Of a stretch of 64,000 nt of DNA, positions 1 through 64,000 are shown piece after piece. The DNA is taken from contig WRLR01000005.1 in assembly GCA_009777515.1 (NCBI GenBank), positions 1 through 64,000 of the forward strand, in the 5' to 3' direction. The first letter of the stretch is position 1; each line of letters starts with the position of its first letter. A program made the position numbers and the translations under genes. This stretch comes from Oscillospiraceae bacterium (GTDB lineage: Bacteria; Bacillota; Clostridia; WRLR01). The notes under the pieces are model-generated. The model was not told where the DNA came from. It searched no databases and saw only the letters and a list, made by a program, of their open reading frames with translations.

Positions 1-2
1 GC

Positions 3-236
3 GTGCGCGACACGGAGGTAGACTTTGTGTGCGAAAAACGCGGCGGCAAACTGTATATTCAAGTATGCTATTTATTGATCGATGAATCAACCATCAATCG
101 GGAATTCGCCTCCCTTTTAGAGATAAAAGACAACTACCCCAAGTATGTGCTGTATAAAGAAAGCTCCTTCAAAGGGAATTATGAGGGGATTCCTGCAATT
201 AGCATTGATGACTGGCTGCTTGGATATTCGGATTAA
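3..236 (+). CDS. AAA ATPase / DUF4143-type protein, C-terminal fragment (gene starts outside window)
   Basis: DTEVDFVCEKRGGKLYIQV...IKDNYPKYVL matches the C-terminal region of the full-length DUF4143-type ATPase at 57435-58676 (DMEVDFIAEKPAKRLYIQV...IKDNYEKIIL). Confidence 0.8.
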   Translation: MRDTEVDFVCEKRGGKLYIQVCYLLIDESTINREFASLLEIKDNYPKYVLYKESSFKGNYEGIPAISIDDWLLGYSD

Positions 237-252
237 AGACAACATTCCGAAG

Positions 253-912
253 CTATAATACTTTTTTATAATGTTTGGCGATATAATCTGATGCATCATT
301 TATGAAATTCATCGTACTTTCGTATGTAACGAATGTGTTTTCCGATAAATCCTGGCGGCTTTTGCCCATATACCAATCGTTAAGAATGTAAGCCTTTTGC
401 TTTTTAATTTCAGATGCGAATATGATGCCTGCAATATCGACGCCATGCGATATTAATAAGCTTTGCCATAAATACTCCCTTTTATCATATGTCAGCGCTA
501 ACTCTACATCTATTTTACTCAAATCCTGATAATACAAGCCGCCATAGCCTTTCTTTACTTCCTCGGGATACGCTAGCCTATATGGCGTCCAGAGTGTGCT
601 GTTATTATAAATATCCGCGAGCACATGCGTGCAATAGCCCAAAACAAAATCGCTATTTTCTGATTTGATATTATTACATAAAACATTCAGCACATTATCT
701 GCCCATTCATCATCATTTGTTATCATACCCCACGGTTCTCCGCTGACACAAAGATGGGTAATCTTTTTAAAGTCTGATATATAGTTAGCTCTATTATGCA
801 CCGCGTCAGGGGCTATGCTTCCCAGTAAAAACTGTGGCATATCTTTAATGGAATCATGGTATATTTCGCTAATATTTATAGCGATGATCATGTGTGTCAT
901 TGCAAAAGGCAT
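253..912 (-). CDS. zinc-dependent phospholipase C-like / metal-dependent hydrolase family protein
   Basis: N-terminal MPFAMTHMIIA...FLLGSIAPDAVH and later GYCTHVLADIYNN, typical of the zinc-dependent phospholipase C-like family. Confidence 0.65.
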   Translation of the reverse strand: MPFAMTHMIIAINISEIYHDSIKDMPQFLLGSIAPDAVHNRANYISDFKKITHLCVSGEPWGMITNDDEWADNVLNVLCNNIKSENSDFVLGYCTHVLADIYNNSTLWTPYRLAYPEEVKKGYGGLYYQDLSKIDVELALTYDKREYLWQSLLISHGVDIAGIIFASEIKKQKAYILNDWYMGKSRQDLSENTFVTYESTMNFINDASDYIAKHYKKVL

Positions 913-959
913 ATTAATTTCCCCCTACCAATAAATAGGATATTGTTAAAAAAAATTTA

Positions 960-1682
960 TTAAACGCGATATGCTACGGATGTTTTGGCTAGTTCATCAA
1001 CATATTCATCACCTAATATTGTCTTTAATACATGCAATGCCTCATGGTAATCATTTTTATGCATTTCGCTATACTCATTTATGTGAGTTTGGCTTGCCTC
1101 GCGATCGTTCCGCACCATTTTGAACCCGAGGGAATGGTAAAGCCTGACGGCGACATGGCTCCATGTTTGCGTATGCAGCCATACCGGGAGATTGGGTTCC
1201 AATGATTGGAACAACTCCAGCGCTTTGACCGCCACAAACCGGCCCAGCCTTCTGCCTTGATATTCCGGGCAGACTGCCACCCAATGCATTAGGGCTTGGC
1301 GGCCAGATTCATTTTCGGTGAACCATGCGTTAGCCGTCGCTATGGGGAGTCCGTCGGGATTGAGGGCAAACAGGCAGCGTTTTTGCAATTCATCGACGTG
1401 CGGCATAAATGTCTTCTCGAAATAGTTAATCGCTCTGTTTTGCGAATCAAATTCCAAAACCGATGTTTCGATCCTGCCCCAATGTTCAACATCGGATGGC
1501 GCAAAGAGTCTCCATGAATAATTTTCCGGCAGGTTGGGCTCGACATATTTAATATATTGATTGGTGTCGTGCCTCATGATTATGTTTTTATATTCGATAC
1601 TTTTGTCCAGGATGGTTAACGCCCCCTCACAGTCCCCGGCAGTAAACTTATTTGATGTAATAAGGACACAAGCGACTTGCAA
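960..1682 (-). CDS. GNAT family N-acetyltransferase
   Basis: VCPEYQGRRLGRFVAVKALELF...LYHSLGFKMV, GNAT motif A and C-terminal signature. Confidence 0.85.
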   Translation of the reverse strand: MQVACVLITSNKFTAGDCEGALTILDKSIEYKNIIMRHDTNQYIKYVEPNLPENYSWRLFAPSDVEHWGRIETSVLEFDSQNRAINYFEKTFMPHVDELQKRCLFALNPDGLPIATANAWFTENESGRQALMHWVAVCPEYQGRRLGRFVAVKALELFQSLEPNLPVWLHTQTWSHVAVRLYHSLGFKMVRNDREASQTHINEYSEMHKNDYHEALHVLKTILGDEYVDELAKTSVAYRV

Positions 1683-2010
1683 CGGGCTTGGCCGTTGTCG
1701 CCAAATTTAAGAGCTATAATGCCCTGCCAGCCATATTGCTGCCCACGTCAGTATAACAATATATCGTCTATTAATCCATAGGCTAGATGGGTACGCCGAC
1801 ATGCCAACAGCAGCCCACCGTTTGCTTCCTTATGCTCCCCGCCTGCTCCCCGTATGTTGTCCATTTGCTTCCCATATGCTGTTTGTTTGCTTCACGTCAG
1901 CATAGTTTTAGGGATATAATGATTATAACGTCGATAACGGCGATATTGATTCCAGGAGGCGGGACGCTGCGGATCGTCTGCGGACGCGAACTCAACGACG
2001 AGGTTTTTTT

Positions 2011-2862
2011 ATGGAAATGCGAACCGAGCAGGAAATAATGGATGTAATTTTAAACGTTGCCAAAGCGGATGAACGTATTCGGGCGGTCAGCATGGAAGGC
2101 TCGCGCGCCAATCCCGCCGCGCCAAAAGACATATATATGGACTATGACATAACCTACTACGTGGCGGACATAAAACCATTTTATAACAACCCAGAATGGG
2201 CATTAAAGGCATTTGGACAGCCGCTGATAATGCAAATGCCCGAAGCAATGCGCTATCCGTGCGGCGACGGAAACTTCAACTATATGATGATATACCCGGA
2301 TGGCGTGAGAATTGATCTGTCATTTGAATTTGAACGATATATTGACGACGGCGAGCCGTCTGTAACGCTTTTAGATAAAGACAACGGAAACGGCTTTCGC
2401 CCTGAAATGCCGTTGCCGAATGACACATTATGGCATATCAAGCCACCGGATGAATTGTTTTATTATTCCTGCTGCAACAATTTTTGGTGGTGCTTGAACA
2501 ATGTAGCCAAGGGAATCGCGCGGGACGAGCTGCCATACGTCATGAGCATGTTGAATGATGTGGTAAGGGCTGAACTGCATGATATGATGGGGTGGTATAT
2601 CGGCGCGCAGCGCGGCTTCGGCCTCACTGTCGGCAAAAACGGCAAATATTTCAAGCGCTACCTGCCGCCGGAACTATATGCGCAATATGCAGCCACTTAT
2701 GCAGGCAGCGATTATAATGATATTTGGAAATCGATATACACTATGTGCGATTTATTTCATACGCTAGCTCTGCCGGTCGCAGCGCACTGCGGCTTTACGT
2801 ACCGGCAGCATGAAGAAAATGGTATACGGGAGTATTTAAGAATGGTGAAGAATGTTCGATAA
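2011..2862 (+). CDS. aminoglycoside 6-adenylyltransferase-like (ANT(6)/AadE family) nucleotidyltransferase
   Basis: MRTEQEIMDVILNVAKADERIRAVSMEGSRANP...DYDITYYV, conserved nucleotidyltransferase core of the ANT(6) family over the full length. Confidence 0.85.
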   Translation: MEMRTEQEIMDVILNVAKADERIRAVSMEGSRANPAAPKDIYMDYDITYYVADIKPFYNNPEWALKAFGQPLIMQMPEAMRYPCGDGNFNYMMIYPDGVRIDLSFEFERYIDDGEPSVTLLDKDNGNGFRPEMPLPNDTLWHIKPPDELFYYSCCNNFWWCLNNVAKGIARDELPYVMSMLNDVVRAELHDMMGWYIGAQRGFGLTVGKNGKYFKRYLPPELYAQYAATYAGSDYNDIWKSIYTMCDLFHTLALPVAAHCGFTYRQHEENGIREYLRMVKNVR

Positions 2863-2875
2863 TTAGGAGGTTTGT

Positions 2876-3562
2876 ATGAACGAGATAATCCGGCGGCGCA
2901 AATCAATTCGCAAATATGACAGAACACAGCTTGGCGATGAAATACTTGGCAAAGTACGCGAACAGATTGCGAACCTTACGCCTCTATATCCGGATATCAG
3001 GTACTCCGTTGACATCGCTCACAAGACAAAAGGGCTGTTGGCACAGGGTTCAGGCGCTTCTACCTTTCTCGTCTTTCGAGGCGAGGAGGGTTCCGCCTCT
3101 TACGTAAATATCGGCTTTATCGGGCAGCAGATGGACCTGTACTTTTCGGCGAACGGCCTAGGCTCATGTTGGCTCGGCATGGCAAAACCTAATGAGAGGG
3201 GCGATTTGTCCTATATCATCAGCATGGCTTTCGGCAAACCCGCCGACGCGCTCCACCGCAGCTTGTCAGAATTCAACCGCAAGCCCCTCTCTGAAATAAG
3301 CGAGGGTGACGACGTTCGGTTGGAAGCTGCCAGGCTTGCGCCGAGCGGTATGAACGCACAGGGTTGGTTCTTCGTTGCAAAAGATGGGGCAATAATCTGC
3401 TATCGCAAGAAATCCGGAATTATGTCTGAAAAATTAGGCTGTATCGATATGGGCATTGCGCTCTGGCACATCGCGAGCGAGAGCGACGGCTTCCGCTTCT
3501 CGAAAGAACCGGACGCGCCGGAACGAAAGGGGTTCATTTACGTAGGGACGGTGGGCAGATGA
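2876..3562 (+). CDS. nitroreductase-family protein
   Basis: N-term IIRRRKSIRKYDRTQLGDEIL and GLGSCWLGM...RLAPSGMNAQGWFF. Confidence 0.85.
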   Translation: MNEIIRRRKSIRKYDRTQLGDEILGKVREQIANLTPLYPDIRYSVDIAHKTKGLLAQGSGASTFLVFRGEEGSASYVNIGFIGQQMDLYFSANGLGSCWLGMAKPNERGDLSYIISMAFGKPADALHRSLSEFNRKPLSEISEGDDVRLEAARLAPSGMNAQGWFFVAKDGAIICYRKKSGIMSEKLGCIDMGIALWHIASESDGFRFSKEPDAPERKGFIYVGTVGR

Positions 3563-3630
3563 AAAAGTTACCTCTTGGAATACAAAGCTTTCGAAAAATC
3601 ATTGAAGGCGATACTGCGAGGTAATAGAGC

Positions 3631-3673
3631 AGCAGGGGCAGTTAGGAATGGTATTATCCCAACTGCCCCTGCT
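3631..3673. terminator. hairpin between convergent genes
   Basis: Perfect 13-bp inverted repeat agcaggggcagtt / aactgcccctgct (3631-3643 and 3661-3673). Confidence 0.7.
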
Positions 3674-3696
3674 ACTCCCCAATTATCCTTTACTGT

Positions 3697-5946
3697 TTAC
3701 AATGCGGCTACTATGCCGCTTTGGGCGTAGCTGTCCAAATATGCTGTCCACCATGAAATCGCAGTATTCAACGAATTTTGAGACCAATAGGATATTGTGT
3801 AACTGTTTGGCAAGACCTTGTATTGCCGTGTGCCTACGATGATGATGTCGTCTTTGGATACCGATAATTGGCCGCTCTTTGTGTAAAAGTCCGCAATATT
3901 ATATGTCGCCCCTCCCGGCGCAGATGTAGGCGCGGGGGTTGGCGCGGGCGTCGCGGTGGGCACCGGGGTTGGTGCGGGTGTCGCGGTGGGCGCGGGCGTC
4001 GGTGATGGAGTAGGCGCGGGCGTAAAGGTTGGCGTCGGTACGGGCACATTGCCGGAAATTACCTCTGCCACGCCGCCGGAAACATAGCTGTCCATATAGG
4101 CCGTCCACCACGTTATGGCTGTATTAATAGAGTTCTGTGGCCAATATGCAATCGTGTAGGTGCTCGATAATATCCTATATTGCCGTTCTCCAACGACTAT
4201 AATGTCCCCGCGCTTTACAGACAACTGGCCGCTCTGTGAGTAGAAGCTGACAATGTTATATGTCGCCGCACCCGGTGCAGATGTGGGCGCAGGCGTTGGC
4301 GCTATAGTGGGCGCGGGCGTGGGCGCCGGTGTCGGAGCGGGAGTGGGCGTCGGCGCAATTGTTGGCGCTGGCGTCGGAGCAGGAGTGGGTGTTGGCGCCG
4401 CTGTGGGCGCTGGCGTTGGCGTTGGCGTCGGCGCGAGCGTCGGCACAGGAGTAGGCGCGGGCGTCGGCGTCGGTGTCGTTATCGGCGCCGACATACCGGA
4501 ATACCCCATCCCCACGCACTGTGGGTTCGTCGGCATATAGTTGGCGTCGAGGGCTGGATTTACTTCAAGCGAACCGCTGTCGCCGTTGATATGGGCCTGC
4601 CACGCGGGGAGCCGCGCGTTTGTCAGCGTCCTGCCTGGCCTGCTGTCTGAAAAAGTGGCGTTTTTGCTTGCGATATAGTAACAGTTATTATTCATCACAG
4701 GATTACCGTCGAGAGCGGACAAACCGCCAAGCTCATTGGCGTAACGGATCTCTATCATTGGGCGGACGATAGTGTTTGGCAGGCTCACGATGTTGTGGTG
4801 GATATTCGGATTGATATTGGCGGGGCGGCCGGCATAACTTTCCCAATCCTGCATTGTGATGCCAAAGTAAATGGCGCTGTGGTACCGCCCGCCATTGGTC
4901 ACATTGACCATGGTGTTGTTGTAGACCTGGGCGTCTTTTGAACCATACAAGCCGATGCCTTCCCAACCCGTGCCAATGATCAGGTTGTTTCGCACGACGC
5001 CCCGGATATTTTCAAAATACTGCGGGTTTACTGTACGGTCAAAAAACTCCGGGCTCGTATCAAAGCCAACCATGATCCCGGCGCCGTTGGCGCGCTCGAT
5101 TCGGTTGTTTTCAATCAGCGCGTCGGTGGCGCCGCCCTTGGCGTAAATCGCGTTTGAGCATATATCATGGATATAATTATTATGAACATGCATATTGTCG
5201 CCATTGACATTGTCGATGCCTTCGGCGTTGTCCTCGCCATTCTGCGGCCTGCCGGCAAACGCGCGCCCGGAATTGTATATTTCGTTGTAGCGTATGGTGA
5301 CATTGTCGCAGTTGGGCTTTATCTTTATCACGTCGTATCGTGAATCATGCAGTATGCAGTCTTCGATAGTTATGTTGGACGCCCCGGAGCGATCGGGTTG
5401 CCCCCAGTCCCATTTGGTTTCCAGCGACACGGCGTACCAGCCGCCCATGACTTCGACGCCCTGTAGTTTACCGCCCGACGAGTCGACGTCAAAATAAACC
5501 GCTGAGTCTTCATTGTGACCTGCATTATATGTGGTCAGGTCGATAATCGCCCATTCGCCTTGTCGGGACTTTATCGTGATGTTGGCGGTTCGGATGCGGA
5601 CATTGATCCCCTCGCGGTAAGTGCCGCCGCGCAAGATTATCGTGGCGCCGGGCTGCGCCGCAGCCAAAGCTGTATTGATGCTCCTGTATGGGGCGTTGAT
5701 GGATCCATTAGCCGTCGAGTCGTTGCCGGTAGTGGATACATAGATCCCATTGGCGGGGTCGGCGCCACCAGAGCTTATGCGCGGCCCGACGCCCGGCGAC
5801 GGAGGCGCGCTGGCAAATGTGGCAGGCGGCATAGTCGCCGCGACGACCGTGACGACCATTATGAGAATGAACGCTAGTATTTTTAATGATTTTTGGTAGA
5901 TTGATTTCATATAGATCACCTCTTCTGGTTTTTTGCGGCTAATCAA
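3697..5946 (-). CDS. secreted right-handed parallel beta-helix protein with Pro/Thr linkers and two C-terminal copies of an unrecognised WW..YLDSY module
   Basis: Signal peptide; [45 protein letters not shown] plus repeated N-x-I beta-helix rungs; (APTP)n linkers; two copies of GQLSV..DDIIIVG.RQY.....WW.AYLDSY. Confidence 0.9.
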
Positions 5947-5971
5947 TAAGGCTCAGGTTGTTCAAATAGAA

Positions 5972-6018
5972 AGGTCGAATTCGATTAGACCTAATATAAG
6001 TCTAATTGAGTTCGACCT
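5972..6018. promoter_or_regulatory. large imperfect inverted repeat upstream of the beta-helix gene; candidate BlaI-family operator
   Basis: Arms aggtcgaattcgattagac (5972-5990) and gtctaattgagttcgacct (6000-6018), 17/19 complementary, 9-nt spacer. Confidence 0.6.
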
Positions 6019-6062
6019 AATTGTCAATAGTAAATATAAAAATTTTTAATTAATAATCCTCT

Positions 6063-7604
6063 TTAATCCATTGCTTCCAATTTGCCGCTTTCCACCCAAC
6101 TGTCGAGATAGTCGATCCACCATAGAACAACCTGTTCATGGGAAGGCTGGGTGTAGAAGGAGAGGGCGAGCGAATCCACAATGACTTCATATCGCCGGTC
6201 GCCCGCAATGAGAGTATCGCCGCCGTTTACCGTCAGCGTTCTTTCGGAGCCATCCTCGTCAAGCGCTAGGCCGAGAGCGGAAAAATCGCCGTCTTCATTA
6301 TTATAATAATCGGCAATGGCATGTGCCGTTCCCTGACCATATCCGCCGACGGACCCTATCGAACCGCCACCGGAACTATCGCCGGCGCCGTCGATACTTT
6401 CACCACTATCACTATTTCCGCTATCGCCATCGACGTTTTCTCCTCCGATGCTTTCGCCGCCGCTTTCAACGCTTTCACCGCCGTCGCTGCCACCGTTGTC
6501 GCTTTCGCCGTCGCTTTCGTCGCCCCTTGAATTGCCGCCAGAACCCAGTGCGGCGGCGGCGCTTGATTCCAACAACGCCGCATTGCTAACCCTGCTCAAT
6601 ACAAGCCCAAAACTTATAATTGTGACGAGCACAATAGCCAATGCTACCGCAACCCGCGAGGATTTCTTGAAATTCATTACATTTTTTATGCGCTTCTTTA
6701 TGCCGTCGTCGCCAAATGCGAGCGGGAGACCGCCAATAACAGGCTGGCCAACCGCCAAAGACAGCAAAGACATCGAGTAGTCCTTTTTTATCTCCCCGCC
6801 CAACTCTTTCAATACGCGTTCGTCGCAGGACATTTCCATATCCACGCTCATCAGCAGGAACGCCGCCCAAGCGAATGGGTTGAACCAGTGAAAGCAAAGA
6901 ATGAAATATGCCAAAAACTTTATAATATGATCGAACCGCCGAATATGCGTCTGTTCATGAAGTATTATATAGTCGCGCTCCTGCCCTGATAAATTCAGCG
7001 GGATATAGATTTTCGGGTTGAAAGCGCCCGACACGAACGGCGATCGGATACAATCGGTTTCGTAGAGATTGTGTTCATTGTCAATGCGGATAGCCGAACC
7101 CAGCTTATGTTTGAGGCGAGCATATGACGCCGCCCCTAAAACCAGTAGAAAAACCGTGCCGACGAACCACGCCCATGAACCAAATACCGTCCAGAACTGC
7201 ACAAAATTTACGTTGGCGACGCTGGCGGCGTTTGTGGCATTTGTAGCGTTTGCAGCACTGGTAGCGATATTAGCGATATCGGCCTGCGGTGGTATCAGCA
7301 CATTGCCGAAGGCGTTGTTTAAGAATGGTATCCCGCTGTCGATGCGGGGAGCGGGCTGCGTCGCAATGTCCGGTGGTATGATCTGCGCATTGAACGGGAT
7401 CAGGCTGAACACGCTTTCGATTGATAAGGGGAAAGCCAGCCTGAACCACGCCACAGCCCATAGGCAATAGGATATAATTTTAGGGGCTTTTTTAATCGAA
7501 AGGCGGACGAGGCAGATTGCCGCGACGACAAAAGCGCCGGTAATGCTCATATTCAAAACTGTAAGGAACAGTTTATCCATTGCCGCCGCCCCTCTCATGT
7601 TCAT
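6063..7604 (-). CDS. M56-family (BlaR1/MecR1-like) transmembrane metallopeptidase receptor with non-penicillin-binding C-terminal region
   Basis: HEQTHIRRFDH (HExxH), CDERVLKELG, four-TM organisation; overlaps a BlaI-like gene; Ser/Gly/Asp-rich linker then a C-terminal WWIDYLDSWVESG module. Confidence 0.9.
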   Translation of the reverse strand: MNMRGAAAMDKLFLTVLNMSITGAFVVAAICLVRLSIKKAPKIISYCLWAVAWFRLAFPLSIESVFSLIPFNAQIIPPDIATQPAPRIDSGIPFLNNAFGNVLIPPQADIANIATSAANATNATNAASVANVNFVQFWTVFGSWAWFVGTVFLLVLGAASYARLKHKLGSAIRIDNEHNLYETDCIRSPFVSGAFNPKIYIPLNLSGQERDYIILHEQTHIRRFDHIIKFLAYFILCFHWFNPFAWAAFLLMSVDMEMSCDERVLKELGGEIKKDYSMSLLSLAVGQPVIGGLPLAFGDDGIKKRIKNVMNFKKSSRVAVALAIVLVTIISFGLVLSRVSNAALLESSAAAALGSGGNSRGDESDGESDNGGSDGGESVESGGESIGGENVDGDSGNSDSGESIDGAGDSSGGGSIGSVGGYGQGTAHAIADYYNNEDGDFSALGLALDEDGSERTLTVNGGDTLIAGDRRYEVIVDSLALSFYTQPSHEQVVLWWIDYLDSWVESGKLEAMD

Positions 7605-7974
7605 CTATCAGCCGTTTTATCTCCTCCACTTGCTCCGGGAGCAATTTTCGGTTGCTGGTATATGAAGCGATAAACATTGGCAGAGAACCGCCGAAAGCGT
7701 CGTCCACATATTGGTGGCTCTGCCCCGCGATGATCTCATCACGCGAATAGAGCATGGTCACGCATGAATTTTCATTTTTGGCAAGCCCTTTGCCGATCAG
7801 GAACTTTAAGTTCGTAAACGTGGTGGACTTTTTCCAGCCGAACTCCCGTTCCGCAATCTTTATCATTTCCATAGATGCAATCGGCGCGTTGGCCCACAAA
7901 AGGTCCGCAAGCCTTGTCTCGGCATTAGTCAATTTAAATACAGGAGCCATATATGCCTTTCCATTGATCTCCAT
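7573..7974 (-). CDS. BlaI/MecI/CopY family transcriptional repressor (start may be 7950, MAPVFKLTNAE)
   Basis: KLTNAETRLADLLWANAPIASMEMIKIAEREFGWKKSTTFTNLKFLIGKGLA, winged-helix BlaI family; coupled to the M56 gene. Confidence 0.9.
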   Translation of the reverse strand: MEINGKAYMAPVFKLTNAETRLADLLWANAPIASMEMIKIAEREFGWKKSTTFTNLKFLIGKGLAKNENSCVTMLYSRDEIIAGQSHQYVDDAFGGSLPMFIASYTSNRKLLPEQVEEIKRLIDEHERGGGNG

Positions 7975-8010
7975 TGATCACTTGTGATCACCTGTGATCA
8001 CCTGATCATT
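7961..8010. repeat. 10-bp tandem repeat, palindromic core TGATCA, at the start of the blaI-like gene
   Basis: ccattgatct ccattgatca cttgtgatca cctgtgatca cctgatcatt. Confidence 0.7.
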
Positions 8011-8080
8011 TTATCATTTGACCACTACATATCCTTGATCACTATATATCGTAGTTACCATTTACAATGCGGCATAAAAC

Positions 8081-8099
8081 AAGTCGAAATTAATTAGAC
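8081..8099. promoter_or_regulatory. operator-like half site related to the 5972-6018 inverted repeat, between the blaI-like and ECF sigma genes
   Basis: aagtcgaaattaattagac; 16/19 identical to aggtcgaactcaattagac (reverse complement of the right arm of 5972-6018), both followed by ttat.tta. Confidence 0.45.
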
Positions 8100-8288
8100 T
8101 TATCTTAATTTAACAGACTCCAGCCTGCATGTCAACAGTTGACACGGATGCGGGCAACACCGCACAGCACAGTATTTTTTCCAACCCAGCATGACAGGCT
8201 CGTCGTGTTTTCTATGCCAACCATGCCTTTCTACGGAATAAATTTTTATTAAATATCCGACATTTTGCTTTTATAAATCGTATTATTA

Positions 8289-8999
8289 ATGAAAGGGGGC
8301 AGCGATTTGATGCCAACCGTGCCAGCGCGCGGCAAGGGAACGGCATGCGGCAATACCGAAAAAGCATATTCGAAGCATTTCGATGCAGAGGAAATATATA
8401 TGGAGCATTTCGATATGAAAGAAACATATGCGCGGCATTTTGATACAGATAAAAAATATGTGCGGCATTTTAATACAGATAAAACATATACGCAGCATTT
8501 CGATGCAGATGAAACATATGCAAAGTATTTCGATATAGAGGCAATTTATACGCGGCATTTCAATATGGTTTATCGCATTTGCTATTCATACCTTAAAAAT
8601 CCCGCTGATACAGAAGACGCAACTGCGGATGTATTCGTAAAGCTTATGCGAAGAGGCATCGTCTTCGGTGATGCCGAATATGAAAAGGCGTGGCTGATAC
8701 GTACGGCAATAAACACTAGCAAGGATTGCCTCAAGCATTGGTGGCGCAACCGCGCAAATATTAACGAGTATGAACACATACAAGGCGATCAGGGCGATAG
8801 CTCTTTGGAGATTGATGAAACTTTAAAAGCCGTCATGGAGCTGCCCGCGCGCTATAAGGATGTGATATACCTCCATTATTACGAGGGCTACACATCCGGC
8901 GATATAGCTAAAATTCTGAAAAAACCGTATTCCACTATCCGAAACCACATGCGTGAGGCTCGAAAACTATTGAGAGGAGTTTTGGAAAATGAGGGATAG
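8289..8999 (+). CDS. ECF RNA polymerase sigma factor with repeat-expanded N-terminus
   Basis: FNMVYRICYSYLKNPADTEDATADVFVKLM (region 2) and LPARYKDVIYLHYYEGYTSGDIAKILKKPYSTIRNHMREARKLLR (region 4). Confidence 0.92.
   Translation: MKGGSDLMPTVPARGKGTACGNTEKAYSKHFDAEEIYMEHFDMKETYARHFDTDKKYVRHFNTDKTYTQHFDADETYAKYFDIEAIYTRHFNMVYRICYSYLKNPADTEDATADVFVKLMRRGIVFGDAEYEKAWLIRTAINTSKDCLKHWWRNRANINEYEHIQGDQGDSSLEIDETLKAVMELPARYKDVIYLHYYEGYTSGDIAKILKKPYSTIRNHMREARKLLRGVLENEG
8358..8567 (+). repeat. seven 30-bp in-frame tandem repeats in the sigma factor N-terminus
   Basis: Units such as gataaaacatatacgcagcatttcgatgca encode (D/E)xxYxxHFDx; the last unit merges into sigma region 2.1. Confidence 0.95.
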
Positions 9000-10473
9000 A
9001 AAAGTTATCAATGCTTTTAATACTATTCAACCTGGCGAAGATATAAAAAGACGGGTGTTCGAAAAAGTTATGAAAGCACAGGCCGGCCATAGGAATCGCT
9101 CTGTTATTAAAGCCGCTTTGTCATGTGCGACGGCGGCGGCGCTTATATGTTTAATTGCCTTTAGCAGTACGCTGTTAACACCACGCATTAACTTTTTCTC
9201 ATTGCCGTCCTCAACACCTCCGGCATTCTTGGCGGCGGGCGCCGGCGATGCTGCCGCAGCAGGCGATGCGGCAGAGGAAACGACTTGGGAGGTTGCGGCA
9301 GCGGCAACGGTTTTCGAGGATGATGGCCCAAAAGCGGCTGCGGCGGCGGTTTATGAGGATGATGGCCCGGAAGCGGCGGCGGTGGCAACAGCTTACGAGG
9401 ATGATGGCCCGGAGGCGGCAATAAAAGCTGCAAGCAATGACGAGTCGGGCATAACCGAAGACCATTTGCCGCAGCAGGGCGCTAACGCATTTTATTTGAC
9501 AACCTACGGGCTGGTTCAAAATCCCGACGGCTCCATTGAGTTGCGCGATGTTCCCTTGTCTGGCGGAAAAGATTTCAGGAGTTCCTATAGCGATGGAAGC
9601 GTTCTATATGTAAGCGTTAATTTAAAATATAGCGGCGAAAACATCGAGCGCGTGGATTTTTTTACCGACGACGGCTTTTTCGCGAAGCAATATCTGAAAA
9701 TAGAAAACGGCAATGTAGTCGAAGAGCCCCGGGCCATGTCCCATTCAGACCCAAGCAATGCCGAAAATGCTTTAATTACCATGTATGGGTATGACTTTGA
9801 CGCCATTGGGAGCAGCTTCACGCTCTACAAAGACTCTGTAACGGACGATTACCTGCTATTTCTTGGTACGGAGATCAACGGCAACAACGACTGGCGGATA
9901 GCTCCGCCTCAAATGACTGTGCGCGCCGTAGCCACATTCAATGATGGCACGACGCAGGAAGAAATGTATGCGCTCGACCTTACCAATGACATAGGGATGG
10001 GCGTTATACAGCATTCGCCGGAAGAACAGGAGAGGTGGCGGGTTGAATTTGAAAAATACAGCAATCTGCTAAACAACATACCGCTTGCGCAATGCGAAGT
10101 CGTGCCGGGCAGCGTGCGACATCTAAAATATGGCGATACATATGAATATAAAGACGGTATGGATGATGTAATCGGGACAGCGTCTTTTGCCATTTCAGAA
10201 GAATCAATAAAATCCGCTATTGACCAAGGGCTATTCGATGAAAACGGAATTTTCATAATTGGATCCAAGCTATATGATTTACACGGCGTGGGAGGCTTCG
10301 GCGACAGCGACGGCAGCGACGGCAACAACGTCAACGATGGCAGCGACGGCAGTGATGGCAGCAATGGCAGCGACGGATTTATAGCCGTGATAATCAATAA
10401 CTACGACGGAACATTTACCGGTATGGTCTACACAGTGCCGTGGAAAATGATAATAGAAAGCGTGAAAAAATAA
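8989..10473 (+). CDS. membrane-anchored anti-sigma-like protein with extracytoplasmic repeat regions
   Basis: ATG overlaps the sigma gene by 11 nt; short cytoplasmic N-term, single TM (ALSCATAAALICLIAFSSTLL), then EDDGPEAA repeats and a (DGSDGSDGSNGSDG) tract. Confidence 0.75.
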   Translation: MRDRKVINAFNTIQPGEDIKRRVFEKVMKAQAGHRNRSVIKAALSCATAAALICLIAFSSTLLTPRINFFSLPSSTPPAFLAAGAGDAAAAGDAAEETTWEVAAAATVFEDDGPKAAAAAVYEDDGPEAAAVATAYEDDGPEAAIKAASNDESGITEDHLPQQGANAFYLTTYGLVQNPDGSIELRDVPLSGGKDFRSSYSDGSVLYVSVNLKYSGENIERVDFFTDDGFFAKQYLKIENGNVVEEPRAMSHSDPSNAENALITMYGYDFDAIGSSFTLYKDSVTDDYLLFLGTEINGNNDWRIAPPQMTVRAVATFNDGTTQEEMYALDLTNDIGMGVIQHSPEEQERWRVEFEKYSNLLNNIPLAQCEVVPGSVRHLKYGDTYEYKDGMDDVIGTASFAISEESIKSAIDQGLFDENGIFIIGSKLYDLHGVGGFGDSDGSDGNNVNDGSDGSDGSNGSDGFIAVIINNYDGTFTGMVYTVPWKMIIESVKK

Positions 10474-10653
10474 AGAAAGGGCAGAATTGTGGCGCGAGGG
10501 CAAGCAATTAGGATTAAAGCTTGCCATTGCCATTGCTTTATTCATGACAATTTGTACACAGTCTGTGCATGGCCTTTTATATGGAACAGTTGTCGCAATA
10601 AGCAGCGAGCCGCATAATCGCCCCGGAACGGTTATGAAATGCAATATAATTTC

Positions 10654-10697
10654 GGGCGGTGCGATATGTCTACTAAAGTTGACATATCGCACCGCCC
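10654..10697. terminator. 17-bp perfect hairpin between convergent genes
   Basis: gggcggtgcgatatgtc (10654-10670), 10-nt loop, gacatatcgcaccgccc (10681-10697). Confidence 0.6.
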
Positions 10698-10711
10698 TCG
10701 TTTGTAAGCTT

Positions 10712-11917
10712 TTAACCCAAACCGCCGGGGGCGTCATAATTGTAGCCGGGTATTATGTCATTGTTTTGCGTTTCGATTAGCACCAACTCCATTGTTTCTG
10801 CGTTGATCTGCACTTCGGCTGTGCGGCCGGCGCTGCCGGTAACTGTATAGACCAGATATTTTGCGGGCACAATGATAATGTCGCCGTTTTCGTCGAGGCC
10901 ATATCTGCCGTATGAACTATATTCCCACATTTCTATGCTTACCGCATCGGCCCCGGCGTTGTTAAAATACATTGCCGCGTAATTCATGGCCGTTTGCATA
11001 TATTCTTCATAATTCTCCGGGGGCGGGTACGCATAACGCTGCCTTTGGATTTCCTCCGCTTCATCCGGGCTCAGAGCCGACAATTCACTGAACACAGCCC
11101 TCGCCTGAATGTCATCATCTTTTGTCTGCACTTGATGGTTCCAAATATCAATCCATTCGCCGGAGACCGCGCAAATCATAAAATTGTATAATATTTCATA
11201 ATTTTGGGTGTCTTTGGGATCCATTGTATCTTTTGAGTCCGCCACATTCCCAAACCAGTACGCCCTTGAATGGGACGGCCAGGAGGAATAATTCATCTGA
11301 ACGGTTTTGCCGTCGATGCTATCCCCGAACATTGCCCATATAAAGTGCGCGCCGATTTCGGCGGCTTCTTCATAAGAAAGCGCATTCGCGCCCGGGGTAT
11401 ACCATTCGTTTTGTTTATGGTATACGTTCATATTGGGCTTGATGTATTCAGCCTGCGGTATGTTTTGCGTGGATGCGACGGCGGTCGGCTCCGTAGTAGG
11501 CGGGACGCCCGCTGCCGAAATCACATTTAAAATCGTCGCAGCCGCAGCCTCAGCAACGCCCACCGCTTCCTCCGCAACCTCCGCAGCCTCCGCAGTGCCC
11601 GCCGCTTCCGCTACTTCCTCCGCAGCTTCCGCAGTGCCCGCCGCTTCATCCGCAGCCTCCGCAGTGCTAGCCGTAACCGTAGCGCCCTCCATAATCGCCG
11701 CAGTCGCAGTCGTCGTCGCAGTCGTCGTAGCAGCCGTCGTCGCGGTAATCGTCTGCATGGCGGCGCCTGCTAAAACGGGCTGCACAATGTCCGTTTTACC
11801 GGTCGCCGCCGCGAACGCCAGGTTGTTGACCCCGATAAACGCCGCGCTGAACAATCCGATGGCTAATACTGCCGCCACTGCCACTTTGATAATCTCGTTG
11901 CTTTTTGCTTTTTTCAT
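10712..11917 (-). CDS. secreted/membrane-anchored protein with Ala/Glu-rich low-complexity linker, unknown function
   Basis: MKKAKSNEIIKVAVAAVLAIGLFSAAFIG signal/TM; AEAAEEVAEAAGTAEAAEVAEEA; downstream of and co-directional with the two-component genes. Likely ATG at 11917 with upstream aaaggga. Confidence 0.7.
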   Translation of the reverse strand: MKKAKSNEIIKVAVAAVLAIGLFSAAFIGVNNLAFAAATGKTDIVQPVLAGAAMQTITATTAATTTATTTATAAIMEGATVTASTAEAADEAAGTAEAAEEVAEAAGTAEAAEVAEEAVGVAEAAAATILNVISAAGVPPTTEPTAVASTQNIPQAEYIKPNMNVYHKQNEWYTPGANALSYEEAAEIGAHFIWAMFGDSIDGKTVQMNYSSWPSHSRAYWFGNVADSKDTMDPKDTQNYEILYNFMICAVSGEWIDIWNHQVQTKDDDIQARAVFSELSALSPDEAEEIQRQRYAYPPPENYEEYMQTAMNYAAMYFNNAGADAVSIEMWEYSSYGRYGLDENGDIIIVPAKYLVYTVTGSAGRTAEVQINAETMELVLIETQNNDIIPGYNYDAPGGLG

Positions 11918-12002
11918 TGACCTGTACTCCCTTTCGGTAATATTTGTGGGCCTCACGGTTTATAGAATAGTACAGGGATATTATGGTGTTGTTTTTGAAA
12001 TA

Positions 12003-13496
12003 TTAAGAACATGTAAATGTTATTATTACCGTTGTACCCTCGCCCACAACCGACTCTATTGCCATATCGGCGCCGTGCGCATCGGCTATGTGCTTGCAAA
12101 GGGCTAGCCCAAGCCCCGCGCCGCCCGCCTCTCTGCTCCGGGCCTTGTCCACGCGGAAAAACGGTTCCGTGATTTTTGGTATGCAGTCTTCCGGAATGCC
12201 GCAGCCGTTGTCCGCCACGGTAATGGCGACTTTTTCGCATCGATTGGCTTCACCGCTGCATTTAATAACCGCGCCCAAGCTTATGACGCCGCCACCAGGC
12301 GCACAAGCTTGCAACGCGTTGGAACATAAGTTTATCAACATGCTTTTTATCAAGTCCTCCTGCCCGTACAAAGCATCTGCTTCAATGTTGCAAACAAGCT
12401 GCACATTGTGTTCGCGTAGCGGCTTTTCCATCGTGCGGCTTATTTCATCAAACAGCCGCGCAATGGATATCTTGTTTTTTACCGGGGTATAGTTCCGCAG
12501 TGTCGCAAGGTCGAGGAGCGAATCTGCGATTTTAGCCATATGGCCCGCTTCGTCCATAATGCGCTGCGTCGATTCAATAATTTCCTCCTCGCCCAAAGGT
12601 GCTTTTTGCATGTATTGCGCGTAGCCATATATGGATGTCAGGGGCGTCCGTATTTCGTGTGCGAGGCTGTCCGCGAACTGCTGTTTCCCAACGGCTTCAT
12701 CTTCCAAAATGCGTATCTGTTTTTCGATTTCGCCGGCCATCCGGTTAAAACTCATCGCCACTGAAGCCAGTTCGTTTTTCCCTTTTACTTCAAGCCTTTC
12801 ACCGTACCTGCCGTCCGCTATATTCCCCGACGCTGCGGCGACGATGCTGAGCGGCTTGAAGATACCGGTCAAAATAAAATAGAGCACGATTGCGGTAACT
12901 ACAGAAAACGCGACAGCGAAAACCAGGAGAGTGTTTTGGATGTTTTGCATCTCTGTAATATTATTTGAAATGTCCAGGCTGTAATCAAAACGGAAGAATG
13001 TCAGCGGCTCCGGCAATGTACCGGAAATGTGGATAAAATGCCCCTGTTCTTGCCCCTGCACTTGACGGACAAAGGAAATTTCGGCGACGGTGGAACGGTC
13101 GTCGATGCCAACAAAATCGTCGTCGCTATAAGCAGAACTATCGTCGGCGCCAGCAGAATCGCTTTCATCGTCGCTACCGCCGCTGTCGCCGCTGTCGCCG
13201 CCATAAAAGCCATCCAACGTCATATCGGTTACGGCAATTTCTATGTTGTGCCTGCGGTAATACTGGATGTAACCTTTTACAAGTGTGTCGACGGGATCAA
13301 TTTCACCGCTGCTCCTGCCTCGCAAAACAGCAATATCCTTAGCGAGCGTCGCGGCGATCGAATGGTATTCGCCTATACTTTTTTCCTTTAATATATTGGT
13401 TTGGCTGTTCGTCAGGTACGCGGAAACGATGCCGAGGCTTGCATATAAAATGCACAGGAATAAAAGATAAGTGGCTATGAAGGTCTTTAGTTTCAC
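12003..13496 (-). CDS. HAMP-domain sensor histidine kinase
   Basis: FADSLAHEIRTPLTSIYGYAQYM (H box), NALQAC, DNGCGIPEDCIPKITEPFFRVDKARSREAGGAGLGLALCKHI. GTG start at 13496 overlaps the upstream TAG. Confidence 0.95.
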   Translation of the reverse strand: MKLKTFIATYLLFLCILYASLGIVSAYLTNSQTNILKEKSIGEYHSIAATLAKDIAVLRGRSSGEIDPVDTLVKGYIQYYRRHNIEIAVTDMTLDGFYGGDSGDSGGSDDESDSAGADDSSAYSDDDFVGIDDRSTVAEISFVRQVQGQEQGHFIHISGTLPEPLTFFRFDYSLDISNNITEMQNIQNTLLVFAVAFSVVTAIVLYFILTGIFKPLSIVAAASGNIADGRYGERLEVKGKNELASVAMSFNRMAGEIEKQIRILEDEAVGKQQFADSLAHEIRTPLTSIYGYAQYMQKAPLGEEEIIESTQRIMDEAGHMAKIADSLLDLATLRNYTPVKNKISIARLFDEISRTMEKPLREHNVQLVCNIEADALYGQEDLIKSMLINLCSNALQACAPGGGVISLGAVIKCSGEANRCEKVAITVADNGCGIPEDCIPKITEPFFRVDKARSREAGGAGLGLALCKHIADAHGADMAIESVVGEGTTVIITFTCS

Positions 13497-14149
13497 TACC
13501 TTGCCTCCAGGCGGTAGCCCACCTTGTAAGCTGTTTTGACGACATTGTCCCAATGCAGCTTTTTGCGGATGTTGTGAATATGCACATCCACCGTCCGCGT
13601 ATCCCCGCCGTAGTCATAGCCCCAGGCAATCTCCAATAGCTTGTCACGTGTTAATGCTATGTTCCGGTTTTTTATCAATGCCTCTATGAGCAAAAATTCC
13701 TGCGGGGCAAAGTCTACAAGCTCGCCGTTGAAAAACACTTCCCGGCTTGAAAAATCCACCTTGACGCCGCCCAGCTCAAACAATTCGTCCGCTTTGTTTG
13801 TGCGCCTCAAAACAGATTGGACTCTGGCCTGCATCTCCATCATGTCGAACGGTTTTACGATGTAATCGTCCGCGCCCAGGTTTAGCCCTGTAATCCGGTC
13901 TTGCACCGCCCCGCGCGCAGTCAAAAAAATGACGGGGATATTTTCGCTCATTTTTTGAATGACCGAAAACCCATCCAATTTCGGCAGCATAATGTCTAGC
14001 AGTATCAAGTCAAATGCTTGTTTTTCTATTTCGTCAAAAACGGATTCCCCATCAAACACAGAAACGCAATCATGCCCGACCAGTTCGAGGTTTTTCCTGA
14101 TAAGCGTATTTATCGATTTGTCATCTTCCACAATGAGTATCCGCGCCAT
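13496..14149 (-). CDS. OmpR-family response regulator
   Basis: MARILIVEDDKSINTLI..DLILLDIMLPKLDGFSVI..VIFLTARG..GADDYIVKPFD plus winged-helix TRTVDVHIHNIRKKL. Confidence 0.95.
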   Translation of the reverse strand: MARILIVEDDKSINTLIRKNLELVGHDCVSVFDGESVFDEIEKQAFDLILLDIMLPKLDGFSVIQKMSENIPVIFLTARGAVQDRITGLNLGADDYIVKPFDMMEMQARVQSVLRRTNKADELFELGGVKVDFSSREVFFNGELVDFAPQEFLLIEALIKNRNIALTRDKLLEIAWGYDYGGDTRTVDVHIHNIRKKLHWDNVVKTAYKVGYRLEAR

Positions 14150-14424
14150 CGGCCGTACCATCGCCCTCCATTTTATTTGGATGCCAAGGCGTTTTGTTAT
14201 GAAAGTATATCATGATCTTGTTAAGGAGTTATTAAGAAATGGCACAGACTAATAATATGTTATTTATATAAGCGTTATTATCTTTGCATAAAAACAAGAT
14301 ATAAAAAGATATGAAATTCTGAGCCGAAGATTTTCGAAATGCTTTACTTCTAAATCGCCGATCCTCGTCAATATATAACCGTTATTCAACCAATCGTTGC
14401 AGCTTCATCAGCGGCAGCTATGTT

Positions 14425-14805
14425 CTATTTGTTCATTTGAAGCGCTATTTTATCTCCGGAACGGTTAACTTTATTCGAATTTTGGTATGTGTCATAGCGA
14501 GGCTCGCCCAATGAAAATTCTATAATTTTATCACTGGAATCTATTATGATATACCCGCTAACATTTTGATTTGTTTCCATTATATAGTAAAGGGTTGCAA
14601 CGACATTAACAAAATCATTATCAAAGAGTTCATAAGCAAATTCCGGCGCTGCTTGTAACCAGGATGCATATATGTCGTCTTGAGTATTGAGTTCTTTGAC
14701 AAAGTTCTCTATGATATCCTTGTGGCTTTTAGAAGAACAGCTAAGTAAAGACATCAGCAGCAGAAATGTTAATAGTAATACCAACCGGTTTTTAATGTCT
14801 ATCAC
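14425..14805 (-). CDS. small putative lipoprotein, unknown function
   Basis: LVLLLTFLLLMSLLSCSSKS lipobox; about 126 aa. Confidence 0.6.
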   Translation of the reverse strand: MIDIKNRLVLLLTFLLLMSLLSCSSKSHKDIIENFVKELNTQDDIYASWLQAAPEFAYELFDNDFVNVVATLYYIMETNQNVSGYIIIDSSDKIIEFSLGEPRYDTYQNSNKVNRSGDKIALQMNK

Positions 14806-15014
14806 CTCTATGCGTAATCAATTATGGCAGAATAATTACACTCATATAATACAAAGATTTATTAATGATTCACGATTAACAATTTGCGATCATCAATTAA
14901 CGATTAACGATATCGCGCGTTAATATGTTATATATAATCATATATACCCATCTGGACATTATTTCTAACATACAAAGACTGATCGTATTAACATCTAAAG
15001 TTTTAATATAGCAA

Positions 15015-15506
15015 CTAAGCGTATATGGCATGCAAAAAATATATGCCGGTATTTGTACGAAAATGCTTGCTGCTATCATTACGCGCTTCCTGTGACGCGC
15101 CGCTCAAATTAACCAAAAAATCCGCCTCAACCAGTATTTGATAGTCCAATCCGTCGATGGCGCCATATGTGTGGTGATGTGCGATTAGATAGCATACCCT
15201 ATCAATAACAGCCGCATCGTAACCCAAAGGCTCCAGCATGCGGCGCGCGGTGATGGCGCCTTCTTTTTCCTGGTTTTCCCCATCAGCATTTCCATATTTT
15301 AGTAAACTGGTTTTTATCCCAACATCATGCATCAATGCTGCGATTTCGAGGATATATTGCGTGCTTTGGTCAAGATTTTCTAACTCGCCGATTGTTTTCG
15401 CATAGCCATACACCTTCAAAAAATGCCCAATGCGCTGCTCGCACCCGGTTTCATGATCGATCATTGCTTTAACCAGATTAGCAAAATTAATAATTTGGTT
15501 ACCCAT
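15015..15506 (-). CDS. HD-domain phosphohydrolase
   Basis: HFLKVYGYAKTIGE...ALMHDVGIK...HHHTYGAIDGLDYQILVEADFLVNL. Confidence 0.85.
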   Translation of the reverse strand: MGNQIINFANLVKAMIDHETGCEQRIGHFLKVYGYAKTIGELENLDQSTQYILEIAALMHDVGIKTSLLKYGNADGENQEKEGAITARRMLEPLGYDAAVIDRVCYLIAHHHTYGAIDGLDYQILVEADFLVNLSGASQEARNDSSKHFRTNTGIYFLHAIYA

Positions 15507-15656
15507 ATACGCCCCCTATGTTTTAAGTACAATTGCGTTTTCTAATTTGAAATTATACAACATATTCCAAAAATAATGTTAGTATATTATGTACACATTG
15601 TCATTAATAGCGATACAATCAAATAATCGTAATAATCATGTTTCTGAGGCGTTACT

Positions 15657-16820
15657 ATGAATCTATTTGAATCGAATCAATCTGAATTGAAATTAATTAA
15701 TTCGAATCTATCTAAATCAATCGACTTTCTGCTTGAAAACGCCGGTGCGGTTATCCAGTACCGGCTCCGCAAAGAAATACTGCACAATGTGTCCGCGCAG
15801 GACGAAGAGAGCCTGCTTGCGCGCATATACCAAACGCCGCATTTCAAGCTCGTGCAAGGCTACGCCAAGCCCAGCGGCTATATCGGGAGCGGCATGCACA
15901 GTTGGGACAATTGGCGCGGCAAGCGGCTGCACGAAACGCCCCTGCAGGACGGCGAAACGGCGGCGCGGCTGCTGTCATACTACGCCATCCCCAAGGGGCA
16001 CCCGCTAGTCGAAAATTTTGTCGCCGCAATGCGTGACGAAGACGTCCTACGGGACGAGTTTTCCTATATCCCACCGGAAATCGCGCGCTTTGAAACCCGC
16101 TTTACCGGGCTGAACAGCGGGTTTTGCCTGATGACGCTGATGTACGCAATGCAGGCCATGCTTGGGTATGGGGACGACGCGTATGCGCAGCCTTTCCAGC
16201 GCACCTCGCTGGAGGCGTTCAAAAGCATACTGCCGCTCTCGTCCATAGGCGAAAATGCCAAAACGCGCAAAAGCAAAGCAAAATACAACTATCCGTACAT
16301 TGAGGCGGACACATATTTCCCATGCCAGTACCACTTGGAAACACTGGCGTACACGGGCGCGTGGCGGACGCCGGAAAACATAATGCTGATGGCTGACGCG
16401 CTCAATCATTTTAACGAAATCGCACAGGGGGTAAACCCAGTGCATGTAAAAATCGGGAACAGGTACTACTCCCCGTTCCCCTTGAATATGCATAACAGCC
16501 CCATCAGGCCGTTCCGCGCGGATGTGATAGACACGATAACATACCGCCGCCTGCTGACGGAAATTGCCATGCTTGGCGTGGGCGAAAGCGTCGGCGTCGT
16601 GCGCGAGTCCTTGGAAAATATAAAAGAAGCGATGGGGCATGACGGGATACTGCGTATGAGGCTGGATCTGGCGCACAACAGGCGCTATTCGCCAAAGAGC
16701 ATCGAATACCCGACGGCATATGTCGATGTGCGGCTGGAGCCGGACTACAAAAAGAAATATGCCCTCGAATGCGACCTGACGTTTTGGGCTGTGCAGTTTT
16801 TGCATTTGGTGGGCGGTTGA
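15657..16820 (+). CDS. conserved hypothetical protein (alpha/alpha-barrel-like)
   Basis: 387-aa ORF with good coding character; SIDFLLENAGAVIQYRLRKEIL; no confident family. Confidence 0.75.
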   Translation: MNLFESNQSELKLINSNLSKSIDFLLENAGAVIQYRLRKEILHNVSAQDEESLLARIYQTPHFKLVQGYAKPSGYIGSGMHSWDNWRGKRLHETPLQDGETAARLLSYYAIPKGHPLVENFVAAMRDEDVLRDEFSYIPPEIARFETRFTGLNSGFCLMTLMYAMQAMLGYGDDAYAQPFQRTSLEAFKSILPLSSIGENAKTRKSKAKYNYPYIEADTYFPCQYHLETLAYTGAWRTPENIMLMADALNHFNEIAQGVNPVHVKIGNRYYSPFPLNMHNSPIRPFRADVIDTITYRRLLTEIAMLGVGESVGVVRESLENIKEAMGHDGILRMRLDLAHNRRYSPKSIEYPTAYVDVRLEPDYKKKYALECDLTFWAVQFLHLVGG

Positions 16821-16958
16821 TAAACTGCAGGTAGCTATAAACTGCAGGCTGCCCCGTCATTGCAGTTCCGAGCCGCAATCGTACACTAGGTGACGAGATT
16901 GCGGCTCGGGGGCCGCAATGACGGCCGGCTCGGAGGTTGCAATGACGGGGTAGTCATG

Positions 16959-17054
16959 GCGAGGCGAGCATCGTGGAGCGTGCTTCGCGGGGTAGGCATC
17001 ACGGAGCGAGCATCGCGAGGCAGGCATCGCGGGGCAGGCATCGCGGGGCGGCGG
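16959..17054. repeat. 14-bp tandem repeat array just 3' of the DUF362 gene
   Basis: gcgaggcgagcatc gtggagcgtgcttc gcggggtaggcatc acggagcgagcatc gcgaggcaggcatc gcggggcaggcatc gcggggcggcgg. Confidence 0.85.
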
Positions 17055-17058
17055 CACT

Positions 17059-18603
17059 TTATTTTAGCGACGGCTGCATGGCCTCCCATTGGGCCGCGTG
17101 CTCCTTCAGTCTGGCGAACGCAGCTTCCAGCGCCTCTTGCGTCGGTGTGTGCCCCGGGACGAACTCAACAAAAAATTCCGGAGCCACCTTGTCGGCTATG
17201 CCCATCTGCACCAGCTCGTCCCTGCCCCGCCTGATATGCATCTGTGCGTAGCGCTGCTGGCAATCGCCCACAGCCAGTAGGAAATCGGTGGCGCCGGCCC
17301 GGTTGTATGCGCCCTGGAACACAGTTTTATTGGACGACAGAATGCGGACGAACGTCAATTCCTCCGGTTCGTGGTTCGCGACGAACTCGTTGACTATTTG
17401 CTCGCATTTGGAACAAACGATGTCCATTTCAGCAAGCTTGTTAATGTATTCCTCCCTGTTCAAGGGGCAGCCTGGTACCCACACGCCCAGCGAACGATAT
17501 CTCTCCTGGATACAGTCCCCCACGAGCAGGCAATTTTCGGATCGCCCGTCCGGGTCCCCCCAGTCGCCCGATCCGTAGACGATGTCCACATTCTTTAATA
17601 TGCTCTCCGGCGAGCGGAAACGGTAGAGCGCCCCTTGTGCGATATCGAGGCAGCGGGAACATGCGCCCAGATCGTTCAAACGGAATTTCCCACCCGTGTC
17701 CTCCTCGATCTGCCCGCCGGGCGACAGAAACGGCAGCCTGGCTTCGTCCAGCGGCATGCCGACGATATTGATATTATCGAGGTTGCTGTTACCCAGGCCA
17801 AACTCCTCGGCCCAGCGGATGTGGCACACACGCGGGTTCTGCATCATGATGTGCGTACATACGGCGTCCACAGCAACGGGGTCGGCGCCCATTATGATGC
17901 GGTTGGCGAAGCGCGGGCGGTCAAACTGGCTGCCGCCGGCGACGCCTTCCATGCCTATGCGCCCATCGACAATGGCAAAGTCCGGCTTGCGGGCGCGGGC
18001 GATATCGACCAGGTACTGCTCAACCGCGCTGTCCCTGTGCGCTTGCCTGCGCGTGATGTCCTCGACCAAGCCGAAGCTGTTTTTGATGGCGGCGGTGACG
18101 ACACATGTATGGTTTTTCAATATGGGCAGTGTGATAAACACGTCGACGTCGAGCACGATTTTCGGGAGGGACACTACATCGGCATACAGCGCGTCCGGAA
18201 TGGGGACGTCCGCCCTTTCCGCTTTGCCTAAATCCATAAGCTCGACGCCCTGGCGCTTGCACATGTCCGCAAACCCAAACTCGACGAACGCGGCCATGGT
18301 CGCGTCGCCGGACATGGTGTTCTCGCCGAAAACGATGGGGCCGGGGTTACAATACTCTTTAATCAACTCAATAATCGCTTCGCAAAACCTTACCTCCGTG
18401 GTGCCGCCGGTCGCCGGATCCTCGCCCGCCGTGAGGTTCGGTTTGATCAGCACGCTCTGGCCCGGTTTGACAAACTTTTCTATACCACCCAAGGCGTCGA
18501 AGCCTTTCTTAATGACCTGTTTTATTTTACCGTTACCGGTGGAAATATAGACGTCGCTGAAAGGTTTGATGCGGGTGACAGGCGCAGATTTTAATACAGC
18601 CAT
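17059..18603 (-). CDS. DUF362 domain-containing protein
   Basis: GQSVLIKPNLTAGEDPATGGTTEVRFCEAIIELIKEY...LPILKNHTCVVTAAIKNSFG...GADPVAVDAVCTHIM. Likely ATG at 18603 behind GGAG. Confidence 0.85.
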   Translation of the reverse strand: MAVLKSAPVTRIKPFSDVYISTGNGKIKQVIKKGFDALGGIEKFVKPGQSVLIKPNLTAGEDPATGGTTEVRFCEAIIELIKEYCNPGPIVFGENTMSGDATMAAFVEFGFADMCKRQGVELMDLGKAERADVPIPDALYADVVSLPKIVLDVDVFITLPILKNHTCVVTAAIKNSFGLVEDITRRQAHRDSAVEQYLVDIARARKPDFAIVDGRIGMEGVAGGSQFDRPRFANRIIMGADPVAVDAVCTHIMMQNPRVCHIRWAEEFGLGNSNLDNINIVGMPLDEARLPFLSPGGQIEEDTGGKFRLNDLGACSRCLDIAQGALYRFRSPESILKNVDIVYGSGDWGDPDGRSENCLLVGDCIQERYRSLGVWVPGCPLNREEYINKLAEMDIVCSKCEQIVNEFVANHEPEELTFVRILSSNKTVFQGAYNRAGATDFLLAVGDCQQRYAQMHIRRGRDELVQMGIADKVAPEFFVEFVPGHTPTQEALEAAFARLKEHAAQWEAMQPSLK

Positions 18604-18754
18604 CGTAAAAGCTCCATTCCGCCGCGGCGCGCGCAGCAAAATAATTGTGTGATATTGGTACGTAATTTAAGAATTCTAATTTACTGACTATATTATACCA
18701 CAAACCCGGCAAAATGGTAATATTTGGCCCGTCTACGGCGGGACGCTGCGGGGC

Positions 18755-18778
18755 GCGGCGGGGGCTTGCCCCCGCCGC
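18755..18778. repeat. GC-rich palindrome (GCGGCGGGGGC-TT-GCCCCCGCCGC), REP-like
   Basis: 11-bp perfect stem; the same 22-bp core recurs at 25661-25682. Confidence 0.65.
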
Positions 18779-18881
18779 ATGGCTTTCATAAAACCGTTAT
18801 TGTACGTATTGCATTAATCAGATATTATTTCATTAACATCGATTGCGGATACGATAAAAATACAGATGGAGGTTTTCGAGC

Positions 18882-20081
18882 ATGAGCATAAAGATTACAG
18901 GCGTAAAGGCCATCGCCACCGCGCCCCACAGGAGCAACCTGGTGATCGTTAAAATCGACACGAACCAGCCTGGGCTGTACGGCCTGGGCTGCGCCACGTT
19001 CACCCAGCGCTATTCGCCGGTCGTGACGGCGATAGAGGACTACATGGGGCAGCTCCTCGTCGGGCTCGACGCGACGAACATCGAGGACAACTGGAACATC
19101 ATGATGAACTCATCGTACTGGCGGAACGGCCCCGTCCTCAACAACGCGATCTCCGGCTGCGATATGGCGATGTGGGACATCCTGGGCAAAGAGCTGGGCG
19201 TCCCCGTGTACAAGCTGTGGGGCGGCAAGGTACGCGAGGCGGCAGCCGTCTACCGCCACGCCGACGGGCTGACGCCGGAGGCTGTCGCCGAAAGCGTGCA
19301 AAAGTTCATGGACAACGGTTACCAGTACATCCGCTGCCAGATGGGCGGCTACGGAGGCCAAACCAAATACCTGCGAACGCCGGAAAACTCCCCGGAGGGC
19401 CGCTACTTCGACGCACTCTCCTACATGCGCGGCGTGCCCAAGATGTTCGAGGCGGTGCGCAGGCTCTGCGGCGAGGAAGTCGAGCTGTTGCACGACATCC
19501 ACGAGCGCCTCACGCCGATCGACGCGATACGGCTGGCAAAAGCGGTCGAGCCCTATCGCTTGTTTTTCCTCGAAGACGCGCTGCAGCCGGAGATGGGCTT
19601 CTGGTTCGAAAAGATACGCGACGCAGCCGCCGTGCCGATAGCGATGGGCGAGCTGTATAATAACCCGCTCGAGTATATCCCGATGATACACAACCGCTGG
19701 ATCGACTTCGTGCGCTGCCACATCAGCCAGATCGGCGGCGCGACGCCGGCGCGCAAGCTGGCGATCTTGTGCGAGCCGTTCGGGGTGCGAACGGCGTGGC
19801 ACGGCCCGGGCGACGTCTCCCCGGTGGGCCATGTAGCGAACCTGCACCTGGATCTCGTGGCGCCGAACTTCGGCATCCAGGAGTGGTGCGGCTTCGAGGA
19901 ATGGCCGGAAATCCAGGAGGTGTTCACCGGGCTGCCGTGGATCAAAGAGGGCCACGCATTCTTGAACGGCAAGCCGGGCTGGGGCATCGACATAGACGAA
20001 GAAAAGGCGAAAAAGTACCCCTGCACCCCAAGGTCCTGGCCTGTAGTGCGCCTGCCCGACGGCACGCCCGTGAAAGCGTAG
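18882..20081 (+). CDS. enolase-superfamily enzyme, RspA/mannonate dehydratase-like
   Basis: LGCATFTQRYSPVVTAIEDY...AMWDILGKELGVPVYKLWGGKVREAAAVYRHADG...IRCQMGGYGG...WHGPGDVSPVGHVANLHLDL. Confidence 0.88.
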   Translation: MSIKITGVKAIATAPHRSNLVIVKIDTNQPGLYGLGCATFTQRYSPVVTAIEDYMGQLLVGLDATNIEDNWNIMMNSSYWRNGPVLNNAISGCDMAMWDILGKELGVPVYKLWGGKVREAAAVYRHADGLTPEAVAESVQKFMDNGYQYIRCQMGGYGGQTKYLRTPENSPEGRYFDALSYMRGVPKMFEAVRRLCGEEVELLHDIHERLTPIDAIRLAKAVEPYRLFFLEDALQPEMGFWFEKIRDAAAVPIAMGELYNNPLEYIPMIHNRWIDFVRCHISQIGGATPARKLAILCEPFGVRTAWHGPGDVSPVGHVANLHLDLVAPNFGIQEWCGFEEWPEIQEVFTGLPWIKEGHAFLNGKPGWGIDIDEEKAKKYPCTPRSWPVVRLPDGTPVKA

Positions 20082-20300
20082 CGCCGCATATTCGTTATTG
20101 TATACGCCCGTGAAAGCGTAGCGCCGCGTAGTCGATACTATACACGCCTGTAATAGCATAGCGCCGTATAGCCATTATTGCATACGCCAGTGTAAGCGTA
20201 GCGCCATGTAGCCGTTATTGCACACGCCGGTGAAAGCATAGCGCCGCGTAGCCGTTATTGCACACCTGTGTAAGCATAACACCATGTAGCATTATTTAAT
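20064..20300 (+). repeat. 40-bp tandem repeat array starting in the last codons of the enolase gene
   Basis: acgcc.gtgaaagcgtagcgccgcgtagccgttattgcac begins at 20064, 20104, 20144, 20184, 20224 and 20264; first unit carries the native ...VKA-stop. Confidence 0.95.
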
Positions 20301-20459
20301 TTAGCTGCGGAAATAGTGATGCGATGGGGCATAATCCCTTATATTTAAAAGAGTAATGAAGAAGTCAATACCACCATTAGCATATATGTTTGCTCATATA
20401 TAAGGCGTTGCCCCGTCGCCCCTATGCCGCAACCCAACCGCTGGCTATGGCGAAATCCC

Positions 20460-20540
20460 TACAGCTCATCCCAGATGCCCTTGTGGTGATAATGGATATA
20501 TTCTAGTCCGTTAAGGTGCGAATACGTTTCTACAATTTTA
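20460..20540 (-). pseudogene. short open C-terminal-like fragment behind the methyltransferase stop, possible remnant of a deleted restriction gene
   Basis: Reverse strand reads IKIVETYSHLNGLEYIHYHHKGIWDEL-stop in a frame different from the methyltransferase, with no start codon. Confidence 0.3.
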
Positions 20541-21507
20541 ATTTATACGCACTCCCTTCGGCTTGAATCCATTCCAAAGGAACTTGGGTTATCTTCTCTT
20601 TGCCTGTCGGGGTATAAACGGGCTTGCCTATCGGGCGCGTTTGCAAAGTTCCATCCAACAATGTTTGCACCCGCTCCATCCCGATTTTAATGTATTCTTC
20701 AGAACGATCGACGCCAAATGCTTTGCGGTTGTGCTTCACTGCTGCAATGATAGTTGACGCAACGCCTACATATGGGTCGAAGACGATGTCATTTTCGTTT
20801 GTCATCGCTAAAACGCATCTTTCGACTAACTCCACGGGATATTGGCACGGGTGCTCGGTTTTTTCTATGTGGTTGGATTTAACATTGGGAATGTCCCATA
20901 AGCCGCTATAAAAATCATCATATATCCTACCCCAAAAATCTGAAGGATTTTTACCCATCGGATTGCCGGACAACTCGCCTTTTTTATCGCCTTTAAAATG
21001 ACGCTTGTTTGGATATTTAGACGGAATACGAACACTATCAAGATTGAACACATATTCGTCGGATTTTGTAAACCAAAGCAATGTTTCGTAGCGTCCGGAA
21101 AACCTTTTGCTCGCATGGAGCCCATGGCCGAAATGCCATATAATACGGTTACGCAGTTTTAGCCCTGCGTCCTTAAAAATAGGATAAAAATATATATCGA
21201 GTGGGTAAACTTCCGACTTTTCAACATAATTTCCGACTTGCCAGCAAATGCTTCCGCTTGGCTTTAAAATACGAATGAGCTTATTTATCAATTCAATCTG
21301 CGAATCAAGGTACTCCTTTATGGATACCTTTGTCTCGTAGGACTTCCCAATGTTATATGGGGGTGAAGTTATTATTAGTTGAACGGACCCGCTGGGTATC
21401 TGCCGTGTAAAAGCGATAGAATCGTTACATTCCAGCACTACATCCGCATCTTCGTTAAAATGATCCGTTACCACTAAGTCTTTATATAACAATCCATTGA
21501 TTGGCAT
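20530..21507 (-). CDS. beta-class site-specific DNA methyltransferase (N6A or N4C)
   Basis: TSPPYNIGKSYE (motif IV) precedes DPYVGVASTIIAAVKHNRKAFGVD (motif I). Confidence 0.92.
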   Translation of the reverse strand: MPINGLLYKDLVVTDHFNEDADVVLECNDSIAFTRQIPSGSVQLIITSPPYNIGKSYETKVSIKEYLDSQIELINKLIRILKPSGSICWQVGNYVEKSEVYPLDIYFYPIFKDAGLKLRNRIIWHFGHGLHASKRFSGRYETLLWFTKSDEYVFNLDSVRIPSKYPNKRHFKGDKKGELSGNPMGKNPSDFWGRIYDDFYSGLWDIPNVKSNHIEKTEHPCQYPVELVERCVLAMTNENDIVFDPYVGVASTIIAAVKHNRKAFGVDRSEEYIKIGMERVQTLLDGTLQTRPIGKPVYTPTGKEKITQVPLEWIQAEGSAYKLKL

Positions 21508-21596
21508 GAACTAGACCTCTGTATATTAAATAGTATGACCATTATATATGGAATAATTTGGAATGTCAACAAGGTTGGTCGGTACATATCAAGCAA

Positions 21597-21640
21597 GCTA
21601 CCAGCCGCTTGCTACCAGCCGCTTGCCGCCAGCCACCAGC
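21597..21640. repeat. short 14-bp tandem repeat
   Basis: gctaccagccgctt gctaccagccgctt gccgccagccaccagcc. Confidence 0.6.
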
Positions 21641-21698
21641 CATCATTACAGTTCACGCCTAATTTAGTCTAATATTCATTTTTATTTATATTTTACAT

Positions 21699-22898
21699 TT
21701 ATATGCTTATTTCCGGGGCCCAGAAGAGGTCCATGCCGAAGCCGGGTTTTTCGGGGAGATTCAGGACGCCGTTTTTGAGGATATAGCCGCTGTAGTCGAC
21801 GCCCTCCGATTCGCCCAGCACGGCTTCGATGTAGTGGACGTTCAATGGGTACGCGGCGGCTATGTGCGCGGAGTAGTGGGTCTTTATCACCTCGCCCCAG
21901 GCGTGGGGCGAGGCCATGTACCCGGCTGCGGCTAGCCGTTTTATCAGTTTGCGCCACGCGGTGAAACCATAGCCGCATATGTCGGGCTGCCATACATCGA
22001 GCAACCCCTTCCCGGCCAGGTCGAACAGCAGCCCGATATCCGTGCGCGATTCGCCGTCGGCGATATACGTACCGGGCATATGTGTGTTCAAATATTCACG
22101 GAGCTTGCGGTTGTCCGCCTCGCACTCGCGGAAAGGCTCCTCGATCCAATAGAGCGGGCAGCCACCGATCCCGTCGATATAGCGCTCCATTGATGCGGGG
22201 GCGAAGCCGTCGTTGCCGTCCACCATCAGCACGGCGTCGGGCAACGCTTCGCGTATTTTACGTGTGATTTCGATGTCGCGGGCGATGCCTGCCGCCTCGG
22301 GCGCCATCCACTTGTGCCCCCTGCCGATTTTGATCTTGAATGTACGGTGCCCCAGTTCATAATCGGACAGGCTGTCTTCAATGACTTTTTGGACGCCGAA
22401 AGGCTTGTCCTCCGGGATTAGGTCGTTCATATATATCGCGCCATCGTACACGCGTACAGAGGATGCGGCGTCCGGGTCGATCATACGCCTGACCGGGATG
22501 CCCAAAATGTTACCGGCGAGGTCGTGCAGGGCAATATCGAACGCGATAAACATATCGTCGGTCAAACCGGATTCCGCCGCGAACACATCGGCTATGGATT
22601 TGCCGGTCAAGGCGTCGACGAGCGCCGCGTCGACGGGCGGCTTTCCGGCACTGCCGCGGCGCATGAGGGCGCCCCAGCCGGAGGCGCCGTGGTTGGTGTA
22701 CAGTTGGGCGACTGTCGCCTCCCCGCCGAAGCCATGGTACCCCAGCGCGGCGTTGTAGCCGTGCAGCCTGGGGTAGCGCGCCCTGAACCGCTTGATTTTC
22801 ACATCGGTAATGATATGGCGCCGGAGTTCGTCATTATATTTTATATACTGCTCATTATATGCGTCCATATGTGATGGGTACATACGTGATGGATCCAT
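21699..22898 (-). CDS. mandelate racemase/muconate lactonizing enzyme family protein
   Basis: FDIALHDLAGNILGIPVRRMI...TFKIKIGRGHKWM...VLMVDGNDGF...YWIEEPFRE...ADGESR...QPDICGYGFTAWRKL. Confidence 0.88.
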   Translation of the reverse strand: MDPSRMYPSHMDAYNEQYIKYNDELRRHIITDVKIKRFRARYPRLHGYNAALGYHGFGGEATVAQLYTNHGASGWGALMRRGSAGKPPVDAALVDALTGKSIADVFAAESGLTDDMFIAFDIALHDLAGNILGIPVRRMIDPDAASSVRVYDGAIYMNDLIPEDKPFGVQKVIEDSLSDYELGHRTFKIKIGRGHKWMAPEAAGIARDIEITRKIREALPDAVLMVDGNDGFAPASMERYIDGIGGCPLYWIEEPFRECEADNRKLREYLNTHMPGTYIADGESRTDIGLLFDLAGKGLLDVWQPDICGYGFTAWRKLIKRLAAAGYMASPHAWGEVIKTHYSAHIAAAYPLNVHYIEAVLGESEGVDYSGYILKNGVLNLPEKPGFGMDLFWAPEISI

Positions 22899-23031
22899 GT
22901 ACGTTTCGCCTCCATTTCATTGTTCGCGCAGTCGTGCGGTGGCAATATGTTTCCAAATAATATAACATAATAATATATGTAATTTATCATAATATGCAAT
23001 TTATCAGATAGCATTTTGGAGGTTTATAGTT

Positions 23032-24183
23032 ATGACGCATAGGGAGCGGTTCCATAGCGTGGCGCGGCGCGAGCCGGCAGACCGCGTTGTGTTTGATTTG
23101 TGCGGATCGCCGCAGACAGGCATAGACTACCCGCAGACCCGCGAGGCGCTCGCGGCGCATTTGGGCGTGTTCGGGCCCAAACAGGGGCCCTGGCTCATAG
23201 ACGAGCGTATCTTGGAACACTTTGATATAGACACCCGCCTCGTCGGTGGCATGCCCACCCCGGAAACCGTGCACTGCCGGCTGGAGGGCGACGTCCGCTA
23301 CAACGCCTATGGCATCGGCTACACCATGATTAACGGGCATTATGAAATCTGCAGCAACCCTCTCAAAGGCTGCACTCTGGACGAGATGCTCCGCTATCCC
23401 ATGCCGGAAGCGGCTCATGTCGATCGGGGCAGGGTACGGGCATGGGCGGAGGACGCCCGCCTCCTGCACGAGCGGACGGACTATGCAGTCGTGGCGGAAC
23501 ACCCTGTTTTGGGCGTATTCGAAATAGGCTGCTGGATGCACGGCTTTGACGACTACCTCTACCGGCTGGCCGCCGAGCCGGAGTACGTGCACGCTTTTTC
23601 CGGGCGCATACTGGATTATCAAAAAGCCGTCATCGATATTTATTACGGGGCGCTGGGCAGCTATATCGACTGCACCACATCCGGCGATGATTTTGGCATG
23701 CAGACAGGGCCGTTCATGTCCGCCGAAATGTTCGGCGAGCTGATTGCGCCGTATTTAAAGGAGCGGATTTCATACACAAAGCGCCATACCGACGCGGTGT
23801 ACAAGCACCACACATGCGGCTCCGTGCACGCGTTCATCCCGCAGCTTATCGAATGCGGCGTGGACATACTAAACCCCATACAGCCGGGTACATACATGAT
23901 GGAACCTGAGCGCCTGAAAGCGGATTTCGGGGGAGGCATCGCGTTCTGGGGCGGCATCGACACGCAGCACCTCCTGCCGGAAGGCAGCGTCGAGGACGTA
24001 AAGGGCGAGGTGAAGCGGATACTCGCCATCATGGAGCGGAGCGGTGAAAACAAAAAGAGCCGGACGGGCTATATTCTAGCGCCCGCCCACTGCATACAGC
24101 CCGACGTCCCGCCCCAAAACATCGCCGCGATATACGAAGGTGCAAAAGAATATTACGCCAATGTTACGCCAACATATAACTAA
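23032..24183 (+). CDS. uroporphyrinogen decarboxylase (URO-D)-family protein, methyltransferase-like
   Basis: MTHRERFHSVARREPADRVVFDL...TSGDDFGMQTGPFMSAEMFGELIAPYLKE...HHTCGSVHAFIPQLIECGVDILNPIQP. Confidence 0.85.
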   Translation: MTHRERFHSVARREPADRVVFDLCGSPQTGIDYPQTREALAAHLGVFGPKQGPWLIDERILEHFDIDTRLVGGMPTPETVHCRLEGDVRYNAYGIGYTMINGHYEICSNPLKGCTLDEMLRYPMPEAAHVDRGRVRAWAEDARLLHERTDYAVVAEHPVLGVFEIGCWMHGFDDYLYRLAAEPEYVHAFSGRILDYQKAVIDIYYGALGSYIDCTTSGDDFGMQTGPFMSAEMFGELIAPYLKERISYTKRHTDAVYKHHTCGSVHAFIPQLIECGVDILNPIQPGTYMMEPERLKADFGGGIAFWGGIDTQHLLPEGSVEDVKGEVKRILAIMERSGENKKSRTGYILAPAHCIQPDVPPQNIAAIYEGAKEYYANVTPTYN

Positions 24184-24311
24184 CTGCGGACGGTCAATGC
24201 AGACTGCGCAAAACAAATTAGTAGCTGGCAAATTATACTAACCATGTAGGGGCGGGCGCAGAGCAAATACGCGTCGTTGGTGTCGCCGTAGCCTTCGAGC
24301 ACATATTCGTT

Positions 24312-24683
24312 TTAATCAGGCTTTCTATTTTTAGTCCCCTGGGCGACGGCGATTTTATTGCCGTCGGGATCGGCGAACCAAAATGAGTATGCCCCCCACG
24401 GGCGCCTTTCGGGCGGCGATATTATTTCGACTCCGGGAATTTCGCGCAGCAGCCGCGCGTACTCCGCATCCAGGTCTTCGGCAAAACATTGTAACCAGAC
24501 ATTTTTTTCCGTCGCTATATTCACATCGCCCGGATCATAGATGGCGATGCTGCCGAACCCGTAATGGCTCCCTTCGACAAACGGCTCTTCTTGAAAAACG
24601 GTTTTATAAAACTCCGCCAGGCGCGGCGCATTGTCCGTCACGATGCATATCCCACCAAATTCCATGGGTCTCCCCCTATACAA
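24312..24683 (-). CDS. VOC (glyoxalase/bleomycin resistance) family protein
   Basis: NAPRLAEFYKTVFQEEPFV...GAYSFWFADPDGNKIAVAQG. Confidence 0.85.
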   Translation of the reverse strand: MYRGRPMEFGGICIVTDNAPRLAEFYKTVFQEEPFVEGSHYGFGSIAIYDPGDVNIATEKNVWLQCFAEDLDAEYARLLREIPGVEIISPPERRPWGAYSFWFADPDGNKIAVAQGTKNRKPD

Positions 24684-24696
24684 AGTTAATTCACAA

Positions 24697-24825
24697 GTTA
24701 CTACACGATTTATTACACAAGTTGCTACACGAGTTATTACATGAGTTGCTACACAATTTATTACACAAGTTGCTATACGAGTTATTACATGAGTTAAAAA
24801 CGAGTTATTACACCAGTTATTACAC
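24697..24825. repeat. 12-bp tandem repeat array abutting the 3' end of the SDR gene
   Basis: gttactacacga tttattacacaa gttgctacacga gttattacatga gttgctacacaa tttattacacaa gttgctatacga gttattacatga ... gttattacac; overlaps the SDR stop codon. Confidence 0.9.
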
Positions 24826-25632
24826 GTTGCGCAGCTTCAAGCCGCCGTCGACAAGCACGGTCGAGCCGGTCATATATCTGAAAGCGTCGGACACCATGCA
24901 CGCCACGACGTCGCCCATGTCCTCCGGCTCACCAGCCCTGCCAAGGGGCAGCCTAGGCCGCGACCTGTCGCGCTCTGCCTCCGGCGTCAACTGTATCTGC
25001 CTCAAATCCTGCCTGCCAAGTTTTGTTATGATCTCCCCCGGCGCCAGCGTGTTCACCCTGACGCCATACTGTGCTAAATCCACGGCGAGGCATTGCATTA
25101 GTACTTCCTGCGCGGCCTTTGTGCTGGTGTAGACGGCGTGGGGCGGCAGCGGCCACAACGCGTTCACGGACGTGACGATGACGATATTGCCCGAGCGCCG
25201 CGCCTTCATGAACTCCGCCGCGCCCTGGCAGAAAAACAGCGCGCCTTTATAGTTAATGCCGATAATCCTGTCCATGTACTGCTCTTCCGACTCAAGCGCG
25301 CGCATCGCGTACGTCACCCCAGCGTTGGCGACAAGTATATCCAGCTCCTCCCCGTATTCGCGGCGGTAATGGGCAAAAAACGCGTCGGCCTGCGCCTTGT
25401 CGCTGACGTCCGCCTGATATGCAGCTCCGCACCCGGGCCGGATGGCGCATAGCTCCTCTTTGGCTTGCTCAAGCGTTGCCGGGTCGCGCCCGACGATTAC
25501 GACGTCGGCGCCGAAATGCGCCAGCGAACGCGCTATGCCGAGCCCTATCCCGGAGTTCCCGCCGGTGACGACCGCTTTTTTACCATCGAGGCCGAACACA
25601 TTTTTCACATAATCAAAATTCACAATAGCCAC
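24820..25632 (-). CDS. SDR family NAD(P)-dependent oxidoreductase
   Basis: GKKAVVTGGNSGIGLGIARSLAHFGADVVIVGRD...NAGVT...YTSTKAAQEVLMQCLAVDLAQYGVRVNTLAPG. Confidence 0.95.
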   Translation of the reverse strand: MAIVNFDYVKNVFGLDGKKAVVTGGNSGIGLGIARSLAHFGADVVIVGRDPATLEQAKEELCAIRPGCGAAYQADVSDKAQADAFFAHYRREYGEELDILVANAGVTYAMRALESEEQYMDRIIGINYKGALFFCQGAAEFMKARRSGNIVIVTSVNALWPLPPHAVYTSTKAAQEVLMQCLAVDLAQYGVRVNTLAPGEIITKLGRQDLRQIQLTPEAERDRSRPRLPLGRAGEPEDMGDVVACMVSDAFRYMTGSTVLVDGGLKLRNV

Positions 25633-25660
25633 CTTGTTATCCTATTTTATTGCCGCCGTT

Positions 25661-25682
25661 CGGCGGGGGCAAGCCCCCGCCG
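25661..25682. repeat. GC-rich palindrome, second copy of the 18755 element
   Basis: cggcgggggc aa gcccccgccg, identical core to 18755-18778 in opposite orientation. Confidence 0.65.
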
Positions 25683-25747
25683 CGTCCTGCCAGGCATCCC
25701 AAAAGCCACACTCACTGCGCCGCTGCGCAGCCGCGTCTCCCCCTAAC

Positions 25748-27070
25748 TCAATCAAATAACTTCTTCGCGAGCGCCTCGTAGCGGGCCAGCAGATCGTCGA
25801 CCGCAAACTCCGGATGCCCGTTGATGTATGTCAATACCTTGTTGTTGAATGGCCTGTACCAATGCCCCGGAATGGCGCCGACCCCGTACGCCGCGCCGAA
25901 GAGGCTGCCCACGGTCGCCGCCGTACAGTCGTTGTCGTAGCCCATGGCGACAGTCTCGCCGATGCAACGCGTGAAATCGTCGCCGCCAATCATGAGCCCG
26001 AAGATGGTCAGGCACGCGTTGTTGTTCGTGTGCACGCCGCTCATCTCCCCAAAGCGCTCGTCCACGGCGGCGCGCGCCTCGCGGTAGTCCTTTATCCCTT
26101 TGCCCGCGTCCAGCGCCCATGCGACGTCCCGAGCCAGCAGGCAGTCCTTCGGTATCTCGGCGAGCCCCAGCCGCAGCGCCTCGACGGCGTCGTTCACGGC
26201 AAACGCTGCCGCGATGGCGGCGCTGAAATACATCTCCCCAAATATACCGTTCCTGCGGTGGCTCACCCACGCGTCCGTCCACGCCATTTCAGCCGCTTTC
26301 TCCGGCAGCCCCGGCGCCAGATAGCCCCACGGGTCGCTGCGGATGTCCGCCCCGATCCACTGGATGAACGGGTTGTCCGTTTCGGCGGCTTTTTGCGCCG
26401 GGATGCCCGCACGCAGATTTATCAACGCGACCTCTTCCGCAGTGCAGGCGTACGGCAGGTACTTGACCCAGGCGGCGCCAACGTCCTCGACGGTAAAGTC
26501 CAGCCCGTACTCCTCGGCGATGAGCAGCCCGAGCACTGTATATGTGACGTCGTCGTCCACAGGCACATTTTTCAAGCCGGACAGGGTGTAGTCGTAGCAG
26601 GTGCTGACGCCGTAGCGCTTGTCGTTCGGGCGCTTGATGGACGACCAGTAGTTGACGGGCGGGAACGGATCGCCAATCCATTCGGCCCAGTCCTTCATGT
26701 CGTCAACTTTCCAGCCCTCGACGATCGCGCCGAGTGTGCAGCCCGCCATGCGCCCCAGCAGCGCGCCGGCCAACCTGTCCGCGTACAGCCCTTTGTCAAA
26801 CGCCTTCCACAAAGCCTTCGCAGCGCCCGCTGGCCGCAGTTTCTTGATAGCGTCGAGCGCATCCGGTTCCTGCGCGGCCAGCGCGGCGTCTTCCGGCAAG
26901 CTCAAAAGCTTCCCCAGAGCCACGTCCAGCGCAGCCCCCGCGTCCGCTAGGATTTTTTCTATTTCGGCCTTGTCCGAGCCGTATTCATATTTCAAGTGCG
27001 AAAACTCCGATAGACGCCCGCGAATCCTGTTAAAATCAGGCATTTTCGGATATTTGATCGGATAATCCAT
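25748..27070 (-). CDS. ADP-ribosylglycohydrolase family protein
   Basis: DRLAGALLGRMAGCTLGAIVEGWK...DDDVTYTVLGLLIAEEYG...GYDNDCTAATVGSLFGAAYGVGAIPGHWYRPFNN. Confidence 0.9.
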   Translation of the reverse strand: MDYPIKYPKMPDFNRIRGRLSEFSHLKYEYGSDKAEIEKILADAGAALDVALGKLLSLPEDAALAAQEPDALDAIKKLRPAGAAKALWKAFDKGLYADRLAGALLGRMAGCTLGAIVEGWKVDDMKDWAEWIGDPFPPVNYWSSIKRPNDKRYGVSTCYDYTLSGLKNVPVDDDVTYTVLGLLIAEEYGLDFTVEDVGAAWVKYLPYACTAEEVALINLRAGIPAQKAAETDNPFIQWIGADIRSDPWGYLAPGLPEKAAEMAWTDAWVSHRRNGIFGEMYFSAAIAAAFAVNDAVEALRLGLAEIPKDCLLARDVAWALDAGKGIKDYREARAAVDERFGEMSGVHTNNNACLTIFGLMIGGDDFTRCIGETVAMGYDNDCTAATVGSLFGAAYGVGAIPGHWYRPFNNKVLTYINGHPEFAVDDLLARYEALAKKLFD

Positions 27071-27194
27071 ATTTTCTATACCTCCACAAATATTTATTTC
27101 ATTTATTGAACATTATGCCATTTAATGCGTCAATAATAAAATCATTATATAATTAATAATTATAAATTGCATTCGCAAAAACCGGAGAGGGACA

Positions 27195-28292
27195 ATGGCT
27201 GCACCTTTATTAATTATTACATCTGCATCTACTTCTGCATCTGCACCTGCACCTGCATCTGCATCTGCATATAAACGATGGCAAATGGTATCGGTATATT
27301 CCTTTGCACATTTTATAGTGGATTTCGCCTGCGCTTTTTTGATGTTCCGTTATATCGCGGGGACGCCGGACGCGTACCTATGCGTGTTGCTATATAATTT
27401 TTGCGCCTTTGCCATGCAGATGCCGATAGGCATTATCGCAGATAAATTGAACCGAAATAACCTCTTAGCCACTATCGGCTGCTTTTTGGTCGGGCTGGCC
27501 CATGCGCTTGTTTCCATCCCTGTTACAGCAGTAATCTTTGCCGGGATCGGCAACGCCCTGTTCCACATAGGCGGCGGCGTCGATGTGCTGAACATCAGCG
27601 AGAAGAAGCTCGGCCCACTTGGCGTGTTTGTCTCGCCCGGTGCGTTCGGCATATATTATGGAACCATGCTGGGCAGGGGGAGCGCTCTTTCTGCCAATGC
27701 TGTTCCGCTTGTGATTATCGTGGCAATGTGTGCGATTTATACTGTATATAAATCGCAAAAAGGGGCGTATCCCAAAAACGCCGCGTTTTCATTGGAAGGG
27801 GCTGGCGCCCCGGACATGCTCATCTCAGCCGTCTGCCTGTTCCTTGTGGTTTGCCTGCGATCTTTTTTAGGGCTGGCGCTGGACTTTTCGTGGAAAAGCG
27901 CCGGGCATTGGGGAACGGCCCTGATATGCGCGGTGGTTTTTGGCAAAACCATCGGCGGCTTTATCGCAGACAGGTTCGGTGCTTTTAAAACGGCGCTCAT
28001 TTCCCTGGCCATTGCAACCATATTGTTCCTCATGCCGCACATCCCGGCTGCAAGCGTCGCCGCAGTGCTGATGTTTAACATGACCATGCCGATCACGCTT
28101 TGGGTAATGGCGAAAATTATGCCCGGGGCAAAAGGATTTGCCTTTGGCCTATTGACGTTCGGGCTGTTCCTCGGCTTCCTGCCCGTGTACCTCGGAGTAG
28201 ACGTTTCGCAATTTATATCATGGATATTCGCTTTGATTTCCGCTGCGTCCCTTGCGATTCTCCTGACGGGCCTGCGGAGGGCAAGGCTTTGA
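27195..28292 (+). CDS. MFS-like membrane transporter with N-terminal Ser/Ala hexanucleotide repeat
   Basis: Multiple TM segments; FGKTIGGFIADRFGAFKTALISLAIA; N-term SASTSASAPAPASASA encoded by gcatct/gcacct repeats. Confidence 0.75.
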   Translation: MAAPLLIITSASTSASAPAPASASAYKRWQMVSVYSFAHFIVDFACAFLMFRYIAGTPDAYLCVLLYNFCAFAMQMPIGIIADKLNRNNLLATIGCFLVGLAHALVSIPVTAVIFAGIGNALFHIGGGVDVLNISEKKLGPLGVFVSPGAFGIYYGTMLGRGSALSANAVPLVIIVAMCAIYTVYKSQKGAYPKNAAFSLEGAGAPDMLISAVCLFLVVCLRSFLGLALDFSWKSAGHWGTALICAVVFGKTIGGFIADRFGAFKTALISLAIATILFLMPHIPAASVAAVLMFNMTMPITLWVMAKIMPGAKGFAFGLLTFGLFLGFLPVYLGVDVSQFISWIFALISAASLAILLTGLRRARL

Positions 28293-28294
28293 AT

Positions 28295-28657
28295 ATGGCG
28301 CTTATTTGGTCTTTAGCGATATCGTTGGTGCTGACGATTGCCCTTGAAACAGGGTTTTATATTATAACAAACAAGCTCAAGCAGTTAGCGAACGCGCACG
28401 AAAAAAAAGACTTACTGCTGGTTGTGCTTGTAAACGTGCTCACGAACCCCGCTGTGGTGCTGCTGTATTGGCTAGCGGTATCATATACGGATTGGAATAC
28501 TGTTATTGTTTTGGCGCCGCTGGAGCTGTCAGCTATATTCATAGAGGGATTCTATTATAAAAAATATGGCAGCGGTTTTCGGCGCCCATATATGTTTTCA
28601 GCCGCCGCGAACACGTTTTCGTTCGGGACAGGTGTTTTGATCCAAATGTTTATTTGA
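28295..28657 (+). CDS. small membrane protein, unknown function
   Basis: MALIWSLAISLVLTIALETGFYIITNKL..., about 3 TM; ATG just behind the upstream TGA. Confidence 0.7.
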   Translation: MALIWSLAISLVLTIALETGFYIITNKLKQLANAHEKKDLLLVVLVNVLTNPAVVLLYWLAVSYTDWNTVIVLAPLELSAIFIEGFYYKKYGSGFRRPYMFSAAANTFSFGTGVLIQMFI

Positions 28658-28668
28658 GGGGGTATTTT

Positions 28669-29457
28669 ATGCTTAAGCGATGCATTGCGATTATCATTGC
28701 ATGTGTGGCGCTGTTGCCCGCGCTGGCCGCGCACGCCGACCTTGTCGCGGAGCCCGCAAATAGTTTTTTTGACCGATATGGGAATGACTGCGTGTACTTG
28801 GGGCGGAGTTTTCAAGTAAATAGCGCGGACGGTTTCGTGCAGATAAAAGATGAACCTGGGTCCAATAGAGGCGGCCCCGAAATGAGTAACGGCGAGATTG
28901 TATATTTAAACTATTCATGCCTTTATAAAGGGGAATATTGGGGACAGGCGCGCACTAAAAACGGGTGGGTCAAAATCGATGGCCAGCTATTAGTACTGTA
29001 CGATTATGTCGCCTTTGAGGAAGAGCACATAGCGGATATTTACGATTATAATGGCGACTACGGCGAGATAGTAAATTCCAAAGCGGCGGTGGCATGGCCA
29101 TGGCCGGGCGCGGACGAGCCGTTGTGGACTTTCGAGGATTTGGATACGGAAAATTTACGTGTCGCCCATGCTTATAAAGATGCGCAAGGGCGCGAATGGG
29201 GATTCGTCCCCTATCTGTACGGCAGCCCGAATATATGGTTTTGCCTGAGCGATCCGTTAAACAAAGACATCCCCGCCTTCAACCCTGCGCCGGCGCCTAT
29301 GGCATGGGTCCCGGATACCGCGCATAACGCTATCGAAAATTCTGTTCCCCCCACGCTCATGTTAATAATCATTTTGGTGGCGGCGCTGGTGATTGGTACA
29401 TTAATTATATTGAAAGTGTTCTGGAAACCGGTAAAATCTAAAGCGGAGGTAAATTGA
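28669..29457 (+). CDS. secreted SH3-like protein with C-terminal TM anchor
   Basis: Signal peptide; DGFVQIKDEPGSNRGGPEMSNGE (SH3-like); C-term LMLIIILVAALVIGTLIILKVFWKPVKSK. ATG 28669 behind GAGGGGG. Confidence 0.75.
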   Translation: MLKRCIAIIIACVALLPALAAHADLVAEPANSFFDRYGNDCVYLGRSFQVNSADGFVQIKDEPGSNRGGPEMSNGEIVYLNYSCLYKGEYWGQARTKNGWVKIDGQLLVLYDYVAFEEEHIADIYDYNGDYGEIVNSKAAVAWPWPGADEPLWTFEDLDTENLRVAHAYKDAQGREWGFVPYLYGSPNIWFCLSDPLNKDIPAFNPAPAPMAWVPDTAHNAIENSVPPTLMLIIILVAALVIGTLIILKVFWKPVKSKAEVN

Positions 29458-30902
29458 TGATAAAGCGCTTAACATTAATGCTTTTGGTGTTTTCCATGCT
29501 GATATCTCCAATGGCCCCAATGGCCGTATATGCCGACGCCATCATGGGCAATGAATTCAGAAGTAAAATTAGAGACAAATTGCAACCTTTAGACAGAAAC
29601 AGATTTTACGTAAACGGGCCGGATGGCTACGTTACAATAAGAGAGGAACCACGATCGGGCAGCAAGCCGGTCATGAATTATAGAGGCGACAGCGAAGTAA
29701 CATACCCAAACGGCACGCAAGTCCTTATGGATCAAACATATGTCCAAAATGGCGAATACTGGGGCATTATGGAAGAGGGCCACCATGTTATCTATCCCGG
29801 CTGGATTCCGATGGATCATCTTCTGCTGGTATATGTCCGCGAAGATTTTAATGCTGATTTTCAGGATAAGTTCTATAAATATGCCGGCAATTTAACCGCC
29901 GTCCAAGCGGCAAACCGGCTTGTGCTATGGCAATGGCCAGGCGCGGACAGGGAAAAAAGGGTAATAAATGCAAGCGATTTCACCCTTACAAATGCGCAAA
30001 TCCTCTATGCATACAAAGACAATAGAGGACGCGAATGGGGATATGTAAATATTAATATAAGGCTAGATTGGGACAGATCCAACAGGCATGAATGGATTTG
30101 CCTCAGCGATCCCGAAAACAGCCAGATTCCTACTTTTCATCCCGCGCCGGAGCCAATAAAGTGGTCATCTGACGGTATTTATAAATGGACGCATGTGGAT
30201 GCCCCCGATAATGCTGTCGGGCAGATCGAGCGGTATTCGCTGGCGCATATCATTAAAGTAAATTCATACGGCGGGATCATAACGTTTTCAGATGTGCCGA
30301 GAAACGCTTGGTTCGGCAACGCGGTAGCGTCTGCCTATGAATACGATATTATCAAAGGCAAGGGAGCCGGAATTTTTGATCCCGACGGTATTTTGACATG
30401 GGGGGAGGCGCTAACCATTGCGTCTCGGATACATGCAAACTATAAATATGGAAAAAATGAGGGCGACGATCTTTTGGCTTTATACGATCAAACATATAAC
30501 TATAGTGTCTACGGCTTTAGATTTTTGTACCAGGGCGCCGTTAAATACTGTCTGTCGGAGGGGCTCATTGATATCGACGTAGGCGATATTTATATGGGGG
30601 ATCCCTATTATGATTTTGAGACCCCTATAACCAGGGCCGAAATGGTTTACGCATGGGCGAAAATCCTTCAGCCGCAAGACATGCCTAAGCAAAACACGGT
30701 AATCACATTGCCGGACGTGGGCGCCAATGCGGATTTTTATGAAGAAATAATTTCATTTTATGAAGCCGGCATTATAGGCGGCGTCGATGCGCAAGGGACA
30801 TTTAACCCAAACAACAACATAACCCGGGCGGAAGCGGCGACCATTTTTATGAATTTAATAGACGCAAGCACCAGGCACAGCGGCAAGATATACAGAAAAT
30901 AA
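29457..30902 (+). CDS. secreted SH3-like protein with S-layer homology (SLH) domains
   Basis: Signal peptide; DGYVTIREEPRSGSKPVMNY; ITFSDVPRNAWFGNAVASAYEYDIIKGKGAGIFDPDGILTWGEALTIASRI and ...FNPNNNITRAEAATIFMNLI. Confidence 0.85.
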   Translation: MIKRLTLMLLVFSMLISPMAPMAVYADAIMGNEFRSKIRDKLQPLDRNRFYVNGPDGYVTIREEPRSGSKPVMNYRGDSEVTYPNGTQVLMDQTYVQNGEYWGIMEEGHHVIYPGWIPMDHLLLVYVREDFNADFQDKFYKYAGNLTAVQAANRLVLWQWPGADREKRVINASDFTLTNAQILYAYKDNRGREWGYVNINIRLDWDRSNRHEWICLSDPENSQIPTFHPAPEPIKWSSDGIYKWTHVDAPDNAVGQIERYSLAHIIKVNSYGGIITFSDVPRNAWFGNAVASAYEYDIIKGKGAGIFDPDGILTWGEALTIASRIHANYKYGKNEGDDLLALYDQTYNYSVYGFRFLYQGAVKYCLSEGLIDIDVGDIYMGDPYYDFETPITRAEMVYAWAKILQPQDMPKQNTVITLPDVGANADFYEEIISFYEAGIIGGVDAQGTFNPNNNITRAEAATIFMNLIDASTRHSGKIYRK

Positions 30903-31057
30903 TAAGGAATATTGGGGATAGGATATTTCGTGAATATTTTGGATATTACGTGACAACAGATTAATTAACATTCTTAAGGTGACAACACTAACCGGCCGAA
31001 ATTTTTAGAAAACTTGACAGCTTGATAGCCTGACAGCTAGATAGCCTGATGCATTTG

Positions 31058-31093
31058 AGGGGCGATTTTTGTACTACCTATTAAATCGCCCCT
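31058..31093. terminator. hairpin between convergent genes
   Basis: aggggcgattt (31058-31068) / aaatcgcccct (31083-31093). Confidence 0.7.
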
Positions 31094-31191
31094 GCACGTT
31101 ATATTGTACGTTATAATCTGTTTATATTCATTCAATCAATGCATATAAAATTAATATTATCTATTAATAAGGCACCCTTATCCGATTTATT

Positions 31192-32379
31192 TTAAATACA
31201 CATTTTATAAATATTCAAAACATCTTGCCAATACAATTCTTTCATGCCATTTTTGGATACCGGTTTTTCACTACCGCTGTCATAAACGGTTATCTGTTTT
31301 GCGATAGTTTCAAAATCGTCGGTTTTTACGCTTGTATCGCTCCACTTGGCAGGCGCCCCAATCTGCCGGAAAAAGGCTCGCAGTCGGTTGATCCCATCCA
31401 TAATCAACGTGTCAGCCTCCCGGTAACTACTTTCCACACCCATGACATTAACCGCAAATTGTGTAAACATACCTATATTTTCTTTGTATACATATTCCAT
31501 CCAGGCCGGCGTAATAACAGCCAGCGCCTCGCCATGGGCGACCCCGTATGTCGAACTCAATTTATTGCACATTGGATGGCACGCCCAAGCCTGCACTCTG
31601 CCAATACCTAACAAATTATTATGCGCAAAAGAACCACCAAGCCCAACCTGGCACCAAGCGTCATAATTTTTCGGATCATTAATGATAATCAGCGCGTTAC
31701 TCATTATAGTCTTGAGTATTGATTCAGCCATGCCGTCAATCAAATCAGTATGAATTGACACCGTGAAATAACGTTCGAGTATATGACTCATAATATCCGC
31801 CACGCCAAAAGCTATCTGGTTTTTAGGCAGTGTAAAAAACAACTCGGGATTCATAATGCAAAAAATTGGCCTGATTAACTCGTTGCCATAGCCTTGCTTA
31901 TGCTTTTTTTCATAATTTGTTATAACGCTTGAATTACTTGATTCGCTGCCTGCGGCGGGTATCGTGATAATATTGCCGACTGGCAATGTCTTTTCCACTT
32001 TTGCGCCTTTTGTATAGACGTCCCAAATATCACCATCGAAATAATAGCCAAGGCCTATTGCCTTTGCGGAGTCAATCGTGCTGCCTCCTCCGACGGCAAG
32101 AATAAAATCCGTTTTTTCTTTTTTAGCCAGCTCAATACCCTTATACACTAATTTGAGATCTGGCTGTGGAACAACGCCGCCCAGCTCTACAAAATCTAGT
32201 CCGCTTTCACGTAGCGAAGCAACCACATCATCATACAAGCCGCTTTTTTTAATGCTGCCACCGCCATAATGTAAAAGCACTTTTGATCCGCCATAAGATT
32301 TAATCAGTTTACCAACTTCATTTTGCGCTCCTTTTCCAAATACAGTCCTGGTCGGAATATCAAATGCGAAATTTTCCAA
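31192..32379 (-). CDS. iron-containing alcohol dehydrogenase (butanol dehydrogenase-like)
   Basis: NFAFDIPTRTVFGKGAQNEVGKLIKSYGGSKVLLHYGGGSIKKSGLYDDV...AVGGGSTIDSAKAIGLG...HPMCNKLSSTYGVAHGEALAV. Confidence 0.95.
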   Translation of the reverse strand: MENFAFDIPTRTVFGKGAQNEVGKLIKSYGGSKVLLHYGGGSIKKSGLYDDVVASLRESGLDFVELGGVVPQPDLKLVYKGIELAKKEKTDFILAVGGGSTIDSAKAIGLGYYFDGDIWDVYTKGAKVEKTLPVGNIITIPAAGSESSNSSVITNYEKKHKQGYGNELIRPIFCIMNPELFFTLPKNQIAFGVADIMSHILERYFTVSIHTDLIDGMAESILKTIMSNALIIINDPKNYDAWCQVGLGGSFAHNNLLGIGRVQAWACHPMCNKLSSTYGVAHGEALAVITPAWMEYVYKENIGMFTQFAVNVMGVESSYREADTLIMDGINRLRAFFRQIGAPAKWSDTSVKTDDFETIAKQITVYDSGSEKPVSKNGMKELYWQDVLNIYKMCI

Positions 32380-32641
32380 AACAACCCCTCCTAACAGATA
32401 AAAATTTATGATACGCGTATTTATTTTACCTTATTTTATATTATATCCATCAACATATACAATTGTTTCATCTGGGATCAAACCTATTGATATAAATCAC
32501 GAAAAACAGCATATGCTTACTGGAGCCGCCCAATAGCCAATATGGAATTTCAACATATAACAAGAATTTCAACAGTTGATGTTGCTAGATTATTATTTTA
32601 TCATGTCAGCAAAAGTAACATAGTCATTATTATCAAATTCA

Positions 32642-33604
32642 ATGTCAAATACAGCGGAGAATATGTCTATGATTGGCAGAACGTCTCGATTTAATCAATA
32701 TAAGAAAAGACTATTCAAGCTTATTCCATTATATGTAATGCTTATAGTCCCTGTAGCATATGTTCTTATCTTTTGTTATTATCCGATGTACGGCGCACAG
32801 ATAGCCTTCCGCGACTACAAAACGAATTTAGGAATTACAGGGAGTCCCTGGGTCGGGATGAAAAACTTTATTACTTTTTTTACTTCACGCAATTTTCTCA
32901 GAATTTTGTCGAACACGTTGACGCTTTCCATATATTACTTAATAGCCAATACGCTGGTCGTTGTCATACTATCATTACTGATACATTCGCTCGATGGCAG
33001 CAGGTTCTATAAAAAGATGGTACAAACAGTTATCTATCTGCCACATTTTATTTCCATGGTTGTTATTGTCGGCATTGTTTTACGTATGTTAAATCCGCAT
33101 TTAGGCATATTATCCAGGGCAATACAAGCATTTGGAGGCACCGATCGTGATCTAATGGGTGTCTCCCCGGCTTTCCCCCATATATATGTGTGGTCAGGCA
33201 TCTGGCAGAGTGCAGGCTGGGGGACAATCATATATCTTGCCGCCCTTGCAAGCGCGGGAACCGAACTACACGAAGCAGCGATGATTGATGGCGCTTCCCG
33301 TTTTCGGCGTCTGCTACATATAGATATACCGACCATTATGCCAACTATTGTGATCATTCTAATAATGAATATGGGAACGATAATTGATATCGGATATGAA
33401 AAAATATTATTAATGCAAAACTCTTTAAATTTATCAGCATCTGAAGTAATTTCGACCTATGTCTATAAAATGGGTATCGCAAATAATATCCCCGACTACT
33501 CTTTAAGCACTGCCGTAGGCCTTTTTAATTCCGTCGTCAGTCTTTTTTTAGTTGTCACCGTCAATCAAATAGCGAAAAAAGTATCCGAGACGTCGTTGTG
33601 GTGA
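32642..33604 (+). CDS. LplB-type sugar ABC transporter permease
   Basis: FCYYPMYGAQIAFRDYKTNLGITGSPWVGMKNF...EAAMIDGASRFRRLLHIDIPTIMPTI (EAA loop). Confidence 0.92.
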   Translation: MSNTAENMSMIGRTSRFNQYKKRLFKLIPLYVMLIVPVAYVLIFCYYPMYGAQIAFRDYKTNLGITGSPWVGMKNFITFFTSRNFLRILSNTLTLSIYYLIANTLVVVILSLLIHSLDGSRFYKKMVQTVIYLPHFISMVVIVGIVLRMLNPHLGILSRAIQAFGGTDRDLMGVSPAFPHIYVWSGIWQSAGWGTIIYLAALASAGTELHEAAMIDGASRFRRLLHIDIPTIMPTIVIILIMNMGTIIDIGYEKILLMQNSLNLSASEVISTYVYKMGIANNIPDYSLSTAVGLFNSVVSLFLVVTVNQIAKKVSETSLW

Positions 33605-33622
33605 GGAGGGAGCCGTAGTCAT

Positions 33623-34513
33623 ATGAAAGGTGTAAAGCTCAGCACAGGTGATAGGTTATTCTATTTGATAGTCAGACTCTTGCTTAGCGTCTTCTTTCTT
33701 ATCACATTATATATATTGATTTATTTAATATCCATATCCGTCTCATCTCCGGTCGCGGTGGCAGAAGGAAGGGTTGTATTATTTCCCGTTGGTTTCAGTC
33801 TTGAAGGTTATCAAATGGTATTTCGCAATAAAAGTATATTGTCAGGGTTATACAATTCTGTAATATACACGTTCTTTGGGACAATCATGAATCTGGCGCT
33901 CACATTAGTAACGGCATATGCGCTCTCAAGAAGAGAGTTAATTGGACGTAGTATTATAAGTTTTTTTCTGGTTTTTACGATGTGGTTTAACGGAGGGTTA
34001 ATTCCCTTATTTTTACTCATCCGCAATCTTGGGCTGCTCAATACAAGATGGGCCGTGTGGTTGCCGGTCAGTATGAGTATATATAACGTGATCATCACAA
34101 GAACTTATATACAATCAAATATTCCGGATGAGATATTTGAAGCTGCCAGCATCGACGGTTGCGGTTATTATCGTTTTTTTATTCAGATTGTGATCCCACT
34201 GTCCGGCGCCATTATCGCAGTTATGGCGCTTTTCTACGGTATAGTTCACTGGAATGCATATTTTCGCCCGCTCATTTATCTCAACAACGAAAAACTTTAT
34301 CCTCTACAGATGATTATGCGTAGAATTTTGATAGCAAATGAAATCGGCGCCGACGATCTGCTTGCAGACGAAAATACACAGGCGAATTTCGGTAGAGTGG
34401 AACTCTTAAAATACGCATTGATCGTCGTCGCTTGCATTCCATTATGGAGTATATATCCATTTATTCAAAAATATTTTGTCAAAGGCGTCATGATCGGATC
34501 AATCAAAGGTTAG
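33623..34513 (+). CDS. carbohydrate ABC transporter permease (LplC/YtcP-type)
   Basis: FEAASIDGCGYYRFFIQIVIPLSGAIIAVMALFYGIVHWNAYFRPLIYL...YPFIQKYFVKGVMIGSIKG. Confidence 0.92.
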   Translation: MKGVKLSTGDRLFYLIVRLLLSVFFLITLYILIYLISISVSSPVAVAEGRVVLFPVGFSLEGYQMVFRNKSILSGLYNSVIYTFFGTIMNLALTLVTAYALSRRELIGRSIISFFLVFTMWFNGGLIPLFLLIRNLGLLNTRWAVWLPVSMSIYNVIITRTYIQSNIPDEIFEAASIDGCGYYRFFIQIVIPLSGAIIAVMALFYGIVHWNAYFRPLIYLNNEKLYPLQMIMRRILIANEIGADDLLADENTQANFGRVELLKYALIVVACIPLWSIYPFIQKYFVKGVMIGSIKG

Positions 34514-34565
34514 CGAAATATAACATAATATACAGTACTCATAAAATAGGAGGAGGATCATTTTT

Positions 34566-36332
34566 ATGAAAACGATATTTCGTATTATCGAACTTTCACT
34601 GGCGCTTATAATCGTTTTTTCTGCCTGTGCTTGCGGCCAAGCCACGACTCAAGGTTCGCAAACAACCACCCCGGCTGCGACAGCATCAGAGACTACAACC
34701 ACGGCCGCGCAGATATCGGCAACTGCAGCGGGAAATCAATCTAACACACAAGCAGTTGTAACTTCAAATCAAGCGGATACCGGGCTTGAACTAACCGAAG
34801 ACGGCGTGACTGCAAGGGGTGTGTTCCCGGTTGTAACCGAACCGTATACTATGACCATAGCCATGCCGATTTACCCGAATGTCGAGGATATCGACACAAA
34901 CTATACTACCTTAGTTATGGAGGAACTCACCGGCATCAATCTTGAATTCATCCAAATGCCTTCTACTCCCGCTGATCTTGCAACAAAAGTCAATTTAATG
35001 TTTGCATCAAACGATCTGCCGGATTGTTTTGTAATGGAGTATCCCGGTTTCGAAATGCCGGCGGCTACATTGTGGGAAGCCGCGCTTGCAAAACAAATAG
35101 TGCCTCTCGATAAGTACATAGAAAAATACGGTGAAGGATTTGACAGCGCCATTGAATATCTTGGCCCGGAAAAAGCGGCATATGTCAACTCTATTCTGAC
35201 TTTCCCTGATGGGCACAAATACACCTACGCTTATATGAACAACGTTGACATCGATATTTATTGTTTGATGACATGGGTCTATATACCTTGGCTGGAAGAA
35301 GCTGGCTTGGAAACGCCTAAGACGCTAGACGATTTCTATAATATGGCGCTGGTTTTTAAAAACCGTGGGCCGAATATCACGCCGATAAGCGCGGCAAAAG
35401 AACAGGCAAATAGATTTATCGCGTATATCGGCAATTGTTTTCAATACACGGATTTTACATGGCGGCTTAAAGTGGAAAATGGCGTAGTGGAATTTATCGC
35501 AAACAATGACGAATATCGCCAGACCTTGGAGTTTATAAATAAACTGTATGTCGAAAAACTCCTCGATCCGTTGATTTTCACACAATCAACGGCTGAATTC
35601 AAGGCAAGGCTCGCGCAAAACGAACTGACAGTTGGGATCATTAATCACCAATCGCCTTCCGCTTACATGGATACAACGACCGAACCTATGTTAGATTTTC
35701 ATATCATAGATGCGCTAGAAGGCCCGACCGGTTTGAAATTAACCATGGACAGAGGCATGCAGGTAAACCACACATTTTGGGTTACCAGTAAATGTGAAAT
35801 ACCTGCCGCCGCAGTGAGGTTTGCGGATTATTTCATCACTGAAGAAGGACGATTCGTCGGTAGCGGTGTTCAAGGAGTCGACTGGGATTGGGGCGATCCG
35901 GGCGCAACCGATATTTTAGGCAATCAAGCATATTATAAAGTCTACAACGTATACGGAGCATTGCCTAGCCAAAATATGGGTTGGTGGATAGGCCCTACAA
36001 AAATTATGGACTGGCGTTACTCCGCTAGGCAGAACGATGATAAAAATCCACGAGACTACGAAAGCAAAAAATCAATTGGAGCGGATATGCTTAAAAAGAG
36101 TGCTCCAAAAGAATATGTACCAAATGCCGTGAAATTTGAAAATGAAGATGATCAAAAAATTGTCACACAACTTCGGGCAGATATAACGAATTATGTCGAA
36201 GAGATGTCCGCGTTATTCATACTAGGGGATTTACCTTTTAGCGAGTGGGATCGCTATGTTGATGAGGTCAATTCCCTTGGCGTTGAAGAATATGTGAGAT
36301 TAATGCAAATATCCTATAATATGTTACAATAA
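34566..36332 (+). CDS. extracellular solute-binding lipoprotein (LplA-like)
   Basis: Lipobox FSACACG; TMAIPY-like opening TMTIAMPIYPN; ASNDLPDCFVM; typical LplA-like C-term. Confidence 0.9.
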   Translation: MKTIFRIIELSLALIIVFSACACGQATTQGSQTTTPAATASETTTTAAQISATAAGNQSNTQAVVTSNQADTGLELTEDGVTARGVFPVVTEPYTMTIAMPIYPNVEDIDTNYTTLVMEELTGINLEFIQMPSTPADLATKVNLMFASNDLPDCFVMEYPGFEMPAATLWEAALAKQIVPLDKYIEKYGEGFDSAIEYLGPEKAAYVNSILTFPDGHKYTYAYMNNVDIDIYCLMTWVYIPWLEEAGLETPKTLDDFYNMALVFKNRGPNITPISAAKEQANRFIAYIGNCFQYTDFTWRLKVENGVVEFIANNDEYRQTLEFINKLYVEKLLDPLIFTQSTAEFKARLAQNELTVGIINHQSPSAYMDTTTEPMLDFHIIDALEGPTGLKLTMDRGMQVNHTFWVTSKCEIPAAAVRFADYFITEEGRFVGSGVQGVDWDWGDPGATDILGNQAYYKVYNVYGALPSQNMGWWIGPTKIMDWRYSARQNDDKNPRDYESKKSIGADMLKKSAPKEYVPNAVKFENEDDQKIVTQLRADITNYVEEMSALFILGDLPFSEWDRYVDEVNSLGVEEYVRLMQISYNMLQ

Positions 36333-36366
36333 AATCGATTCCGACAAGTCTTAAAACGGTACGATA

Positions 36367-36403
36367 AACACAACTCAGGGCTAGTGCGGCTCTGAGTTGT
36401 GTT
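36367..36403. terminator. 12-bp perfect hairpin between solute-binding gene and regulator gene
   Basis: aacacaactcag (36367-36378) / ctgagttgtgtt (36392-36403). Confidence 0.75.
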
Positions 36404-36422
36404 AATTAAACGGAGCTCAAAC

Positions 36423-38678
36423 GTGAAATATCAAGGTTTATTTAAGTATTTAAATAATAAAACATATTTTAAAACGTTCGTCCGATCGTTAATGCCCTAT
36501 TTTATTTTTTTGCTGGCATTATTTTTTCTATTTATAATTGTATATCGACGGAGCGAATCCCATGTACGCGCCATTGAACTAACTAAATCAGAGCAAACAT
36601 TGCAAAACGCCGTCCAATATTTCGATAATGAATTTAAAAACGCTTATTACAATTTGATATCAGCCGCTCAAGACTCTAACATACAGCAGTTGTATTCATC
36701 CTATGTCCGTGGTGAATACAAGGCCTACGGAAAAATGCTGATGGCGCAAAAAAGCCTCCGGGCTGCTACTAATAAAACTAATATTGTCATTGATAGTTTA
36801 TTGACAGTCATTACGCCTAGTGAAATCGTATCTATTATTACATCTGAATATATTATAGACGACATCAATCGGCATTTAGATATGGATCTTTTATATATCG
36901 ACGGCTTAAACCCGACTCAAATTATTACATGCTACAAAAACCATGACAACGACTATATGCTGGCTGACGGCTTTAATGATTCAATGGTAATAAAAATCAT
37001 ACAGAACGATATACGATGTATACCTTATATTGTACGGTTGAACAGCAATCTTTCGCTGAGTGGCAACGTCGTCGGCCTATATGGGATGATACTGTTGGAC
37101 TGTGATGAAATCATTAACATCATGGCACCGGATAATGATGGAAATATTTTTTATCGAATTTCATATAATGGAGAGATACTATACGGGAGCCAAAATCAAG
37201 CGAATGTGGAAAGCACAAATTATAAATTATTAACCACTTATTCACCAACTACAAGACTGGAGTTTTCACTCTCAATACCAAACGAATTTTTATCGAGGAA
37301 TCTTGTATATCTTTCTTTGTTTTATAAAGTTTGTCTGATTACATTTATTATCCTCTGTCTTTTATTTGTCACCGTATTAGTAATGTCTATTTTCATGCCA
37401 TTGAGCAGTCTGGCAAATCGCTGGGATAATACATCGTTAAAAAAGGATATTATTTCCTCTCTATCCTCCGGGATAGATAGTTTATTATCCGACAATACTA
37501 TCTTGCGTCAAAAAATAGCAGCTTGGCGTCCGGTCGTTAAAACCGAGGTGATTGGTAGGGTCCTGACAGGCGCCAGTATATCCGAAAATGAATTAGAAGT
37601 CATTGACGAGATCAGCGCAGATGCACAGAGCTGTTTTGTGATTATTGTGTTAAGCCTGTCTCATAATAACCAGGACATTAAGCCGGAAGCAAGACAATTG
37701 TTTTTTGAAACAATGCGATTCGTTATATCAAAATTCTACCCTCGCTCCCTCATCTATCCTGTAGATAAAAATAACTTCGCCGTGATTTTGAATTGTGAAA
37801 TAGACACATCTGAAATCGAGCTTCGGGAACATGTTAAAAATATTCTATCTGAGCTTCTTGAAATGCGTATGTCTTTTTCGGCAGGAATTGGATCAAAAGT
37901 ATTATCATTGGACAATATATACCTGTCTTATGAAAAGGCTTTGGAAGCAAGCTATGTTTCAAAAAGAGCCCTCCCTGGAACAATAGCTTTTTACAATGAA
38001 ATTAAAAAACAGAAGCAATCATATTACTTTTCATATAGTACGATTGAAAAGCTATACAATGTTTTATCTTCCGCAGACTATCAGTCTGCCGTTAATATCT
38101 TGTCCCAAACCATTGGTCAAAACAAGACGAATAATACAAAACTCAGCAACGAGGATCTTACACAATTATTTTATGATTTGAGAGGAGTCGTACTTCGAAT
38201 TTCCAGTAGAGTTAAAATAGATAACATATTAGAAAAATTACCGCGTTATCATGACGAAATCCTATTTGACGAATTTTTACCCTTCTGGGAATCAATTTTT
38301 TCACAAATCGCACAAAAGATTGCCGAACAAACCGGCCATAATAGTTTAATGAACCGGATACTTGACTATATAAACGCGAATTTTACGGATAATAATATCT
38401 CATTAAAGGATGTTTCGTCAAGATTCAATATAACCGATAAATATCTGTCAGCTTTATTTAAAGAAAAAGTAGTAGTTAATTTTTCTGATTATTTAGAGAA
38501 TTTACGCTTGTCTTACGCGGAAAACCTTCTACTTCAAACTGATAAAACAATCAATGAAATATCCGAGTCTGTAGGATATATTACTCCCTCAACATTTTAT
38601 AAAGCTTTCAAACGTAAATTCGGCATTACACCCACTAATTACTTAAAACTAAAAGAATCAGAACTTCATGCAAAATGA
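36423..38678 (+). CDS. membrane-bound AraC-family regulator (YesN/AraC-type, extracellular sensor)
   Basis: Two TM segments flanking a sensor domain; C-term ILDYINANFTDNNISLKDVSSRFNITDKYLSALFKEKV...INEISESVGYITPSTFYKAFKRKFGITPTNYLK. GTG 36423 behind GGAG preferred to 36399, which lies in the hairpin. Confidence 0.9.
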   Translation: MKYQGLFKYLNNKTYFKTFVRSLMPYFIFLLALFFLFIIVYRRSESHVRAIELTKSEQTLQNAVQYFDNEFKNAYYNLISAAQDSNIQQLYSSYVRGEYKAYGKMLMAQKSLRAATNKTNIVIDSLLTVITPSEIVSIITSEYIIDDINRHLDMDLLYIDGLNPTQIITCYKNHDNDYMLADGFNDSMVIKIIQNDIRCIPYIVRLNSNLSLSGNVVGLYGMILLDCDEIINIMAPDNDGNIFYRISYNGEILYGSQNQANVESTNYKLLTTYSPTTRLEFSLSIPNEFLSRNLVYLSLFYKVCLITFIILCLLFVTVLVMSIFMPLSSLANRWDNTSLKKDIISSLSSGIDSLLSDNTILRQKIAAWRPVVKTEVIGRVLTGASISENELEVIDEISADAQSCFVIIVLSLSHNNQDIKPEARQLFFETMRFVISKFYPRSLIYPVDKNNFAVILNCEIDTSEIELREHVKNILSELLEMRMSFSAGIGSKVLSLDNIYLSYEKALEASYVSKRALPGTIAFYNEIKKQKQSYYFSYSTIEKLYNVLSSADYQSAVNILSQTIGQNKTNNTKLSNEDLTQLFYDLRGVVLRISSRVKIDNILEKLPRYHDEILFDEFLPFWESIFSQIAQKIAEQTGHNSLMNRILDYINANFTDNNISLKDVSSRFNITDKYLSALFKEKVVVNFSDYLENLRLSYAENLLLQTDKTINEISESVGYITPSTFYKAFKRKFGITPTNYLKLKESELHAK

Positions 38679-38689
38679 AAGAACCACTA

Positions 38690-38868
38690 TATAGGGCAAC
38701 ATTTCGTCAACGCTCATATCATCGACACCTCTGCTCCACCGTTCTTCACAATCCGCTTTATATAGATTCCACCTCACGATGGAAACCCTTGCCGTTCAGC
38801 TAACACTTCCCTCTGTCAAGCGTGTAGTGGACTTCCACCACCAAGTTGTTGCCATGTGTCGGGCTCAC
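38690..38868 (-). mobile_element. group IIC-like group II intron remnant (5' domain I portion only, no RT ORF)
   Basis: Minus strand reads GTGAGCCCGACACATGGCAACAACTTGGTGGTGGAAGTCCACTACACG...GTGTTAGCTGAACGGCAAGGGTTTCCATCGTGAGGTGGAATCT, resembling bacterial group II intron 5' ends (GTGYGCCCGGCA...GTTAGC..AACG.CAAGGGTGTCC.TGG.GA.RTGGAATCT). Confidence 0.65.
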
Positions 38869-38870
38869 AT

Positions 38871-38905
38871 AAAAAGCCGACTGTAGTAATAAACAATCGG
38901 CTTTT
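38871..38905. terminator. bidirectional terminator hairpin between convergent genes
   Basis: aaaaagccga...tcggcttttc, T-rich on both strands. Confidence 0.8.
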
Positions 38906-38940
38906 CACTTAGATATTGACATTTACAATGCTTCGGATTG

Positions 38941-40581
38941 TCAATTCCCGCTCTTTGCAGCCATATATTCGTCTACTTGCTTTTGCAATTCCGCCAGGAT
39001 TATATCTGCACCGCCATCGTTGGTCTGCTGGTCAATATACGCAGGTATAGCGTCCACACCATCTGTAACCATACCGTATGTCAAGGGACGGCCCATTTCG
39101 TTAATCAGCGATGTGCGGATGGCGATCTCATTCTTTACGGACTCAATATCGGGGACAAAACTGTCTAATGGGTTAATAAATTCTCCGGGCCCTTTCGCGT
39201 ACTCCTCAACATCCCTCCAATACTGGTCAGGTTTCTCCGGGGACGGGGCGAACATGTGCGGACGCCAAAGCGACCACCTGCTCTGCCAGTTCATGTACAA
39301 CGGGCTGGCGGCGCTGGAGCCCTCCGGGTGATCATAAAACCCGGTCTCCTGATCTTTAATGTATGTCTTACCCTCGATGCCATATTGATATATGTCATAG
39401 ATTTCCTTATCGGAACCGGCCAACTCGATAAACATAATCGTGCGCTCAGGGTTCTTCGCGTTGGCGTTTATTACATAAAGGTTAGCTAGCGGGGGCTTTC
39501 GCATATACCCCTGATCAGGATAAAGCTCGCTCGTCCAAAGGTTGGTCACCTCGCCACGGTTCGGGAGTGACCATTCACCGCCCAGCGCGACGCCTCGGGT
39601 GTAAATGCCTTCGATAGGCGTATGCTCTATAGCCTTTTTATCGGCGGGTTCCGCCCTGTGAACGTCGATATTGTTTAATAAATCGCCAGGCATAATTTCT
39701 TCTTTGACCCATTTTGTCGCCCATTTGACAGCCTCATAAAAACATGCTGTACGCTCAATAGGTTCAAGCGTAATTTTCCCCGTACTCTCGTAATCTTTAA
39801 TATTAAAGACGTAGCTGTAAAATGCGCTCCACATGTTGACATAGTCGGTACCGGTGCAAGAGATGATGGCCATGGGGCCATAAATCTCTGTTTTTTCGCC
39901 CTCGAAAATATGAGTACCTTCCGGGAGCAAGACTTTGAGCTTTTGGAACAAATCGTCCATGTCCTCAAAAGTCTTTATGGAGTCGTTCTCCAATCCTAAT
40001 TCATCGACATGCTCCCGTGTGAGCGCGTATCGGTCCAGATGGGCGTGCAGGAACGGGTGATCATTGATAAGCACTGTCCATGGCATCCCGTATATTTCGC
40101 CTTTGGCTGTACGCACCGAAGCATCGACTCCCATATCTTGCAACTCTTTCCAGTATATCGGTGCATACTTGGGCAACAGCTCTGAGACGTCCAAATAAGC
40201 GCCCCGTTGTGAAAGCACAGGGTAGATGACCCAGTCGGCGTCAAAAGCCATATCGAAATCGTCCCCGGAAGTCGTGAGCACGGTCATCTTATTATTATAG
40301 TCCAGCGCAGGTACAAAGGTGATTTCAAACTCCGCGTTCAACCGGTCACGTGTGACGTCCTCCATATGCCTCCAGACATCCTGCACCATTGGTAATTCGT
40401 CACCCCGATAAAAGAACCGCAGTGTCACAGGTGGTAAACCGGGCTCCTCGGTTGTGGTCACTTGTGCCTGTACTTGGGTAGCGGTATTCGGCGTTTGGGA
40501 CGTGGACGACCCCGGCCCCGCGCAACTAGTAAACATAGCTGTGATCAAGATAACCGCCGTAAGTATTGTTAATTTCTTCAT
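38941..40581 (-). CDS. extracellular solute-binding lipoprotein (second LplA-like)
   Basis: MKKLTILTAVILITAMFTSCAG lipobox; VTLRFFYRGDELPMVQDVWRHMEDVTRD. ATG 40581 behind GGGAGAAG. Confidence 0.9.
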   Translation of the reverse strand: MKKLTILTAVILITAMFTSCAGPGSSTSQTPNTATQVQAQVTTTEEPGLPPVTLRFFYRGDELPMVQDVWRHMEDVTRDRLNAEFEITFVPALDYNNKMTVLTTSGDDFDMAFDADWVIYPVLSQRGAYLDVSELLPKYAPIYWKELQDMGVDASVRTAKGEIYGMPWTVLINDHPFLHAHLDRYALTREHVDELGLENDSIKTFEDMDDLFQKLKVLLPEGTHIFEGEKTEIYGPMAIISCTGTDYVNMWSAFYSYVFNIKDYESTGKITLEPIERTACFYEAVKWATKWVKEEIMPGDLLNNIDVHRAEPADKKAIEHTPIEGIYTRGVALGGEWSLPNRGEVTNLWTSELYPDQGYMRKPPLANLYVINANAKNPERTIMFIELAGSDKEIYDIYQYGIEGKTYIKDQETGFYDHPEGSSAASPLYMNWQSRWSLWRPHMFAPSPEKPDQYWRDVEEYAKGPGEFINPLDSFVPDIESVKNEIAIRTSLINEMGRPLTYGMVTDGVDAIPAYIDQQTNDGGADIILAELQKQVDEYMAAKSGN

Positions 40582-40682
40582 ATTCTTCTCCCTTCTTTCT
40601 TTATAGCCTGCCATTTTATGGCAGAACTATTTATGGCCAAATCAATAATGCCCAGTGTTTACAGATGTTGCGGAAAACGCCC

Positions 40683-41573
40683 CTACCCCTTGACTGCGCC
40701 GATCATTATACCTGAGATAAAATACCTTTGGACAAATGGATACACCAATATAATCGGACCTATTGTCACGCAGCAGGTAGCCAGCTTGACACCTTCTGTC
40801 GGTATGGAACCAATTGCCATCTCGCTTCCTGCCGTCGGGTCGGACCTCAGCGCAAGGACATTAGATACAATCTGACGTAGCATGAGTTGTAACGGTTGTA
40901 ACCTTGATCTGTCAACGAGCATCAAACCGTGCCACCAATCATTCCAATACATGAGGCATATAAATAGAGAAACCGACGCAAGCACGGGCGTAGACAACGG
41001 CAGTATGATCTGCCAAAATATACGCAAATCCCCTGCTCCGTCAATCCTGGCTGATTCGCTCATTTCAATGGGCAGAGAATAAAAATAGTTCCTCAGCAAA
41101 AAAACGTTGAACGCGCTACACAGCGGCGGGATAATCATCGCTAACATGGAATTACGCAGATTTAAATAATTCACGCAGACAATATACCATGGTACCATGC
41201 CCCCGTTAAAAACAATCGTAACGATAGTATAGACCGATAAGGCTCGGTGTAGTTTGAGCTGGCGGATGGACAGCGCGTATGCAAGCATCGATGATACAAT
41301 CATGCTGAAAAAAGTGCCAGCAAGCGTCACTGTGATAGTTACGCGGTAGGCGTTGGCTAAAATATCGCCGCGCCGAAAAAGTGTCGTGTATGCCGCCAAT
41401 GAAAATGTCGTAGGGATTATCCGATAACCGGATAAAGCAATTTCCGACTCGTCTTGAAAAGACCCTCCCACCACCAAAAGCATCGGGATCAAGCACGCAA
41501 GGGTATATGCTGCTACGAACAAATAGACAATGGCTAAACCGACGTTTATTTTTGAGCGTCTTAATAACATCAA
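40683..41573 (-). CDS. carbohydrate ABC transporter permease (LplC-type)
   Basis: ESARIDGAGDLRIFWQIILPLSTPVLASVSLFICLMYWNDWWHGLMLV...YPFVQRYFISGIMIGAVKG. Confidence 0.92.
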   Translation of the reverse strand: MMLLRRSKINVGLAIVYLFVAAYTLACLIPMLLVVGGSFQDESEIALSGYRIIPTTFSLAAYTTLFRRGDILANAYRVTITVTLAGTFFSMIVSSMLAYALSIRQLKLHRALSVYTIVTIVFNGGMVPWYIVCVNYLNLRNSMLAMIIPPLCSAFNVFLLRNYFYSLPIEMSESARIDGAGDLRIFWQIILPLSTPVLASVSLFICLMYWNDWWHGLMLVDRSRLQPLQLMLRQIVSNVLALRSDPTAGSEMAIGSIPTEGVKLATCCVTIGPIILVYPFVQRYFISGIMIGAVKG

Positions 41574-41605
41574 GCCAATCTCCTTATAAATAACATGGTA
41601 AAAAA

Positions 41606-42580
41606 TTAAAACAACCCGCCGTTGTCAAAAAACTTATTAGCGACAAAGTTCGTAATAAGTACAAGTATCGCCGCTATTACCGACTGATAAAATCCGCCAG
41701 CCGACGCCATGCCTATATCGCCAAGTTGTCTGAGACTCCTATATATAAATGTATTCAACACGTCTGAGGTAGGAAATAGAAGCGCATTGTCACCTATGAC
41801 CCCATAAAAGAAACCGAAATCAGCATTCAGAATCCTGCCCACCGCTAACAGGTTAAGGGTGAGTATCGTTGGTAACAACATTGGTAGGCTAATATAGTAA
41901 GCCATATGCAATCTGTTGGCGCCGTCTATCCTCGCCGCCTCGTAGTAGGATGGGTCGATGCCCGCAAGACTTGCAAGGTATAGCACGGAATTATAGCCAC
42001 CCATTTTCCATACATGGATTATAGCCAGAATAAAAGGCCAGACTTCTGGCGTCGAATACCATGGGATTTTTTCGCGCCCCATATTGACAAGGATACGATT
42101 CAACGCGCCTGCGGACTCGGAGAATAAGGAGTAGCAGAACACGCTGACTATGATCCATGAGACAAAATATGGAAGGAAGCTGATGGACTGTGCAGTGCGT
42201 TTGAAAATTCGGATTTTAATTTCGTTTAGGGACAGCGAAAACAATAATGCGAAAATAGTCCCCACCACCATAAACATAAAATTTAATGTCAATGTATTCA
42301 TGGTAGTGCGATAAGTGTTGGGGTTGCGGAAAAGATAAATGAAGTTATTATACCAGGGGTCTGCTATCGGGCTACCAATAATGCCCTGCCTGTGGTTATA
42401 ATTTTTGAAAGCGATGATAATGCCGAACATCGGCAGATAATTAAAAAGAAAAAACAATGCGATGCCGGGAAGTGCCATCAGATAGACAAAGCCATATCTT
42501 CTTACTTCATCATAAACCTGCCTTGGAATTGTACGTTTTTTTCCCTGGCTGCTTTTTTGTGACGAAGCTATCGACGACAT
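41606..42580 (-). CDS. LplB-type sugar ABC transporter permease
   Basis: LPGIALFFLFNYLPMFGIIIAFKNYNHRQGIIGSPIADPWYNNF...YEAARIDGANRLHMAYYISLPMLLPTI. Likely ATG 42580. Confidence 0.92.
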   Translation of the reverse strand: MSSIASSQKSSQGKKRTIPRQVYDEVRRYGFVYLMALPGIALFFLFNYLPMFGIIIAFKNYNHRQGIIGSPIADPWYNNFIYLFRNPNTYRTTMNTLTLNFMFMVVGTIFALLFSLSLNEIKIRIFKRTAQSISFLPYFVSWIIVSVFCYSLFSESAGALNRILVNMGREKIPWYSTPEVWPFILAIIHVWKMGGYNSVLYLASLAGIDPSYYEAARIDGANRLHMAYYISLPMLLPTILTLNLLAVGRILNADFGFFYGVIGDNALLFPTSDVLNTFIYRSLRQLGDIGMASAGGFYQSVIAAILVLITNFVANKFFDNGGLF

Positions 42581-42838
42581 CGGCAAATCCCTTCTTATTA
42601 AAATATTATTCCAAAGTAGCCAAAGCGTCGCAGTTAGGGTGTACAACATAGCATTACGCACATCGTTGATAAAGTATAACCTATTCATCTGTTGCATACA
42701 AGATAAAAATAATTAGTCATATATACATATAACCACATTTAAGCATTTAACCCATTAACCGTATTAACTGCATTGCCAGGTCGTGTCGCATTGTACACCG
42801 GGTATGTCCATGTTATAATTTTGAACAGGGGTTGATCT

Positions 42839-43867
42839 GTGACAGCCGAAAATATTTATTTGTATCTGTTTTTGGTCGGCGTCTTTTTCACCGTCGGCAA
42901 TTTAGCGATCAGCGGGGTCAGCCACCTGTTTGGCGGGCTGGGCGGCGGCGCGGAAACCGACGGCTCGGGCGCTATTGAAATGGACGGTGGCGGCGCGGAA
43001 CTCGGTGATGCCGGAGGTATTGACGGCGGTGGCGGTTTTGATGGCGCCGGTGGCATTGACGGCGGCGGTGGCTTCGATGGCGCCGGTGGCGGACTCGATG
43101 GTTCTGGTGGTTTTGATGGCGCCGGTGGCGGTAGTGGCGGAAGCTTTGATGGGCTGGAGACAGGCGCGGGGCAGGCTGCCGACATGGGGTTCGACAGCGG
43201 CGATGGCATCGATATCGGCGCAGCGGCGGTTAATCTAGGGGTCACTACAGATATCAGCTTAGACGCCGACGGCGCTCCCGATTTGGACATGCCTGTCAAC
43301 GCCTTGCGGGGCGCGGGCACGCAGCCGGGCGGGCATCATGGCGCGCACGACGGCGACAGCGCCGGCGACGGGGCCGGCAAAGGTGCGCTGGTCTCCGAGA
43401 GAAGGGGCTATGGCGGCGCAAAACAATCTGCCGGTGGGTTCAACCTACTGTCATTTATGACGGCGTGGCTGCCGATTCGGCCTACTGCACTTATCTGCTT
43501 TTCCACGGTTACGGGCGGCCTCGGCTCTATTTTTCTCCGGCTGGGATGGGCGGACATTTTGACGCACGTGTGTTCCATCGCCTCCGGCTATGGTTTGTCC
43601 ATGCTGTTGGGCGTCGCGCTCCCCAAGAAATTGAGACGCGCGCAAAATACGAGCGCCGCCGAGCGCTACGAGCTGATCGGGCTGCCGGCGCAGGTCACGT
43701 CCGCCATAGTCGAAGGCGGATTCGGCAGGATTGCCTATGTCGTCAGGGACAATGCCCAAAGCGCCCCGGCGCGGCACATCGACGGCAAAAGGGTGCCACA
43801 GGGCGCGCGCGTCGTGATATGCGAAATCAAAAGCAATGTATTCTATGTGACCGAGTTGAATATTTAA
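42839..43867 (+). CDS. NfeD/YuaF-like membrane protein with large Gly-rich linker
   Basis: N-terminal TM, (GGFDGAGG)n linker, two TM, C-terminal OB-like VTSAIVEGGFGRIAYVVRDNAQSAPARHIDGKRVPQGARVVICEI; directly upstream of flotillin. Confidence 0.7.
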   Translation: MTAENIYLYLFLVGVFFTVGNLAISGVSHLFGGLGGGAETDGSGAIEMDGGGAELGDAGGIDGGGGFDGAGGIDGGGGFDGAGGGLDGSGGFDGAGGGSGGSFDGLETGAGQAADMGFDSGDGIDIGAAAVNLGVTTDISLDADGAPDLDMPVNALRGAGTQPGGHHGAHDGDSAGDGAGKGALVSERRGYGGAKQSAGGFNLLSFMTAWLPIRPTALICFSTVTGGLGSIFLRLGWADILTHVCSIASGYGLSMLLGVALPKKLRRAQNTSAAERYELIGLPAQVTSAIVEGGFGRIAYVVRDNAQSAPARHIDGKRVPQGARVVICEIKSNVFYVTELNI

Positions 43868-43876
43868 AAGGGGGTT

Positions 43877-45412
43877 ATGAAAATGCCTGAAGTTATTTTT
43901 TTCGCAGGGGTGACAGTGTGCGTACTGCTGGCGGTACTGCTCGGCATTACGGCGATGTGGAAGAAAGTGCCGCAGGACAAGGCGCTTGTGATAACGGGCT
44001 TGAAGAAGCGGGTGCTCACGGGCGGCGGCGGGTTGATGGTGCCGATGTTTGAGCGCTCCGACCGGATTTCGCTGGAGAACATGAAGATCGAGGTCCGGAT
44101 CGACGGGGCTTTGACGGAGCAGGGCGTCGAAATATATGTGGACGGCGTATCGGTCGTCAAGGTCAAGTCCGACGCCATATCCATCCTGCAGGCGATGGAG
44201 CAATTCAACACCGGCCACGAGGCACGGACAATCGACGCGGTCAAGAACACGGTACGCGACGTGCTGGAAGGCAAGCTCCGCGAAATCATTTCTAAACTCA
44301 CCGTCGAAGAAATTTACAAAGACCGCGAAAAGTTCGCGTCGGAGGTCGAGTCCACGGCGTCCGTATCGCTCGCTGAAATGGGGCTGGAGATCAAGGTGTT
44401 CACCATCAGGGACATCTCCGACAAGAACAATTACCTGGAGTCCCTCGGCAAGCGGCAAATCGCATATGTAAAAAAAGAGGCGTCCATCGCCGAAGCCGAA
44501 GCTATGAAGGAGTCGACCATCCGCACGACGATAGCCAGGCGAGAGGGCGAGGAGGCCAAGCTGCTGGCCCAGACCCAGATAGCCGAAGCCGAAAAGGAGA
44601 AGGAGCTCAAAGTCCAGTCTTACCGGCGCGAACAGGAAGTCGCGCGCGCCGTGGCCGACAACGCGTATGAAATTGAGGCGAACCGGGTCCGCAAGGAAGT
44701 TACGGAAACGGCGATGCAGGTCGAGATCATCAAAAAGCAGAAGGAGATAGACCTCGCGCAGCAGGAGGCCATGCGCACCGAGCAGGAGCTGGAGGCGACG
44801 GTGAAGAAGCAGGCGGACGCCGATCTGTATAAGAGCCAGCAATCGGCAGAGGCGCAGAAGTTCCGCGAAATCAGGGACGCAGAGGCGCGTGCGCAGTCTA
44901 TAGATTTGGAAAGCCGGGCGAAGGCGGAAGCGTCCAAGATTCAAGTGCTGGCCGAAGCCGAGGCGCGCGCGCAGGCGATATCGCTGGAAGGTAAGGCAAA
45001 GGCCGAAACAGCCAGGCTGCAGGGCATGGCCGAGGTCGATATCATACGCGAAAAGGGCGTGGCGGAAGCCAATGCGATGTCGAAAAAGGCCGAGGCGTAC
45101 AAAATGTACAACGACGCGGCTGTGACGCAGATGATCATCGAGCGCTTGCCTGATATCGCAAGCTCGGTCGCGGCCCCGCTCGCGAAGACGGAGAAGATCG
45201 TCATCGTGGACAACGGCGGCGGCGGGGGCGGCAGCGGCTCGCCATCGGGTGCGGCAAAGGTCACAGGCTATGTGACCGACATAATCAGCCAACTGCCCGA
45301 AACGATGAAGGCGCTGACAGGCATAGAGCTCACAGAGGTACTGAAGGCCAGGCTGTCCGGCGCGGCCGGTGGTGACGGCGGCGCGCCTGTTTCAAACGTA
45401 ATAGATGCATGA
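43877..45412 (+). CDS. floT: flotillin family protein
   Basis: VPQDKALVITGLKKRVLTGGGGLMVPMFERSDRISLENM (SPFH domain) followed by long EA-rich coiled coil AEAEKEKELKVQSYRREQEVARA.... Confidence 0.92.
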   Translation: MKMPEVIFFAGVTVCVLLAVLLGITAMWKKVPQDKALVITGLKKRVLTGGGGLMVPMFERSDRISLENMKIEVRIDGALTEQGVEIYVDGVSVVKVKSDAISILQAMEQFNTGHEARTIDAVKNTVRDVLEGKLREIISKLTVEEIYKDREKFASEVESTASVSLAEMGLEIKVFTIRDISDKNNYLESLGKRQIAYVKKEASIAEAEAMKESTIRTTIARREGEEAKLLAQTQIAEAEKEKELKVQSYRREQEVARAVADNAYEIEANRVRKEVTETAMQVEIIKKQKEIDLAQQEAMRTEQELEATVKKQADADLYKSQQSAEAQKFREIRDAEARAQSIDLESRAKAEASKIQVLAEAEARAQAISLEGKAKAETARLQGMAEVDIIREKGVAEANAMSKKAEAYKMYNDAAVTQMIIERLPDIASSVAAPLAKTEKIVIVDNGGGGGGSGSPSGAAKVTGYVTDIISQLPETMKALTGIELTEVLKARLSGAAGGDGGAPVSNVIDA

Positions 45413-48400
45413 CAACGCACAGTATATAGGCGAAAATGGCGGCGATGCAGAACTGGATGCATCGGCCACCGAGCCCGGCGATGATGCTGACACCGAAGCA
45501 GCAGTGGACGAAAACAAAGCGGGGCGCTTTTTATGGCCCGCTTTCGCTTTTGCCGTCCCGTTTGCGATCCATGCTATTGCATTTGCCATAATCAACATCT
45601 CCCCGTTCGGGGCGCGGACAAGGAGCATGATGGTCATTGATAATTTCCATCAATACTCCCCGTTCCTCATCGAGTTCCGAGACATCTTAAAAAACGGCGG
45701 CAGCATGCTATATTCGTGGAATAGCGGGCTGGGTTCTAACTATTGGGCGCGCTACGCATATTACTTAGCTAGCCCGCTAAATCTACTGTTCGTATTCTTC
45801 CCCGCAAGGCTGCTGCCCGAATTTATCGTAATACTGTCCCTATTACGCACCGGTTTCGCGGGCTTAGCGTTTTTTATATATGCGCGCGAAAAATTCCAAA
45901 AGAACATCGGCGCCGAAGGGGTCGCCTTTGCCACGATGTACGCGGTATCGGCCCATACGCTGGCATATTATTGGAACATCATGTGGTTCGACTGCATCGC
46001 GCTGCTGCCGCTGATAGTCCTCGGCGTGGAGCGGCTCGCGCGGGGGCGGCGCGGCATCCTGTACTGCATTACCCTCGCCATCGCGATGTATTCTAACTAT
46101 TATATCGCTCTGATCATCTGTATATTTGTCTGTGTATATTACATCGCCTATACCGCCGCCGAAGCCGCCGCCACATTTAAAGGCATTGTGCGCAACGCGG
46201 CTCGGTTCGCTTTATATTCCGTACTGTCGGCTGGTATCGCCTCGATTATCCTGCTGCCCACATGGTCGGCGCTCGCCGTATCGCAGTCCGCCGGCGCGAA
46301 GTTTCCCGCCCGCTTCGAATTCTATTATAACGCGTTGGAGATATTGTCCGGACATTTGTTTAATGTAGCTCCGTCCGTCATGTCCGGTAAGCCGAACCTA
46401 TACTGCGGCATTACGGTGCTTATCCTGGTTCCGCTATATTTCCTAAACAGAAAGTTTCCCATCAGGGAGAAGGTTGCATACGGTTCACTGCTCGCGTTCA
46501 TCATGCTGAGTTGCAATATTAATTATTTGAATTTCATATGGCACGGGTTGCATTTTCCCAACTCCCTGCCGTACCGGTTCACATTTGCTTATATTTTTGT
46601 CGTTGTGGCATTGAGTCTCAAGGCCTTTTTGAACATGGACGGCGTTTCGCGGCGCGCGGTCTTTATAACCGCAATAGCGGTGGGTGCGTATATGTTGGCG
46701 TTGGAAAAAACCACGCCGGACATCGCCGTACCGGAAGTGCTCTACCCGTCGCTTGCGCTGCTCGCTTTGTATGCCGCCGTGATCGGGTGGGGTATGTCTG
46801 CTTCGCAGCCACTGTCTGTTTCACAGCCACTGTCTGTTTCGCAGCCACTGTCTGTTTCACAGCCACTGTCTGTTTCGCAGCCACTGTCTGTTTCACAGCC
46901 ATCGCTTGCGAAGATCCGGCTGGGGGCACAGGCTGCGACTATTGCCATGCTGCTTTTGACGACAGTCGATATCACCGTAAACGCCGGATTCGGCATAAGC
47001 GCAGCGGGCGCCGGACAGCGCGACAACTATATGGATAATATTGACGAAGTCCGGGCAGCGGTTTCGGCGGTTTCGGCGGTTTCGGCGTTAACAACGGCGC
47101 CTACGGCAGCAATGGCGCCTGTTGTTTCGATACCTAGTAATCCACTCGACTCTAACGATGCGCTCGCACCGGGCAGTTCGCAAACGCCGGACAGTTCGCA
47201 AACGCCGGGCGGCGCCGATTTTTTCAGGATGGAGTTCCTCAAAGACACGGTTTCCAACACTCCGTCGCTGTACGACTACAAAGGCGCGTCATATTTTTCC
47301 TCAACTGCTGTCCTTAAAGTGACCGACCTGATGGGGAAACTGGGCTTCCGCCCGTCGTCTGCATGGTATATATATAAAGGCTCCACGCCCGTGATCAACT
47401 CGATGCTTTCGATGCGGTACCTTTTAAGCAAGGAAGACATATACGACAACCCGCTGTATCCCCATATCAGCGAGCTGAACGGCATCAATGTATACGAAAA
47501 TCCATACGCGCTCCCGCTGGGCTTCTTTGCTGACCGGGACGTCCTGTCCGTCAGCATTAAGCAGGCCAATATATTTTCGATCCAAAACGATTTACTTATT
47601 CGCGCCGCAGGCGGTCGCCAGTCCTCTACCGTAACCCCTGCGAACACCAGCGCCGACAGGCTCCGCGATGTTTTGTACCCGGTCACAATAACGCACAAAG
47701 AATCCAAGAACGCCGAAATAACCAGCCGCTCGGGCAATTTATACCACTTTCGCGTGCACGACACCGCCGAACCGGCATTTATCAACTTTACCATAGACAG
47801 CGCCAATATCAGCAGCAGCGAAAACAGAGCCGCTCCAATAACCACCGCCCCTGTCACCGCTACTGGTACCGCCCTTGCTACCGCATCTGCCCCCACCGCC
47901 AACACCTCCCCCACCACTGCCTCCACCTCCGCACCCGCCCCCCAGCGCCAGCGCCCGCTCTACCTCTACATGCAATCGCGGCAGATCGACTACATGTGGT
48001 ACATTAAAGGCAACCAGTCGGAGGGGCACAGCATAAAAAACTACCCCTACATCATCGACATGCAATACTTCGGCGACGCGGATATAATCGAAATCAGCCT
48101 GAAGATCGAGGAACACGCCTCCGGGGACTTTGAGATGTACGCCAGTTACTTTGACGAAGCCGCGTTCGCTGACGCTATCGCAATATTAAACTCGCGCCCC
48201 TACGAAATTGATACGTTTTCCGACACGCGTATAACAGGGACTATTACAACCGAAAAACCGGGCGTGTTGTTCACGTCCATACCGTTCGATCGCGGCTGGA
48301 GCGTACGGCTGAACGGGGAAAAGCTCCCACCAGACGACATCGAGATGTTCGGGGAAGGCTTCATCGTAGTAAGCATCGACAGCGCCGGCACGCACGCAAT

Positions 48401-48536
48401 TGAGTTTTCATACGCACCCGAAAATTTCTACGCGGGCCTTGCCATATCGCTGGCCAGCCTCGCGCTGCTCTGCGCCCTCGCCATTGTCGGCGCCAAACGG
48501 CGCCCACCGCCATTAAATCAATTAACCAATCAATAA
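45405..48536 (+). CDS. YfhO family membrane protein
   Basis: MMVIDNFHQYSPFLIEFRDILKNGGSMLYSWNSGLGSNYWARYAYYLASPLNLL; ends ...FTSIPFDRGWSVRLNGEKL...IEFSYAPENFYAGLAISL. Confidence 0.9.
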   Translation: MHDNAQYIGENGGDAELDASATEPGDDADTEAAVDENKAGRFLWPAFAFAVPFAIHAIAFAIINISPFGARTRSMMVIDNFHQYSPFLIEFRDILKNGGSMLYSWNSGLGSNYWARYAYYLASPLNLLFVFFPARLLPEFIVILSLLRTGFAGLAFFIYAREKFQKNIGAEGVAFATMYAVSAHTLAYYWNIMWFDCIALLPLIVLGVERLARGRRGILYCITLAIAMYSNYYIALIICIFVCVYYIAYTAAEAAATFKGIVRNAARFALYSVLSAGIASIILLPTWSALAVSQSAGAKFPARFEFYYNALEILSGHLFNVAPSVMSGKPNLYCGITVLILVPLYFLNRKFPIREKVAYGSLLAFIMLSCNINYLNFIWHGLHFPNSLPYRFTFAYIFVVVALSLKAFLNMDGVSRRAVFITAIAVGAYMLALEKTTPDIAVPEVLYPSLALLALYAAVIGWGMSASQPLSVSQPLSVSQPLSVSQPLSVSQPLSVSQPSLAKIRLGAQAATIAMLLLTTVDITVNAGFGISAAGAGQRDNYMDNIDEVRAAVSAVSAVSALTTAPTAAMAPVVSIPSNPLDSNDALAPGSSQTPDSSQTPGGADFFRMEFLKDTVSNTPSLYDYKGASYFSSTAVLKVTDLMGKLGFRPSSAWYIYKGSTPVINSMLSMRYLLSKEDIYDNPLYPHISELNGINVYENPYALPLGFFADRDVLSVSIKQANIFSIQNDLLIRAAGGRQSSTVTPANTSADRLRDVLYPVTITHKESKNAEITSRSGNLYHFRVHDTAEPAFINFTIDSANISSSENRAAPITTAPVTATGTALATASAPTANTSPTTASTSAPAPQRQRPLYLYMQSRQIDYMWYIKGNQSEGHSIKNYPYIIDMQYFGDADIIEISLKIEEHASGDFEMYASYFDEAAFADAIAILNSRPYEIDTFSDTRITGTITTEKPGVLFTSIPFDRGWSVRLNGEKLPPDDIEMFGEGFIVVSIDSAGTHAIEFSYAPENFYAGLAISLASLALLCALAIVGAKRRPPPLNQLTNQ
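46803..46903 (+). repeat. 18-bp in-frame tandem repeat (5 full copies plus partial) in the YfhO-like gene
   Basis: tcgcagccactgtctgtt alternating with tcacagccactgtctgtt (36-bp higher-order unit); encodes (SQPLSV)n. Confidence 0.95.
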
Positions 48537-48592
48537 TATTTGAAATACCGATTATGGGCAGGCTTGAAAATTTATAGAAGGAATTTAATTAA

Positions 48593-48940
48593 ATGTTCAA
48601 CGAAATTTGTATTTACGAAGCGAAGATTGACAAACAGGATGAAATAGAAGCTCTGATGAGGGAAGTCGCCGAGTTCTACATCGCCCAGCCGGGCGTGATC
48701 GATGTCAAGTACATCAAGCGCACGCACCGCCAAAAGGACTTCAACGCGGTAAAAGCGGGGGAGCCGCCGATCCGATTGACCCGGCAGGTCGGCAAGGTGA
48801 CATATATGCTGTACCTGGTGGTCGAGGACGAGGAAGCCCACGCTCGGCTATATAAACCAGCGCTCGAAATGTTCTATAAACGCTGGAACCGGTGCCTGAC
48901 TACAATGCCTAAAATACTGCTAGGCGAAAATATAGTATGA
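48593..48940 (+). CDS. antibiotic biosynthesis monooxygenase (ABM)-like protein
   Basis: MFNEICIYEAKIDKQDEIEALMREVAEFYIAQPGVIDVKYIKRTHR, ferredoxin-like ABM fold pattern. Confidence 0.55.
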   Translation: MFNEICIYEAKIDKQDEIEALMREVAEFYIAQPGVIDVKYIKRTHRQKDFNAVKAGEPPIRLTRQVGKVTYMLYLVVEDEEAHARLYKPALEMFYKRWNRCLTTMPKILLGENIV

Positions 48941-48956
48941 AGCGGAACAAATAATT

Positions 48957-49589
48957 ATGATTGAAAGATTAGCTTGTCGCCTTGGACGCAATGACGAGGC
49001 GCCAAATATTGAATTGGCCGAATATCTATGCCTAAACAATGACACTGTTGGCATAGAAGAGATTGTCGGCGGCATCAGGGGCAAAGACAATGCCGTCGCC
49101 AATGACTGCATCAAGGTACTATATGAAATAGGCGAAAGGAAGCCGGAGCTGATCGCGGCATATGCGAACGATATCATTTCATGCCTGCGCTCAAAAAACA
49201 ACAGGTTGGTATGGGGCGGCATGACGGCGCTGGCAAAAATCGTGGATATTGCCGCAGCGCCGATTTACGCTAGACTAACGGATATCCTGGCCGCATATGA
49301 GACCGGTAGCGTCATCACCGTCGACAACAGCATCAGCGTGTTCGCTGGTTTGTGCAAAGCAAACGAAAGTTACTCCGCTATATTGCTCCCGGTGCTGATT
49401 CGGCACTTTCATGATTGCAAGCCCAAAGAGGTAGCCCAGCACGCCGAAAGGGCGTCTGTGTGCTTTAACAATACAAACGCAGGAGATTTTATTGCTGTTT
49501 TGGAAACGCGGAAGCCCCATTTGACACCGGCAAGCCGGGCCCGCATAGAAAAGATGATAAAAAAACTGCGCCATGACCGGCTCATGTGA
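48957..49589 (+). CDS. HEAT-repeat-like hypothetical protein
   Basis: NDCIKVLYEIGERKPELIAAYANDIISCLRSKNNRLVWGGMTALAKI, helical repeat pattern. Confidence 0.65.
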   Translation: MIERLACRLGRNDEAPNIELAEYLCLNNDTVGIEEIVGGIRGKDNAVANDCIKVLYEIGERKPELIAAYANDIISCLRSKNNRLVWGGMTALAKIVDIAAAPIYARLTDILAAYETGSVITVDNSISVFAGLCKANESYSAILLPVLIRHFHDCKPKEVAQHAERASVCFNNTNAGDFIAVLETRKPHLTPASRARIEKMIKKLRHDRLM

Positions 49590-49653
49590 ATAAATAAATT
49601 GACTTTATGCATGTAATATGTAATATTATATGCAGCACTGATTGAGGCTATGC

Positions 49654-50700
49654 ATGAAACAATTTGATTATTCATTTTTGGAAAAAGGCTTGCTACCGGC
49701 CAGCCTTGTGAATGTGGTGGGCGCCATTGCTGATCTGCGTGCGCGTGAGAGCCGGTTGAAAGAGCAATATCCGGATGTATTCACACGGCTTGAAAGCATC
49801 GCGAAGGTACAGTCCGTCATAGGATCGAATGCCATAGAGGGGATCGTCACCAGCGATCAGCGCGTCAATGAGATCGTCAACCAAAACAGCGCGCCGCAAA
49901 ATCACAACGAAGCGGAGATCGCCGGATACCGCGACGCTTTGAATTTGATACACGAAAACCATGACAGCCTCGACATCCGCGAACGCGATATCCTCAGGCT
50001 GCATGAAATTATGCTGTCATACGCACCTGTGGGCGGTGGCGCATATAAACTGAACGACAATGTCATTATAGAGGTAGACGCGGCCGGCCAGCGGCGGGTG
50101 CGATTCGCACCAACCCCGGCTAATGAAACTGCCTCTGCGATGGAGCAGCTCATCCTTGCGTACATGGACGCGAGAAGCAACTACAACATAAACCAGCTAT
50201 TGCTGATCCCGTGCTTTATCCTCGACTTTCTATGCATCCACCCATTTGCGGATGGCAACGGGCGGGTGAGCCGCTTGCTATCCCTGCTTTTGCTCTACAA
50301 AAATAATTATCAAGCGGGAAAATATATATCATTCGAGGAACAAATTAATAAAGGCAAATGGGAATATTACGAAGCCCTGCGCCTATCTTCCGATGGCTGG
50401 CATCATAACGCAAACAGCTACATCCCGTTCATAAAAAACTTTGCCGCCACATTGCTGTACTGCTACAAAGAGCTTGACAAGCGGTTTGGCGTCGTTCACG
50501 CTAAAAAGCTTAGCAAGCGGGAGCGCGTTGAAGCAACTGTGCTGAATAGCCTCCTGCCGATCTCTAAACAGGAAATAAGCTATATCCTGCCCGACGTCAG
50601 CCCAACGACCGTAGAGGCGGCTCTGGCCGCTATGGTCAGGAACGGAGAGGTAGATAAAGTAGGAAGCGGAAAAAATACCAAATATATCAAGCGAGTATGA
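49654..50700 (+). CDS. Fic family protein
   Basis: HPFADGNGRVSRLL (Fic motif); upstream SNAIEG inhibitory-helix motif; C-terminal winged helix. Confidence 0.95.
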   Translation: MKQFDYSFLEKGLLPASLVNVVGAIADLRARESRLKEQYPDVFTRLESIAKVQSVIGSNAIEGIVTSDQRVNEIVNQNSAPQNHNEAEIAGYRDALNLIHENHDSLDIRERDILRLHEIMLSYAPVGGGAYKLNDNVIIEVDAAGQRRVRFAPTPANETASAMEQLILAYMDARSNYNINQLLLIPCFILDFLCIHPFADGNGRVSRLLSLLLLYKNNYQAGKYISFEEQINKGKWEYYEALRLSSDGWHHNANSYIPFIKNFAATLLYCYKELDKRFGVVHAKKLSKRERVEATVLNSLLPISKQEISYILPDVSPTTVEAALAAMVRNGEVDKVGSGKNTKYIKRV

Positions 50701-50928
50701 AAACCCAAAACCGGAAAATCAGTAATACCTAGCTGTTTTCTTAATTTATCACCTATTCATTGTTAAAACATATGTTTCTGACAGTCTTCTTTATAAATAA
50801 ATTACTGTTTCATTAACGTTAAAGTCAAGAGACATAAAAAAATACAGGGAGCAGTTTTTTGGGCCATCCCCTGTGTTTTTTCCTGTGTTATCTTAAATTA
50901 TTATTCAATCAAAATCATGTAAAATTAT

Positions 50929-52011
50929 TCAATCATATGCATGCTCTTTTGCCAAAATCTTTTCGAACTGTTCTATGGCTTCCATGTCTTTTTGCATGGC
51001 GCAGCGGCCTTCGTCGGCGAGTAGCTTGCGGGCGGCGGGGTCGCGGAACTTTTCGAGCCCCTCCCCCTCAAAGGCAAACCCTTGCGACCACAAGAAGCCA
51101 CCGTATTTGGAACATTCATCGAGAGCGGCGGCTGCAGCGTCAAGCTCGCTGCGCCATTCGGGGTATTTTTCGGCCAGCGCGCGGTAGTAGTCCAGCGCGG
51201 CGTGGCGTTCCCATATCTGGCAAAGGCCGTCGCAGTATACGCCTATCCGAAGATAAACGCTGTCCATGCCGGGCTTGTCATCCACTAAAGGCAAGCCGGA
51301 TAAGTCTTCATGCTCCAACATGTAAAGGTATGCCTCCCACGCGGCTTTGCCTGACGAAATGATTCCCCTGATTTTATCGGTCCTACAGGCGCGGGCGGTG
51401 ATCAGTTTTAGTTGGTCAAGCACGCGTTGGCGCTCGGGGATAGGTTCTGACCGTTCTTTCAACACGATGTAATCGAGAATATCGTTCTGCCAATTATCGT
51501 GCGCGAGTGTTTCGACGTCCCTATGACCGCTGTTTTCGCCCACTCCGTCGACCGCTTCTTTGCATACGATTACATCGCCGTCGTCCTCGTAGCCGATTAT
51601 TATGTTATATCTGTGGTTGCTTGCGCGTCTGGACAGCACAGGGTAGCCTTTGTCTATGCTTTCTGTGATATCGCGCTTGATTGCCTCACCGTCGGTGTTC
51701 ATCATGTTTCCGTCTTTGTCGCGGTTTACGACTATATATTTGGCCGACCAGCCTATTGTTTTAATCAACCGCAGCTCTTCCTCAAATGGCGTTTCGTTGT
51801 TGTTTCCGAAGCATTCGCAGCCTCTCGACCCCACCCAGTCGCCTTCAATCCAGCAAAAATGGTTTGCCATGCCGCTGTAAAACGCAAGCTCGGATCTGTC
51901 CATTTGTGTGCCGGCGATGCCAAATGTCGCCGCCAATAGGTTGACGCCGAAGTCGGTTTCATTGCCGTCGTAAACGATTTCCGGTATGTTGGGTATCATC
52001 CTTCTGTTCAT
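50929..52011 (-). CDS. BtrH-like / papain-fold-like hypothetical protein
   Basis: NLLAATFGIAGTQMDRSELAFYSGMANHF..., ESIDKGYPVLSRR...IIIGYEDDGDVIVCKEA; layout parallels the C-terminal third of the 60025-62781 product. Confidence 0.5.
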   Translation of the reverse strand: MNRRMIPNIPEIVYDGNETDFGVNLLAATFGIAGTQMDRSELAFYSGMANHFCWIEGDWVGSRGCECFGNNNETPFEEELRLIKTIGWSAKYIVVNRDKDGNMMNTDGEAIKRDITESIDKGYPVLSRRASNHRYNIIIGYEDDGDVIVCKEAVDGVGENSGHRDVETLAHDNWQNDILDYIVLKERSEPIPERQRVLDQLKLITARACRTDKIRGIISSGKAAWEAYLYMLEHEDLSGLPLVDDKPGMDSVYLRIGVYCDGLCQIWERHAALDYYRALAEKYPEWRSELDAAAAALDECSKYGGFLWSQGFAFEGEGLEKFRDPAARKLLADEGRCAMQKDMEAIEQFEKILAKEHAYD

Positions 52012-52075
52012 GTCGAAACTTCCTTTTTCGGGTAAATTTGTCCAAGAAGACACAGGGAAATACAGGGGCGGTTTT

Positions 52076-52145
52076 GCTAGGGGACAAACTCAGGGGAGCG
52101 GATCAAGAGAACCGTCCCCGTGATACAAGAAAATCGTCCCAGTGA
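52076..52145. repeat. dispersed-repeat-like element with ACCGTCCC/GTGATAC motifs
   Basis: gagaaccgtccccgtgatacaagaaaatcgtcccagtgatacac; two similar halves. Confidence 0.4.
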
Positions 52146-52149
52146 TACA

Positions 52150-52632
52150 CTATATACCAAGGCTGTTGAGCCAGGTGGTTAAAGTATCTTTTGTCTGTCT
52201 TCCGTTCAGCATTTTGGGGTCTTTGATGGTCGCGGTTGAGTCCACGCTGGTTTTCAGGTATGCCATCGTTTCCCCGAAGCCGCTACCGCCGGATGTGGCG
52301 AACGGTACGATGGTCTTTCCTTTGAAGTCATAGCCTTCCAAGAATGTATTGATGATGGTGGGGGCGATATACCACCAAATCGGAAAGCCAACAAAAATTA
52401 CGTCGTACGCGCCAATGTTTGCATCTTTAGCGACGATTGCCGGCCGCGAGGATTTGTCGGCCATTTCAACCGTACTGCGGGCGCTTTTGTCCCGCCAGTC
52501 CAGGTCGGGTTGTGTGTACAGCACCTGCGGTTCAATTTCATACAGGTCAGCGGATGCCGCGTCCGCCAGCGCTTCTGCTACTTTGCGGGTGACGCCGCTA
52601 GCGGAAAAGTATGCAACAAGTTTTTTGCTCAT
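52150..52632 (-). CDS. flavodoxin
   Basis: MSKKLVAYFSASGVTRKVAEALADAASADLYEI...YDVIFVGFPIWWYIAPTIINTFLEGYDFKGKTIVPFATSGGSGFG. Confidence 0.95.
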   Translation of the reverse strand: MSKKLVAYFSASGVTRKVAEALADAASADLYEIEPQVLYTQPDLDWRDKSARSTVEMADKSSRPAIVAKDANIGAYDVIFVGFPIWWYIAPTIINTFLEGYDFKGKTIVPFATSGGSGFGETMAYLKTSVDSTATIKDPKMLNGRQTKDTLTTWLNSLGI

Positions 52633-52774
52633 GATAATGCCTCCTGATTTATATATTTTGGTTTTTTGTGAAGCGGACGGCCGAGGGCGGCCGTCCCTAC
52701 GATTGCATATATTGCAACAGGAGCGGGGTTTGCCCTATCGCTTGTGCATTAATAATATTGATTGGGCATACTTA

Positions 52775-55700
52775 CTAATCTAGTTTTTCCGTCCAAATCT
52801 CGTAACCGTTTTCTTTGCGTTCGTATTTGTGGCTTGTGGATGCTTCCATTATGTCGGCGTATGCCCAGTGCGCGTCGTTTAAATCCGGGAAGGCAGGGGC
52901 CCAGTCCGGGATGTCCCCGATATCTATGGCGCGGTACAAAAGCCTGTTAATGACGCATACGGCCTCGGCGCGCGTGATAGCGGAGTCCGGTCGGAATGTC
53001 CCGTCCGGATAGCCGGATACCAAGCCATTCGATGCACCGACACCGATATGATCCTCCGCCCAGTGCCCAGCGATATCGTTCAATTCATATCTAATTGTGC
53101 CGGCGGTTAATCCGAACCTGCAGATCATTGCGATAAATTCTGCGCGGGTGATGTTGTTGCCGGCCCTGAACGTCCCATCGGCATAGCCGGTGATGATGCC
53201 GATGGACGCAAGATGTGTTACAGCATCATAGTACCATTCCGATTCGGAAAACTCAAACGAGTTGTCTGGGCGCGCAGACCTGCCTTGGTCGGCCAGGATG
53301 CGGAAAAGCATCGCCGAGGCTTCGGCGCGCGTGATGCTTGCGTCGGGCTGGATATCGCCCCCCAAATATCCGTACTGGTACGCAATATGGTCGGGGTTAA
53401 AGGCCATTATTGGCATGAATCCGCTTCGTTGGCCTATGGTAAATCTGGCGGAAACACCCGGTGGGTGTTGGAGAGAAGGCGAAGAAGATGATGCGCCTGT
53501 AGCGGCATTGGGCGTGTTGGCGGTGTCGGGTGTGTTGGAGATGATTGCGTCTCCTCCAGGTACGCCTTGCTCATCTATGTCCGTCTTGTCGGGCCCGTTT
53601 GCGGGCGTTGGCGGCGCAATGCTAGCGGGGGCGCCGCTGCTGCTGCCGGGGGCGCCGTTGCCGCTGCTGCCGTCACCTGTGCCACTGTCGCTGCCACCGC
53701 TAACGTCGCTGCCGTCGCCCCCGTTGGGCGGAGTCGGGGTTGGAGTCGGAGTCGAGGTCAGGGTCGAGGTCGGGGTCGGGGTCGGAGTAGGTGATGGGGT
53801 CTGGGGTGGGGTCTGAGGCGGCGATGGTATAGGCGTAGGCGACAGTGAGGGCGAGGGAGAAGGCGTAGGCGTGGGCGAAGGTGTAGGCGAAAGCGAGGGA
53901 GATGGCATGAGCGACAGTGTGGGCGTGGGCGATGGCGAAGGTGACGGCGTAGGCGTGGGCGTGGGCGTTGGCGGCGCAGCGCGGCGCGCGCCGATTGCGC
54001 CCAGGTCTATCCATTCGATGCCGAGACCGGCCGCAGCGGCCTCCGTCAACTGTATATTGCCGCCCGCGTAATCGGCAAAGCCCGGATTGTAGCTGATGTA
54101 TCGGTTGTTCCCATATATGCCGCCATAGCGCGGATCCGGCGCCACGGCGCCGTCGGGCGGCATAGGCCGCAGGAAGTCGCCTGCGCCCGCCGGGTCAGCG
54201 ATTATATGCAGCGGCACATCCATGTTCACGCATATGTTGTCGTAAACCGGCGCCATCGACTGCGCAAAGCTTTCTTTGTCATTCAACAGATATTCAAAAA
54301 AATCAAAAAACTCTGGATAAATGTCCCGCCACAATGTCTTATATACGCCGGACATGAAGTAATGCCCCACCGCCCATCCCCCGCCGGGATCGTCCACTAC
54401 CAGAAAGTCCTCGGCGGTATAATCTTCCAACCGCCATAGCTCATGCAAAGCGCTCGCCATGACCGGAACCTGCACGTCGATAAAAATGTTGTTGGCGATG
54501 ACCTCCGGGTACAGGTGGGGATCCATCACCCACAGGCCCGCAGGCGCGTTGTATACGACATTGCGCGTGATCTCCGAGCCGGGCCCCGGCCCGTCGATGT
54601 ATATCGCCATGCGCGTCGGCACGGTTTCGTGGCCCCAGCCCCATTCGCGGATAGGCGTGCGTTGGATGTCGCGGATGATATTGTCGTGCACGCGCGTCCC
54701 CCAGGCAAGCCCGCCGTGATGCACCCCGAGGCCAGCCGAATCGCTCGTCCCCGGGTCGCACATAACGTCAATTATCTCGTTGAACGCGACGAGCCCGTCC
54801 GGCCCGTCATGGATCATCCCGATGCCCTGCGAAAATTTCAGTGTGTTGCTTAAAAGGCTGATACCGACGCCGTTCGCATGTACGCCGCCCATGCCGTTCA
54901 TGTAGCCGGTATTTAATATCACATTGTTTTCAAACAGGAAATGCCCGCTTTCGCGGGTGGACACCCTGCCCGAATGAATTATAACGCCATCGCAGCCCAT
55001 GTTGACAATGTCGCAGTTTTTGATCGTATAGTGCAGCCCGTTCTCCAACGCGCTCGGCTCGTCGGGTTGGAAGCCCCCGTGTTCGCCGTAATGCGCTGCC
55101 AAATACTTGCCTTGGTATGTGTATACCCCGGCATATATGCCTGTCCCGCTCATGTTTTTGATGGTCAGGCCGTCTGCGGTGAAATGGCTGCTGCCCTGGG
55201 GGTTCAGCCCGTTGCGCTTGCCTAACTCAAAAGTTAAATTCGAAAACGTCAGCCATGACGCATTGTACGCGACGAGCATATCCGCGTTCATCTTAGGCAC
55301 TTTTAGCACCATACTACTTATGTCCGCGCTCGCCGGGGGGTAAAACAGCAGCGTGCCGGATTGCGGGTCGATGTAGAATTCGCCCGGTGCGTCCAGCTCC
55401 TCCGGCACGTTTTGGAAATAATAGCTGCCTGTTTGTGGGGGCCTGTGCGGGTCCGGTGGGAACTCGCCTTCCAGTTCGATGGTTCTTTGGATGGGATCGA
55501 AATGCTTTAAAATGAGATAGTCGTGCAGCCATTGGCCGCAGATCATACCGCTGACAAGCGCGTCGTCGTAGTTGTCCCACGACGCCACGCGGTCCGCTAT
55601 CGGCTGCGGGACATAGAACGTGGGCGCCCCTGTGAGGCCTGTATGCGAGCCTCCCGCCCATCCGCCGCCGTCCTCGATGAATATGTAGTCATGGTACGGG

Positions 55701-56398
55701 TTTTCCGGGTATATCCCCGGCGCCTTGTTCGGGTAGCGCGCCATATGCAGCGGGGCGTCGTCCACATACACAACCCTTGTCGGCGACCGCATATCGGTCG
55801 TCAAGTTATAGCTGTAAGCCAACTCCTCTTTCGTAAAGCCGTTGTCCAGCAGGTTGATCATGTACACGCTCCCACGCGCGGCTGCAGGGATGCGCGCGGC
55901 AACAGGGTCGAGGCCGCCGGAGCCGCCGCCGGAGCCGCCCCCCGACGCAGGGGCAAAGTCGGCGCCGCCGAAATACAAGCCGCCGGTGAAAACCGGAGAC
56001 TCGCCGGGATAAGCCGTATAAGTTATCGGCGCAGCGGCAGTGCCCGAATCGTCCTCGAGGAACCATACCGTGTCTTCCATATAATAATGGCCGCCCCGAA
56101 AGTAGACGGTGATCCCGCCGTCGGGCAAGCCACTCTCTTCCTTGATGCTCCGCACACGCTGCCGCGCCCCGTCCAACGTCTGCAGCGGCGAGCCGATTTC
56201 CCCGCTGCCGCCGACGTCGTCACCGTCCGGCGCCACATAAATCTCCAGCCCCGCCGATGCCACAGACCCCGCCGACGCCACAGCCCCCGCCGCTCCTGCA
56301 CAACTAGTCGAAACCACAGCATCCGCAGGCAACGCGGCAGCGTTCGCTATTATAAATATGGAAAAAGTCAACCCTATAAATATGCTAATCTTTTTCAA
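52775..56398 (-). CDS. large secreted right-handed beta-helix protein with Ser/Thr-Pro linker and C-terminal SLH domains
   Basis: [32 protein letters not shown]...[19 protein letters not shown]; beta-helix rungs; (TPTPSPSP)n; three SLH repeats ([26 protein letters not shown]). Confidence 0.92.
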
Positions 56399-56488
56399 AC
56401 GACTACCTCAAATCTATTAGCTAACGTCAAATAGGCTACATATAGTTTTGTTAAAACGAAACGGAAAAGCTACAATAGCATCTATTGT

Positions 56489-56545
56489 ATGCTTTTATAA
56501 TGCTTTTAGAATGCTTTCAGAATGCATTTAGAATGCTATTTGAAA
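56489..56545. repeat. 11-bp tandem repeat (about 5 copies)
   Basis: atgcttttata atgcttttaga atgctttcaga atgcatttaga atgctatttga. Confidence 0.85.
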
Positions 56546-56563
56546 GTTTTATAAATACATATA

Positions 56564-57379
56564 TCATGGCGCAACCTTTTGGGCAAGCACCCCATACCAG
56601 TTAATTACATCAAAGTCCGCATCAAAATTACCCGTCTTATCATTAATTAAAAAGCCTTTGCTCATCCATATGTCATCAAGGTCGATATACTTTACCAATG
56701 CAAATCCGGCATCAGATAATGCCTTTATTATATCGTTTCGCAACAAAGGATAATAAACAGGGCATGCGATAACATCATGGTGTTCATGTTTGCCTTTTTT
56801 ATCCACACTGGTCACAAACGAAAATGTTACAGACCCGTTATCATGCCAGTTAAATAAAAGATAGGTGCTTTGGTGCTCATCGGATGTCATTATTCGAGGG
56901 TCGATAATATGGATAATGGCCCTCTCATGCGCAAGTACATCCCAATTCCGAATATCAAAAAACAATAGCCCGTTATCATTCAGCTTTGAATGGGCAGCCG
57001 ATAAAAATTTTTTGAAGCCACATAAATCGACATGGGGGAGCGAATTCCCGGTCGATATAATGCAGTCGACATTTTCGCCTAGGATTTTATCAATTTCGCG
57101 AAAGTCTGATATAAAAAGTTTTGGGGCATACCCATAAGCATGAAAATTTATTTTTGCCCTGTTTAAAAGATTTTCGTTCAAGTCTGAGCCTGAAACAATA
57201 TAGCCGATCTTTGCTAAAGGCAATGTAGTGCCGCCCGCACCGATTGAACAGTCATGTATCGTTTTTATATCATACCCAGTGAAAAGCGCTTCATATAGAT
57301 CCTGAAATTTTTGTTGAGCGGATTCGTCCATGTTCTGATTGTATAACGCTGCTGTGTCGTATATTAATATTTGCGCCAT
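56564..57379 (-). CDS. class I SAM-dependent methyltransferase
   Basis: TIHDCSIGAGGTTLPLAKIGYIVSGSDLNENLLNRAKINF...VDCIISTGNSLPHV. Confidence 0.88.
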   Translation of the reverse strand: MAQILIYDTAALYNQNMDESAQQKFQDLYEALFTGYDIKTIHDCSIGAGGTTLPLAKIGYIVSGSDLNENLLNRAKINFHAYGYAPKLFISDFREIDKILGENVDCIISTGNSLPHVDLCGFKKFLSAAHSKLNDNGLLFFDIRNWDVLAHERAIIHIIDPRIMTSDEHQSTYLLFNWHDNGSVTFSFVTSVDKKGKHEHHDVIACPVYYPLLRNDIIKALSDAGFALVKYIDLDDIWMSKGFLINDKTGNFDADFDVINWYGVLAQKVAP

Positions 57380-57434
57380 AAGCTATCCTCTTTTTCACAG
57401 TTCATAGATATAATAAGCTTCCATTCTATTTATT

Positions 57435-58676
57435 TTAATCCGACAAAAGAAAGTCTATTATGTTTTGATACAAAATGCCTTCGTGATCCGTGATATATGT
57501 CTTATCCATTGAAAGTATTATCTTTTCGTAATTGTCTTTAATAGATTTAAGAGGGCGCAATTCCCGTTCCCTTACGGCTTCGCCTGTTATCGTTTCTGTT
57601 ACTTGGATATATAGCCTCTTTGCAGGCTTCTCGGCTATGAAGTCTACCTCCATATCGCCAACCCTGCCGACATAAACCCTAAAATCGCGACGCAGAAGCT
57701 CAAGATACACAATGTTTTCAAGTATGTGCCCGCGATCTGCTTCCCGGTACCCGAGCAGCATATTCCTAAACCCCAGATCGACAATATAGCTCTTCTCCAA
57801 TGTTTTCAAGAGCTGCTTACCTTTAATGTCGTACCTGCCCGCAGAATAGAAAACGAATGCACTTTTCAACATGTGGATATACTTGTCAACTGTCCTTCCG
57901 GCAATGCCCATTCCGGTTTTTTTCTTTATTTTTTGTATTTCGCCTTCGTTTGTCAGTACATTCCCGATGCTGTTTGGCGAGGTTATGCTGCCGATATTGT
58001 TGCAAAGGAAAAGCACTAATTTATGCAGCAATGCATGGTCGGCTGTTTTGTTCCGCTCCAACACATCGCGGAGGATAACCGTGTTGTATATGCCTTCCAG
58101 CGCCTCAATACTCCGCGCTTCGTTAAATTGAAACTGCCTGAGTATGGGCATCCCGCCGAACTGTAAATAATTTTGGAATTTATTTTCCATAGGCACATCG
58201 GGAGCAAATACATAAAATGAGAGAAATTCCTTAAAGGAAAGCGGCAGCATCTTGATTTCAACATATCGGCCCGACAGGAGAGTGGAGAACTCGGAAGATA
58301 ACATATAAGCGTTTGATCCGGTGATATATATATCGACGTCAAAATCAAGCCTGAAAGACTCTATTGCCTTCTCCCAATGAGCGACAGCTTGAAGCTCGTC
58401 AAAAATCAAGTAGTTTTTTTCACCCTTGACTATTTGCATGCTCACATACTCATAAAAAGCTATGTGGTCGGTGTACGCCCGGAATCTAAGTGATTCCATA
58501 TTCATATGGACAATTTTCTCTTGCGGTACACCGCTGCCAAGCAAATAATCCACAAATAGATCCAGCATTGTCGATTTGCCGCTGCGGCGTATGCCGGTGA
58601 CAATTTTTACTACATCCTTGTCTTTGTATTCAATCAGGCGTTTTAAATAATCGGGCCTATTAATGCGTTCTTGCAT
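57435..58676 (-). CDS. AAA ATPase with DUF4143 domain
   Basis: VKIVTGIRRSGKSTMLDLF (Walker A), NYLIFDELQAVAHWEKAI (Walker B), C-term DUF4143 DMEVDFIAEKPAKRLYIQV. Confidence 0.95.
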   Translation of the reverse strand: MQERINRPDYLKRLIEYKDKDVVKIVTGIRRSGKSTMLDLFVDYLLGSGVPQEKIVHMNMESLRFRAYTDHIAFYEYVSMQIVKGEKNYLIFDELQAVAHWEKAIESFRLDFDVDIYITGSNAYMLSSEFSTLLSGRYVEIKMLPLSFKEFLSFYVFAPDVPMENKFQNYLQFGGMPILRQFQFNEARSIEALEGIYNTVILRDVLERNKTADHALLHKLVLFLCNNIGSITSPNSIGNVLTNEGEIQKIKKKTGMGIAGRTVDKYIHMLKSAFVFYSAGRYDIKGKQLLKTLEKSYIVDLGFRNMLLGYREADRGHILENIVYLELLRRDFRVYVGRVGDMEVDFIAEKPAKRLYIQVTETITGEAVRERELRPLKSIKDNYEKIILSMDKTYITDHEGILYQNIIDFLLSD

Positions 58677-58840
58677 CGGGATCGCCCCCTATCGCTCGCA
58701 TCATATCAGAAACTTACTGAAATTTCAATGTTTTTGATATTAATGTCATAAACTTGTGAGCCATACAAGAATGCCAGATATTAATTGGTCATTTCATTTA
58801 CTATGTAAGTAATACAGGTTTGGGTAACCTTGCCATTTGT

Positions 58841-59470
58841 TTAACATTTATTTTCCATCACAACCGATTGGAAAATATGTGTTTCTGCCCCCCTGCTGAC
58901 TTCAAGCTGCTCAAAAGAGATGATATTGAAGTGATTGGCTAGCAATGTTTTAAGGTTCTTTTCGGAATAAGACGAAAAAAATCTGGAGGCTTTGGATACA
59001 TCGTCTTTTATAAACTCGTTTTCATAATCAGCGCCGCCGTATACCCCCATATAAAATAGACCGTTGGCATCCAGTATAGCCCCAATGCCATCTAATACAG
59101 CAGGCAATTCTTTTTTGGGGACGTGCAAAAGAGTATTCATCGCCCAAACACAGTTAAACCGCTTATGCAACGCAGGCAATTCATAGTAATCAAGCTCATA
59201 CGCTTCAATGCCTTTTTCTATGCACTTTTTGACCATTTCACATGACAAATCTATGGCTACGACATTAAAGCCGCTATCCATAAAATACCGGCTGTCATAT
59301 CCTGCGCCCGCCCCGATTTCAAGCAAGTCCATTTTGCCTTTTTTCTTTGCCAAATCACTAAATTCCCGCCTGATTTTGACCTTCCAATCGGCCTTGGCGG
59401 ACGCGTCGCGCAATGCCGCTTCCTGGTTATAAAAACTGCGCAAATTATCTTTTATCGTATGTGTATCCAT
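58841..59470 (-). CDS. class I SAM-dependent methyltransferase
   Basis: MDLLEIGAGAGYDSRYFMDSGFNVVAIDLSCEMVKKC. Confidence 0.9.
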   Translation of the reverse strand: MDTHTIKDNLRSFYNQEAALRDASAKADWKVKIRREFSDLAKKKGKMDLLEIGAGAGYDSRYFMDSGFNVVAIDLSCEMVKKCIEKGIEAYELDYYELPALHKRFNCVWAMNTLLHVPKKELPAVLDGIGAILDANGLFYMGVYGGADYENEFIKDDVSKASRFFSSYSEKNLKTLLANHFNIISFEQLEVSRGAETHIFQSVVMENKC

Positions 59471-59577
59471 TGACGCTCTCCATGTCCGGCACTCTTCATA
59501 AACGTTTGGATTTCTGTTATTATATGTTCACCTATGCATTATACAGTTTCATATCATTTATGAAAACAGAGGGGACG

Positions 59578-60042
59578 ATGATAATTAAAGCATACACTCC
59601 GTCTATGCAGCCGGCGATAGAGGCTTGTTTCAAGGCTTGTTTGGACGCGCTCGGATGGGAGTACGAGCCGGATGGCAGGCACTCGGACATTGTAAATATC
59701 GAGGAAGCATATATGCGGCACGGGTGTTTTTGGTGCCTATACGAAGACGACAACCTGGTCGGCATGTCGGCGGCCCGCTGCATCGACGCCGAAAATAAAA
59801 TCGTCGAGCTTAAACGGTTGTATGTGCTACCCTCGCACCAAGGCAAGGGCTATGGGGACCAAATGTTCCAAAACGCGCTGGAATATGTAAAGGGGCAAGG
59901 CTACAGGACGGCGATGGTCGATACCCGCCACGACCGTTCGGCGTCGCTGCATTTAATCGAAAAATACGGGTTCAAGCAAGCGGAGCGCTACAACGACAAC
60001 GATTATGCAGAGCTATTCTTCGAGCTAGATTTGACCGTTTAG
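59578..60042 (+). CDS. GNAT family N-acetyltransferase
   Basis: VELKRLYVLPSHQGKGYGDQMFQNALEYVKGQGYRTAMVDT; ATG 59578 behind gagggg. Confidence 0.9.
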   Translation: MIIKAYTPSMQPAIEACFKACLDALGWEYEPDGRHSDIVNIEEAYMRHGCFWCLYEDDNLVGMSAARCIDAENKIVELKRLYVLPSHQGKGYGDQMFQNALEYVKGQGYRTAMVDTRHDRSASLHLIEKYGFKQAERYNDNDYAELFFELDLTV

Positions 60043-62781
60043 TATCCGAACGATTTCTTCGTTCACGTCGGCGAACTCGCGGATTTTGGCTGCGATTTTC
60101 TCTCGCTTCGTTTTGTCCCGCAAGACCTCCAGCGTGACATTGAAACCTCCGCCGAGGGCCTCAAGGCTGTCCGGGTCCCCGTTGCCCATTAATTTCATCT
60201 TATTATATAGAGCGCTCACCTCATCCAAGAAGCCCATATCGGGGTTAAGCTTTTGCGCTTTCTGCAAAAACCCATGGCAGCAGCTACCGTTGGTCGCGAG
60301 AACGCACACATAGTTGGTATGGTCGCACCATGTATCAAATGCCTCGGCGGCCATCCTGTCGAATTTGCCGTTCTCAATGTCTCTCGCCCACGCCCTGAAC
60401 GCTTCCGGGCCGAAGCAATATGCGTCCGTCTTGATATGCTGCATGGGCGCAATGTCCTTAACCGCGTCGCGGTAGATTGCCGCCAGCGGATGGCTCTCTT
60501 TTTTATCGCCCACAAATACCCAGCCGCTTTTATATTCATAGCCATGAAAAGGCTTTGGTTCAAAAACCTTATCCAGCTCAATCCGCACCGGTTGGCTGCT
60601 GTTGCCCGTGATGTAGAGCAATATTTTTCCGTATTCCTCATATCCAACAAATACGCCCGTACTGCCCCCGCACCTGATGACTGGGACCCCTTTGTCGATA
60701 TAGGCGATCAGCGTTTGCAAATACATTTCGGTATTTTTCGCAATCTCCCCGCCGGAAACAAAGGTAGCGGCATATCCGCATTTTTGAAAGGTTTTTTCAT
60801 AAAATTCGGCGGGGTCATCCTCAGCCAAATAACCGGACGCGGAATCGCTCGATAAATTGGTAAAGCTATAATGCTGTGTGAACAAGTCGCCTGTCAACGC
60901 CGCGAATAACCAATAATCATAGTCCGGTTCGCCCAAACATTCCATTACATATTTGGCGCAGCCGTTGAACCAGTAGTTTTCGCCGAACTCGTCCGTGACA
61001 AGGCGGTGTATTATTGGGATCAAATTGTTGCTCTGTTTAGTTATCATGTTCAGTTCCCCTTCTTTTAATTTGCTTTTTTGCATGTCGGCGAGTTGCGAAA
61101 TACGGATGGAGCGAAAATATATTTTGTCGCTGTCATACGACGCCCCGACGACAATAGGGCAAACCTCCTCGCGGCCCAAATCCATATGCATATATGGGAA
61201 GTCAGCGCCGCAATAGCGGACTTCGCCGTTTATAATAACGGCTAGATGCTTTGGGCCCACAATCCATGTTAGTTGGTTCGCTTCGTCTATATTAACCGCT
61301 CCGCGTCCCGGCAAATAATAATCGTCCCAAAAGATCGGCTGTGCAAAACGGATGGCTTGAACCATTTTTTCATTGTCATTATTCATGTTGATCCCAAAGC
61401 CCCTGTTGCCAATGCGACCCAAAGGGTACCCGGTGTCTTCGCTGTGGTATAAAACTATTCCGGTTTTGCCCTTGCCGGACGGGCGGAACTCCATGTCAAT
61501 GCGGAACGGCAGCTTGACCGATACATGGGTGTTCAATACGGCCCTTAAAATCCACCCGATATATTCCGCTTCCCCGTCCTTGTTAATGCGAAAATATGAG
61601 TTGTTGGCGTGCGACTGCGTCATCTTGTCCAGCGCGACTTCGGCATCCCACAAAATGGGGTTTGCCGCTTCGATTTCCGCGACGGAAATGCCGACCACTT
61701 CCTTCGGCTTGTTAAACAGCGCAGGGTCGGCCATGCGCTTTTTTACCGGCGCCATCAGCGCGACGAGTTCGCGCTGGTCGTCAGGCGAAACCAGGTTCTC
61801 CAGCATGGCCGCGTGGCGCAGGCTGCCGTCGCTCAAATAATCAATTTGATAATATTTATTGCCGTCGAAATGCGTTATCAGTGCGCGGAACCGCTCGCCC
61901 AAGTCCTCGTCCAAATAGACGTTGATCGCGGCGAACAAGCCGCCTTCAAAAACATAGTCCGAGTATTCGCCGTCATTGCAAAAATCGTCGTCGATCCGCA
62001 TAATGACAACGTCGCCCGCATCCGTCTGAAATTCAAACCGCTCGTGCTGCCCCGGTTTGCCATATGGCAACCCTTTCGCCTGCGCCCAACGCCAAAATCC
62101 CTCCGGGTCGGATGTACCGTCGCCCCGCAGCGACGAGATCACGCGCATAGACGGCAAAGTGTATATCGACGGTTCCGCCGGTTTAGCCAGCTTGCTCGAT
62201 ATAGCCGAAAGCTCCGCGAAGCTTGTAGCATTGCCACTCGCAGCCTTTTCGCTTGTGGCATTGTAGTTCGCAGCATTTTCGCTTGTATCTACGTAGCCTG
62301 TAGCCTCGCCACTCGCAGCCTCATCACTCGCAGCCTCGCCACTCGCAGCCTCGCCACTCTCAGCCTCGCTTTTTTCCAGCGTGCTCAACTGTTTTTCCAT
62401 TTGCTCATATAAAATAGGCAGGGCTGAAATTTTAGTAACGCCGTTTTCTAGCATGGTTTGCAAAAAGTCATTCGTTATGCGTTTGAGTTCGGTCAACGCC
62501 CCGACTTCATCGTCGATTGCATTGATGCGGTTGACAAACACCTCGACCACCGTACTCATATCCTCGTTTTCATATATCCGGATAATGTCCTTAACCGAAA
62601 TCTGCATTTTTCTAAGTATCATGATTTGCTTGATACGCTCCACTTGTGCATCGCTATAATACCTGTAATTATTTATATCATCGCGTTTCGCCTCCAATAA
62701 TCCGACGCGCTCGTAATAACGCAGTGTTTTCGACGTCACGCCAAACCGTTTTACGGCATCGGTTATACATAATCCATTCAT
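60025..62781 (-). CDS. MerR-family regulator fused to a lectin-like middle region and a BtrH/papain-like C-terminal region
   Basis: N-term LCITDAVKRFGVTSKTLRYYERVGLLEAKRDDINNYRYYSDAQVERIKQIMILRKM; repeat linker; middle beta-rich region; C-term ENYWFNGCAKYVMECLGEPDYDYWLFAALTGD. Confidence 0.85.
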   Translation of the reverse strand: MNGLCITDAVKRFGVTSKTLRYYERVGLLEAKRDDINNYRYYSDAQVERIKQIMILRKMQISVKDIIRIYENEDMSTVVEVFVNRINAIDDEVGALTELKRITNDFLQTMLENGVTKISALPILYEQMEKQLSTLEKSEAESGEAASGEAASDEAASGEATGYVDTSENAANYNATSEKAASGNATSFAELSAISSKLAKPAEPSIYTLPSMRVISSLRGDGTSDPEGFWRWAQAKGLPYGKPGQHERFEFQTDAGDVVIMRIDDDFCNDGEYSDYVFEGGLFAAINVYLDEDLGERFRALITHFDGNKYYQIDYLSDGSLRHAAMLENLVSPDDQRELVALMAPVKKRMADPALFNKPKEVVGISVAEIEAANPILWDAEVALDKMTQSHANNSYFRINKDGEAEYIGWILRAVLNTHVSVKLPFRIDMEFRPSGKGKTGIVLYHSEDTGYPLGRIGNRGFGINMNNDNEKMVQAIRFAQPIFWDDYYLPGRGAVNIDEANQLTWIVGPKHLAVIINGEVRYCGADFPYMHMDLGREEVCPIVVGASYDSDKIYFRSIRISQLADMQKSKLKEGELNMITKQSNNLIPIIHRLVTDEFGENYWFNGCAKYVMECLGEPDYDYWLFAALTGDLFTQHYSFTNLSSDSASGYLAEDDPAEFYEKTFQKCGYAATFVSGGEIAKNTEMYLQTLIAYIDKGVPVIRCGGSTGVFVGYEEYGKILLYITGNSSQPVRIELDKVFEPKPFHGYEYKSGWVFVGDKKESHPLAAIYRDAVKDIAPMQHIKTDAYCFGPEAFRAWARDIENGKFDRMAAEAFDTWCDHTNYVCVLATNGSCCHGFLQKAQKLNPDMGFLDEVSALYNKMKLMGNGDPDSLEALGGGFNVTLEVLRDKTKREKIAAKIREFADVNEEIVRILNGQI
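62225..62370 (-). repeat. 15-bp in-frame repeat in the MerR fusion linker
   Basis: cactcgcagcctcgc-type units; encodes (SGEAA)n. Confidence 0.85.
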
Positions 62782-62973
62782 TGATTAACCTCCATATATA
62801 CAATATAGTGGTTGCCCTAAGGACAATGTCAATGGGTTAATATAATTTTATCCGGGAATTTTTTAGAACGTTTCGACGCAAGCTTCTCGCAATGGCTGGG
62901 TCGGGATAGAACATTATAACAGGAGTATCAAATTATATACTCATATAGTTATATATTCTTGTTATAAAATAAA

Positions 62974-63657
62974 TTAGTTGTTTTCCAAGCCAAAATGGCG
63001 TTCCAGCGCGCGCTGGGTGGACGCGACCGTGCTGGTTTTCGTCCGCATTATATAGAACAAGCCGCTGCTTTTTACATCGTCGATGGTTCTTTGGGCGCCA
63101 AATCTGAACACATTTTTCATGTTTTCCAAAGCCATTTCCGGTTCTTTCAACCGCATAATGGCTTCATAGATGTCCCGGTGGTCGTCCCTGTCGAAATAGT
63201 CCTCCGCGATCAGCTCGGGCGGCGCGAGCAGGCATGCGATCCTGTCGGGCGGGGCCAATTGTTTAACCAGCTCACACGTGAGCCCGGACAGGCCGATATC
63301 CGCCACGACAGTGTTTTGCTGCGCATATTTGATAAGCTCGATAATGGCGTATTCGAAATACTCCTTATATCCTTGCTCGAGGGAATCGTTATATTCCTCC
63401 GGCGGCCTGTTGAAATGGCGCTCCCAATCATAGCCTTGGCTTTGCGATTGAGTGTTATCCGGCGAGTTTTTATGCCGTTCGTCGCATATGCTTTGCCAGT
63501 GCGCGAAATTTTCTTCGTGATAATTATCGTTGAAATGCGTAAACCCGTATTTTTGCGCCAACGCGGCGGCCATAGTCGTTTTGCCGCCGCAGGCTGTGCC
63601 GACCAAAAAATAGACGTTTTGCAAATTGAACCTTAAAATATCTTCCGAAATATTCAT
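62974..63657 (-). CDS. P-loop nucleotide/kinase-like protein
   Basis: VYFLVGTACGGKTTMAAALAQKYGFTHFND (Walker A-like). Confidence 0.7.
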   Translation of the reverse strand: MNISEDILRFNLQNVYFLVGTACGGKTTMAAALAQKYGFTHFNDNYHEENFAHWQSICDERHKNSPDNTQSQSQGYDWERHFNRPPEEYNDSLEQGYKEYFEYAIIELIKYAQQNTVVADIGLSGLTCELVKQLAPPDRIACLLAPPELIAEDYFDRDDHRDIYEAIMRLKEPEMALENMKNVFRFGAQRTIDDVKSSGLFYIMRTKTSTVASTQRALERHFGLENN

Positions 63658-63669
63658 TAAAAACCTTTT

Positions 63670-64000
63670 TTATATATTTTCGATTTGGAGGGGCGCGTCG
63701 ACAAATACCGTCAATGCGCGGGGCAGCACCTCCACGTCGAGTGGGAGGGGCAGGCCCGCCTCGCCGTCCTGGGTGGTCAAGAGCGGGTGCGGGCTGGTAA
63801 ACTTGAAGCGGCGGGCGCTCATACGCTTGAACCAGCGCCCGTCCTCGATGTTTTCACGGTTGATGATCTCCAGCAGCAGGCCGGGGAGATCGAGCGGCGG
63901 AACGTCCCGGATCAACAGCAGATCCATGCAGCCGTCCATCATACTGGCCTTTGGGTAAAGATTGGCCAGCCCCGCCGCCTGGCTGCCGTTTATCAACAGA
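63670..64000 (-). CDS. C-terminal part of a YegS/DagK-type lipid kinase (runs off window)
   Basis: INGSQAAGLANLYPKASMMDGCMDLLLI...TTQDGEAGLPLPLDVEVLPRALTVFV. Confidence 0.65.
   Translation of the reverse strand, partial: LLINGSQAAGLANLYPKASMMDGCMDLLLIRDVPPLDLPGLLLEIINRENIEDGRWFKRMSARRFKFTSPHPLLTTQDGEAGLPLPLDVEVLPRALTVFVDAPLQIENI

Follow-up and report, generated by a model that had tools for sequence, protein, structure and literature searches.

The window (the whole stretch of DNA that was analysed, 64,000 nucleotides of contig WRLR01000005.1 of an Oscillospiraceae bacterium) contains three copies of a 17-bp dyad, two located in front of the gene for a secreted right-handed beta-helix protein and one in front of a blaI-blaR1-like operon. 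Judged by their sequence, they very probably belong to a class of repressor binding sites recently described for clostridial BlaI proteins. We consider it highly likely that they are the operators of the BlaI homologue encoded in the window, which would repress both the beta-helix gene and the blaI-blaR1 operon until the M56 sensor receives its signal. The three sites with their geometry and conservation, and the domain that the sensor shares with the beta-helix protein, are read directly from sequence, and from these we infer the binding by BlaI, the repression, the signal-induced cleavage and a common ligand. BlaI/M56 pairs are frequent in Clostridia, where they usually carry the annotation of regulators of beta-lactam resistance; the locus supplies a BlaI-type target gene other than a resistance gene.

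On the minus strand, the cassette is made up of the blaI homologue, an overlapping BlaR1-like M56 sensor gene, the operators O2 and O1 and the beta-helix gene, in this order, with a gene for an ECF sigma factor divergent from blaI. The blaI homologue (positions 7573–7974, minus strand, 133 amino acids) contains a Penicillinase_R domain (PF03965, 1.7e-14, above the curated cut-off) and its profile matches the MecI and BlaI structures. Its homologues point to the internal ATG at 7950 as the true start. The sensor, a BlaR1-like M56 membrane metallopeptidase (6063–7604, minus strand), contains an HEQTH motif and matches PF05569 only (1.4e-49). In Pfam, no match to a penicillin-binding (transpeptidase-like) carboxy-terminal domain was obtained for it, and against the NCBIfam family blaR1_generic it reaches 88.8 of 400 bits, below the cut-off. 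The proposed target gene, coding for the secreted right-handed beta-helix protein (3697–5946, minus strand; PF13229, 1.7e-23), likely starts at the ATG at 5910, and the amino-terminus of its product reads as a signal-peptide-like hydrophobic stretch.

The initial annotation had described a 47-bp imperfect palindrome just upstream of the beta-helix gene and a 16/19 match to one of its arms at 8081, in the blaI/sigma intergenic region, and both are present as written. The palindrome (5972–6018) has 19-nt arms, complementary at 17 of 19 positions, and a 9-nt loop. The copy at 8081–8099 matches the minus-strand arm at 16 of 19 positions and continues into TTATCTTA, of which TTATATTA is the counterpart at the first site. 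Together, the two regions form the longest well-matched inverted pair of the region (25 nt, 88% identical). Each arm of the palindrome is a 17-bp near-palindrome in its own right, symmetric at 12 of 17 positions, and the general form of the operator is the 17-bp dyad GTC(G/T)A-N7-T(A/C)GAC. There are thus three complete operators, rather than one palindrome and half of another, and the match at 8081 contains a full 17-bp operator. O1 (GTCGAATTCGATTAGAC, 5974–5990, 22.2 bits) is the downstream, transcript-start member of the pair 5' of the beta-helix gene, while O2 (GTCTAATTGAGTTCGAC, 6000–6016, 21.8 bits) lies between the -35 and -10 elements and overlaps the latter. The start-to-start distance of O1 and O2 is 26, a spacing that fits the clostridial class (about 24–33 bp). 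O3 (GTCGAAATTAATTAGAC, 8083–8099, 20.0 bits), located in the blaI/sigma intergenic region at the predicted blaI transcription start, is single, without a paired dyad.

The motif is rare. A 21-nt pattern built from both sites, GTCGAANTNAATTAGACTTAT, has three matches in the window when up to three mismatches are allowed, against an expected 0.01, and with the same tolerance it finds these three sites only in the 4.54-Mb genome. Genome-wide, GTCKAATTNNATTMGAC with at most one mismatch is also confined to O1, O2 and O3. For this genome, the genome-wide statements come from pattern searches, not from the weight matrix described below; a gapped pattern spanning two operators, in an overly strict form, gave zero matches. 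A motif frequent at random across the genome would have counted against the initial annotation, and the scan came out in its favour. Two more single operator-like matches, a point against the reading, were noted in this genome, at G000:C18:2491 (L175, 1501–1519) and at C98:8152 (L177, 1501–1519), one just upstream of a short-chain dehydrogenase-like gene and the other where a ribosomal L7/L12-like gene ends.

The beta-helix promoter, which reads CTATTGACAATTAGGTCGAACTCAATTAGACTTATATTAGGTCTAATCGAATTCGACC on the minus strand, keeps the full TTGACA-N5-operator module intact. Its -35 element TTGACA (6022–6027, minus strand) ends exactly 5 nt 5' of O2 and its -10 element TAGACT (5999–6004, minus strand) is mostly inside O2, with a spacing of 17 between them; O1 follows at offset 37 from TTGACA. 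The predicted blaI promoter is formed by TTGACA at 8130–8135 and, 17 nt from it, an extended -10 element, TAAATT, preceded by TG, at 8107–8112 (both on the minus strand). O3 is at offset 36 from this TTGACA, as compared to 37 for O1, so it takes the place of the second operator in the blaI promoter, at the predicted transcript start. The first operator of this promoter appears to have decayed. In the 5' leader of blaI (7965–8015), TGATCACCTG-like units are repeated in tandem, together with several TGATCA palindromes; this could be a further regulatory element.

The conservation of the dyad was analysed in the 330 bp upstream of each of 98 BlaI homologues, a dyad being GTC-N11-GAC with a symmetry of at least 10 out of 17. 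Such dyads are present upstream of 53 of the 98 homologues (1.3 in shuffled sequences) and dyad pairs upstream of 34 (0 in shuffled sequences). This form was picked after the first orthologues had been seen, and the enrichment is a confirmation on a wider set rather than a blind discovery. For 45 of the 98 homologues there is no such dyad within the 330 bp scanned, so the motif is not a constant feature of the BlaI family. A symmetric weight matrix was constructed from 87 operator sites 5' of other blaI genes, leaving out those of the window. Over the 64,000 positions of the window, its three top-ranking sites are O1, O2 and O3, in this order, with 20–22 bits; the fourth position has 9.4 bits, a gap of more than 10 bits. 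At other loci, the second operator starts 24–33 nt after the first. Of 54 promoters, 45 have TTGACA (at least 5 of 6 bases) exactly 5 nt 5' of the first operator, versus 16 of 1960 random positions. This fixed TTGACA-N5-operator layout makes the -10 element (TAGACT) part of the operator. The TTGACA-N17-TAGACT arrangement of the beta-helix promoter is also found in L073, L074 and L164, and the GTCG half-site is common to the nearest orthologue loci, L073, L074, L075 and G060:C120. In Clostridia, this operator/promoter module is stereotyped, and the locus makes the operator code of a large clade predictable. Near the blaI genes of some loci, extra operator pairs are located before genes for lipoproteins or small membrane proteins, one in L093 (3167–3216) and others in L084 and L088 (5427–5468); these mark candidate further targets of the repressor clade.

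A related genome, the metagenome-assembled genome of Oscillospiraceae bacterium isolate Th196P4bin59 (G060, locus L073), served as an independent test. Its BlaI is 80% identical to that of the window, and its blaI-blaR1 locus has no beta-helix neighbour; upstream is a large frame, which we take to be GH97 glycoside hydrolase-like. The sequence GTCKR-N6-TTAGACT has three matches in this genome. One is located 5' of blaI, with TTGACA-N17-TAGACT, and the other two, on a different contig (C120:6877–6919), are paired as exact inverted copies, behind CTATTGACA-N5. On the 3' side of this pair are a second BlaI-like frame and then the beta-helix orthologue (73% identity over 461 amino acids). The pair thus precedes the beta-helix orthologue on a separate contig: the operator stays with the beta-helix gene even away from blaI-blaR1. 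In both genomes, there are two operators at the beta-helix unit and one clear operator at the blaI-blaR1 unit. The second BlaI-like frame (L164, 6938–7357) has an abnormal carboxy-terminus, and a blaI copy may at one time have shared an operon with the beta-helix gene. Conservation of the dyad upstream of orthologues, proposed as a check in the initial annotation, is therefore found for both blaI and the beta-helix gene. Its central claim, that the BlaI homologue controls its own operon as well as the beta-helix gene, draws support from the rarity of the motif, its conservation at orthologues and its membership of the clostridial operator class, with binding as the predicted step.

The closest comparison is with BlaI_0696 of Clostridium thermocellum, for which DAP-seq and EMSA demonstrated binding to paired sites of inverted GTCTAT, 5 nt apart, and which autoregulates the blaI-blaR1 operon and controls a few genes of unknown function; two half-site pairs were regarded as required by the authors (PMC8457756). 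As in that regulon, the dyads of the window are 17 bp long and of the GTCTA-N7-TAGAC class, with two at the beta-helix promoter. Differences are the half-site, here GTCG/TTAGAC, the single clear operator of the blaI promoter, which given that requirement counts against the reading, and the target, which is a secreted beta-helix protein with a domain that is also present in the sensor. The window shares with the BlaI/BlaR1 and MecI/MecR1 systems of Staphylococcus aureus and Bacillus licheniformis a Penicillinase_R repressor gene adjoining an M56 sensor gene and operator dyads placed over promoters. Neither a recognised penicillin-sensor domain in the sensor nor a beta-lactamase as the target is found here, however. 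The classical operator of the BlaI/MecI family is TACA/TGTA (PMC7253601), and this core (TACAnnTGTA) is absent from the sequences of O1, O2 and O3. The CopY/CopR copper repressors, with the operator RNYKACANNYGTMRNY (PMC7253601), belong to the same repressor superfamily and also have two operators per promoter, but they are metal-responsive and not under protease control, unlike the system proposed for the window.

In the proposed circuit, each of the 17-bp dyads O1, O2 and O3 would accommodate one BlaI dimer. At the beta-helix promoter, two dimers would cover the -10 element (O2) and the transcript start (O1) and switch the promoter off, while at the blaI-blaR1 promoter a single dimer on O3, over the transcription start, would result in weaker autoregulation. 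The M56 sensor would pick up the signal via its extracellular carboxy-terminal domain, upon which BlaI would be inactivated, presumably by proteolysis in analogy to BlaR1/MecR1. Expression of the secreted beta-helix protein and of the regulatory operon would follow.

A rare domain common to the sensor and the predicted target connects, as judged from sequence comparison, the two genes in a second and independent way. This unnamed domain of about 60–69 amino acids is present, by sequence match, at the carboxy-terminus of the sensor (6066–6239) and twice in the beta-helix protein (4066–4263 for the first copy and 3700–3906 for the second, all on the minus strand). The last 56 or so residues of the sensor match both carboxy-terminal repeats of the beta-helix protein, with E-values of 1e-10 and 1e-9. 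Searching the genome with a 69-residue query returned three copies only, one in the sensor and two in the beta-helix protein. In G060, the query finds the sensor, the beta-helix gene (at the edge of contig C120) and the start of contig C98, the last probably being the remainder of the same beta-helix gene. Among 391 genomes of the class, there are, beyond these two genomes, two weaker matches, one clear and one doubtful. The clear one is a probable lipoprotein (G004:C186, L171 about 3957–4490, 47% to the version of the sensor), and no operator was found on the contig that carries it; the doubtful one is an S-layer-like protein (E = 1.9e-4). No match was obtained in 399 genomes of the phylum, no Pfam or NCBIfam family matched the domain, and its confident structural model (pLDDT 96) gave no match in the PDB, the best E-value being 1.6. 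With the carboxy-terminal domain of the sensor also present in the beta-helix protein, both may recognise the same surface or ligand. Tentatively, and with rather more doubt than conviction, a BlaI/M56 switch may have been rewired from antibiotic sensing to a secreted protein that acts on a surface or polysaccharide, sensor and effector carrying the same new ligand-binding domain. If so, the effector would be made only when its own binding partner is present outside the cell or, alternatively, would compete with the sensor and turn the response off. A domain found in both sensor and target also offers a direct handle on what orphan sensors perceive.

A second BlaI, 49% identical to that of the window, is encoded in the same genome (G000:C68, L048 5143–5566), and we think it unlikely that O1, O2 and O3 are its operators, or those of both paralogues with cross-talk between the circuits. 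The two proteins have an identical recognition-helix motif, WKKSTT, and the C68 blaI gene has its own, similar operator pair (GTCTATATGCGTTAGAC and GTCTAACGCATTTAGAT) behind TTGACA, so it is the GTCG half-site, together with linkage, that assigns the sites to the BlaI of the window. The GTCG half-site of O1, O2 and O3 is found at orthologues of the BlaI of the window and is missing from the C68 operators, although, as GTCG-type half-sites also occur in 30 of 92 operators of other loci, this argument is suggestive only. As for linkage, the three sites adjoin the blaI gene of the window, not that of C68.

The 47-bp inverted repeat, which follows the blaR1 stop and precedes the beta-helix start, might also be thought to act mainly at the RNA level, as a hairpin for termination or processing at the end of the blaI-blaR1 transcript. 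Its predicted RNA fold is strong, with an energy of -23.1 kcal/mol (z = -6.0), and mirror symmetry between the members of a pair is somewhat more frequent at other loci than expected, with a centre identity of 55% versus 36%. At most other loci, however, the members of a pair are each palindromic but do not mirror one another over their full length, the same pair is located 5' of blaI and beta-helix genes with the -35 element at a fixed distance, and O3 has no partner arm. The terminator reading is disfavoured, and the hairpin explanation in general very improbable: the repeat has no proper T-tract, does not appear in the list from the terminator scan and is conserved as operators.

Scarcely credible is a promoter element for the neighbouring ECF sigma factor, common to the sigma and beta-helix genes, which we reject: GTCGAA...TTAGACTTAT does point to the beta-helix gene at 5996–6016 (minus strand) and to the sigma gene at 8083–8103 (plus strand), but the motif is symmetric, is at O3 in register with the minus-strand promoter, has a -35 element of the housekeeping type (TTGACA) at a fixed distance and is also found 5' of the blaI genes of the four nearest loci (L073–L076), where no match to relatives of the sigma protein was found. 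The initial annotation had further suggested that the divergent sigma gene might be controlled from O3. This is not supported, since the minus-strand promoter with which O3 is in register faces blaI, and O3 overlaps no plus-strand promoter, there being no plus-strand -35 element at the right distance. In the ECF sigma gene itself, about six in-frame tandem repeats of 30 bp are present at 8352–8565; they encode 10-residue units like YxRHFDxDxx which, at the amino-terminus of the protein, duplicate the beginning of sigma region 2.

Follow-up and report, generated by a model that had tools for sequence, protein, structure and literature searches.

At the 5' end of an ECF sigma factor gene in the window (the whole stretch of DNA analyzed here, 64,000 nt, from an uncultured Clostridia-type bacterium), a 30-bp unit is repeated seven times in frame. 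This raises the question of where the units came from, whether they belong to the translated protein, and whether they alter the function of the sigma factor.

The sigma factor gene and its repeat units

The gene product is over the cut-off for Pfam PF04542 (Sigma70_r2) and PF08281 (Sigma70_r4_2) and for NCBIfam TIGR02937 (sigma70-ECF), and Pfam found no sigma-3 or region 1.1 domain in the protein encoded at 8310-8999. Its closest solved relatives in the PDB, both by sequence and by fold, are ECF sigma factors. The protein is an ECF (group 4) sigma factor of the stress type. The features of the locus, all on the + strand, are as follows.

8258..8284, +, ECF-type, probably autoregulatory promoter CGACATTT-N13-CGTATT (motif found in >20 homologues)
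8292..8299, +, putative ribosome-binding site AAAGGGGG, G-rich (from the sequence; kept in relatives)
8310..8999, +, ECF sigma factor, 229 aa, with regions 2 and 4 only (Pfam, NCBIfam and PDB matches to ECF sigma factors)
8310..8357, +, predicted start ATG 8310 (TTG 8307 possible) and 16-residue leader MPTVPARGKGTACGNT (aligns with the leader in L005)
8358..8537, +, six extra units of 30 bp that duplicate the start of sigma region 2.1 (unit comparison, Tandem Repeats Finder, profile)
8538..8567, +, unit 7, EAIYTRHFNM, the native first ten residues of region 2 (Pfam Sigma70_r2; alignment A1)
8989..10473, +, probable cognate anti-sigma factor, overlapping the sigma stop (full-length alignment with the ORF downstream of the G175 homologue)
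9295..9419, +, private tandem array, ~42 bp x 3, just after the anti-sigma membrane helix (Tandem Repeats Finder; G175 alignment)
10305..10376, +, private 9-bp array (Asp/Gly/Ser) near the anti-sigma C-terminus (Tandem Repeats Finder; G175 alignment)

The units at 8358-8567 encode, in order, EKAYSKHFDA, EEIYMEHFDM, KETYARHFDT, DKKYVRHFNT, DKTYTQHFDA, DETYAKYFDI and the native EAIYTRHFNM. They lie head to tail in a frame that stays open across the array, as in an intragenic tandem repeat (minisatellite). Tandem Repeats Finder (TRF) scores the array at 164 with period 30 and at 191 with period 60. Any two units are identical at 17-26 of 30 bases, all seven differ, and the longest exact repeat is 16 bp. 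The array is genuine and beyond chance expectation, because triplet-shuffled sequence (shuffled within 300-bp blocks) keeps only 0.4 arrays of any kind per 100 kb. Elsewhere in the window, an array at 20063-20265 has five 40-bp units, a period that is no multiple of three.

The Pfam match to region 2 begins at 8544, inside unit 7, so this unit is the native one. For the other six, a region-2.1 profile was made from the first ten residues of region 2 in the 31 relatives of alignment A1, with the window protein left out, and 22,423 other 10-mers from the window's long frames served as background (99.9th percentile, 5.0). Units 1-6 score 12.3, 17.9, 13.7, 6.8, 5.5 and 2.9, which puts unit 6 at roughly the 99.8th percentile and the other five beyond the 99.9th. 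The profile sum in register is +59, and those of the nine other registers are all negative. Since the profile recognizes units 1-6 in one register only, the duplication is real and derives from the start of region 2; by sequence comparison, units 1-6 are in-frame duplicates of the opening segment of that region. The sequence-only reading had described seven in-frame 30-bp units of which the last is the native start of region 2 and the others are duplications of it, and all of this held. Its wording that region 2.1 is repeated applies to the ten residues that open the region 2.1 helix; region 2.1 as a whole is not copied.

The array within the predicted protein

Upstream of more than 20 homologues, CRACRTTT-N13-CGTATT is followed by TGAAAGGGGG or a close variant, and the 13-nt gap is constant. 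An AAC/CGT-type promoter conserved in sequence and spacing before its own gene is as expected of an ECF sigma factor, and the promoter is probably autoregulatory. The leader aligns with that of L005, the nearest relative (an equally good score in 2 of 5000 shuffles), and an ARG motif after the start also occurs in one G175 homologue. The leader being common to L005, the array is a clean insertion of 180 bp that separates an old leader from region 2. Transcription and translation are predicted to begin upstream of the array, which is almost certainly translated; the earlier assumption that the repeats are part of the protein agrees with the upstream position of the conserved promoter, the ribosome site and the L005-like leader.

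In the AlphaFold model (from alignment A1) the sigma core is confident and the region 2.1 helix is lengthened back by about one and a half units (residues 66-95). The pLDDT over the earlier units is ~50 or below, and it is 41 when the N-terminal 97 residues are modeled alone. The 10-residue period gives no continuous helical face, with a moment at 100 degrees equal to that of shuffled sequence, and a continuous amphipathic helix was ruled out on this ground. The helical array that had been proposed was not borne out by the model or by the moment; the array most likely makes a longer, mostly unstructured tail.

When the protein is aligned to RpoE of E. coli K-12, a unit covers the segment aligned with RpoE residues 23-32, and unit positions 1, 4, 5 and 9 correspond to residues 23, 26, 27 and 31. 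All four of these RpoE residues touch class I anti-sigma factors, at helix 4 or the linker preceding it, and lie within the polymerase clamp-binding region, and residue 27 is the top-ranked co-evolving contact (PMC7406223). All seven units have Tyr at position 4 and Asp or Asn at position 9, and position 5 is among the most variable. The codons of positions 4 and 9 also keep their third-position T in all units, so common descent would be enough to explain the conservation.

Non-majority bases at codon positions 1/2/3 of the seven units number 17/12/10 (chi-square ~2, 2 degrees of freedom). The earlier statement that the units differ at third positions, implying selection, is contradicted by these counts, in which third positions vary least, and by a pN/pS of ~0.94 (pS 0.30, pN 0.28), although with only seven short units selection would be hard to detect. 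In this small sample, unit variation gives no sign of constraint at the protein level. The antisense strand at 8286-8558 holds a 90-aa open frame with hydrophobic, Cys-rich decapeptide repeats, in which the differences between units are mostly synonymous (reverse pS 0.68 vs pN 0.18, units 1-6); the codon-position counts are not significant, and selection on this frame was rejected.

The overlapping downstream gene is predicted to encode a short cytoplasmic part, one membrane helix and a long extracytoplasmic part, and Pfam found no class I anti-sigma domain in the product of 8989-10473. Its N-terminus aligns with the ORF downstream of the sigma gene in L005. As homologues are equally placed in L005 and G175, this membrane protein is the probable cognate anti-sigma factor. 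It aligns with its G175 counterpart except in segments that include both private arrays. In G175 there are two paralogous pairs of sigma and anti-sigma genes of this type (L174, L175), the closest full-length relatives found for the window's anti-sigma. The L005 ORF (3064-3330, 3' of the sigma gene) is similar to the N-terminal part and membrane helix of the anti-sigma but ends after ~88 codons. Divergent to the sigma operon, genes for a BlaR1-type M56 peptidase and a BlaI-type repressor occupy window positions 6063-7974; a stretch close to the C-terminus of the BlaR1 protein is rich in Ser, Gly and Asp, and a 10-bp unit, TGATCACCTG, occurs three times at 7975-8004, just upstream of the BlaI-type gene, as a possible operator.

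Distribution of the array and of tandem repeats in the lineage

The array was found in no relative examined, either among 80 contig loci, where the N-termini of relatives could be read, or among 391 genomes drawn from the class, 111 of which have a homologue (match at E <= 1e-20). Nearly all of the class matches begin at residue 50 or later, one that starts at residue 38 runs through a stop codon, and none besides the window itself covers the array. Among the three genomes of the family or order, only the source genome has it. The homologue in G001 is split across two contig ends, and the end with its start shows a plain short leader, MAKSLLRTDREIAELYERHKK. No second copy of the array was found in the same genome, no array in its other sigma factors whose sequences were read, no array in viral contigs, and no solved structure resembling it; the plasmid matches listed were only sigma core matches of ordinary sigma factors. 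By this survey of sequences, the array is private to one genome or lineage.

Array density was estimated with TRF. The source genome has 45.5 tandem arrays per 100 kb, a figure that rests on 464 kb, and two other family members (G001 and G002; loci L125-L144) have 72 and 26. The relatives' loci have 15.6 and five other genomes of the class 0-17.5. From the high density and the two private arrays in the anti-sigma gene, we concluded that array expansion is a habit of this lineage. Many family arrays (in the window, in L105-L124 of G000 and in L125-L144) keep the reading frame and fall in interdomain linkers, such as those in the ORFs for an ABC transporter (L119) and an aldo/keto reductase-ferredoxin (L112). 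Of the 81 in-frame arrays in the 464 kb, none matches the sequence complexity of the sigma array; in the other scanned array-bearing proteins with Pfam domains the arrays lie outside the domains, and the sigma unit is a domain start. These two properties together are the one unusual trait of the sigma array.

Origin of the array and comparison with known systems

The best explanation, which we hold to be probable, is a near-neutral, lineage-private, in-frame expansion at a free end of the protein. Slippage or unequal recombination would have duplicated the ten codons that open sigma region 2, in a genome, and a family, where short tandem arrays are unusually abundant. With transcription from the gene's own ECF promoter and a translation start 5' of the array, the product would be an otherwise ordinary ECF sigma factor with ~60 extra residues between a short leader and region 2. 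The insertion would be tolerated because the N-terminus of the sigma-2 domain, where it is located, is a free end; it probably has no effect, or mildly tunes stability or partner affinity. The sequences themselves show the duplication, its reading frame, the conserved promoter and start 5' of it, its absence from the relatives examined and the wealth of arrays across the genome; we infer the slippage mechanism, the actual transcription and translation, and the near-neutrality. Such an expansion is favored because the array is private, the genome is array-rich, pN/pS is ~0.94 and the array is poorly structured in AlphaFold. Counted against it are the invariant positions 4 and 9, both of which map to anti-sigma contacts, and the complexity of the array with a domain start as its unit.

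In the main alternative, the units mimic the contact segment for anti-sigma and RNA polymerase and form a decoy or avidity array for the anti-sigma or the beta-prime clamp, with copy number tuning sigma activity. Such a role is possible because the units copy the anti-sigma-contact segment (RpoE 23-32, with its class I contacts; PMC7406223), positions 4 and 9 do not vary and all six extra units still score as region-2.1 starts. Yet position 5, the equivalent of RpoE 27, is among the most variable, pN/pS is close to one, the array occurs in a single genome and is modeled with low confidence, and the contact map may not apply to a cognate anti-sigma that lacks a Pfam class I match. We regard this role as unlikely, and the altered anti-sigma or core binding suggested by the sequence-only reading as a hypothesis. 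Less likely still is its boldest form, a sigma factor with a built-in decoy chain of its own contact segment whose strength shifts by 30-bp slippage, i.e., a heritable volume knob.

The remaining alternatives have very little probability. The repeat could act as DNA or RNA, whether as operators, as minus-35 decoys that bind the encoded sigma factor or as a structured 5' RNA element, given that third positions are as conserved as first and second and that the unit contains CATTTCGAT, similar to the conserved minus-35 region CRACRTTT. However, only one unit is within one mismatch of GACATTTTG and the others have two to four, and a minus-35 decoy array was rejected on these weak matches; inverted repeats are absent from the array, and an RNA element was rejected since folding is worse than that of shuffles (z +1.86) and there is no Rfam match. 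Such a role is highly improbable, and equally so is translation from within or after the array, which would leave the repeats mostly outside the protein. AGAGG followed 8 nt on by an in-frame ATG in unit 2 could serve as an internal start, but it would still keep most of the array, and the conserved promoter, ribosome site and leader are all upstream. Between the GTG of unit 4 and ATG 8565 there is no in-frame ATG, GTG or TTG, and a start at 8565, where no clear ribosome site is seen, would drop the first nine residues of region 2. An assembly artefact, named earlier as what could undo the observation, is the least probable of all: the assembly is fragmented (272 contigs, 91% complete, 7.5% contamination), but all units differ and the 16-bp longest exact repeat is shorter than usual assembly word lengths.

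Judged from the sequences compared, the start of a domain has undergone a genuine repeat expansion, in frame and private, in an ECF sigma factor that is ordinary in other respects. If near-neutral expansion is all there is, this would be a clear case of how a regulatory protein grows at a domain boundary by tandem duplication, a process at work across the genome in this family. A functional array would amount to an N-terminal ECF extension built out of the contact surface of the sigma factor.

Clostridial ECF sigma factors with downstream membrane anti-sigma factors (L005, L146-L148) have the same regions 2 and 4, promoter and ribosome site and, where examined, an overlapping downstream anti-sigma gene as found here; they differ in that their leader, of ~5-25 residues, is not followed by a repeat array. 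Extra sequence before region 2 also occurs in ECF sigma factors with N-terminal extensions (original groups ECF87-89; ECF36), where it is common to subgroups and generally replaces a missing anti-sigma factor (PMC8103513, PMC8999054); for regulation by such extensions, a 2021 review states that no mechanistic information has yet been obtained (PMC8103513). In contrast, the extension in the window is not conserved among the orthologues examined, it repeats the sigma factor's own sequence, and it stands beside a probable anti-sigma gene. Intragenic tandem repeats in bacteria, e.g., in Legionella pneumophila (PMC2639597), share the head-to-tail units, the multiple-of-three length and the location within a coding gene, whereas the unit described here is the first segment of a conserved domain.
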